NCBI GenBank assembly: GCA_002699025.1
Contig: PABA01000064.1
Location: 1 to 42,097 of the forward strand
Source: Sandaracinus sp.
Lineage (GTDB): Bacteria > Myxococcota_A > Polyangia > Polyangiales > Houyiibacteriaceae
DNA length: 42,097 bases
Direction: 5' to 3'
Shown here: positions 1 through 42,097 of the stretch, piece after piece
How positions within the stretch are numbered: the stretch's first letter is position 1
How the letters are laid out: every line of letters begins with the position of its first letter
Made by a program: the position numbers and the translations under genes
The notes under the pieces: model-generated
What the model saw: the letters and a program-made list of their open reading frames with translations, nothing else
Told to the model about the DNA's origin: nothing
The model's database searches: none

Positions 1-88
1 AAGCGGAAGCGGAAGCCGAAGCCGAAGCCGAAGCCGAAGCCGAAGCCGAAGCCGAAGCCGAAGCCGAAGCCGAAGCCGAAGCCGAAGC
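1..88. repeat. Hexanucleotide tandem repeat (GAAGCC/GAAGCG)n
   Basis: About 14 head-to-tail copies of a 6-base unit fill the window edge; the first two units have GCG instead of GCC. One forward frame stays open through the repeat as alternating Ala-Glu and ends at a TGA at 135-137, so it could be the tail of a gene entering from the left. Without upstream sequence it is equally well an intergenic microsatellite. Confidence 0.85.
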
Positions 89-122
89 GTCCGCGAGGGG
101 CCGTGACACGGTCGCGTCGAGT

Positions 123-151
123 GTGACAGGGACGTGACGCTCGTGTAGAAA
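123..151 (+). promoter_or_regulatory. Candidate sigma-70-type promoter, leaderless
   Basis: GTGACA (123-128), a 17-base spacer and TAGAAA (146-151). The -10 box ends 7 bases before the GTG at 159, so transcription would begin at or next to the start codon. Confidence 0.45.
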
Positions 152-158
152 TGGAGAG

Positions 159-2717
159 GTGAAGCGCCTTCTTTTCTTGGTCGCCCTGCTCTCCGCTGCC
201 TGCACCGGCGGCACCTCCAACCCGCTCGGCGGCACCGACGGGGGGCCCGGCGAGGACGCGGGGGAGGACGCCGCCGCGCCCACCTGCGACGGGGTCGATC
301 CCTTCGACACGGGCGAGGCCACCGGCGCCGCCGACCCCTTGGGCGCGGGCGCCGACGAGGCCCGCGCGGGCCTGCTGGCGGCCGAGGACCTCCCGCCCGA
401 CCCCGACGCCCTCCGCACCTGGGCCCCCGGCGACTTCGTGCTCGCCAACGACCGCGTCGCCCTCGTCATCGAGGCGACCGGGCCGAGCGACGGCTACGAC
501 CCCTGGGGCGGCAAGCCCGTGGGCCTGGCGCGCGTCGAGGATGGCGCCCTCGTCGAGCCGGCGGACTTCAACGAGCTCATCCCCGGCGTCGGCCGCTACA
601 CCTTCGAGGCGACCTCGGTCGGCGTGCTCGCCGACGGATCGGACGGCGGGGAGGCCATCGTCCGCGCCGTCGGGGCGCTCCGCGCGATCCCCTTCATCAA
701 CGACCTCGCCTCGGCCCTCGCGCCCGGCGACTACGACGACATGGAGGTCGCCGTCGACTACGTGCTCGCCCCGAACGCCGAGCACGTCGACGTCCGCTAC
801 ACGGTCGCGAGCCCCCGCGCCGGCACCACCCGCGCGCAGCAGCTCGTCCTGATCTTCCAGACCTCGCGCATGCCCGCCTTCATCGAGGGCGAGGGCTTCG
901 CCTTCTCCGAGGGCGTCGACCTGAGCTGGATCGGCTTCGCCGACGACGACGCGACCAGCTACGTGCTCGAGACCGACGAGGGCTTCACCTATACCCTCGG
1001 CATCAGCGGCGCCCAGCTCATGAGCGGCGCCCGCTTCCCGATCCCCGGCTGCGCGGCGACGGAGGTCCCGGGCTACCGGCTCCACATCGGCGGCACCGGC
1101 ATGGGCGGCGCCCGCGCGGCCCAGTGGCGTCACCAGGGCGTGAGCCTCGAGGAGCGCACGGGCGTGCTCCGCGAGGACGGCGGCGATCCGGCCGCGGGCG
1201 CCTGGGTCTTCGCCGAGGACGAGGGCGGCGCGCTCCTCGCCCGGACCCTCACCGACGAGGAGGGCCGCTACCGCTTCGAGCTCCCGGCCGACGCCGCCCC
1301 CCGCTTCCGCGCTCACCGGCGCGGCACGGGCCTCGGCTCACCCGGCGAGGGCCCCGACCTCGCGCTCCCGGCGCATGGCTTCATCTCCGTGCAGGCCGTG
1401 GACGGGGAGGGCGCCGCGATGCCCGCGCGCCTCCAGGTGCTCCCGGCCGACGGCATGACGGGCACGCCCGGCCGCTACGGCCTCGCGCCGCTGCCCGGCG
1501 GCCGCTCGCACGTGGAGTTCCCGGTCGACGGCGCCGCCGTCTTCCGCGTGGCCGCCGGCACGCACCGCGTCGTCGCCAGCCGCGGCCCGGGCTACGACCT
1601 CTTCGAGACCGACGTGGAGGTCGCGGCCGGCGAGACCGTCGAGCTCACGGCCTCCCTCCCGCGCGTCGTCGCCCCCGAGGGCGTGCTCTGCGCCGACTAC
1701 CACATCCACACGCATCGCTCGCCGGACTCGCCGGACCCGGCCGACTTCAAGCTCCGCACGGCCGCCGGCGACGGCCTCGACATCCCCTGCCGATCGGACC
1801 ACGAGTGGGTCGTCGGCTGGGAGGACCGCATCGCCGACCTCGGCCTCGCGGGCGAGCTCTACGGCGTGACCTCCCTCGAGCTCACGACCTTCGCCTGGGG
1901 CCACATGGGCGTCGTGCCGATCCGCCCGCTCCCGGACCAGCCGAACGGCGGCGCCGAGCTCTGGATCGACCGGCTCCCGCCGGAGGTCTTCGCGTCCGTG
2001 CGCGCGCGGCCGGAGGCGCCCCTCGTCATCATCAACCACCCGCGCGGCCCGGCCATCGGCGGCTACTTCACGGCCGCCGGCTTCGACCCGGTCACGGGCT
2101 CGGTCGACAACCCGGAGATGTGGGACGAGGACTTCGGCCTGGTGGAGGTCTTCAACGACGCCTCCTTCGACGAGAGCTTCGAGATCGTCGAGGACTGGTT
2201 CGCGCTCCTCCGGCAGGGCCGCCGCGTCTTCGCCGTGGGCAGCTCGGACTCGCATCGCGTGCTGCCTGGCTCGCCCGTCGGCTACCCGCGGACCTGCCTC
2301 CGCCTCGGCGTGGACGACGTGGAGGCGCTCCGGAGCGGCGGCGGCGAGGACGCCGTGCGCGACGCCACGGGGGCCGGCCACTTCAGCGTGAACGGCGGCA
2401 TCTGGGTCGACGCCACCGGCCGGGACGGCGTGCGCACCGGCGAGACGCTGACGGGGGCCAGCGGGCCGGAGACCTTCCGGGTCACCGTCGACGCGGCGCC
2501 CTGGATCGACGTGGACACGCTCGAGGTCTGGGTCGACGGCGAGCTGAGCGAGAGCATCCCCATCGCGGCGAGCGCGGACGTGCGCCGCTTCGAGGAGGAC
2601 GTGGTCGTGGAGGGCGGCTGGGTGGTCTTCCACGCGAAGGGCGACGAGAGCCTCGCGCCGGTGCACCCGGGGGCCATGCCCTTCGGCGTGACCATGCCGA
2701 TCTTCATGGAGGAGTGA
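159..2717 (+). CDS. Lipoprotein with PHP-type metallohydrolase domain (CehA/McbA-like)
   Basis: An 852-residue exported protein. A short hydrophobic signal ends in a lipobox-like SAAC, followed by an Asp/Gly-rich linker, so it is probably anchored in the envelope. The middle (about 330-385) looks like a carboxypeptidase-regulatory-like beta-sandwich (a GAWVFAED stretch followed by DEEGRYRFELP). The C-terminal part carries PHP metal-binding motifs in order: DYHIHTHR at 513-520, SDHE at 546-549, NHPRG from 626 and SSDSHR from 695, as in the CehA/McbA family of hydrolases. The substrate cannot be told. GTG at 159 is chosen because the upstream ATG at 151 meets a stop at once and a -10 box lies just before it. 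Its TGA abuts the stop codon of the convergent HAD gene. Confidence 0.8.
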   Translation: MKRLLFLVALLSAACTGGTSNPLGGTDGGPGEDAGEDAAAPTCDGVDPFDTGEATGAADPLGAGADEARAGLLAAEDLPPDPDALRTWAPGDFVLANDRVALVIEATGPSDGYDPWGGKPVGLARVEDGALVEPADFNELIPGVGRYTFEATSVGVLADGSDGGEAIVRAVGALRAIPFINDLASALAPGDYDDMEVAVDYVLAPNAEHVDVRYTVASPRAGTTRAQQLVLIFQTSRMPAFIEGEGFAFSEGVDLSWIGFADDDATSYVLETDEGFTYTLGISGAQLMSGARFPIPGCAATEVPGYRLHIGGTGMGGARAAQWRHQGVSLEERTGVLREDGGDPAAGAWVFAEDEGGALLARTLTDEEGRYRFELPADAAPRFRAHRRGTGLGSPGEGPDLALPAHGFISVQAVDGEGAAMPARLQVLPADGMTGTPGRYGLAPLPGGRSHVEFPVDGAAVFRVAAGTHRVVASRGPGYDLFETDVEVAAGETVELTASLPRVVAPEGVLCADYHIHTHRSPDSPDPADFKLRTAAGDGLDIPCRSDHEWVVGWEDRIADLGLAGELYGVTSLELTTFAWGHMGVVPIRPLPDQPNGGAELWIDRLPPEVFASVRARPEAPLVIINHPRGPAIGGYFTAAGFDPVTGSVDNPEMWDEDFGLVEVFNDASFDESFEIVEDWFALLRQGRRVFAVGSSDSHRVLPGSPVGYPRTCLRLGVDDVEALRSGGGEDAVRDATGAGHFSVNGGIWVDATGRDGVRTGETLTGASGPETFRVTVDAAPWIDVDTLEVWVDGELSESIPIAASADVRRFEEDVVVEGGWVVFHAKGDESLAPVHPGAMPFGVTMPIFMEE

Positions 2718-3317
2718 TCAGCGGGGGAGCAGGCCGCGCTCGACGAGGGCCTGCTCCAGCGCATCGGCGCCTTCGAAGCGGAGCGCGCCCATGCCCACCT
2801 CCCGGGCGGCGCGCACGTTGCTCTCGCGATCGTCCACGAAGAGGCAGCGCTCGGGGGGCACGCCGAGGCGCTCGGCGGCGCCCGTGTAGGCGCGCGGGTC
2901 GGGCTTGCGCACGCCGGTGTGGCAGCTGACGAAGCTCCACTCGAGGTAGCGCCCGAGGTCGAGCTTCGCGTCGATCCAGCGGTACCAGGTGGGGTAGTTG
3001 GAGAGCGCGTGCATCGGCACGCCGGCCGCGCGGAGCTCTCGGAGGAGCGGCTCGACGCCGGGGAGGAAGGCGTAGGCGTCGCGCACCATTCGCACGAAGC
3101 CTTCGACGTCGTAGGGGCGTCCGTCCGCGAAGAAGATCGCGAGGAAGTCCTCCGAGCTCATCTCCCCGCGCTCGAAGCGCAGCCAGGCGTCCGGGTGCTT
3201 CGCCTCGAGGAGCTCCTCGAGGCTCATCCCGAAGAAGCGCGGCATGTCCTCGTGGAAGGGGTCGTGCACGAGCGTGCCCATCACGTCGAGGAGCAGCACG
3301 GGGGAGGGCTTCGCCAT
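2718..3317 (-). CDS. HAD-superfamily hydrolase-like protein
   Basis: A 199-residue cytoplasmic protein with the HAD fold order: motif I DVMGTLV near residue 11, a helical cap, motif II HALSNYP, the motif III lysine region RKPDP, and motif IV FVDDRESN. Motif I normally reads DxDG(T/V); here the second Asp is Met, so classical phosphatase chemistry is doubtful, although related HAD proteins with a DVM motif exist. The ATG at 3317 is chosen because the longer reading frame upstream is built from an 18-base tandem repeat (Ala-Ala-Pro-Arg-Pro-x) that looks non-coding. It is convergent with the metallohydrolase gene and shares the palindrome TGATCA, which supplies both stops. Confidence 0.8.
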   Translation of the reverse strand: MAKPSPVLLLDVMGTLVHDPFHEDMPRFFGMSLEELLEAKHPDAWLRFERGEMSSEDFLAIFFADGRPYDVEGFVRMVRDAYAFLPGVEPLLRELRAAGVPMHALSNYPTWYRWIDAKLDLGRYLEWSFVSCHTGVRKPDPRAYTGAAERLGVPPERCLFVDDRESNVRAAREVGMGALRFEGADALEQALVERGLLPR

Positions 3318-3339
3318 GGGCGAAGGCTGGGGGTGGCGG

Positions 3340-3428
3340 CGCGGCGCTGCAACGGGGCGCGGCGCTGCAATGGGGCGCGGCGCTGCAATGGGGCGCGGCG
3401 CTGCAACGGGGCGCGGCGCTGCAACGGG
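3340..3428. repeat. 18-bp tandem repeat, about five copies
   Basis: The unit GGCGCGGCGCTGCAAYGG repeats with an exact 18-base period; GCTGCAA recurs at 3346, 3364, 3382, 3400 and 3418. The copies differ only at one C/T position. It lies just upstream of the HAD start codon on the minus strand and is in frame with it, but no start codon supports translation. Confidence 0.9.
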
Positions 3429-3573
3429 GACCGGCCCGAGCCGAGCCGGCCCGCGAGCGTGCCGCCCGCGAGGCGCCGAGCCTCTGCGAGAAGAAAACGC
3501 GCCCGGGTGGCGACTTCGCCTCTTGACCCCGCCGAGATCGTGCTCATCGGTGCTCGACCCCCGGAGAAGCTCC

Positions 3574-3720
3574 ATGCAGCAGCCCATCGTCCCGACCCCC
3601 CGCGTACGCCAGGGCGGCACCCCCTCGGTGCCGATGTCCCTCCTGCGTCAGTTGGGCGTGCGTCAGTCGGGCGTGCGTCAGTCGGGCACCGTGGCTGCGA
3701 GCCCGGGGAGCGTGCCGTGA
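3574..3720 (+). CDS. Possible 48-residue small protein with RQ-x-GV repeats
   Basis: A short frame starting at ATG 3574. GGAG lies at 3563-3566, 7 bases ahead, a better ribosome site than most genes here have. The peptide begins MQQPIVPTPR, contains three tandem five-residue units (RQLGV, RQSGV, RQSGT) encoded by a 15-base DNA repeat, and has no signal peptide or membrane segment. A TTGACC box at 3523-3528 is a possible -35, but no convincing -10 is seen. A strong hairpin at 3763-3796 follows the stop. No family is recognised; it could be a regulatory leader or a chance frame. Confidence 0.4.
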   Translation: MQQPIVPTPRVRQGGTPSVPMSLLRQLGVRQSGVRQSGTVAASPGSVP

Positions 3721-3762
3721 ACGTCTGAGCGCGTTCTCGGTTCCCGTTCCCCTCCGCAACGC

Positions 3763-3800
3763 AACGCCGCGGGCCCCCCATCGGGCTCGCGGCGTTTCTC
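3763..3800 (+). terminator. Candidate intrinsic terminator
   Basis: A 14-base stem (AACGCCGCGGGCCC pairing with GGGCTCGCGGCGTT, one G-T pair) with a short loop, followed by TCTCGT. It lies between the small frame and the MATE gene. The T tract is weak. Confidence 0.5.
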
Positions 3801-3847
3801 GTCCGTCCGCGAGCCACCGCTCCCTCTCCCCCTTCCTTCTCTCCTCG

Positions 3848-5236
3848 GTGCTCGTCGTGAACGAATCGGACGCGAAATCGGATCCTTCCCATCCCCCCAT
3901 CGACGCCTGGGCCGACCGCCCCCGCGCCGAGCTCCTCCGCCTGGCCTGGCCCATCGCCGTCTCGACGGTCAGCTACGCCGTCATGACGCTGGTCGACACC
4001 CTCTTCGTCGGCCGCATCGGCCCCGCCGCGCTGGCGGGCGTCGGCCTGGGCGGGGTCGCCGCCTTCACGCTGCTCTGCTTCCCCATGGGCCTCTTGCGCG
4101 GCACGAAGGTGCTCGTCTCGCAGGCCATCGGAGCCGGGCAGCGCGACGCGCCGCGACGCCACGCGGCCGCCGGCGTCTTCGTCGCGCTCGCCTTCGGCGC
4201 CGCGGGCGTCGGGCTCTCGGTGGGCCTGGCCGAGCTGCTCCCGGCGCTCACGGCGACCCCGGCGAGCGGCGCGGCGGCCCGCACCTACCTGCGCATCCGC
4301 ATGGTCGGCGCGCCGGCCTTCCTGCTCTACGTGGCCCTCCGCGAGGCGCGCTACGGCCTCGGCGACTCCCGAAGCCCGATGGCCGCCTCGATCGCCGCCA
4401 ACGTCGTCAACGTCGCCCTCGACGCGCTGCTCATCGGCGTCTTCGAGATGGGCGTCGCCGGGGCGGCCTGGGCCTCGGTCGCCGGTCACGTCGCCGAAGC
4501 CGGCGTGCTCGTGATGCGCCAGCGGGAGGAGGGCCTCGTGCGCCCGACGCGCGCGGACCTCGCCGAGCTCCTCGACGTCGGCGTGCCCACGGGCGTGCAG
4601 TTCCTGCTCGAGGTCGGCTCGTTCTCCATCCTCACGGCCATCCTCTCGTCGCTCGACGAGCGGGAGATGGCCGCCCACCAGATCGCCCTGCAGGTCGCGC
4701 ACTTCACCTTCTTGCCCCTGGTCGCCGTCAGCGAGGCGGCGTCCGTCCTCGCGGGGCAGGCGGTGGGCGCGCGGCGCGAGGCGCTCGTGGGCCGCGTCGC
4801 GCGGGAGGCTCTGAAGACGTGCTTCCTCTACGCCGCGCTCTGCACGGTGGTCCTCGTCGGCTTCGGCGGCCCCATCGCCGACGCCTTCACGGACGACGCG
4901 CCGCTCCGGGCCATCGCCCGGAACCTGCTGATCGTCGCCGCGCTCTTCCAGTTCCTGGACGCGGCGCAGGTCGTCGCGCACGGCGTCCTCCGGGGCGCCG
5001 GGGACGTCCGCTACGCGGCGAAGGTCGCGGTCGCGGCCAGCTGGCTCGCCATCCCACCCCTGACCTGGCTCCTCGGGGTCGAGGCGGGGCTCGGGGCGCT
5101 CGGCGGCTGGATCGGCATCTGCGTCGAGCTCGGCGTGGCCGGGGCGCTCCTGTGGCGGCGCTTCCGGAGCGGCGCGTGGCAGGAGGTCGCCGCCCGCCGT
5201 CGCGCCCGCGCCGAGGCGGCGGCCATCGCGGCCTGA
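3848..5236 (+). CDS. MATE-family multidrug/metabolite efflux transporter
   Basis: A 462-residue, strongly hydrophobic inner-membrane protein with about 12 predicted helices in two related halves. The N-terminal half has the MATE signature near its first helices (LAWPIAVSTVSYAVMTLVDT, then GRIGPAALAGVGLG). The family exports drugs or metabolites by antiport with Na+ or H+. The length is typical (about 450). The start is uncertain: GTG 3848 or the in-frame GTG at 3857; neither has a ribosome site, and no -10 box is close. It appears monocistronic; no regulator sits beside it, so the substrate cannot be inferred. Confidence 0.9.
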   Translation: MLVVNESDAKSDPSHPPIDAWADRPRAELLRLAWPIAVSTVSYAVMTLVDTLFVGRIGPAALAGVGLGGVAAFTLLCFPMGLLRGTKVLVSQAIGAGQRDAPRRHAAAGVFVALAFGAAGVGLSVGLAELLPALTATPASGAAARTYLRIRMVGAPAFLLYVALREARYGLGDSRSPMAASIAANVVNVALDALLIGVFEMGVAGAAWASVAGHVAEAGVLVMRQREEGLVRPTRADLAELLDVGVPTGVQFLLEVGSFSILTAILSSLDEREMAAHQIALQVAHFTFLPLVAVSEAASVLAGQAVGARREALVGRVAREALKTCFLYAALCTVVLVGFGGPIADAFTDDAPLRAIARNLLIVAALFQFLDAAQVVAHGVLRGAGDVRYAAKVAVAASWLAIPPLTWLLGVEAGLGALGGWIGICVELGVAGALLWRRFRSGAWQEVAARRRARAEAAAIAA

Positions 5237-5329
5237 GCGCTCCCGGTCTCCTCTCGGTCCGCTCCCCGTCCGCCGGTGGGCTCGTGGCTTCGGCTCCGAC
5301 CCACTGGCGGATGTGGGCCTTTTCGACCA

Positions 5330-5358
5330 TCGACAGCCTTCCGTCCGCCGGCTAGGTT
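5330..5358 (+). promoter_or_regulatory. Candidate sigma-70-type promoter, leaderless
   Basis: TCGACA (5330-5335), a 17-base spacer and TAGGTT (5353-5358). The ATG follows 7 bases later, so the transcript should start at or beside the initiation codon. Confidence 0.55.
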
Positions 5359-5365
5359 CCGCCCG

Positions 5366-7360
5366 ATGCGACGCCTCGGCCCCGCCCTCCTGCTCGTCCT
5401 CGCCAGCGGCCTCGTCGGCTGCGGCGACGACAGCGCGCCCGTCTTCATGCCCCGCGACTCGGGCGTGGACGCCTTCACGCCTCCGCCGGAAGACGGCGGC
5501 ATGGACGCCGGACCGGACGCCGAGCTGCCCCCCATGGACGGCTCCGTGGACGCGGGTGAAGACGCCTCCGTCGACGCCGGGCCGAGCTGCGACGATCCGA
5601 GCGGCCCCACGGTCGCGATCGTGGAGCCGGCGGCCGCCGCCGATCCGAACGAGGACGAGGTCGTCACCAGCGCGCGCGTGACGGTCCGCTGCGACGCCAG
5701 CGCCGCGAGCGGCACGCTGGACGCCGAGTCCGTCTCCATCGTGCGCCTCGACGAGAGCGGAGAGATCGTCGCCGAGCCGGCGGTGACCAGCGTCGACGGC
5801 AGCTACCAGGCCGCCTTCGAGCTCGGCAGCCTCTCGAACGGTCCGCTCTCCTTCCGCTGCACGGCCGAGACCACCGGCGGCGCCTGCAACGGCGCGGAGC
5901 TCGAGACGCTCCTCGACCTCGGCCCCCGCATCGAGATCGTCTCGCCGAGCTCCGGCTCGCTCCACAACGATCGGATGAGCCTGACCTACCGCATCGCCCC
6001 CGAGCCTCTCGGCGCCAGCGACATGGAGGCCGACGTCGTCGAGCACACGCTCGTCGTGGCCGGCCGCTCCATCACGCCCGTGGACCTCGGCGACGGCGAC
6101 TACGCGGCCGACCTCGACTTCACCGATCGGGGCGTCTTCCCCGAGGCGCTCGTCGGCGACTACGAGATCGCGATCGAGGCGACCAACGCGCGGACCCCGA
6201 CGGCCGCCACGCGCCGGCTCACGCAGCCCTTCACGGTCGACTCGAGCGGGCCGGCGATCACCTTCGTCGAGCCCGACGAGGGCGACCTGGTCGGGGGGCT
6301 CACGCGCATCGCGGTCGAGATCGACGACGGCTCGGGCATCGACGACGACACGGTCGTGCTGCGCTACGCGATGATGGAGCTGAACATGGTCTCCGCCGGC
6401 GGCGGCGTGTACGAGGCCTTCCCGGACTTCTCCGAGTTCCCGCGCACCTTCCAGGAGGTCACGCTGAACGTCTCGGCCGCCGACGTGGTGGGCAACCTCG
6501 CGACCGCCTCCCGGATCGTGAAGCTCGACAGCGTGCCGCCGATCGCCTCACTGGACCCGCCGATGGTCCGCGAGGGGCGCCTCCGCTCGGGCGAGCTCGA
6601 GTGCTCGGCGCTCTTCGATCCGGTCGGCGACGACTCGGTGAACGACGGCCAGGTCGTCGGCACGGCCGCCGAGTTCCGCGCGCGGGTGCAGGACCTCGGC
6701 AACGCGAGCTTCGGCGGCTCGGGGACCGTGCTCTTCTATGCCGGCGTCCGGAACGCGCAGCTCTACCTGCTGGACGACGAGGAGGGGGCGCTGCTCGTCG
6801 ACGAGGACGGGGACGGCGTCTGCGACGCGATCAACCCGATGGTCGAGCCCATGCCGGGCGATCCCGACCGGGCCGTCGTGCTGGACCTCGAGGGCATCCG
6901 GCCCACGGGGACCGCCTTCTACCCGGAGGGCCAGAGCTTCTCGGGCCCCTTCGCGGGTTGCGTGGAGGGCAGCGACCGGACGCCGCCGCGGCCCGTCTGC
7001 GACGAGAGCACGCTGATGACGCGCGTCTTGCCGCGGCCCGACTCGAGGAGCATCGAGATGATCTTCGGCAAGCCGGTGGTGACGCCCGAGACCTGCGTGG
7101 GCGACGCCTTCGACTTCCAGAGCGCGCTCGCCGAGGGCTGGGCCTGCGCCGCCGTGCGGACCGAGGACGAGCTCGGCAACGTCGGCGTCTCGCCGCCGCT
7201 CCGCGTCTGCTTCGACAACGGCGTCGGGGAGAGCTTCTGCGGCGAGATCGCGGTCGGTGACATCGCCCCCGAGGGGATGCGGCCGAGCTGCACCGACGGG
7301 TGCACGCCCCCGCTCTCCTTCGCGGACTTCCCCGACGCCCAGCTCGTCGTCCCGGACTGA
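5366..7360 (+). CDS. Large surface lipoprotein with Ig-like repeats
   Basis: A 664-residue exported protein. The signal ends in a perfect lipobox LVGC with Cys19, then a long acidic linker rich in Asp, Gly, Ala and Pro. The rest contains at least three beta-rich modules of bacterial Ig-like type, each opening with a phrase such as ITFVEPDEGDLVGG or IEIVSPSSGSLHN and followed by an xDxDG-like loop. It ends in a Cys-containing segment (CTDGCTPP). No catalytic motif is seen; a structural or adhesive surface role is likely but inferred. The ATG at 5366 is preferred over an upstream ATG at 5276 because it gives a proper signal peptide and sits 7 bases after a -10 box. Confidence 0.7.
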   Translation: MRRLGPALLLVLASGLVGCGDDSAPVFMPRDSGVDAFTPPPEDGGMDAGPDAELPPMDGSVDAGEDASVDAGPSCDDPSGPTVAIVEPAAAADPNEDEVVTSARVTVRCDASAASGTLDAESVSIVRLDESGEIVAEPAVTSVDGSYQAAFELGSLSNGPLSFRCTAETTGGACNGAELETLLDLGPRIEIVSPSSGSLHNDRMSLTYRIAPEPLGASDMEADVVEHTLVVAGRSITPVDLGDGDYAADLDFTDRGVFPEALVGDYEIAIEATNARTPTAATRRLTQPFTVDSSGPAITFVEPDEGDLVGGLTRIAVEIDDGSGIDDDTVVLRYAMMELNMVSAGGGVYEAFPDFSEFPRTFQEVTLNVSAADVVGNLATASRIVKLDSVPPIASLDPPMVREGRLRSGELECSALFDPVGDDSVNDGQVVGTAAEFRARVQDLGNASFGGSGTVLFYAGVRNAQLYLLDDEEGALLVDEDGDGVCDAINPMVEPMPGDPDRAVVLDLEGIRPTGTAFYPEGQSFSGPFAGCVEGSDRTPPRPVCDESTLMTRVLPRPDSRSIEMIFGKPVVTPETCVGDAFDFQSALAEGWACAAVRTEDELGNVGVSPPLRVCFDNGVGESFCGEIAVGDIAPEGMRPSCTDGCTPPLSFADFPDAQLVVPD

Positions 7361-7427
7361 TTCGGTCGGTGGGTTCGGCCGGGGTTCGGCCGGGCGGCGC
7401 AGCCTGCGCTGCCCCGCCCGCCTGCCC

Positions 7428-7571
7428 GGCTGCCCGCCTGCCCGGCTGCCCGCCCGTCCGGCTGCCCGCCCATCCGGCTGCCCGCCCGTCCGGCTGCCCG
7501 CCCGTCCGGCTGCCCGCCCGTCCGGCTACCCGCCCGTCCGGCTACCCGCCCGTCCCGCTACCCGCCCGCCC
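7428..7571. repeat. 16-bp tandem repeat, about nine copies
   Basis: The unit GGCTGCCCGCCCGTCC recurs with an exact 16-base period from 7428; early copies read GCCTGCCC and late copies change GGCTG to GGCTA. It fills the gap between the 3' ends of the Ig-like lipoprotein and TPR genes, which are convergent. The period is not a multiple of three, so it is not coding. Confidence 0.9.
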
Positions 7572-7596
7572 AGCGAGCGCCGGCGAGCGGGCGCCG

Positions 7597-10068
7597 TCAG
7601 CGGAGGCGCTCGAGGACGGCCTGGAGCGCGGCCGACTCTCCGAGGGCGCTCGCCTGCTCCTGGAGCCGCTCGCGGAGCACCTCGAGGGCGTGCGTGTCGA
7701 GGCTCTCGCGCAGGCCGTCGAAGACGGTCCGCGCCTCGGCGGCCTGATCCAGCGCCACGAGGTAGACGACGAGCTCGAGCCGCCGCGCCAGGTCCTCCGG
7801 GTGCGCCTCCGCCCCGGCCCGGGCGATGCGCAGGGCCTCGCGCAGGTCGCCGGAGCGCTCCTCGGCCTCGCCACGCGCGTGACGCACGACGGCCCGCCCG
7901 TGGCGCATGGCGGCGCTCTCCGGCAGCCGCTCCACGGCGGCGTCGGCGGCGGCGAGGGCCTCGTCGAGCCGCCCGGCCCGCCGCAGCACCTCCACGCGCC
8001 GGTAGAGGGCCTCTTCGTCGCCCGCCCGCGCCGCGATCATCGCGTCCAGGTCGCGGAGCGCGTCGTCCCAGCGCTCGAGATCGATGTAGGTCCGGGCCCG
8101 ATGGAGCGTGGCGACCCGATCCTCGGGCGCGTCCTCGAGGGCCTGGTGGAGGTCGGCGAGCGCTTCCATGAGCTGACCCTGCCGCCGCAGCACGTCGGCC
8201 CGCCGCGCGAGGAGCCAGGGGTCGTTCGGCGAGCGCTGCACGGCCTGGTCGAAGCAGGCCACCGCCGCGTCCAGGTCGCCCCGCAGCCGATGCGTCTCGG
8301 CGAGCCCGGCGACCGCCTCGAGGTGCGCCTCGTCCAGCGCCAGGACGCGCTCGTAGTCCGCCTGGGCCCGGTCGAGCTGCCCGGCCTTCCGCTGCGCCTC
8401 CGCCCGGCCGAGGAGCGCGCCGAGCTCCCGGGGGTCGAGCGCCAGGGCCCGGTCGAAGTCGGCGATGGCCTCCTCGAGGCGCCCGGCCACCATGTGGCAC
8501 TCGCCCCGGCGCAGGAGCCCGATCGGGTTCGGATCGCCGCCCGCGAGCGCCTTGTCCAGCGCGACGAGGGCCTCCTCGTGCCGCCCTAGCAGGCGCAGCA
8601 CGTTGGCCCGCCCGTAGACCGTCTCCGGCTTGTCCGGGTCGTGCCAGAGCGCCTTGTCGTAGTCGTCGAGGGCCTCCTCGAGCCGGTCCGTCGCCACCCG
8701 CGACTGGGCCCGCATGCGGAGCAGCCGCGCCGACTTCGGCGAGCGCTCGAGCAGCCAGTCGAAGTCCTCGAGGGCCTCCTCGTGCCGGTCCAGGCGCTGC
8801 AGGCTCCGCGCGCGCCCCTCCCGCGCCCAGGGGTAGTCGGGCTGGATCTCGATCGCCCGCTCGAAGTCCTGCACGGCTTCGTCTTCGCGCCCGAGCATGT
8901 GGTAGGTTTCGGCGCGCGAGGCGAGGGCCCAGGCGTAGTCGGGCTTCATCTCGATGGCCCGGTCGAAGCCGGCCAGGGCCTCGTGGAAGCGCTCCATCAG
9001 GCGCAGCGTGTCGGCGCGGTGCGCGATGGCCCAGCCGTCGTTCGCGTCGCGCTCGAGGAGCCGCTCGAAGTCGGCGAGGGCCTGCTCGTAGCGGCGGAGC
9101 TCGACGAAGGTCTCGGCGCGCCGGCCGAGCGCGAAGGGGTTGGTCGGGTCGAGGGCGATGGAGCGGTTCAGGTCGCGGAGCGCCTGGTCGAGGCGCCCGA
9201 GGTCGAAGAGCACCATCCCCCGGTTGGCGAGGGCCCAGGCGTAGCGGGAGTCGAGGTGGATCGCCTGCGAGAGGTCGGCCCAGGCCTCGTTGAAGCGGCC
9301 GAGGGCCCGGTAGGCGGCGCCGCGGCTCGCCCAGGCCCAGGCGTTGCGCGGGTCGAGGGCCAGGGCGCGGCTCAGGTCGTCGGCGGACTTCTCCGCGTTG
9401 CCGAGGAGGCGGTGCACCTCACCGCGCTGGGCGAGGGCCCAGGGGTAGTCGGGCTGGAGCTCGATGGCCTTGTCGAAGTCCCGGACGGCGTCTTCGCGGC
9501 GGTCGAGGAGCGCCTTGCTCTTGCCGCGGCTCGCGTAGACCCAGGCCATGCGATCGTCGATGCCCAGCGCCTGGTCGAAGCGCTCCACGGCCTTCGCGTG
9601 GTCGCCCCGCAGGCGGAAGGCCTCGCCGAGCGTGGCGATGACCGTGGGCTGGGGCTCGGCCCCGTCGATGGCGGCCGTGAGGTCGGCGATCGCCTCGTCG
9701 AAGCGTCCGTCGTCGAGGTGCACCTCGCCGCGGCGAAAGAGCGCCCAGTGGTACTTCGGGTCGAGCTCGATGGCGGCCCCGAGGTCGACGAGCGCCAGGG
9801 CCCGGTCGCCGGAGCGGGCGTGCGCATCCCCGCGGCTCGCCAGGGCGAAGGCGTAGCGCGGGTCCAGGGCGAGGGCCCGATCGAGGGTCGCGATGGCCTC
9901 CCGATGCCGCCCGGTCCGGCGGAGCACCTCCCCCTTCTGGCCGAGGGCCTCGAGGTGGTCCGGCTGGGCGTCGAGGAGGCGGCCCAGGATCACGAGCGCC
10001 TCGTCGTAGCGCCCGGCGCGGATGTGCTCCTTGGCGCGCTTCAGCAGTTCGTCGGGGGCGTCGCTCAC
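7597..10068 (-). CDS. Long TPR-repeat protein
   Basis: An 823-residue protein made almost wholly of tetratricopeptide repeats: about 23 units of 34 residues, with the usual small/large residue pattern (for example LALDPRYAFALASRGDAHAR). There is no signal peptide, membrane segment or enzymatic domain, so it is probably a cytoplasmic protein-interaction scaffold with unknown partners. GTG 10068 is the only sensible start. A possible -10 (TACACC) lies 10 bases upstream. The DUF4920 gene on the same strand ends 66 bases upstream, so co-transcription is possible. Confidence 0.9.
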   Translation of the reverse strand: MSDAPDELLKRAKEHIRAGRYDEALVILGRLLDAQPDHLEALGQKGEVLRRTGRHREAIATLDRALALDPRYAFALASRGDAHARSGDRALALVDLGAAIELDPKYHWALFRRGEVHLDDGRFDEAIADLTAAIDGAEPQPTVIATLGEAFRLRGDHAKAVERFDQALGIDDRMAWVYASRGKSKALLDRREDAVRDFDKAIELQPDYPWALAQRGEVHRLLGNAEKSADDLSRALALDPRNAWAWASRGAAYRALGRFNEAWADLSQAIHLDSRYAWALANRGMVLFDLGRLDQALRDLNRSIALDPTNPFALGRRAETFVELRRYEQALADFERLLERDANDGWAIAHRADTLRLMERFHEALAGFDRAIEMKPDYAWALASRAETYHMLGREDEAVQDFERAIEIQPDYPWAREGRARSLQRLDRHEEALEDFDWLLERSPKSARLLRMRAQSRVATDRLEEALDDYDKALWHDPDKPETVYGRANVLRLLGRHEEALVALDKALAGGDPNPIGLLRRGECHMVAGRLEEAIADFDRALALDPRELGALLGRAEAQRKAGQLDRAQADYERVLALDEAHLEAVAGLAETHRLRGDLDAAVACFDQAVQRSPNDPWLLARRADVLRRQGQLMEALADLHQALEDAPEDRVATLHRARTYIDLERWDDALRDLDAMIAARAGDEEALYRRVEVLRRAGRLDEALAAADAAVERLPESAAMRHGRAVVRHARGEAEERSGDLREALRIARAGAEAHPEDLARRLELVVYLVALDQAAEARTVFDGLRESLDTHALEVLRERLQEQASALGESAALQAVLERLR

Positions 10069-10134
10069 GGCGGGTGCGGGTGTAGCATCGGCGCGCGCGC
10101 GCTGCGACCCCCGGCCGCCCGCGCTCCCCCGGGG

Positions 10135-10689
10135 TCAGCGCAGGACGACGCCGTCGGCGGCGATCTGGAGCGCCTGGGCGGTCGCCATGGCGCCCTCGCT
10201 CTCGAGGTGGGCCCGCTCCGACGCGCTCAGCTCGCGCAGGGCCAGGCGGCCTTCGACGACGGCTCGCCGGCCGGCGGCGTCGCGCGGCAGGAAGAAGGAG
10301 TGCCCGGCCATCGGCACGCGGATCGTGGGCGTGCCCTCGGCGCGCATCTCCATCCAGCAGCCCATGCGCTGGCAGACCTGGGCGACCTCGCCCTCGGTTT
10401 TGACCACCTGCCCCTCGAAGCGCGACGGGTCGGCGACGATGTCCGCGAGGGCGGTCACGGGGCGCTCCGAGAGGGCGGCGCCGAAGGACTCCTCGCCGGC
10501 CGCCCCGGGGGCCTCCTCCGCAGCGTTCTCTTCGGCGGCTTCCGCGGTCTGCTCCGACGGCGCGGCCTCCTCCGAGGGCGCGGCCTCCGCGGCGGGTGCG
10601 GCGGCTTCGCGCGGGGCGGCGCTGCAGGCGAGGAGGAGGGCAGCGAGGAGCGGGAGGAGCGGGAGGAGCGTACGCGTCGTGGTGGTCAT
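10135..10689 (-). CDS. DUF4920-family lipoprotein
   Basis: A 184-residue lipoprotein. The signal ends in LLAC, then a long Ala/Glu/Pro-rich tether, then a DUF4920 domain (about residues 95-180) with its hallmark CQRMGCWMEM. These proteins have an OB-like fold and two conserved Cys, suggesting metal or redox chemistry, but the function is not known. ATG 10689 gives the normal signal; the longer frame to 10767 would bury it. The TPR gene follows on the same strand. Confidence 0.8.
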   Translation of the reverse strand: MTTTTRTLLPLLPLLAALLLACSAAPREAAAPAAEAAPSEEAAPSEQTAEAAEENAAEEAPGAAGEESFGAALSERPVTALADIVADPSRFEGQVVKTEGEVAQVCQRMGCWMEMRAEGTPTIRVPMAGHSFFLPRDAAGRRAVVEGRLALRELSASERAHLESEGAMATAQALQIAADGVVLR

Positions 10690-10734
10690 GGGAGGGCTCG
10701 GCGGGTCGGGCGCCGCGCTCGGCGCCGGCCGAAT

Positions 10735-10763
10735 TAGGTAGAAGGCGCCGGCCGGGGACGCAA
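10735..10763 (-). promoter_or_regulatory. Candidate promoter for the DUF4920 lipoprotein
   Basis: On the minus strand TTGCGT (10763-10758), a 17-base spacer and TACCTA (10740-10735), about 45 bases before the start codon. It is divergent from the EAL gene. Confidence 0.45.
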
Positions 10764-10780
10764 GCACGGCTCGCCGGTGC

Positions 10781-10786
10781 TAGGCT
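10781..10786 (+). promoter_or_regulatory. -10 box of a leaderless transcript (EAL gene)
   Basis: TAGGCT ends 8 bases before GTG 10795. No good -35 is visible at the usual spacing. Confidence 0.4.
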
Positions 10787-10794
10787 GAACCGGG

Positions 10795-11586
10795 GTGAGC
10801 GAGCGGGACGAGGGTCGCCGGAAGGCGGCGCACTGGACCTATACGGAGGCCGACGGCCTCTCCGCCGAGGCCCTCCGGCTCTCGACCCGGTCTCTCACCG
10901 TCGACGAGATCGGCGTCGCCTTCCAGCCCATCGTCGATCTCCCGCGCCGCCGCCCTTTCGCCTACGAGGCGCTCGTGCGCTGCCGCCGGCCCGGCTTCGA
11001 GCGCCCCGACGAGCTCCTCGCCGCCGCCCTCGCCGAGCGCGCCATGGGACGCCTCGGTCGGCTCATCCGCGAGGTGGCGCTCCCGCCCGACCGCGACGTG
11101 CCCGTCTTCGTCAACCTGCACCCGGAGGAGCTGGCGAGCCGCTGGCTCGTCCGCCCCGACGACCCGCTCAACCTCTACCCGGGACCGCTCTTCCTCGAGG
11201 TCACGGAGGCCGCCTCCCTCGACTACTTCGAGCTCTGCCGCGGCGTGCTCGAGGAGATCTGCGGCCGCATCGGCGCGACCATCGTCATCGACGACCTCGG
11301 CGCCGGCTACAGCAACCTCCTGCGCATCGTGGACCTCGAGCCCGGCTTCGTGAAGCTCGACCGGGAGCTGGTCCGCGGCATCGATCGGGACCGGCGCCAG
11401 CGCAAGCTCGTCGCCAACGTGGTCCAGCTCTGCGCCGAGCTCGGCGCGCACGTCGTGGCCGAGGGCATCGAGACGAGCGACGAGCTGCGGGCCATCCTCG
11501 ACGCGGGGGTGCGCTACGGGCAGGGCTACCTGCTCGCCCGCCCGGCCGACCCGGCCCCCGCCATCCACTGGCCCGAAGACGTCTGA
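10795..11586 (+). CDS. Stand-alone EAL-domain cyclic di-GMP phosphodiesterase
   Basis: A 263-residue cytoplasmic protein consisting of one EAL domain. The residues needed for metal binding and catalysis are present: E58 in YEALVR, N107 in FVNLHP, E135 in LEVTE, D166/D167 in IDDLGAGYS, K187 in VKLD, E223 in VAEGIE and Q243 in GQGY. An active phosphodiesterase that cuts c-di-GMP to pGpG is therefore likely. It has no sensor or membrane domain, so any control must be transcriptional or through a partner. GTG 10795 lies just behind a -10 box. Confidence 0.88.
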   Translation: MSERDEGRRKAAHWTYTEADGLSAEALRLSTRSLTVDEIGVAFQPIVDLPRRRPFAYEALVRCRRPGFERPDELLAAALAERAMGRLGRLIREVALPPDRDVPVFVNLHPEELASRWLVRPDDPLNLYPGPLFLEVTEAASLDYFELCRGVLEEICGRIGATIVIDDLGAGYSNLLRIVDLEPGFVKLDRELVRGIDRDRRQRKLVANVVQLCAELGAHVVAEGIETSDELRAILDAGVRYGQGYLLARPADPAPAIHWPEDV

Positions 11587-11592
11587 CGCCGG

Positions 11593-11619
11593 GTCGGACG
11601 GGTCGGACGGGTCGGACGG
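11593..11619. repeat. 9-bp tandem repeat, three copies
   Basis: GTCGGACGG repeats three times in the short gap between the convergent EAL and bestrophin genes. Confidence 0.8.
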
Positions 11620-11624
11620 GGCGC

Positions 11625-12605
11625 TCAAGTGAGGACGCGCTTCACCGGCTTCTTCAGCGGCGGGAGCTCTTCCTCGCCCATGCGCTGCCGGAGGTTCACC
11701 TCGATCATCCGCGTGATCGCCGAGAGCGGCAGGTCGTTGTCGTCCTCGCCGAAGGGGTTCTCGATCTCGTCGCCGACCGCGTCCAGGCCGAAGAAGGCGT
11801 AGCTCACCATCAGCACGACGGCCGGCGTGAAGGGGCCGAGGCCCTCGATGCTGACCAGGCCGAAGGGCAGGAAGAAGCAGTACACGAAGACGATCCGGTG
11901 CAGCAGGATGTTGTAGCTGAAGGGGATCGGCGTCGCCTTGATGCGCTCGCAGCCGCCCTGCACGCCCGCCAGCTCCGTGAGCGAGCCCTCCAGGACAGGC
12001 AGGTGATAGGCGTGGATCCAGCCGCGATCGTGGGCGCCCCGGAGCTCGGCGCCGATGCGCTGGAGCAGGGCGATCGGGCGGTTCAGCTCCGGGCGGAGGG
12101 CCTCGACCTCGGACTCCTCGAGGAAGGGCGCGAGCTCCTCGAGCCGATCCTGATCGCGCAGGTGCAGGCGCAGCGCGTGGACGTAGGCGACGACCTGGTA
12201 GACGAGCCGCCGGTGGAAGGCGTGCACCTCGTCCGGGCCCGCGCCCTCGCGCGCCGCGTAGCGGTAGGCCTCGCCGACACCCTCGGAGGGGCCCACGAAC
12301 GTGAGCAGCTGGCGGGTGAGCGAGCGGCTCGCGTTGACGACGCGACCCCAGAGCTTGCGGCCCTCCCAGAAGCGGTCGTAGCTGGTGTTGTTGCGGAAGC
12401 CGAGGAAGATGCCGAGCGCCAGGCCGATCAGGGAGAAGGGCGTGACGGTCAGGTTGGTGTGGAGCCAACCGTAGGTCTCGTGCACCCAGGTGACGGCGCC
12501 GGCCACGGAGGTGACGAAGAGGACCCGGGGCCAGGTGCGCGTCAGGCTGCTGCCCCGCCACATGAGCAGGGTGCGGAGCCAGGTGGACTTCTCGTGGACG
12601 ATCAT
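11625..12605 (-). CDS. Bestrophin-family (YneE-like) membrane channel
   Basis: A 326-residue inner-membrane protein. The N-terminus MIVHEKSTWLRTLL, the segment LGIFLGFRNNTSYDRFWEGR and later C-terminal motifs match bacterial bestrophins, which form pentameric ion channels for anions or cations. Four hydrophobic segments are visible, two near the N-terminus and two around residues 220-260. ATG 12605 is chosen because it places the family's usual N-terminus first; an in-frame start at 12755 adds 50 unrelated residues. The upstream region shared with the kinase-receiver gene carries a palindrome and a sigma-54 promoter pointing the other way. Confidence 0.85.
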   Translation of the reverse strand: MIVHEKSTWLRTLLMWRGSSLTRTWPRVLFVTSVAGAVTWVHETYGWLHTNLTVTPFSLIGLALGIFLGFRNNTSYDRFWEGRKLWGRVVNASRSLTRQLLTFVGPSEGVGEAYRYAAREGAGPDEVHAFHRRLVYQVVAYVHALRLHLRDQDRLEELAPFLEESEVEALRPELNRPIALLQRIGAELRGAHDRGWIHAYHLPVLEGSLTELAGVQGGCERIKATPIPFSYNILLHRIVFVYCFFLPFGLVSIEGLGPFTPAVVLMVSYAFFGLDAVGDEIENPFGEDDNDLPLSAITRMIEVNLRQRMGEEELPPLKKPVKRVLT

Positions 12606-12695
12606 CGGCGGGGCATGCTCTCGAAGGGGACCCCGCACGGCAAGGCTCCATCGAAGGATCCCTCCGATCGTCTCCGGCTCCGGGGCGGGCGCGCC

Positions 12696-12713
12696 GAGGT
12701 CGATTCGACCACG
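12696..12713 (+). promoter_or_regulatory. Candidate enhancer site A (GAGGTCGATTCGACCACG)
   Basis: It contains the perfect inverted repeat GGTCGA-T-TCGACC (12698-12710). The same 18 bases occur on the minus strand at 25452-25469. The centre is 95 bases upstream of the -24 GG of the promoter at 12797, a normal distance for an activator of the NtrC class. Confidence 0.65.
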
Positions 12714-12796
12714 AGAGGGCGTAGACGACTCCCCACGCTCGTCGCCTGCACCCATCGTCTCCGGTGGCCCAGGCGCTCCCGCGGTCGGTTTCCCGC

Positions 12797-12813
12797 TTGG
12801 CGTCGTGTTTGCA
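12797..12813 (+). promoter_or_regulatory. Candidate sigma-54 promoter A
   Basis: TTGGCGTCGTGTTTGCA has GG at 12799-12800 and GC at 12811-12812, separated by exactly 10 bases, with TTGGC and TTTGCA matching the consensus. Predicted transcription start is near 12824, about 66 bases before the kinase-receiver ATG. Confidence 0.65.
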
Positions 12814-12889
12814 TGGCGTTACCCCCGGCTTGGGCCGGCGGTCCGCCTTCGCCCGGAAAGGGCGGCCTCGCCCGCAGCAGCGACAACCC

Positions 12890-14158
12890 ATGATCGAGCG
12901 CAGCACCCCAGACAGCGGCGAAGGTCCGGCGACGCGGCGGCCGCCCCGTCGCGTCGAGAGCCCCCCGGCGGTGCGCGTGGGGGACCTCCTGGGCGGCACG
13001 TACCGCGTTCGCCGCGCCCTCGGCCGCGGCGGGCAGGGTGAGATCGTGCTCGCGATGGACGAGTCGCTCGGCCGGCTCGTCGCCCTGAAGTGGCTCGACT
13101 CGCGCGACGCCGGACACCTGCTCGACGAGGGCCGGCACCTCGCGCGCAGCCCCCACCCCGGGATCGTTTCCGTCTACGGCATGGGCGAGCATGCCGGCGC
13201 GCCCTTCCTCGTCCTCGAGTACATGCGTGGGGGCGACCTCCGCCGCTGGTCCTCGCTCTTCACCGATCTGCCGCCCGTCGATCACATCGTCCGGCGCGTC
13301 GTGGAGGTGGCGCACGCGCTCGAGGCGCTCCACCGCGCCGGGCTCGTCCACCGGGACGTCAAGCCCGAGAACGTCCTGCTCGCGGAGCTCGATGGGCACG
13401 CCAAGCTCGCGGACCTGGGGCTCTCGCGCCGGGCCGGGTACGAGCCCAGCCATCGCATCCACGGCACGCTCGAGTTCATGGCCCCGGAGGTGCTCCGCGG
13501 CGAGACCGAGGCGCCGGCCCGGGACGTCTTCGCGCTCGCCGTGATGACCTACCTCCTGCTCACGGGCGAGGTGCCCTGGCCCATCGAGAACCGCCGAAAC
13601 GGCGACGGGCCCCGACGGCTCCACGACGCCCAGATCGCCGACCCCGCGCCGCGCGCCTCGGCGCATCGACCGGAGCTCTGCAGCGCCTTCGACGACGCGC
13701 TCCTCGCGGGGCTCGCCCTGGACGCCGCCGAGCGACCGGGGCCCCTCGCCTTCGCCTGGGGCCTCGAAGACGCCCTCTCGTTCTGCGCGTCGCCCCGGTG
13801 GCGCGTGCTGGTGGTCGACGACGACCCGGACTTCCGAGCGCTCGCGGCCGTGAGCCTTCAGGGGGAGCTCCCGCGGGTGGAGGTGAGCGAGGCGCAGACG
13901 GCCGCGGAGGCGCTCGCGCAGGTCGAGCGGGTTCAGCCCGATCTGGTCGTGGTCGATCTCCACATGCCGGAGCGGAGCGGCTTCGAGCTCGCGGCGGAGC
14001 TCCGGGCGACCCGCCCCACGCTGCCCATCGTCATCGCGACCGGGGCCGGGGGCGCCCGGGACTGGCGGGGGCTCACGCACGTCGCGACCGACTTCGTGGT
14101 CAAGCCGATCGTGCCCAGGGACTTCGCCCGGCGTGTCGCCACGCTGCTCGACCGGTAG
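12890..14158 (+). CDS. Ser/Thr protein kinase fused to a C-terminal receiver domain
   Basis: A 422-residue cytoplasmic protein. Residues 30-295 form a Hanks-type kinase: glycine loop GRGGQG, K67 in VALKW, HRD 154-156, DLG 175-177 in place of DFG, and APE in EFMAPEVL. Residues 306-422 form a receiver with the acidic triad D310-D312, phospho-acceptor D356 in VVVDLHMP and K405 in VVKP. A two-component phosphorelay could thus feed into a Ser/Thr kinase, or the kinase could modify the receiver. There is no membrane segment. ATG 12890 is chosen because it follows the predicted sigma-54 start; a frame to 12764 would run through the promoter. Confidence 0.88.
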   Translation: MIERSTPDSGEGPATRRPPRRVESPPAVRVGDLLGGTYRVRRALGRGGQGEIVLAMDESLGRLVALKWLDSRDAGHLLDEGRHLARSPHPGIVSVYGMGEHAGAPFLVLEYMRGGDLRRWSSLFTDLPPVDHIVRRVVEVAHALEALHRAGLVHRDVKPENVLLAELDGHAKLADLGLSRRAGYEPSHRIHGTLEFMAPEVLRGETEAPARDVFALAVMTYLLLTGEVPWPIENRRNGDGPRRLHDAQIADPAPRASAHRPELCSAFDDALLAGLALDAAERPGPLAFAWGLEDALSFCASPRWRVLVVDDDPDFRALAAVSLQGELPRVEVSEAQTAAEALAQVERVQPDLVVVDLHMPERSGFELAAELRATRPTLPIVIATGAGGARDWRGLTHVATDFVVKPIVPRDFARRVATLLDR

Positions 14159-14183
14159 GCCCCGGCCGGCGCTGTCTGCGTCC

Positions 14184-14200
14184 ATTCGTCTCAGACGAAT
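14184..14200. promoter_or_regulatory. Inverted repeat downstream of the kinase-receiver gene
   Basis: ATTCGTC-TCA-GACGAAT, a perfect 7-base stem with a 3-base loop in a short AT-rich stretch 25 bases after the kinase stop. There is no T tract, so it may be a weak terminator or an operator for the next gene. Confidence 0.4.
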
Positions 14201-14244
14201 TCGAGTCACGATAATTTGGTTGATGCTTTTGGTCCGGACGGCCC

Positions 14245-14250
14245 TAGAGT
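14245..14250 (+). promoter_or_regulatory. -10 box of a leaderless transcript (TerB-like gene)
   Basis: TAGAGT ends 6 bases before ATG 14257. A TTGATG at 14220-14225 could be the -35, but its 19-base spacing is long. Confidence 0.4.
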
Positions 14251-14256
14251 GGTCGC

Positions 14257-14718
14257 ATGGCCGCCTCCGACCTCCCGCCCCTGCGCCCTGACGAGGCGCA
14301 GCTCGTCGTCGACGTGCTGACCGCCGCGCTCTGGTCCGACCGGCGCATGGCGCGTCAGCAGGTGCGCGCCGTCGCCGAGGCCGGTGCCCTGCTCGGCGTC
14401 CCGGACGTCGCCGTGCGCATCACGCGAGGCCTCTCGCTGGACGATCTCGAGGTCGAGGCGCTCGCGCCGCCCGCCCGGATCGCGCTCTTCGCCGCCGCGG
14501 CGTGGACGACGGCCGCCGACAGCCGGGAGCATCCCCTCGAGCGGCTGTGGCTGGCCGGCCTGCGGGCCCGGTTGGGGCTCGACGGCATGGTCGCGCGGCG
14601 CCTGGAGCGGCTCGCCTGGCGCATGCGGAGCCAGGCGGGCGGAGACCCGACGCGCCACGAGCTGGAGGCGCTCCTGCGGGCCGCGCCGCGCCTCGTCTCT
14701 CCGGTGGTTGCCGCCTGA
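14257..14718 (+). CDS. Small helical protein, TerB-like
   Basis: A 153-residue, all-helical acidic protein with no signal or membrane segment. The spacing of Asp-rich helices (PDEAQLVVDVLTAALWSDRR near the start and further conserved-looking Leu/Ala helices) resembles the TerB/DUF533-like fold, but I see no decisive motif. The function is unknown. It is flanked by the kinase-receiver gene on the same strand, with its own promoter between them, and by a convergent lipoprotein gene. Confidence 0.6.
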   Translation: MAASDLPPLRPDEAQLVVDVLTAALWSDRRMARQQVRAVAEAGALLGVPDVAVRITRGLSLDDLEVEALAPPARIALFAAAAWTTAADSREHPLERLWLAGLRARLGLDGMVARRLERLAWRMRSQAGGDPTRHELEALLRAAPRLVSPVVAA

Positions 14719-14741
14719 GCGGGCGGCGCCGGCGGGGCCGC

Positions 14742-15383
14742 TCAGAAGCGGACGTGGACGGGCGCCTGGATGCGGCAGCGGCCCGGGCAGGGGGTCCCCG
14801 CGTCGACCTCGCACTCCTCGTAGGAGTAGGTGCCCTGCCAGCTCCCGCCGACGGCCGGCTGGAGCGCGAGGTGCTCGGTCGTCGCCCACTTCCCCTGGTA
14901 GTCGTAGGCGCTCTCTCGGTGCAGCTCGATGGCCCCCGCGCGGGCGCTCCCGGTGAAGACGATGCCCTCGCCGAAGTCGAGGATCACGCGGTCCTCCCGC
15001 GCGATCCAACGGCCGGTCGTCGGGAGCGTCTGGCGCACGTCGGCGCCCGGCGGGCCGCTGAAGAAGAAGCAGCCCGGGGTGGCGCTCGGCGTGCCCCAGC
15101 GGATCTGCGCCGGCGCCCCCTCCTCGACGACCGGCGGCGGGGGCTCGGTCGAGGCGCTCGGGGCCGCCTCGGAGCTTCCTCCGCCCGCCGGCGTGACCGG
15201 GGTCGGGGTCGTCGGCGCGGGCGCCGGGGCGGGCGCGCAGCCGAGGAGCGGCGCCAGGCCGAGGATCAGCGCGAGCCCGAATGGGGCGCGCTCGCTCGGC
15301 GGACGTGTCGCCCCGCTCGGGGAGAGCGCGAGCGCTCCCCGAGGGGCTTCTCGACGGGCGCGGAGCGTCCGGGCGCGGAGCAT
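14742..15383 (-). CDS. Putative lipoprotein of unknown function
   Basis: A 213-residue protein. A hydrophobic stretch ending in PLLGC (Cys49) makes a clean lipobox, followed by a Pro/Ala/Thr-rich tether and a compact beta-rich domain holding four further Cys. The only start in frame, ATG 15383, leaves an unusually long basic region of about 34 residues before the hydrophobic stretch. A GAGG lies about 11 bases upstream. It begins 13 bases after the cysNC stop on the same strand and so probably belongs to that transcript, though nothing in it points to sulfur metabolism. Confidence 0.65.
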   Translation of the reverse strand: MLRARTLRARREAPRGALALSPSGATRPPSERAPFGLALILGLAPLLGCAPAPAPAPTTPTPVTPAGGGSSEAAPSASTEPPPPVVEEGAPAQIRWGTPSATPGCFFFSGPPGADVRQTLPTTGRWIAREDRVILDFGEGIVFTGSARAGAIELHRESAYDYQGKWATTEHLALQPAVGGSWQGTYSYEECEVDAGTPCPGRCRIQAPVHVRF

Positions 15384-15396
15384 CCGAGCGCCGCCC

Positions 15397-17247
15397 TCAG
15401 TCGTGGTCGCGGAACTGATGCCGCTTCTCGAGCTCCGCGATGATCAGGTCCACGGCGTCCTCGACGTGCACGCTGTCCAGCGCGACCGTCAGGTCCGGGT
15501 GGCGCGGCGGCTCGAGCTCGACCTCCACGTCCGGCCGCCGCTCGCGGCAGAGCGCCGGGTCCGTGTTCACGTAGACCTCGAAGAGCCGGTCGTTGCCGAT
15601 CCGCTCGCGCAGCTTCGCCCGGTCCTCGATGCCATAGGAGGGGAAGGCGCAGATGCAGACCAGCCCGGCGTCCGCGCAGGCCTTCGCCGCGCTGATCATC
15701 GAGCGCAGATCCTCGCCCGTCGGGTCGACGACGGTCGCCGTCCGGCCCTGGTCGAAGAGGCGCCGCTCGAGCGCGTAGGCGAGCGACCAGCGCCCCGAGC
15801 CGGGCAGGCCCACGAGCCAGAGCACGGCCCCGCGCTGCCCCATGCGCTCCCGCCGCTCGTTCGGCGAGACCTGTGTCTTCGGGGTCAGCCCCGAGCCGGC
15901 CCGCGCCTCCTTGAGGGCGTCCTCGACGCTCGCGCCCTTCGTGAGCGACTCGCCGCCCGCGACCATGCCCGCCGCGACCGTGTCGTTCGTCAGCGAGTCG
16001 ATGAGGATGAAGGCGCCGGTGCTGCGGTTCTGCTGGTAGGGATCGTAGAAGAGCGCCCGGTGGCAGCTGAGCTTCAGAAGGCCGATGTCGTTCAGCTCGA
16101 GGCGCGCCGCGTCCTCCTCCTCGAGCGTGTCCATGTCCTTGCGCCACTGGACGCCGTCGACCTGCACGCGCACCGACTGGGTCGTGTGCTTGAGGATGTA
16201 GGTCTTCGCCGGGTCGAGGGGCGTCTCGTTCATCCAGACGACGTGCGCGTCGAAGGTGCGCCCCACGGTCGGCAGGTCGTCCGGGTGCACGAGCATGTCG
16301 CCCCGGCTGCAGTCGATCTCGTCCTCGAGGCGCACGCAGACGCTCTGCGGCGCGAAGGCCTCGTCGAGGGGCCCGTCGAAGGTGTCGATGCTCCGCACCT
16401 TCGAGCTCTTGCCGCTCGGGAGCACCATCACCTCGTCGCCCTTCTTCAGCGTGCCGCCGACGAGCTGCCCGGCGAAGCCGCGGTAGTCGAGGTTCGGCCG
16501 CACGACGTACTGCACGGGCAGGCGGAAGTGCTCGAGGTCCCGGTCCTCGCTGATGGGCACGGTCTCGAGGTACTCGAGCACCGAGGGGCCGTCGTACCAG
16601 CCGGTCTTCGCGCTCGCGCCGACGACGTTGTCGCCCTTGAGCGCGCTGATCGGGAAGAAGGTGACGTCCTTGAAGCCGAGGTCCTTCGCGAACTCCGTGA
16701 ACTCCGCGCGGATGCGCTCGAAGACCTGCCGGTCGTAGCCGACGAGGTCCATCTTGTTCACGCAGACGGCCAGGTGCCGGATGCCGAGGAGCGAGGCGAT
16801 GAAGCCGTGGCGCCGCGACTGCTGGAGCACGCCGAGGCGCGCGTCGATGAGGATCAGCGCGACGTTCGCCGTCGACGCGCCGGTCACCATGTTCCGGGTG
16901 TACTGGATGTGCCCCGGGGTGTCGGCGATGATGAACTTGCGCTGCTCGGTCGTGAAGTAGCGGTAGGCGACGTCGATGGTGATGCCCTGCTCGCGCTCGG
17001 CGCGGAGGCCATCGGTGAAGAGCGAGAAGTCGATCTCCTCGCCCTCGATGTTCGACGCCCGCTTCACGGCCTCGAGCTGGTCCTCGTAGACCATGCCCGT
17101 GTCGTGGAGCAGCCGGCCGATGAGCGTCGACTTGCCGTCGTCGACGCTGCCCACGGCCACGAAGCGCAGCAGGTCCTTCGCCTGGTACTTCTTCAGGTAG
17201 GCGGAGATGTCGCTCCGCAGGAGATCCGTATCGCTTTCGGCGCCCAT
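15397..17247 (-). CDS. cysN: CysN/CysC fusion: sulfate adenylyltransferase GTPase subunit with degenerate APS kinase domain
   Basis: A 616-residue protein. Residues 25-450 are CysN, the GTPase that works with CysD to make adenosine 5'-phosphosulfate: GSVDDGKST at 33-41, DTPGHIQYTRNM, and NKMD. Residues 470-616 align with APS kinase (CysC), but the Walker A reads GLPGSGRW (480-487), with R486 for the essential Lys and W487 for Ser/Thr; the DGDNxR substrate loop and the KGLYKKA segment are absent, and the domain is shortened. The CysN half looks active and the CysC half looks dead. It starts one base after the cysD stop, so translation is coupled. Confidence 0.9.
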   Translation of the reverse strand: MGAESDTDLLRSDISAYLKKYQAKDLLRFVAVGSVDDGKSTLIGRLLHDTGMVYEDQLEAVKRASNIEGEEIDFSLFTDGLRAEREQGITIDVAYRYFTTEQRKFIIADTPGHIQYTRNMVTGASTANVALILIDARLGVLQQSRRHGFIASLLGIRHLAVCVNKMDLVGYDRQVFERIRAEFTEFAKDLGFKDVTFFPISALKGDNVVGASAKTGWYDGPSVLEYLETVPISEDRDLEHFRLPVQYVVRPNLDYRGFAGQLVGGTLKKGDEVMVLPSGKSSKVRSIDTFDGPLDEAFAPQSVCVRLEDEIDCSRGDMLVHPDDLPTVGRTFDAHVVWMNETPLDPAKTYILKHTTQSVRVQVDGVQWRKDMDTLEEEDAARLELNDIGLLKLSCHRALFYDPYQQNRSTGAFILIDSLTNDTVAAGMVAGGESLTKGASVEDALKEARAGSGLTPKTQVSPNERRERMGQRGAVLWLVGLPGSGRWSLAYALERRLFDQGRTATVVDPTGEDLRSMISAAKACADAGLVCICAFPSYGIEDRAKLRERIGNDRLFEVYVNTDPALCRERRPDVEVELEPPRHPDLTVALDSVHVEDAVDLIIAELEKRHQFRDHD

Positions 17248-17248
17248 C

Positions 17249-18175
17249 TCAGAAGTACCCTTCGCGCTTCTTGAGCTCCATGGAGCCCTCCTGATCGAAG
17301 TCGATGAGCCGGCCCTGCCGCTCGCTGAACTTCGTCAGGAGCATCTCCTGGATGATCTTCTCCACCGTGTCCGCCTCCGACTCGTGGCCCCCCGTGAGCG
17401 GGTAGGAGCCGAGCGTGCGGAAGCGGACCGAGCGCATCTCGGGCTCCTCGCCCTTCTCGAGGCGCATGCGCTCGTCGTCGACCATGATCCAGGTGCCGTC
17501 CCGGTTCACCACCGGGCGCTCCTTCGCGAAGTAGAGCGGCACGACCGGGATGTCCTCGACGAGCACGTACAGCCAGACGTCGAGCTCGGTCCAGTTGGAG
17601 ATCGGGAAGACGCGCACGCTCTCGCCCTTGCGGATGCGCGCGTTGTAGAGGTTCCAGAGCTCGGGGCGCTGGTTCTTCGGGTCCCACTGGTGGAAGCGGT
17701 CCCGGAAGGAGTAGATGCGCTCCTTCGCGCGCGACTTCTCCTCGTCGCGGCGGGCGCCGCCGAAGGCGCAGTCGAAGCCGTGGTGCGTGAGCGACTGCTT
17801 CAGCGCCTCGGTCTTCATGGCCCGCATGAACTCGTCCGAGCCGTGGTCGAAGGGGTTGATCTTCGCCTTGATGCCGTCCGGGTTGATCCACTCGAGGAGC
17901 TCGAAACCGAGCTCCTTGGCGATGCGATCGCGGAACTCGATCATCTCCCGGAACTGCCACGTCGTGTTGATGTGGAGCAGCGGGAAGGGCATCGGGCCCG
18001 GCGCGAAGGCCTTCCGCGCGAGCCGGAGCATGACCGAGGAGTCCTTGCCGATGCTGTAGAGCATCACCGGGTGGTCGAACTCGGCCGCGGCTTCGCGGAT
18101 GATGTGGATGCTCTCCGCCTCGAGCTGGCGGAGGTGCGTCAGGCGACGCGCGAGGATGGGGTCCAGATCGGGCAA
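17249..18175 (-). CDS. cysD: Sulfate adenylyltransferase subunit 2
   Basis: A 308-residue protein of the PP-loop family that forms APS from sulfate and ATP with CysN. The motif [19 protein letters not shown] is the adenylation loop; [17 protein letters not shown] and the C-terminus ELKKREGYF are typical of CysD. The family begins close to [13 protein letters not shown], which favours a TTG start at 18175 with GGAG about 10 bases upstream (E. coli CysD is 302 residues). An ATG at 18268 would add 31 atypical residues and overlaps what looks like the -10 box TACATG. No cysH, sulfite reductase or transporter is nearby. Confidence 0.88.
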
Positions 18176-18265
18176 GGGCGTGTGGCTCCGCGGCGGTCGG
18201 GCCCGGCCTCTGCGGGCGCCGATACCCGACGATTCCGGTGGGAAATCGCGGGCGAGAACGCCGAG

Positions 18266-18294
18266 CATGTACTCGCTCGTCGCGCGGGCCGCAA
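18266..18294 (-). promoter_or_regulatory. Candidate promoter of cysD-cysNC
   Basis: On the minus strand TTGCGG (18294-18289), a 17-base spacer and TACATG (18271-18266). It would give a leader of about 80 bases before TTG 18175. Confidence 0.4.
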
Positions 18295-18414
18295 GGACCG
18301 CGCCGCCGGCGTCCGGACACCACGCCGCGGGTAGGGGGGCAGCGGCCGGGCGGTCGGGCCCGCGCGCGGCGGCGGGTCGGGAATCCTGCGCGGGCCCGTT
18401 CGCTCGCGTCGGTG

Positions 18415-18420
18415 TAGGCT
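18415..18420 (+). promoter_or_regulatory. -10 box of a leaderless transcript (ChaN-like gene)
   Basis: TAGGCT ends 7 bases before GTG 18428. No -35 at standard spacing is evident. Confidence 0.4.
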
Positions 18421-18427
18421 CCCGCCG

Positions 18428-19333
18428 GTGATCCGCCCGTCCCCGCTCCTCGCGCTCCTCTTCGCGCTCGCCTGCGCCGGCCGTCAGGATCCGCCCACGA
18501 CCCCCGAGGGGCGCGTCCGCGAGATGCCCGCGCCGGCCCGCATCGTCGATCTCCGGACGGGCGAGGAGGTGGACGAGCTCACCATGCTCGCCGACCTGCG
18601 CGGCGCCCGCGCCATCTACCTCGGCGAGAGCCACGACGACACGCTGGACCACGCGATGCAGTACCGGCTGCTCCGCGAGCTCCACCGCCAGGACGGCGCG
18701 CTCGTCCTGGGCATGGAGATGTTCCAGCGCCCCTACCAGGCCGTCCTGGACGACTGGACCGCCGGCCGGCTCGACGAGGAGGCCCTCCGCCGCCGCACCG
18801 AGTGGGACACGCGCTGGGGCTTCGACATCCGCCTCTACCGACCGATGCTCGAGTTCGCGCGCGCTCGGGGGGTCCCGGTGATCGCGCTCAACGCCCGCCG
18901 GGAGCTCAGCCGCGCCGTCGCCATGAGCGGCCTCGAGGGGCTCGACGAGGCGCTCCGCGCGGACGTGCCCGCCGAGCTCGACCTCGAGGACGAAGCGCAC
19001 CGGGCGCTGGTGATGGAGGCGCTGGCGGAGCACCCGCACGGCGCGGACGAGGCGGCGCTGGAGCGGATGTACGAGGCGCAGGTCCTCTGGGACGAGACCA
19101 TGGCCGAGCGCGTCGCGGCGGCCCTCGAGGCGGGGGCCTCGCGCATCGTCGTCCTCGCCGGCTCCATGCACGTGCGCGCGGGCCTCGGGATCCCGCGGCG
19201 GGCGGCGCGGCGGGGCGCCGAGCCCTGGCGCGTCGTGCTGGCCGTGCACGAGGACGACGAGGAGACGCTCGAGGCGCTCCTCGAGGCCGAGCCCCGCCCG
19301 GCCGACTACCTCTGGGTCCACGAAGACGAGTGA
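18428..19333 (+). CDS. ChaN-like haem-binding lipoprotein (DUF399)
   Basis: A 301-residue lipoprotein. The signal ends near ALAC, with Cys16. The mature part matches the ChaN/DUF399 family: [29 protein letters not shown] and [11 protein letters not shown]. ChaN binds haem and is thought to act in iron or haem handling at the envelope; here the role is inferred from family only. GTG 18428 follows a -10 box by 7 bases. It diverges from cysD and converges with the TetR gene. Confidence 0.8.
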
Positions 19334-19379
19334 GCGCGGCCGCCTCGGGCCGGGCCCGTGGCGGGATGGCGCGCTGGAC

Positions 19380-19991
19380 TCAGGCCTGCGCGGCGGGTGG
19401 CTTCGGCCGGAGGACGCTCAGCGCGGTGCGGACGACGTCGCCCAGCTCCTCCGGGGGCACGCCGGCGCGCGACATGATCCCGAGCCCGTTGAGCGTCGCC
19501 GTCAGGTGGCGCGCGGTCGCGGCCGTGTCCAGCGGCTCGATCTCGCCCTGCGCCACGGCGTTGCAGAGCGCGTTCCGGAAGGCGCTGACGGTGCGATCGA
19601 AGAAGCGATGCACCCGCGCGGCGACCTCCGGGTCGGTCCCGCCGAGCTCCATGCAGCTCTTGCCGATCATGCAGCCGCGGGGCGTGCCGGCCGAGGGGCA
19701 ACCGCTCTGCTCGCCGAGCCGCTGGAAGAAGGCGTAGATCGCCTCGAGAGAGGCGTCGCCGCCCTGGAGCGGCCCGAGCATGTCCGCCGTGCGGCGGTCC
19801 ACGTAGCGGTCCAGCGCGGCCAGGAAGAGCCGCCGCTTGTCCCCGAAGGTGTTGTAGAGGGACTGGCGGCTGATCCCCATGTGGGTGAGCAGCGCCTGCA
19901 TGGACGTGGAGGCGTAGCCGTCGCGCCAGAAAAGCTCGAGCGCGCGATCGAGCACGTCCTCTTCGTCGAAGCTGCGGGGTCGTCCGCCCAC
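19380..19991 (-). CDS. TetR-family transcriptional regulator
   Basis: A 203-residue repressor-type protein. The N-terminal helix-turn-helix runs from about residue 10 to 56 ([10 protein letters not shown], then [15 protein letters not shown]). The C-terminal ligand domain has a Cys-containing segment ([14 protein letters not shown]) as in the AcrR/NemR-like group, which often senses electrophiles. GTG 19991 is the start; the DNA-binding domain would be damaged by any later one. The target is unknown; it may control itself, since its promoter overlaps a GGGC-N11-GCCC repeat. Confidence 0.88.
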
Positions 19992-20000
19992 GGTCTCACC

Positions 20001-20029
20001 ATTCTGGGCACCCTCGGGAAGCCCGTCAA
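20001..20029 (-). promoter_or_regulatory. Candidate promoter of the TetR gene
   Basis: Minus strand TTGACG (20029-20024), a 17-base spacer and CAGAAT (20006-20001), then 9 bases to the GTG, so nearly leaderless. GGGC-N11-GCCC within the spacer is a possible operator. Confidence 0.5.
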
Positions 20030-20096
20030 ATCAGGGGGATTCGGCCTCGGGGGTGTCGAAGGGCCCACTCCATGGACGCGCCTCGGGCCCGCCGCG

Positions 20097-20732
20097 TTAC
20101 CGGGCCTCTTCGCCGGTCGCCCCGCGCTCGTCCTCGCCCATGGCCTCGGGGGCGGCGCCGTCCTCTCCGGGCTCGCCGTCTTCGCCGTCCTCGCTCGCCG
20201 CGGAGGCCGCGCCCTCGGCCGGCGCCTCGCCGTCCGCGTCCGCGTCCGCGTCCGCGAGCTCGTCCGCCTCGGGCCCTCGCTCCGCGGGCTCGTCGTCCAC
20301 GGGCGCCTCCTGCGCGGGCTCGCTCGCCGGACGCAGCGCCTCCTCGATCTTCCCGTCCAGCGAGTGCCGCTCGGTCGGCGCGCCGTCGAGCATGTGGCAT
20401 TGCCCCTCGAAGAGCACGCCCCGGTCGATGAAGATCTGCGGCGTCTCGATGTCTCCGATCACGTGGCAGGGCGCGTGGAGCTCCACGAGCTTGCGCGCCC
20501 GCACGCCCCCTTTCACCCGGCCGCCGAGAACGATCAGCGTGCCCACGTCGATGTCGGCCTCGATCTCGGCGCCCTCGCCGACGATCAGCATGCCCTCGCT
20601 GAAGATCGCGCCGTCGAAGCGCCCGTCGATGCGCACGCGCCCCTCGAAGGTGAGCCGGCCGCTGTACTCGGTCCCGCGCCCGAGGAGCGCGCTGATCTCG
20701 CCGGGCGCCGGCGTCAGGTCCTTCGACGTCAT
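20097..20732 (-). CDS. Bactofilin
   Basis: A 211-residue protein. Residues 10-115 form the bactofilin beta-helix domain (TEYSGRLTFEGRVRIDGRFDG, then IVGEGAEIEADIDVGTLIV and GDIETPQIFIDRGVLFEG), which polymerises into cytoskeletal filaments. The last 80 residues are a low-complexity acidic tail of Ala, Asp, Glu and Gly that includes an (Ala-Asp) run encoded by a GTCCGC repeat. Such tails usually bind partners. ATG 20732 gives the normal short N-terminus. Its partner proteins are not encoded nearby. Confidence 0.92.
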   Translation of the reverse strand: MTSKDLTPAPGEISALLGRGTEYSGRLTFEGRVRIDGRFDGAIFSEGMLIVGEGAEIEADIDVGTLIVLGGRVKGGVRARKLVELHAPCHVIGDIETPQIFIDRGVLFEGQCHMLDGAPTERHSLDGKIEEALRPASEPAQEAPVDDEPAERGPEADELADADADADGEAPAEGAASAASEDGEDGEPGEDGAAPEAMGEDERGATGEEAR

Positions 20733-20810
20733 GGCAGCGCCTGCCTTAGCAGATCCCCGGCCGCCGCGCCCCGCGAGCGAGCGCCGTGCGCCCCCGAACG
20801 GGCGCTCTCC

Positions 20811-22148
20811 TCAGAGCGCGTAGCCGAGCTGGAGACCGACGTTCAGCGAGCGGTCGGTCATGTCGGTCGCCGTGGCGGCGGCCGGTGAGCCCATGCCCAC
20901 GCCGCTGAAGTCGATGGAGTAGCGCGTGAAGCCGAAGCGGAGCCCGTAGCTCAGGCCCATGTCGAGCGCGCCGTAGAGCCCGATGCCCACGTCGAAGCCG
21001 CTCGCCGAGCCGTCCTCGCCGAAGGCGGGCGAGAGGTCGCCGACGCCGAAGGTGATGCGATAGCCGAAGTCCGCCCGCGCCCGGAGCAGGTTCTCGTAGA
21101 GGCGGGCGTCTGCCGCGAGCCCGACGCGCAGGAAGGTGTACTTCGACGAGGGCATGGTCGTGTTCTCGTCGATGGAGAAGCTGTCGACGCCGAAGCCGAC
21201 CAGGGCGCCGATGCGCGCCGCGTCCCCCTCGAAGGGGTAGAGGTAGCCCAGGTGGATCCCCAGCTGGTACGCGGTCGTCGAGAGCTCCGGGCCGAGGTTG
21301 CCCATGGCGTCCTCTTCCTGGGACTTCAGCCCCAGCGAGACGCCGAAGTCGAAGCGCGCGTAGAGGCCGCGGATCGCCGAGTCGCTCGTCCCGAGCGGGA
21401 AGCTCTCGAGGGTGAGCGTGAGCGAGGGGAAGAGCCCGGCGTCGTAGTCGCGCCCGCCGGAGGGGTCGAGGTCGACGCTCGCCTTCCGGGTGCGGCCGTC
21501 GATGCCCACCATCGCCACCAGGCGGGGGAGGGCGCCCTCGACCTCCTCGTCGTCGTCGTCGTCCTCGTCGTCTTCGCCGGTCTGCTCCGCGGCCAGCCGG
21601 GCGAGCTCCTCCTGCTCCCGGCGCCGCTCCTCTTCCTCCGCGCGGCGCTGCTCCTCGGCCTCGCGCTCCGCGATCGCCGAGGCGGCCTGCTCCCAGGCCT
21701 CGACGGTGGCGCGGGAGATCAGGTTCAGCCGTCGTCGCCCGAGCGGGCTCGGCGCCTCGCGGAAGGCGACCTCGTTTCCGCTCGCGTCGTGGATGTGGAT
21801 CATCGTCCGCGCCCGGCCGCCGCGGCCGCGCACCTCGCCCCGGACGAGGAAGTCGAGGCCGCGCTGCTCGGCGACGCGCGCCATGCCCGTCGGGTCCGAG
21901 AGGTCGGCGCCCATGCCGGCGGCCGCCTGCTGGACCTCCGCCTGGGGCTGGAGATCGGCCTGGGTGGCGATGGCGCGCACGACGGCGCGGCGCGCCTGCC
22001 CGCTCCGCCAGCCCGAGAAGTCGAGCACGACGCCGGTCCGCTGCTGCGCCGCGCTCGTGGCGGGATCGAAGAGGAGGCCCAGCAGGAGGAGGCTGGCGAG
22101 CCCCCCGAGGCGCGCTCGCGCCCAATCCATCCCGGCATGCCGTCGCAT
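20811..22148 (-). CDS. Outer-membrane beta-barrel protein with N-terminal periplasmic domain
   Basis: A 445-residue exported protein. A signal peptide ends near ATSAAQQ. Residues 38-150 look like a TolB-N-like alpha/beta domain (TGVVLDFSGW, GLDFLVRGEV). A charged helix rich in Glu and Arg (160-190) and a run of Asp/Glu (around 193-205) follow. Residues 215-445 alternate polar and hydrophobic residues, ending GLQLGYAL, as in an outer-membrane barrel. No homologue is recognised; the role is unknown. Start ATG 22148 sits 6 bases behind a -10 box; an in-frame ATG at 22130 is an alternative. Confidence 0.75.
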   Translation of the reverse strand: MRRHAGMDWARARLGGLASLLLLGLLFDPATSAAQQRTGVVLDFSGWRSGQARRAVVRAIATQADLQPQAEVQQAAAGMGADLSDPTGMARVAEQRGLDFLVRGEVRGRGGRARTMIHIHDASGNEVAFREAPSPLGRRRLNLISRATVEAWEQAASAIAEREAEEQRRAEEEERRREQEELARLAAEQTGEDDEDDDDDEEVEGALPRLVAMVGIDGRTRKASVDLDPSGGRDYDAGLFPSLTLTLESFPLGTSDSAIRGLYARFDFGVSLGLKSQEEDAMGNLGPELSTTAYQLGIHLGYLYPFEGDAARIGALVGFGVDSFSIDENTTMPSSKYTFLRVGLAADARLYENLLRARADFGYRITFGVGDLSPAFGEDGSASGFDVGIGLYGALDMGLSYGLRFGFTRYSIDFSGVGMGSPAAATATDMTDRSLNVGLQLGYAL

Positions 22149-22154
22149 GGGGCG

Positions 22155-22160
22155 GTTCTA
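22155..22160 (-). promoter_or_regulatory. -10 box of a leaderless transcript (barrel protein gene)
   Basis: On the minus strand TAGAAC ends 6 bases before ATG 22148, supporting that start over the one at 22130. Confidence 0.4.
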
Positions 22161-22402
22161 GCACAGCCGGCCGCGCGCGGGGCAGCGTCCTCTCGGCGGA
22201 GCGGCGGGCGTGAGCGGTGGTTCACGACCGCGACACGGATGTCGCGGATCGCTTCGAAAACGCCCGCTCGAGGGCCGATCTTCGGCGTCCGGAACCTGGC
22301 GCGGGCCTTGAAAGACTGAAACGCTGAAGAACGTGGGGACGACTTCCTGAATGGAGGCCCCGCCCCGCTCGTCTCACGGACGCCCGCCCACGGAGACCCC
22401 CG

Positions 22403-22981
22403 ATGCCCCGCCCCTCGCTCACCGCCGCCCTCACCGCCGCCCTCCTCGCCGGCCTCGCCAGCCCCGCCGCCGCGCAGACCGGCGCCGAGGGGATCGAGAC
22501 CTCGCTCCATCGCGAGGCCGGCCTGAGCGTCCAGGGCGGCGAGGCCGTCGGGGAGGTCGACGCGCCCTACGACGAGGTCGTCCGCGTCGTGCAGGACTTC
22601 GGCAACTACCACCACTTCCTGCCCCACTTCCGCTCCTCGCGCGTGCTCGCGCAGCGCGGCGGGCGCGCGATGGTCTACATGGAGGTGGGCATCCTCCGCG
22701 ACACCATCACCCTCTGGGCGCAGCTGCGCATCCAGAGCCGTGATGGGAACGGCCGCCACATCGTCGAGGCGCGCATGATGCAGGGCAACATGGATGGCTT
22801 CATCGCCCGTTGGGAGGTCGAGCCCCTCGACGGGGGTCAGCGCGCCCGGGTCCGCTTCCGCATCCTCGTCGATCCGGACGTCCCCGTGCCGAGCTCGGTG
22901 GTCACGGCGGAGAACGTCAAGTCTGCCCGGCGCACCATCAAGGCGCTCCGCCAGCGGGTCGTCGAGGTCCGCCAGGGCTGA
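22403..22981 (+). CDS. Exported SRPBCC (START/Coq10-like) protein
   Basis: A 192-residue protein with a clear signal peptide (cleavage after ASPAAAQ) and an SRPBCC domain at about 45-185: GEVDAPYDEVVRVVQDFGNY opens the fold and VRFRILVDPDVPVPSSVV lies near its end. These domains bind hydrophobic ligands; the ligand is not deducible. ATG 22403 has GGAG 7 bases upstream, one of the few good ribosome sites here. A GGAAC...ACTGA arrangement about 100 bases upstream weakly resembles an envelope-stress sigma promoter. Confidence 0.82.
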   Translation: MPRPSLTAALTAALLAGLASPAAAQTGAEGIETSLHREAGLSVQGGEAVGEVDAPYDEVVRVVQDFGNYHHFLPHFRSSRVLAQRGGRAMVYMEVGILRDTITLWAQLRIQSRDGNGRHIVEARMMQGNMDGFIARWEVEPLDGGQRARVRFRILVDPDVPVPSSVVTAENVKSARRTIKALRQRVVEVRQG

Positions 22982-23030
22982 GCGCCCGGCGTCGTCGCTC
23001 CGACACCCCCGAGCCGCGCCCCGAGCCCGG

Positions 23031-23062
23031 CGTCGCTCCGACACTCCGAGCCCGGAGCGACG
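23031..23062. terminator. Hairpin between convergent genes
   Basis: A perfect 10-base stem (CGTCGCTCCG with CGGAGCGACG) and 12-base loop between the SRPBCC and matrixin-like genes. A direct repeat of the left arm region (CCCGGCGTCG...CTCCGACAC) occurs at 22985-23007. No T tract follows, so termination could be hairpin- or Rho-assisted. Confidence 0.45.
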
Positions 23063-23133
23063 AGCTCGGCCGGGCTCGCAGCGCGCCTTCGTACCGCGTG
23101 ACACGAAGCGAAGACGCGCGCGCACGGCACCCC

Positions 23134-23877
23134 TCATCGCCTCTGGAGGCGTCGCGAGACGAGCAGGGCGAGGGCGAAGACGAGGGCCAGCGCCGGGGGC
23201 GCACCCCCGGGCCCGCGCGACGCGTCGCAGCCGTACCGAAGGTGCTCGTTCGGGGAGTCGCCGTAGAGCGCCAGGATGCCGGCCTCGTCGTCCTCCCGGA
23301 GCACGCGCTGGCTCGTGCGACCGCGCGGCAGCTCGGGCGCCATGACCGCGTCCGCGACGTCCGACTCGTCGAGCCCGAGGACGTGCCCGAGCTCGTGGGT
23401 GAGCACGGAGCTCAGGTCCCAGCTCTCCGCCGGAGGCGCGCCCGCCGGCGCCTGCTCGTCCAGCACCGCGAGGGGGAGGCTCCCGTTGATGAAGACGTCT
23501 GCCTCGAGCAGGCGCCCGCGCATGTCGTAGGTCGTGATGGTGACCGCCAGCCGGTGCCCCCAGCGCTCGGTCGGCCAGCTCGTCAGCACGTGGATGGAGC
23601 CGACGGCGTCATCGCTCGGCGCGCGCGTCGCGAGGACGTCGGGGGCGCCGCCGATGCCTCGCCAGGCATCCGTCGCGTGCGTCAGCGCCTCGTCGAGGGT
23701 CTCGCGGTCGAAGCTGGCCTGGGTCGGGACCGGCGCGACGTGGAGCTCGACCGGGCCGCGGGCCCAGCGGACGAGGTCGCCCGAGGGGGTGCGCTTCAGC
23801 TCGTAGGCGGACGCGCGCGGGGCGAAGGCGAGCGCCAGCAGGAGGGCGCCCATCATGGACAGGAGTGAGCGGCTCAT
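23134..23877 (-). CDS. Secreted matrixin-like metalloprotease with MYXO-CTERM-like tail
   Basis: A 247-residue exported protein. A signal peptide (cleavage near RASAYE) precedes a zinc-protease domain with H161-E162-x-x-H165-x-x-G168-x-D170 (HELGHVLGLD) and a Met-turn at M179 in DAVMAP. The third ligand is Asp, not the His of typical matrixins; Asp is known in the snapalysin type. The C-terminus YGCDASRGPGG, a hydrophobic segment, then RRLQRR resembles MYXO-CTERM sorting tails, so surface anchoring is likely. Its ATG overlaps the stop of the gene before it (ATGA), so both are co-translated, under the sigma-54 promoter at 25350. Confidence 0.85.
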   Translation of the reverse strand: MSRSLLSMMGALLLALAFAPRASAYELKRTPSGDLVRWARGPVELHVAPVPTQASFDRETLDEALTHATDAWRGIGGAPDVLATRAPSDDAVGSIHVLTSWPTERWGHRLAVTITTYDMRGRLLEADVFINGSLPLAVLDEQAPAGAPPAESWDLSSVLTHELGHVLGLDESDVADAVMAPELPRGRTSQRVLREDDEAGILALYGDSPNEHLRYGCDASRGPGGAPPALALVFALALLVSRRLQRR

Positions 23878-25307
23878 CGGATCACCACCGCGAAGGGCTC
23901 GGAGGCGGCTTCCGCGAACGCGGCCTCGAGGACGAGGCTGGCGGGCGCGGCCCACATCGCGCGGAGGGCCAAGGGGCGGTCGGCGCCGGCCACCGTCTGC
24001 CGGAGGCGCGCCGTGTCGTGCTCCCACCCCGTGTCGGTGCGTCGTCGCGCCAGCTCCATGCGGTGCCGCCCGACGCTCACCGTGTAGCCGCCGAGACGCA
24101 CGAAGACCTTCACGTGCGACTCGGGCCACTCGTGCCGCACCTCGAGCGGGCGCGTGCGCAGCCGCCCATCGGCCGAGACGGCCGCGATCGCGTCGACCGG
24201 TACGTCCGCGGCCTGCGCCGACTCGATGACCCGGTAGAGCAGATGGGTCGGGACCTCCGCGGTCGCGCCGACGGCGAGGGTCACGCCCTCGGGGACGCTC
24301 CGGAGCAGCGCGACGACCTCGTCGATCGGGCGAATGAAGGGCCGGGGCTCCTCCGGGAAGTCCACCCGCGCGGGGGCGTCCGGAAGGGGGCCGGCGCCGA
24401 CGAGCCGGGGGCGCCCGCTTCGGTCGAAGGACACGCGCGGCGCGTAGGCCAGGCTCACGCCCGTCGCGCTCACCCGCAGGAGGGCGCCCGGCGTCTCGCC
24501 GGTCTCCGCCTCTCCCGCGACCCGCGTCAGCTCGCCGGAGGGACCCCAGCTCGTCACGCGAGGCGCGAGCTCGACGCCCACCAGCGCGACCCGATCGATC
24601 AGCACGTCGTCGGCGAGGGCCCGGGCGAGCGGGTCGCCGAGCCCCGAGTGGGCGCCGAGCCGCTCGAGGGCCCCGAAGGCCTCCTCGACGCTGGCGATGG
24701 CGCGCCGGCCGACCGAGTCGAAGGGCGCGTAGGGGGCGGTGCATCGGCTGCGGCAGGGGTCGGGGGCGAGCTCCGCCAGCGCGCGGAGCCGCTCCACGCC
24801 CTCGGCGCGGAGCGCGCGGAAGACGGCGTCGGCGAAGAGCGCGTCGCGGCGCGCCCCCGCGCGGCTCCAGTCGGGCGATTCGCCGTCGAGCACACGCAGC
24901 GCGTTGAGCGCGTCGTCGATCTGAGCCCGCAGGTGACCGACGCGCACGGCGCGGAGCTCGCGCTCGAGGAGGGCGCGCAGCCCGCTCGGCGGCGCAGCCA
25001 TCGTCTCCGCCAGGCGCTGGAGGAGGGGCGCGTCTTCGTGGCGGTGCGCGATCACCGCGAGGTCCGTGGCGGCCATGGCGCGCAGGTAGCGGGCCTCGCG
25101 CCGGTGAGCGCTCCGGGTCGTCCGCTCGGCGAAGGCGTCGAGCTCGTCGAGCACGATCAGCGTCCGCTCGCCGTAGGGCGTCAGCGACGTGCGCGCGTCG
25201 ACGAGCGCCGGGGGCTCGAGCTGCGCCTGCGCCACCGAGCTCGGGCCGGCGACCGAAGCGGCCAGCGCGAGGGGGACGAGTAGAAGGGGGATGGGGGGGC
25301 GGGGCAT
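23874..25307 (-). CDS. Exported protein of unknown function, first gene of sigma-54 operon
   Basis: A 477-residue protein with a signal peptide (cleavage near SVAQAQ). The N-terminal half is helical, contains one Cys-x3-Cys pair (CRSRC), and has no recognised family. In the C-terminal half, GVTLAVGATAEVPTHLLYRV and the following ESAQAADV faintly resemble the periplasmic domain of ExbD/TolR, but there is no membrane segment of that kind. ATG 25307 has GGAGG close upstream. The gene overlaps the metalloprotease gene by 4 bases, suggesting a joint role such as substrate, inhibitor or chaperone of the protease (inference). Confidence 0.75.
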   Translation of the reverse strand: MPRPPIPLLLVPLALAASVAGPSSVAQAQLEPPALVDARTSLTPYGERTLIVLDELDAFAERTTRSAHRREARYLRAMAATDLAVIAHRHEDAPLLQRLAETMAAPPSGLRALLERELRAVRVGHLRAQIDDALNALRVLDGESPDWSRAGARRDALFADAVFRALRAEGVERLRALAELAPDPCRSRCTAPYAPFDSVGRRAIASVEEAFGALERLGAHSGLGDPLARALADDVLIDRVALVGVELAPRVTSWGPSGELTRVAGEAETGETPGALLRVSATGVSLAYAPRVSFDRSGRPRLVGAGPLPDAPARVDFPEEPRPFIRPIDEVVALLRSVPEGVTLAVGATAEVPTHLLYRVIESAQAADVPVDAIAAVSADGRLRTRPLEVRHEWPESHVKVFVRLGGYTVSVGRHRMELARRRTDTGWEHDTARLRQTVAGADRPLALRAMWAAPASLVLEAAFAEAASEPFAVVIR

Positions 25308-25349
25308 GGGGACCTCCTCGGGGTGTCGAATGGGTTGCCCCACGCACAT

Positions 25350-25365
25350 CGCAACGCCCGTGCCG
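25350..25365 (-). promoter_or_regulatory. Candidate sigma-54 promoter B
   Basis: Minus strand CGGCACGGGCGTTGCG: GG at 25364-25363, 10 bases, GC at 25352-25351. It differs from TGGCACG-N4-TTGCA at the first and last positions only. It lies about 45 bases before the 477-residue protein gene. Confidence 0.75.
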
Positions 25366-25451
25366 CCCCGGCTCGCGACGCGGCTCGCGGCCTCTCTTCC
25401 CGTCTTTTCTCCCGCGCGCGGGCGCGCCCGGTCGCGGCGCGGGCTGCCGGC

Positions 25452-25469
25452 CGTGGTCGAATCGACCTC
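25452..25469 (-). promoter_or_regulatory. Candidate enhancer site B
   Basis: Read on the minus strand it is GAGGTCGATTCGACCACG, identical over 18 bases to site A. Its centre is 97 bases upstream of the -24 GG of promoter B. A further GACCAC half-site lies at 25479-25474 on the same strand. Confidence 0.7.
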
Positions 25470-25514
25470 CGTGTGGTCTCGTCCTCCATCCCGGCGCGCG
25501 GCGGTGGCCGTCGC

Positions 25515-25544
25515 TTGAGCCCCGGGACCCGGAGCGGGCAGACT
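25515..25544 (+). promoter_or_regulatory. Candidate promoter of the NtrC-type activator
   Basis: TTGAGC (25515-25520), an 18-base spacer and CAGACT (25539-25544), ending 8 bases before GTG 25553. It is divergent from promoter B. Confidence 0.4.
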
Positions 25545-25552
25545 CGCGACCC

Positions 25553-26908
<1,356 letters not shown>

Positions 26909-27016
26909 GGCCCGGGCGCCGCTGCTCGCCGCTGCTCGCCGCAGCTCGTCCCCGCTCGCCACGAGCGGCCGGCGTCGGAGCGGCGGGAGGACGAGCCGTG
27001 GCCGGGGAGCCGTCCC

Positions 27017-27033
27017 GTGGGCGATCCGACCAC
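27017..27033 (+). promoter_or_regulatory. Candidate enhancer site C
   Basis: GTGGGCGATCCGACCAC, a related palindrome sharing GAT(C/T)CGACCACGAG with site A (13 of 14). The centre is 93 bases upstream of the -24 GG of promoter C. An adjoining ACCAC-GAG-GTGGT repeat adds another half-site. Confidence 0.6.
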
Positions 27034-27116
27034 GAGGTGGTGTCTCCGACCCATCCGGTCGACGCCGAGGCCGCGTTCGGCGCGGTTTCAGCGTGGCTTT
27101 CGCCCGCCAGCGCCGT

Positions 27117-27132
27117 CGGCACGGTCGCTGCA
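27117..27132 (+). promoter_or_regulatory. Candidate sigma-54 promoter C
   Basis: CGGCACGGTCGCTGCA, with GG at 27118-27119, 10 bases and GC at 27130-27131; it differs from consensus at two positions. The predicted start near 27143 gives a leader of about 16 bases holding AAAGGAG. Confidence 0.75.
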
Positions 27133-27158
27133 ACGCATGGGGCCCGAAAGGAGCCCAC

Positions 27159-28301
27159 ATGCACGCCCTCGTTCTCAGCCACGCCTCCTGGGGAATCCCC
27201 GACGCCTGCCGACGCGCTCGGCTCGAGCCGGTCTTCGTCGGCGACCCGGCGGAGGCCCGGACCCATCTGGACCACGCGGAGCCGGGGGAGATCGCCTGCG
27301 TCCTCGTGGACGCGAGCGCGCCCGGAGCCCACCGCTTCATGGAGTGGCTCCGGAGCCACCCCCGCCTGCTCTCCCTGCCCACGCTCTTCCTCGTCGAGGA
27401 GGCCACGACGGACGCCTTCGTCGAGGCGCACGCGGCCGGCGCCGACGACGCGGTGGTGCGCACCGACGCGACGATGATCCAGCGCCGCATCGCGTCCCTG
27501 AAGGGCTTCCGCGCGAAGCGCCCGGACGTCACGCAGGGCCGCGCCCTGGTCGCCATCTCGGACTCGCGGGAGCGGCGCCTCCTCGGGCGCTACGTCCGCT
27601 GGGCCGGCTTCGATCCCTGCTTCGCGGAGACCCTCGTGGAGCTCCTGGCCCGCGGCTCGGAGAGGCACTTCGACCTCGTCGTCGCGTCGGCCGACCTCGG
27701 CGACGCGCGCAGCGCCGTGGAGACCCTCCGGAGCGAGCGTCCGGATCTCGCGTTCGTCTGGACCACGCGCGATGAAGACGAGGCCGCGCTCCGCGAGTCC
27801 CTCGCCGGCCTCCCCCGCGTGGCGGTCACCCGTCGCACGGCGCCCATCGACCACCTCCTCTTCCACGTGAACGAGCTCATGGCGGCTTCGGGCACCGACG
27901 GACGCGACTCCCGCCGCCTGCTCGTCGACACCCTCTGCGCGTACCGCCCTTCGGGGATTCGCCCGGCGGCCGTCGGGCTCACCTACAACCTGAGCCGCGG
28001 GGGGCTCTACGTGCGCACCTTGGCGCCGCTCCCCGTGGACGTGGAGGTGTGGCTCGAGCTCCGCCCCGCGCGCGCGCTGCCCTGGACCCACCTCCGAGGC
28101 GTCGTCCGCTGGCGTGCCCTGCCGGGGAGCCGCCGTGGCGCGACGCCGCCCGGGTTCGGCGTCGAGCTCCTCCCCGAGCTCTGTCCCGCCCGGGACCTCG
28201 GCATCTACCGGGACGCCTACGACGCGCGGCTCGCCCGCGAGCGCCGCCTCGATACGCCCGCCTCCTCCCTCCCCACCTCCCAGCCGCGAGACCTCCGATG
28301 A
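27159..28301 (+). CDS. Tandem pseudo-receiver protein with PilZ domain
   Basis: A 380-residue cytoplasmic protein. Residues 1-115 and 127-240 each have the length and pattern of receiver domains but lack the acidic cluster, and the second has ASAD where the phosphorylated Asp would be, so neither should be phosphorylated in the usual way. Residues 250-345 form a PilZ domain with N277-x-S279-x-x-G282 (YNLSRGG); the usual upstream RxxxR is only partly kept, so c-di-GMP binding needs testing. ATG 27159 has AAAGGAG 5 bases upstream. The next gene, a receiver-EAL protein, overlaps by ATGA, joining a c-di-GMP reader and a degrading enzyme in one operon. Confidence 0.82.
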   Translation: MHALVLSHASWGIPDACRRARLEPVFVGDPAEARTHLDHAEPGEIACVLVDASAPGAHRFMEWLRSHPRLLSLPTLFLVEEATTDAFVEAHAAGADDAVVRTDATMIQRRIASLKGFRAKRPDVTQGRALVAISDSRERRLLGRYVRWAGFDPCFAETLVELLARGSERHFDLVVASADLGDARSAVETLRSERPDLAFVWTTRDEDEAALRESLAGLPRVAVTRRTAPIDHLLFHVNELMAASGTDGRDSRRLLVDTLCAYRPSGIRPAAVGLTYNLSRGGLYVRTLAPLPVDVEVWLELRPARALPWTHLRGVVRWRALPGSRRGATPPGFGVELLPELCPARDLGIYRDAYDARLARERRLDTPASSLPTSQPRDLR

Positions 28302-29614
28302 CCCAGACCTACACGCACACGACGCCCACGAGCCCCGCCCACGGAGCGCGCTCGTCCTCCACTCCCTCCACGAACGCCCCCTCCACGAACGCCCCCTCCA
28401 CGAACGCCCCCTCCACGAACGCCCCCTCCACGAACGCCCCCTCCACGAATCCCTCGGCCCGGCCGGCCACGGGGCGGGTCCTCGTCGTCGACGACGACCA
28501 GTGCGCCCGGGCCGCGATGAGCCGCTGCCTGCGGCGCGCCGGGATGGTCGTCTCGGTGGCCGGAGATGGCGACGCCGCCGTCGAGTGGCTCGAGAGCACC
28601 GAGGTGGACGTCATCGTCTCCGACGTCGCCATGCCCAACCTGGACGGGCTCTCGCTCCTGCAGTGGGTGCGCGAGCGCCGGCCGAGCCTCCCGGTGATCC
28701 TCACCACGGGCGAGCCGAGCGTCGGCACGGTGATGGAGGCGATGGAGAAGCGCGCCTTCGCGTTCCTGCCCAAGCCCGTCGCGGCCAACGAGATGCTGCG
28801 GCGCGTCGCCGACGCGCTCTCGGAGCATCGCCGCCTCCAGCGCCAGCGCGAGCTCGAGGAGGCCGCCGCCGCGCAGCGCGAGGCCGAGGCCCGGCGGCAG
28901 GCGCTGGGTCGCCAGTTCGACCGCGCCCTCCAGCGTCTGGTCATCCACTACCAGCCGCTCGTTCGCTGGTCGACGCGCGAGGTCGCGGTCCACGAGGCCC
29001 TCGTGCGCAGCGAGGAGCCGGAGCTCCGCGTCCCCCCGGCGCTCTTCGCGGCGGCCCGCGAGCTCGACCGCGCCCACGATCTCGGCCGGCGCATCCGCGA
29101 GCTGGCCGCGCAGGCCTACGACGACGCCCCCGAGGGCTGGCGGCTCTTCGTGAACCTCGCCGAGGAGGACCTCGAGGACCCGGAGCTCTACGCGCCCGAG
29201 GCGCCCCTCTCGCGCCACGCCTCCCGCGTCGTCCTCGAGATCAGCGAGAGCGCGCGCGTGAGCGAGTGCGTCACCGAGCACCTCGCGAATCTCCGCGCCC
29301 TCGGCTTCCGGGCCGCCGTCGACGACGTGGGGGCGGGCTACGCGGGGTTGAACAGCATCGCGCGCTTCGAGCCGGAGACGATCAAGATCGACATGGAGCT
29401 CGTGCGCGACGTGCACCTCTCGAAGGTGCGCCAGCGGCTCATCCGCTCCCTCGTGGTGCTCGCCGAGGAGATGGGCATCGAGGTCATCGCCGAGGGCATC
29501 GAGTGCCGCGAGGAGCTGGACACGCTCGTCGAGATCGGCTGCGACCTCTTCCAGGGCTACTACTTCGCCAAGCCCTCGCCGACCTTCGTGGAGCCGGCCC
29601 ACCTGACGGACTGA
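28298..29614 (+). CDS. Response regulator with EAL phosphodiesterase domain
   Basis: A 438-residue cytoplasmic protein. A disordered N-terminus contains five perfect TNAPS repeats; a receiver follows (61-175) with D65-D67, phospho-acceptor D109 in IVSDVAMP and K159 in LPKP; a short charged coiled coil (178-205); and an EAL domain (206-430). Catalytic residues are present: E233, N286, E314 in LEISE, D342/D343, K363, E399 and Q419. Active hydrolysis of c-di-GMP under phosphorelay control is likely. It overlaps the PilZ gene by 4 bases and shares its sigma-54 promoter. Confidence 0.92.
   Translation: MTQTYTHTTPTSPAHGARSSSTPSTNAPSTNAPSTNAPSTNAPSTNAPSTNPSARPATGRVLVVDDDQCARAAMSRCLRRAGMVVSVAGDGDAAVEWLESTEVDVIVSDVAMPNLDGLSLLQWVRERRPSLPVILTTGEPSVGTVMEAMEKRAFAFLPKPVAANEMLRRVADALSEHRRLQRQRELEEAAAAQREAEARRQALGRQFDRALQRLVIHYQPLVRWSTREVAVHEALVRSEEPELRVPPALFAAARELDRAHDLGRRIRELAAQAYDDAPEGWRLFVNLAEEDLEDPELYAPEAPLSRHASRVVLEISESARVSECVTEHLANLRALGFRAAVDDVGAGYAGLNSIARFEPETIKIDMELVRDVHLSKVRQRLIRSLVVLAEEMGIEVIAEGIECREELDTLVEIGCDLFQGYYFAKPSPTFVEPAHLTD
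28366..28449 (+). repeat. 15-bp in-frame tandem repeat (TNAPS linker)
   Basis: Five identical copies of CTCCACGAACGCCCC from 28366 to 28440 plus a partial sixth. The unit length is a multiple of three and gives a Thr-Asn-Ala-Pro-Ser linker; identity at the DNA level implies recent expansion. Confidence 0.95.
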
Positions 29615-29797
29615 GGCGAAGCCTCCAGTTTCGTCTACCGAGTCGCTCTACCACAAAGGGGGTACGGCAGGGCCTCCCGAGGCCGTCGCGCACGATGGAG
29701 GCGGCTGCTCGCGGATGCCTCGAATGGGAGGGTCGATCGTCTCACCACCAGATGGGGATGTTGTGGGGATGGGCACCGTTTGCGATCACGAGCACGA

Positions 29798-31642
29798 GTG
29801 CCCAACGATCCCTCCGAGGTCTTCGAGGCCTCCCTCACGGTCGCCTTGACGCTCGATGCGGAGGGTCGGGTCCGGGCCTTCTCGCCCGGGGCACGCGAGC
29901 TCTTCGCCTCGGCGACGGGCCAGCCTCTCGAAGAAGGCGTCCCGCTCGTCGACGCGGTCCTCCCCGCCCTCCGGGAGCAGGTCGCCTCCCGCCTCGAGCG
30001 GGCGCGCTCGGGTGAGCACGTCGCGGGGGTGGTCGAGATCGAGCTCGACGGCGCCCAGCGGGTCCTCCGCTCCATCTACGTGCCCATGCTGGAGGGGGGC
30101 GAGGTTCGCTCCATCCTCCTCACGGTCTTCGACGCCACCACCCAGGTCCTGCGGGACGGGCAACGCCGGCTCTTCGAGGCCGCCATGCAGGAGGTCAGCG
30201 AGGGCATCCTCATCGCCGACGCCCGCCAGCGCGGCTTCCCCACGATCTGGGCCAACCGGGGGTTCACCGAGATCACCGGCTACGAGTGGGAAGACATCAT
30301 GGGGCGCTCCTGCAGCATCCTCCAGGGCCGCGACGTCGACCAACCCGGAGTCCAGCAGCTGACCGGGGCCCTCGCCGCCGGCGAGCCCGTGCGGGCGACC
30401 GTGCGGAACTACCGGAAGGACGGCACGGCCTTCTGGAACGACATCTCCCTCACCCCCCTCTTCCGCCGCGGCGGAGATCGGCCGACGCACTACGTCGGCG
30501 TGCTGCGCGACGTCTCGGCCCAGTACGAGCTCCGCGAGCAGCTCCTCCACGCGAGCCGGCTCGACGCGCTCGGCCAGCTCGCGGGCGGCGTGGTTCACGA
30601 CTTCAACAACCTGCTGACGGCGATGGGCATGGAGCTCCAGATGCTCCACGAGGCCGCCGACCAGCCCGAGCTGGTGCGCGAGAGCGCCGAGGCGCTCGAG
30701 GAGGTCGTCGGGCGCGCCGGCGCGCTGGTCCGCCGCCTGCTCGCCATGTCCAAGCCCACGCAGGTGGAACCCGACGTCCAGGCGGTGGACGCCATCGTCG
30801 AGCGCTCGGCGCGCATGCTCCGCCGGCTCGTGGAGAGCCGGGTCGAGCTGGTCGTGGTGCCGCCCGAGGAGACGCTCTGGGCCTCGGTCGACGCGACCGT
30901 CATCGAGCAGGCGCTGGTGAACTTCGTGGTGAACGCCCGCGACGCCATGCCCAGGGGAGGCACGGTGACGGTCGAGACGCGGGGGGTCCGCGAGGGCGGG
31001 AAGGAGTGGGTGGAGATCCGCGTCCGGGACACCGGCGGCGGGATCCCCGAGGCGGTCTTGCCGCGGGTCTTCGACTCCTTCTTCACCACGAAGGGAAAGA
31101 AGGGCACTGGCCTCGGCCTCGCCACCGTGAAGCGCCTCGTGGAGGCGCTCGACGGCGAGGTGAGCGCGGAGAACGACGCCGTCGGTGCGGTCTTCCGGGT
31201 GCGCCTGCCGCGCCTGCGCTCCAAGCCGGCGGCGAAGCGGAGGCCGACGAGCCACTCGGCGCTCCGGCGACCCCAGACTCTGAAGCTCCTCCTCCTCGAG
31301 GACCAGGACGCGTTGCGGCGCGCGCTCGCGCGGCCCCTCCAGCGCGCCGGCTACGACGTGACCGCGGTGAGCCTGCCGAGCGTGGCTCGGAACGCGATGA
31401 AGAGCCTCGAGCGGGTCGACGTGCTGGTCACGGACATCGTCCTCCCCGGCCAGAGTGGCATCGAGTTCGCTCGCTGGGCGGCTGAGCTGAACCCGGAGCT
31501 CCGCGTGGTCTTCACGACCGGCTACGCCGACATGGACGTGACGGCGAGCGGCCTGCCGCCGGAGCGGTGGCGCCTGCTCACCAAGCCCTTCGACACCCGG
31601 AAGCTCGTGCAGACCATCCAGTCGCTCGTCTACGACGAGTGA
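29798..31642 (+). CDS. LOV/PAS hybrid histidine kinase with C-terminal receiver
   Basis: A 614-residue cytoplasmic protein. A PAS-like domain (about 5-115) is followed by a LOV-type PAS domain (about 125-245) with GRSCSILQG, where C172 matches the flavin-reactive Cys of GxNCRFLQ, and with NYRKDGTAFWN. A histidine kinase follows: phospho-acceptor H267 in VVHDFNNLL, N box NFVVNARDAM, DTGGGIPE and KGTGLGLA; then a receiver (about 500-614) with D546 in LVTDIVLP and a Lys in TKPF. Blue-light sensing is plausible, though the LOV Arg and the late Gln are Ser and Leu. The start is uncertain: GTG 29798 or TTG 29780. No membrane segment. Confidence 0.88.
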   Translation: MPNDPSEVFEASLTVALTLDAEGRVRAFSPGARELFASATGQPLEEGVPLVDAVLPALREQVASRLERARSGEHVAGVVEIELDGAQRVLRSIYVPMLEGGEVRSILLTVFDATTQVLRDGQRRLFEAAMQEVSEGILIADARQRGFPTIWANRGFTEITGYEWEDIMGRSCSILQGRDVDQPGVQQLTGALAAGEPVRATVRNYRKDGTAFWNDISLTPLFRRGGDRPTHYVGVLRDVSAQYELREQLLHASRLDALGQLAGGVVHDFNNLLTAMGMELQMLHEAADQPELVRESAEALEEVVGRAGALVRRLLAMSKPTQVEPDVQAVDAIVERSARMLRRLVESRVELVVVPPEETLWASVDATVIEQALVNFVVNARDAMPRGGTVTVETRGVREGGKEWVEIRVRDTGGGIPEAVLPRVFDSFFTTKGKKGTGLGLATVKRLVEALDGEVSAENDAVGAVFRVRLPRLRSKPAAKRRPTSHSALRRPQTLKLLLLEDQDALRRALARPLQRAGYDVTAVSLPSVARNAMKSLERVDVLVTDIVLPGQSGIEFARWAAELNPELRVVFTTGYADMDVTASGLPPERWRLLTKPFDTRKLVQTIQSLVYDE

Positions 31643-31947
31643 TCGGCCCTCCGGGAGCAGCCAGGGGCCCGTCGATCGGGAGATCGGGTCGCGGAGCGGC
31701 CTCCAGGAGGGGCCGCGAACGGGGATAAGTCGAGTGCTTTCGAGCACATGAGAGGCGAGGGGGGCCTGGTTTGACTCCCCCCACCCCGGGTGCTACCTCC
31801 GCGCGCGTCACCGGGGCCCGAAGCCCCGCGACACGGGAAAGTCGGCTCGTTCGCCCCTATAGAGAGGGAGCGCGCGGTCGGCCCGCCACCCGGAGACTCA
31901 CGGCGAGGCTTCGGCGGCGCGACTCCCCCTCCCCCCGAGGTCTCCCG
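31643..31947. other. Intergenic region before the ATP synthase genes
   Basis: About 300 bases without a gene. It holds a small hairpin with a TTCG loop (GTGCT-TTCG-AGCAC, 31734-31747), the promoter described separately, and a leader hairpin CGGGGC-CCGAA-GCCCCG from about 31811. No atpB or atpE reading frame is present. Confidence 0.7.
31771..31799 (+). promoter_or_regulatory. Candidate promoter of atp genes b' to gamma
   Basis: TTGACT (31771-31776), a 17-base spacer and TACCTC (31794-31799), about 150 bases before the b' start. It has the same architecture as the promoter before atpD. Confidence 0.5.
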
Positions 31948-32412
31948 ATGCACCTGCTCAACGCGCTCCTGTCCGAAGGCTCGATCATCGACCTCGACGG
32001 GACCTTTTTCATCCAGTTCGCGATCTTCTGGGTCGCCTTCTTCGTCCTCCGCTCGCTCGTCTTCAAGCCCCTCGTGGCCGTCTTCGAGGAGCGCGAGGAG
32101 GCCATCGACGGCGCCCGCCGCGACGCGAAGCAGTTCGCGCGGGAGGCCAGCGAGAAGGAGGCGCACTTCGACAAGGAGCTCCACAAGGTCCGCACGGCGG
32201 CCGGCGAGGAGCGCGACGCGCTCCGGACCGAGGCCAAGCACCTCGAGGGCTCGATCCTCGAGAAGGTCCGCGCGGAGACCGAGAAGAGCCTGAAGGAGGC
32301 CGACGAGCAGCTCAGCCACGAGGCGAAGCGCGCTCGCCAGGAGATCCAGGCCACCACCCCGGCGCTCGCCAAGCAGATCGCCACCAAGCTCCTCCAGCGG
32401 GAGGTCCGGTGA
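31948..32412 (+). CDS. atpF': ATP synthase F0 subunit b'
   Basis: A 154-residue peripheral stalk subunit. One N-terminal membrane helix (about 20-40, FFIQFAIFWVAFFVLRSLVF) is followed by a long charged coiled coil that runs to the C-terminus. It pairs with subunit b to connect F0 to F1. GAGG lies 7 bases before ATG 31948. It overlaps the atpF start by one base. Unlike b it has no signal peptide. Confidence 0.9.
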   Translation: MHLLNALLSEGSIIDLDGTFFIQFAIFWVAFFVLRSLVFKPLVAVFEEREEAIDGARRDAKQFAREASEKEAHFDKELHKVRTAAGEERDALRTEAKHLEGSILEKVRAETEKSLKEADEQLSHEAKRARQEIQATTPALAKQIATKLLQREVR

Positions 32413-33164
32413 TGAAGCTCTCGACCCGCATCGCTCTCGCGGCCGCGCTCGCGCTGCCGCTCTCCTTCTCCCTCCTCGCGCCGAGCACGGCCGCCGCCCA
32501 GCACGGTGCGGTCGAGGGCAACGCCCATGAAGAGGCCTACGAGGAGGCGGTCGAAGACGGCCTCCAGGAGGACGGCCATGGCGAGCACGCCGCCGAGCAT
32601 GGCGACGCGCACGCCGAGGGCCACGGCGGCCACGGGCCGGTGACCATCGACGCGATCATCGCCGACCCGAAGTTCCGGGCGTCGATCATCAGCTTCTTCA
32701 TCCTCCTCTTCGTCCTCGTCTACTTCGGCCGGAAGGCCGTCCGCCGCTCCCTCGAGAACCGCAAGCGCGAGATCGAGGAGGCCATCAACGAGGCCCAGCA
32801 GATCAAGGCCGAGGCCGAGGCGAAGCGCCAGGAGTTCGAGGAGCGCCTCGCCCAGCTCGACGGCGAGATCGAGACCGTGAAGACGGAGATGCGCGCGGCC
32901 GCCGAGGCGGAGCGCGACCGCATCGTCGCCGACGCCGAGGCGAAGGCGGCCCTCATGCGCAAGGACACGCAGTTCCGCATCGAGCAGCGCATGAAGCAGC
33001 TGCGCGAGGACCTGACCCGCGAGGCCGTCGAGGCCGCCGTGGCGGCCGCCGAGGAGATCCTCGGCGCCGAGACCAAGCCCCAGGACCAGCAGCGGCTGGC
33101 CGACGCCTACCTCGACGAGCTCGGGAAGGTCGCGGCGGCGAGCGCGCAGGAGGCCCAGTCGTGA
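32412..33164 (+). CDS. atpF: ATP synthase F0 subunit b with signal peptide and His-rich extension
   Basis: A 250-residue subunit b. Unlike the usual form (about 155-170), it starts with a cleavable-looking signal peptide (1-29, site TAAA-QHG), then an acidic His-rich segment (30-76, His at 56, 59, 63, 67, 71 and 74), then the membrane helix (88-106) and the stalk coiled coil. The extension would lie in the periplasm. ATG 32412 overlaps the b' stop; the atpH GTG overlaps its own stop (GTGA), so these three genes are translationally coupled. Confidence 0.9.
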   Translation: MKLSTRIALAAALALPLSFSLLAPSTAAAQHGAVEGNAHEEAYEEAVEDGLQEDGHGEHAAEHGDAHAEGHGGHGPVTIDAIIADPKFRASIISFFILLFVLVYFGRKAVRRSLENRKREIEEAINEAQQIKAEAEAKRQEFEERLAQLDGEIETVKTEMRAAAEAERDRIVADAEAKAALMRKDTQFRIEQRMKQLREDLTREAVEAAVAAAEEILGAETKPQDQQRLADAYLDELGKVAAASAQEAQS

Positions 33165-33700
33165 GCGGTTCCACCATCGGTCGGCGCTACGCCCGCGCCC
33201 TGCTCGAGCTCGCCGAGGAGCAGAAGAAGACGGCGAAGATCCAGAAGGACCTCGAGGGCTTCCTCGCGGTCTGGAACGAGAGCCAGGAGCTCCGCGAGGT
33301 CTTCGAGAACCCGGCCGTCGGCGCCGAGCAGCGCAAGGCCGTGCTCGACGAGCTGGCCAAGAAGATGATGCTCGACCCGATGCTGGCGAACACGCTCCGC
33401 CTGCTCTCGGATCGGCGCCGCTTCCGCCACGTGCCCGAGGTCGCCGAGGCGTTCCTGGCGCTGGCCCAGGCGGCGCAGGGCAGCGTGGTGGCCGAGGTCA
33501 CGACCGCGGCCCAGCTCCCCGAGGCGTACTACACGCGGCTCCGCCAGACGCTCGAGAAGGCCTTCGACAAGAAGGTCACGATCGTCAAGAAGGAGGACCC
33601 GCAGCTCATCGCCGGCGTGGTCACGCGCATCGGCGACAAGGTCTTCGACGGGAGCGTTCGCACCCGTCTCGAGGAGATGAAGGAGACGATGCTCGCCTGA
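33161..33700 (+). CDS. atpH: ATP synthase F1 subunit delta
   Basis: A 179-residue subunit that links the stalk to the top of F1. The N-terminus [15 protein letters not shown] and the C-terminal block [22 protein letters not shown] are characteristic. Length is normal. GTG 33161 overlaps atpF by 4 bases. A 130-base gap to atpA contains only short GC-rich direct repeats (CGTCGCCCGCGC-like), with no clear promoter. Confidence 0.93.
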
Positions 33701-33830
33701 GCGCGAGCCCGTCCCGTTCCTCCCTCCTCTCCTCCACCCAGAACTCTCCGCGCGGGGTCGCCCGCGCACCCCGCATCCGCGTCGCCCGCGCATCACAACC
33801 CAGGGCGCCGCTCAGTCCGGAGCAAACCCC

Positions 33831-35489
<1,659 letters not shown>

Positions 35490-35496
35490 GCCCGCG

Positions 35497-36378
35497 ATGC
35501 CGAATCTGAAGGACATCCGCAAGCGGATCGGAAGCGTCAAGAACACGCAGAAGATCACGCGCGCGATGAAGCTGGTCGCCGCGGCGCGCTTGCGCCGGGC
35601 CCAGCAAGAGATCCTCGAGCTGCGCCCCTACGCCGTGAAGACCTTCGAGGTCCTCTCGGCGGTGGCGGCGCGCGCCAAGGAGGAGCACGAGGACGAGATT
35701 CACCCGCTGCTGGCCGTCCGGCCCGCGCATCACGTGATGCTCGTCGTGCTCACCTCGGACCGTGGTCTCGCGGGCGCGTTCAACGCCAACATCTGCAAGG
35801 CGGCCTTCCTGAAGTGGAAGGAGCTCGAGGCGGAGGGCGCGACGGTCTGCTTCACCGTGATCGGCCGCAAGGGCCGCGACTACTTCAAGCGTCGCGACGC
35901 GGACATCCGCCACGACTTCACGGGCGTCTTCGAGGACCTCTCGGTGGAGAAGGCCGGCGAGATCGGCCGGACCATCATCCACGAGTACACGGATCCCGAA
36001 GAGGACCTCGATCACTGCTACCTCGTGTACAACGAGTTCAAGAGCGCGATCACGCAGGAGGTGGTCGTCGAGCCGCTCCTGCCGATCACGCCGAAGGAGC
36101 TCCCGGAGGACTCGCTCGGGGACTTCCTCTACGAGCCGAGCAAGGAGAAGCTCCTCGAGACGCTCCTGCCGATGTACGTCGAGGTCGAGGTCTTCCGCGC
36201 GCTCCTCGAGTCCGTGGCCTCCGAGCACGGCGCCCGCATGACCGCCATGGACGCCGCGACGAGCAACGCGAGCGACATGATCGGCAAGCTCACGCTGCAG
36301 TACAACCGCGCCCGCCAGGCCGCCATCACCACCGAGCTGATGGAGATCATCGGCGGCGCCGAGGCCCTCAAGGGCTGA
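35497..36378 (+). CDS. atpG: ATP synthase F1 subunit gamma
   Basis: A 293-residue central shaft subunit. The N-terminal helix (LKDIRKRIGSVKNTQKIT, AMKLVAAARLRRAQ), LTSDRGLAGAFNANICKAA, and the C-terminal helix (ASNASDMIGKLTLQYNRARQ) are all diagnostic. Normal length. It is the last gene before a strong terminator; beta and epsilon, which usually follow at once, are 2.4 kb further on. Confidence 0.96.
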   Translation: MPNLKDIRKRIGSVKNTQKITRAMKLVAAARLRRAQQEILELRPYAVKTFEVLSAVAARAKEEHEDEIHPLLAVRPAHHVMLVVLTSDRGLAGAFNANICKAAFLKWKELEAEGATVCFTVIGRKGRDYFKRRDADIRHDFTGVFEDLSVEKAGEIGRTIIHEYTDPEEDLDHCYLVYNEFKSAITQEVVVEPLLPITPKELPEDSLGDFLYEPSKEKLLETLLPMYVEVEVFRALLESVASEHGARMTAMDAATSNASDMIGKLTLQYNRARQAAITTELMEIIGGAEALKG

Positions 36379-36405
36379 GCACCCACCGCGGCGCGAACGA
36401 AGAGG

Positions 36406-36440
36406 AAGCCGGCCCCCCACGGGGGTCGGCTTCTTCAATT
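36406..36440 (+). terminator. Intrinsic terminator after atpG
   Basis: AAGCCGGCCCCC-CAC-GGGGGTCGGCTT, a 12-base stem with one G-T pair and a 3-base loop, followed by CTTCAATT. It should end the b' to gamma transcript. From 36441 to 36664 the sequence is G-rich, with nothing recognised. Confidence 0.75.
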
Positions 36441-36664
36441 GGGCTTGCCAGCGGGCCCGTGGGGCCCTCGGCGCGGCGTGGCCGCCGCGTCACGGGGGGC
36501 GGTTCTTCGTCGGGGCGGGGAGGCGGCTCCGTGGGGCCGGGGTGCGGGGGCGGAGATGGGGGCGCTCCCCGTGCCGTGCGGGGCCGGAGCCGGGCTGCCG
36601 CGTCGAAGCGGCGGGGCTCGGACGCACGGGGAGGGCGGGGGAGCGGGCGGGCGGCCGAAACGAC

Positions 36665-36697
36665 GAAGGGCCGAGCCCCGGGGGGCCCGACCCTTCT
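36665..36697 (-). terminator. Terminator of the Ser/Thr kinase gene
   Basis: A 15-base stem with two G-T pairs and almost no loop (GAAGGG...CCCTTC), 21 bases after the kinase stop on the minus strand and followed there by GTCGTTTC. Confidence 0.6.
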
Positions 36698-36717
36698 GCG
36701 GTGCGACCGTGCGCCGC

Positions 36718-38367
36718 TCAGTACGGGTTGTCGCGGTAGTTCGTCGGCGTGACTCCGAACTCCGGATCGCTCATCTCGGAGCCGCTCATCGAGCTCATGG
36801 TCGAGCGCATGGGCGTCCACCGCGGCCGCTCGCGCGGCATGTCGGCGTCGACCTCGAGCGTCTCGCCCGTGACGGTGCGCGTGACCGAGGTCGTCCGGTA
36901 GCCCCGGCGCTCGAAGCGGAAGGTGACCTCGCGACCGGGCTCGGCGGCCTCACCCACCCAGACCACGCTCGCCGGCGTCTCGCCGTAGCTCCGCTCGCCG
37001 ACGAAGACCTCGGCGCCCGGCGGGCTCGAGCGGAGCGTCACCTCGCATCGCGCGAGCGGCGCCTGCTCCATCATCGCCGTCTCGGCGACCTCGGCCTCTT
37101 CCTCCTCCATGGCGGTGGCGCTGGCCTCCTCTTCCTCCATGGCGGTCGGCTCTTCGACCTCGGGCGTCGCCTCCATGGTGGAGGGCTCGGTCTCGTTCGA
37201 CGCCGTCGAGTTCGTCTCCGGGGGCGGCTCACCGCCGCGCCCGAACATGGCCCAGCCGCCGACTCCGAGGAGCGCGATGGCCGCGACGATGAAGATCAGC
37301 TTGCCCTTGCCGCCCTTCTGCTCCTCGACCTCGGGGAGCTCGACCTCGGGCACGGCGCCCACGCCGCTCGCGGGCGTGCCGGTGATCTGGATGCCCCCGC
37401 TCGGCGTCGCGGGCATGTGCCGGACGCCGCTCAGGTCGTACTCGCCGCTGACGCTGATGGACTGGCTCGAGCTCATCGGCGCGCCGAGCAGCCCGCTCGC
37501 CTGCTTCAGGGCGAGGATCACGTCGTTCATCGACGCGAAGCGCAGCTCGTGGTCCTTGTGCAGGCACTTGAGGACGACCTGCTGGACCTCGGGCGGGATG
37601 GGCACGCCATCCTCGCGCTCCATGGGCGGCACGTCCTTCTTGATGTGCGCCATGAGCGTCTGGACCTGCGTGGTCCCCTCGAAGGGAACCTTGCCGGTCA
37701 TCATGTAGTAGAGGATGACGCCGAGGGAGTAGACGTCCGTCCGGCCGTCCACGTCGCCGCCCTGGATCTGCTCCGGCGACATGTACTTGGGGGAGCCCAT
37801 GAACAGACCCTGCTGGGTCAGCTCCTGGTTCTCCTTCACGTTCTTCACGAGGCCGAAGTCGAGGACCTTCACGAAGTCCTCTTCGTCGCCGTGCTTCGTG
37901 ATGAGGACGTTCGCCGGCTTGAGGTCTCGGTGGATGACGCCGAGGCCATGGGCCTCGCGCACCGAGCGCGCGATCTGGATGGCGATGTTGATGGCCCGCA
38001 GGGGGTCCATCGCGCCGCCGGTCTTCAGGAGGGAGGAGAGCGTCCGGCCCTCCACGAACTCCATCACGATGAAGTAGATGTCGTCGCTGGTCTTACCGTA
38101 ATCGAAAACGGTGACCGTGTTCGGGTGCGAGAGCTTCGCAGCCGTCGACGCCTCGAGGAAGAAGCGCGCCTGGAACTCGGGATCCTCTTCGCCCTTGTAG
38201 CGAGGGTCGAGGACCTTCAGCGCGACGACGCGCCCGAGCGGGGCCTGTTGGGCCTTGAAGACCCGACCCATCCCCCCACGCGCGACCAGCTCGAGAATCT
38301 TGAACCGATCGTTGATGACCCTTCCAACGAGAGGGTCTTTTTCTACCTTGGCTGGAGCTTCCGCCAT
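36718..38367 (-). CDS. Membrane Ser/Thr protein kinase with PEGA domain
   Basis: A 549-residue protein. Hanks-type kinase at 20-290: glycine loop ARGGMGRV, K51, H146-R147-D148 with K150, DFG 170-172, and SPE in YMSPEQ. A linker leads to one membrane helix (355-376), then a Glu/Ala/Met-rich segment with a repeated TAMEEEE, then a PEGA domain (440-505, SSPPGAEVFV) and a Met/Ser-rich tail. The kinase faces the cytoplasm and the PEGA domain lies outside. It sits on the opposite strand between the gamma and beta genes; whether it affects the ATP synthase is unknown. Confidence 0.93.
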   Translation of the reverse strand: MAEAPAKVEKDPLVGRVINDRFKILELVARGGMGRVFKAQQAPLGRVVALKVLDPRYKGEEDPEFQARFFLEASTAAKLSHPNTVTVFDYGKTSDDIYFIVMEFVEGRTLSSLLKTGGAMDPLRAINIAIQIARSVREAHGLGVIHRDLKPANVLITKHGDEEDFVKVLDFGLVKNVKENQELTQQGLFMGSPKYMSPEQIQGGDVDGRTDVYSLGVILYYMMTGKVPFEGTTQVQTLMAHIKKDVPPMEREDGVPIPPEVQQVVLKCLHKDHELRFASMNDVILALKQASGLLGAPMSSSQSISVSGEYDLSGVRHMPATPSGGIQITGTPASGVGAVPEVELPEVEEQKGGKGKLIFIVAAIALLGVGGWAMFGRGGEPPPETNSTASNETEPSTMEATPEVEEPTAMEEEEASATAMEEEEAEVAETAMMEQAPLARCEVTLRSSPPGAEVFVGERSYGETPASVVWVGEAAEPGREVTFRFERRGYRTTSVTRTVTGETLEVDADMPRERPRWTPMRSTMSSMSGSEMSDPEFGVTPTNYRDNPY

Positions 38368-40203
<1,836 letters not shown>

Positions 40204-40204
40204 G

Positions 40205-40630
40205 ATGGCGGACATCCTCATGCTCGAGGTCACGACGCCGACCGGCCTCGCGCTCGAGACCGAGGCCGAGTACGTCCAGGCGCCGAGCGTCCAGGGCGAG
40301 TTCGGTGTGCTGCCCAACCACCTCCCCGTGCTGGCGGCGCTGAAGTGCGGTCTGATGAAGTACAAGGCGAACGGGCAGACCCACGTGGCCTGCATCGGGC
40401 CGGGCTTCATCGAGGCGGAGCCGGATCGGGTGATCGTGCTCTCGGACCTCTTCGCGTCGCCGGAGTCGATCGACGTGGACGAGGCGAAGAAGGAGCTCGA
40501 CGAGGCCGTGAAGACGCTCGCCGCGTACGGGGAGCGGCACGAGGGGCCGGAGTACGAGGAGCTGCAGCGCGACATCGACTGGGCGCAGGCCCGGATCGAT
40601 TGCGTCGCCGAGGCCGACCGGCTCAGCTGA
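40205..40630 (+). CDS. atpC: ATP synthase F1 subunit epsilon
   Basis: A 141-residue subunit: an N-terminal beta sandwich (EVTTPTGLALETEAEYVQ, GEFGVLPNHLPVLAALK) and a C-terminal helical pair. It couples the shaft to the c ring and can inhibit hydrolysis. Start ATG 40205 is one base after the atpD stop. The stop codon lies inside a palindrome, CTCAGCTGAG, that is repeated directly after it. Confidence 0.94.
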   Translation: MADILMLEVTTPTGLALETEAEYVQAPSVQGEFGVLPNHLPVLAALKCGLMKYKANGQTHVACIGPGFIEAEPDRVIVLSDLFASPESIDVDEAKKELDEAVKTLAAYGERHEGPEYEELQRDIDWAQARIDCVAEADRLS

Positions 40631-40730
40631 GCGGCTCAGCTGAGCGGCTCGGCTGCGCGGCTCTGCTGCGCGACGGGCTCTCCTCGAACGAGGCGTCGCT
40701 CCCCCGGGGGTGGCGCCTCGTTCGTTCCGT
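40622..40730 (+). terminator. Terminator region after atpC
   Basis: Two copies of the palindrome GCTCAGCTGAGC at the gene end are followed by a strong hairpin, GAACGAGGCG (40686-40695) pairing with CGCCTCGTTC (40714-40723) with CCCCCGGGGG between, then GTTCCGT. Confidence 0.65.
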
Positions 40731-40813
40731 CCAGAGAGGGGCGGCCGTGCCAGCGGGTCCGGGATCGAGGCGTGAGATCCTCGCGCCCTGGTCGTGAAGG
40801 GGGTCGGGAGTCG

Positions 40814-40875
40814 GGCGTGAGCCCGGGTGTGAGGCCAGGCGTGAGTTTTGGGTGTGAGATGTCTCACGATGTGAG
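40814..40875 (+). promoter_or_regulatory. Iteron-like array of GTGAG boxes
   Basis: GTGAG recurs at 40817, 40829, 40841, 40854 and 40871; the first four share the longer form RGGYGTGAG with spacings of 12, 12 and 13 bases. The fourth begins a perfect inverted repeat, GTGAGA-TG-TCTCAC (40854-40867). It lies 120-180 bases upstream of the protease gene and is a likely multi-site operator, or a simple repeat. Confidence 0.5.
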
Positions 40876-40994
40876 TGATCGCTCTGTACGGCGACTGCGC
40901 ACTAGCGGGGTGAACGAGGCCGATGCGCCCCCTCCCCCCGCCGAGCGCGGTGCGGGCGCGTCGGCTCCCCTCTCACACCGGAGAACGACACGCG

Positions 40995-42097
40995 ATGACT
41001 TCGACTCTACGCGCCCTGCTGGTCGCCCTCGCCCTCCTCGGCCTCGCCTGCGCCGGCCTCGACGAGCCCGGCATGCTCGGCGGGAGCCCCGACGACTCGG
41101 TCGGTGCGAAGGACGAGGCGATCGTGGGCGGCTCGGCGTTCGCGGGGCTCCCCGCCGTGGGCGCGCTGGCCTACGGGGCCTCCACCTTCTGCACGGGCAC
41201 GCTGATCACGCCGACGCGGGTGCTGACGGCGGCGCACTGTGTCGAGGGGGCCCGGGTGTCCTCCATGTCCTTCATCACCGGCCCCTCGAACCGGCAGATC
41301 GAGACGAGCACGCGCGTGGTGCGCGCCGTGCCGCACCCCAGCTACGACTCCCGGCGGCTGGTGAACGATATCGCCTACCTCGACCTCGCGGCGCCGGTCA
41401 CGGGCGTGGAGCCGATCGGCGTGCTGCCCGGGATGGACAGCTCCTGGGTGGGCCGCGACCTCCTGCACGTCGGCTACGGCGCGAGCGACGGCTTCCGCCA
41501 GACGGGCGGCGGCATCAAGCGCGCGGTCGTGATGCCGATCAACCAGGTCGGCGGGACGCAGTTCGCCTACGGCGAGGACGGCAAGAACACCTGCAACGGC
41601 GACTCGGGCGGGCCGGCCCTCTACCGGACGGGGAGCGGCGAGTACCTGGTGGCCGGCGTGACCTCCTACGGAGACCGCACCTGCTCGAGCTACGGCGTGA
41701 ACACCCGCGCGGACGTCTACCTCGACTTCCTCGGCGTCCCCGGCGGCTCCCCGACGCCGCCGACGTCGCCCGCGCCGGAGCCCGAGCCGGAGCCCGAGCC
41801 CGGGCCCGAGCCCACGCCGACGCCGGTCGCGCAGACCTTCCGCGACAGCGGGTCGCTCTCGCAGGGCCGCGCCCAGTTCTACGACGCGATCCCGGTCACG
41901 CCCGGCACGCCCTTCCGCGCCGTGCTCAGCGGCACGGGGGACGGGGACCTCTACGTGCAGTGGAACACGCGGCCCACGAGCCGCAGCTACGCCTGTCGCG
42001 TTAGCGTCCAGGCATGTGGTGTCGGAGCCGCCCGCAGCCGGGCCCCCCTCACGAGCTTGCTCGGGGGGCCAGGCGAAGGGGGGCTCCCCAACGAAGC
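40995..42097 (+). CDS. Trypsin-like serine protease lipoprotein (partial, runs off window)
   Basis: At least 367 residues, open to the window end. A signal with lipobox GLAC (Cys19) precedes a short propeptide and a chymotrypsin-fold protease: IVGG at 43-46 (activation site), catalytic H81 (TAAHC), D125 (NDIAYLDL) and S204 (GDSGGPA). A Pro-Glu linker leads to the start of a PPC-type beta domain (SGTGDGDLYVQWNTRP). After about residue 335 the sequence stops resembling that domain, although the frame stays open. It is probably self-activated after cleavage before IVGG. ATG 40995 gives the proper signal. No close ribosome site is seen. Confidence 0.85.
   Translation, partial: MTSTLRALLVALALLGLACAGLDEPGMLGGSPDDSVGAKDEAIVGGSAFAGLPAVGALAYGASTFCTGTLITPTRVLTAAHCVEGARVSSMSFITGPSNRQIETSTRVVRAVPHPSYDSRRLVNDIAYLDLAAPVTGVEPIGVLPGMDSSWVGRDLLHVGYGASDGFRQTGGGIKRAVVMPINQVGGTQFAYGEDGKNTCNGDSGGPALYRTGSGEYLVAGVTSYGDRTCSSYGVNTRADVYLDFLGVPGGSPTPPTSPAPEPEPEPEPGPEPTPTPVAQTFRDSGSLSQGRAQFYDAIPVTPGTPFRAVLSGTGDGDLYVQWNTRPTSRSYACRVSVQACGVGAARSRAPLTSLLGGPGEGGLPNE
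42041..42070. other. Strong hairpin near the window end
   Basis: GGCCCCCC (42041-42048) pairs with GGGGGGCC (42063-42070), with an inner GAGC-TT-GCTC. It falls inside the open frame of the protease gene where family likeness has been lost, and may mark the edge of a repeat or mobile element. Confidence 0.5.

Follow-up and report, generated by a model that had tools for sequence, protein, structure and literature searches.

The window (the whole stretch of 42,097 nucleotides analysed here) encodes a hybrid histidine kinase that is in itself ordinary but carries an unusual sensor of LOV lineage. Judged by its residues, the LOV domain is an uncommon pocket variant that retains the light-reactive cysteine, Cys172. 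Light sensing is our best single guess at its function, one that we consider about as probable as not; at the same even level we place the fuller explanation of a flavin-binding LOV-sensor hybrid histidine kinase with an altered pocket, in which Cys172 would form the adduct and light would lower activity. The features on which this account draws are listed in Table 1.

Table 1 Features of the LOV-lineage kinase and its upstream neighbours, with positions in the window.
Feature	Position	Strand	Basis or remark
PAS-LOV-HisKA-HATPase-REC hybrid histidine kinase	29798..31642	+	Pfam domains and codon-usage gene call
LOV-lineage PAS domain	30170..30538	+	PDB LOV matches at 5e-28; AF2 model against LOV structures
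Ser171-Cys172-Ser173 (canonical Asn-Cys-Arg)	30308..30316	+	Alignment; Asn and first phosphate Arg replaced, adduct Cys retained
Thr189, where the second FMN-phosphate Arg would be (PpSB1-LOV R70)	30362..30364	+	Pocket mapping
Asn204, ring-contacting Asn, conserved	30407..30409	+	Pocket mapping
Asn214, ring-contacting Asn, conserved	30437..30439	+	Pocket mapping
Leu236, at the active-site Gln position of the last strand	30503..30505	+	Alignment
Linker from DVS (238) to the phospho-acceptor His267	30509..30598	+	7 residues shorter than in YF1/SB2F1, otherwise ungapped
C-terminal receiver domain	31289..31621	+	Pfam Response_reg 504-614 (TTG numbering)
Receiver-EAL protein, candidate output	28298..29614	+	Pfam Response_reg, EAL
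Receiver-like/PilZ-like protein, overlapping the receiver-EAL start	27159..28301	+	PilZ 0.0015 and TIGR02266 8.5e-11, both under cut-off
NtrC-type sigma-54 activator with receiver	25553..26908	+	Pfam

Kinase architecture and the LOV lineage of its sensor

The kinase comprises 614 amino acids from a GTG start at 29798, or 620 from a TTG at 29780 with the same end at 31642, and Pfam orders its domains as PAS_4, PAS_9, HisKA, HATPase_c and Response_reg, with histidine kinase, ATPase and receiver in a single chain. Asp546, placed by motif, is presumably the phospho-acceptor of the C-terminal receiver. Frame 1 of 30170-30540 translates as ...IMGRSCSILQGRDVDQPGVQQLTGALAAG...NYRKDGTAFWNDISLTPL...HYVGVLRDVS. 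An earlier sequence-only reading had noted a LOV-like domain in a hybrid histidine kinase, recognising the domain by the motifs GRSCSILQG, NYRKDG and FWN. All three lie in the place and frame that it gave, its numbering of Cys172 as the adduct position is right with the GTG start (codon 30311-30313; the TTG start would give 178), and both the LOV origin and the kinase type are borne out by Pfam, the PDB search, the fold match and the alignment with SB2F1 and YF1.

A phmmer search of all PDB chains with the LOV domain returned 152 sequences at E ≤ 0.001, and the best of the 60 listed are LOV proteins, led by the LOV-diguanylate cyclase 8c05 (4.9e-28), with Pseudomonas short LOVs, MrLOV 9vf7 and YtvA among the other leading matches; the designation of these matches as LOV proteins, and of those of the two paralogues described below, draws partly on general background on the family. 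One match labelled just ‘Sensor protein’, 3ewk, is presumably a flavin PAS domain, not a LOV domain. The NCBIfam model YtvA_fam aligns with residues 125-252 (9.5e-33), under its curated whole-protein cut-off. The domain combines a PAS fold with LOV proteins as nearest sequence relatives, and its resemblance to LOV at the residue level is far beyond chance.

An AF2 model of positions 30131-30679 (mean pLDDT 79.8), obtained with alignment A2 including 10 relatives from viral contigs, scores ~90 by block in the LOV core and is least certain in the Cys-bearing Ealpha stretch (block mean 66). Its best structural match is MrLOVe 9vf7 (Z 19.3, 1.7 Å, 141 residues), YF1 4gcz follows at Z 18.3, and among the 50 structural matches listed the LOV structures range from Z 19.3 to 17.2. 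Since the PAS domains of EAG and hERG channels match nearly as well (Z 17.4-18.2), the fold alone cannot separate LOV from other PAS domains, and it is the sequence that decides. No His suitable as a haem ligand by the FixL rule was seen by eye in the Falpha stretch.

The flavin pocket and its rarity

Alignment with other LOV domains and mapping of the pocket against the residue list given for PpSB1/W619_1-LOV in PMC5314338 together revealed five substitutions (Asn to Ser171, Arg to Ser173, Phe to Ile174, Arg to Thr189 and Gln to Leu236). The adduct Cys is kept at its Ealpha position (C172), as are the ring Asn pair and the Gln four residues after the Cys (N204, N214, Q176), both residues of the LQ motif (Leu, Gln), the last-strand Gly and the hydrophobic residues elsewhere, while the active-site Gln of the last strand and both flavin-phosphate Arg are absent. 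In PpSB1-LOV the phosphate-contacting Arg are R54 and R70 (PMC5314338, PMC13322254), and all LOV proteins are said in PMC4335406 to carry two such conserved residues. The sequence-only reading had picked out the Ser after the Cys and the late Leu, both of which we confirm, and had concluded that the photocycle may be altered. That conclusion is reasonable but understated, as the whole phosphate clamp is gone and not one Arg, and the changes at Ser171, Ile174 and Thr189 had been missed.

Loss of the Gln would by itself be no obstacle to signalling, because Gln-less LOV receptors, natural and engineered, still signal according to PMC9098866. Loss of Arg near the phosphate (R61/R66) sped recovery in PpSB1-LOV, as reported in PMC5314338; since these residues differ from the two Arg missing here, fast recovery of an adduct is suggested by analogy. 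The domain resembles the LOV-deltaQ receptors of PMC9098866, in which the Cys is kept and a hydrophobic residue replaces the active-site Gln, Leu and Ile being the commonest replacements in that set. However, the set was filtered at 8 or more of 9 conserved residues, and the window domain falls outside it with just 6, because the Asn, Arg and Phe around the Cys are changed in addition to the Gln.

The frequency of these losses was surveyed in 189 loci, comprising 155 from Pseudomonadota (a sample centred on a Gammaproteobacterium genome), 19 from other genomes of the window's phylum, presumably Myxococcota, and 15 from viral contigs. The Cys is kept in 151, of which one was dropped for a gap, leaving 150 readable at all positions. 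Among these, the Arg after the Cys is missing from 5, the second Arg from 30, the Asn from 27 and the Gln from 21, but none lacks both phosphate Arg, none lacks the Asn together with the first Arg, none lacks all four, and 148 have at least 7 residues of the nine-residue set of PMC9098866, these being descriptive counts and not a test, as the loci were picked by similarity to queries that were or contained the window domain and include near-duplicates. Among open-licence papers, covered mostly at listing level, we found no report of a LOV domain lacking both phosphate Arg and none of a myxobacterial LOV kinase with this residue combination.

Paralogues, relatives and the course of the clade

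Two full-length paralogues of the same domain order are encoded in the same genome, C117 (53% identity) and C104 (46%). In C117 the Cys motif is SSLAF (Cys to Leu) and Met occupies the Gln position, with the ring Asn pair and the Gln four residues on retained; C104 reads HPALF (Cys to Ala) and has lost both ring Asn and that Gln. In the PDB, both LOV-derived domains still match LOV proteins. The two paralogues are comparable to the Cys-less LOV-like regulators described in PMC4682037, whereas the window copy keeps its Cys; they differ from those regulators in lacking the active-site Gln, which the published Cys-less filter counts as conserved (PMC4682037). Compared with C117, the window copy is identical at 66/123 positions in the LOV domain and 140/226 in the kinase; as the sensor is conserved about as well as the kinase, it does not look abandoned. 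The corresponding values against C104 are 40/122 and 128/225, a comparison which points to drift or a new role for the C104 sensor, while that of the window copy looks maintained.

The three kinases form one clade (support 100/97 in the kinase tree and 98/97 in the LOV+kinase tree). The window copy groups with C104 in the kinase-only tree (99/91) and with C117 in the LOV+kinase tree (88/79), the two Cys-less copies are joined in neither, and C104 sits on a very long branch in the LOV-only tree. Because the two trees disagree on branching order, we say only that the Cys may have been lost twice. With two of the three paralogues Cys-less, the clade may be leaving photochemistry. A more specific scenario, which we regard as unlikely, sees the paralogues as stages in the conversion of a LOV photoreceptor, in which the clamp and Gln would have been lost first and then the Cys twice, leaving the window copy as a surviving adduct-forming, riboflavin-using intermediate. 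A further LOV-like domain of this genome (L003:1501-1845) retains the NYRKDG and Gln positions and carries Pro where the Cys would be (GRTPRLLQG); such Cys-to-Pro domains recur in the Pseudomonadota sample.

No close orthologue of the whole kinase was found in 36 relatives, the best match being 37% identical. At E ≤ 1e-18, matches to the LOV domain occur in 8 of the 182 other genomes searched within the order, and a phylum sample of 376 others contains them in 10, one of which is shared with the order set. A scan of genome contigs recovered mostly kinase relatives, with 12 matches reaching the LOV region and the LOV motif in none of them, and all plasmid matches were below 60% identity. The window domain alone found nothing on viral contigs, while alignment A1 retrieved 15 loci there. 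The closest architectural relatives are LOV-HisKA-HATPase-REC hybrids, found on viral contigs (L102-L111) and several times in the same taxonomic order, which share the domain succession from LOV to receiver and are ~30-43% identical in the LOV domain; NCBIfam NF010076, a model of this type, matches the window kinase below its cut-off. These relatives mostly carry the canonical NCRFLQ and the Gln, both of which the window copy lacks. Canonical LOV kinases occur on L102-L112, IMG/VR contigs with a viral classification (L102-L106 being near-identical), and 9 of the 15 viral-contig loci match the window kinase through the receiver (match end at residue 610 or later). Such loci may stem from host DNA flanking a prophage or be carried by a phage as cargo.

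Predicted output and competing explanations

The order LOV-coiled coil-DHp-CA is shared with the LOV-FixL kinases YF1 and SB2F1 (4gcz, 8a6x; PMC13322254), from which the window kinase differs in its shorter linker, an extra N-terminal PAS domain, the C-terminal receiver and the altered pocket. HMMER aligns it end to end, from LOV to the end of the kinase, with SB2F1 (8a3u/8a6x sequence, E 3.5e-52) and YF1 (2.8e-51), with a single deletion of 7 residues between the LOV DV(S/T) motif and the DHp His. According to PMC6798134, blue light represses YF1 variants of the 7n linker class and activates those of the 7n+1 class. The LOV-to-His length differs here from that of YF1 by one such step, and the heptad register is kept; a light-repressed kinase is therefore predicted, in which light would most likely lower net kinase activity.

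The receiver-EAL gene lies upstream of the kinase in the same direction and ends 183 bp before its start. A scan of 29400-29900 found no promoter and no terminator, a negative that carries little weight in a genome this rich in GC. Alignment of the EAL part with BlrP1, the closest solved relative, and with another EAL phosphodiesterase extends through the catalytic motifs, and the residues taken to be catalytic look intact. We take BlrP1 to be a BLUF blue-light-regulated phosphodiesterase; that it is the closest solved relative is probably coincidence. The N-terminal part of the receiver-EAL protein contains a repeated NAPST motif encoded by a perfect 15-bp tandem repeat (28364-28449, 5.7 copies, 100% matches), in which changes of copy number would stay in frame. 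An ATP synthase gene cluster follows downstream of the kinase; its gamma and beta genes are separated by an opposite-strand gene (36718-38271, -) for a Ser/Thr protein kinase with a PEGA domain. Of the three paralogues, only the window copy has the c-di-GMP neighbourhood, since C117 (L092:7749-11698) is flanked by an aldehyde dehydrogenase, a short-chain dehydrogenase (SDR) and a PhaR-type PHB regulator, and C104 has a sigma-54 activator and a gene for a universal stress protein nearby. Gene adjacency is the basis for the proposal of the sequence-only reading that the kinase may bring light into a c-di-GMP circuit. We keep to that conditional wording because the kinase has a receiver of its own, none of the neighbours examined showed an Hpt, the paralogues have other neighbours and no orthologue was found in which a conserved neighbourhood could be sought. 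Such wiring would not be new, since a chain from LOV kinase to diguanylate cyclase to PilZ protein is described for Erythrobacter in PMC12172448.

Under the preferred explanation, the LOV domain would still bind the flavin ring and blue light would produce a Cys172-C4a adduct, which would probably decay fast. With no Gln, water might relay the protonation of flavin N5, a route put forward for other LOV domains without the Gln, and with both phosphate Arg gone the cofactor might be held less tightly or be riboflavin. From the LOV dimer the signal would reach the DHp helix through a coiled coil that keeps the YF1 register, and phosphate would go to the kinase's own receiver first and, in a possible second step, to the adjacent receiver-EAL protein. 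This explanation is favoured by the dominance of LOV proteins in the PDB search and the fit of the model to LOV structures, by the retention of the Cys, ring Asn pair, Gln four residues on, last-strand Gly and hydrophobic pocket positions, and by the 7-residue linker step, a Gln-to-Leu change compatible with signalling and the Erythrobacter precedent. It is weakened by the joint loss of both phosphate Arg, preceding Asn and Gln (0/150 Cys-bearing LOVs), by the Cys-less state of two of the three paralogues, by the near-equal fold scores of EAG PAS domains and by the lower confidence of the Ealpha block. That searches of this genome found neither a BLUF domain nor a phytochrome PHY domain also counts against it, though there was one short match to the photolyase FAD-binding family FAD_binding_7.

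That the LOV likeness of an ordinary PAS domain arose by chance is very improbable: PAS domains share one fold and the channel domains score as they do, but LOV proteins rank first motif by motif in the sequence search and the canonical motif is present in related LOV kinases from the same order. The other two alternatives accept the LOV ancestry. Flavin reduction elicits a response from LOVs that naturally lack the Cys (PMC4682037), C117 keeps its ring contacts despite Leu for Cys and Met for Gln, and several positions of the window copy are already off-canonical, all of which would suit a flavin-binding redox or light sensor that works without an adduct, its flavin being reduced, by light or chemically, to the neutral semiquinone and Cys172 a leftover. 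We hold this to be possible but doubtful, as the Cys is in the right place, the ring-contacting positions are retained and no sequence feature here reports redox chemistry. It is unlikely that the domain is a former LOV whose flavin binding has been lost and whose present role is that of a PAS module for dimerisation or for a small ligand; N204, N214, Q176 and the packing positions are kept and conservation is near the kinase level, although the phosphate clamp is gone and C104, with its strongly diverged sensor, offers a precedent in the same family.

LOV photochemistry is usually described through a fixed set of pocket residues, and a domain with the Cys but without the Gln, the adjacent Asn and both phosphate Arg provides a test of which residues are needed to hold flavin and to signal. 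The siblings in the same genome have gone further, with the Cys lost and, in part, the pocket largely erased, and form a natural comparison series. Should the kinase act on the neighbouring receiver-EAL protein, c-di-GMP control in the lineage would also gain a branch that light represses.
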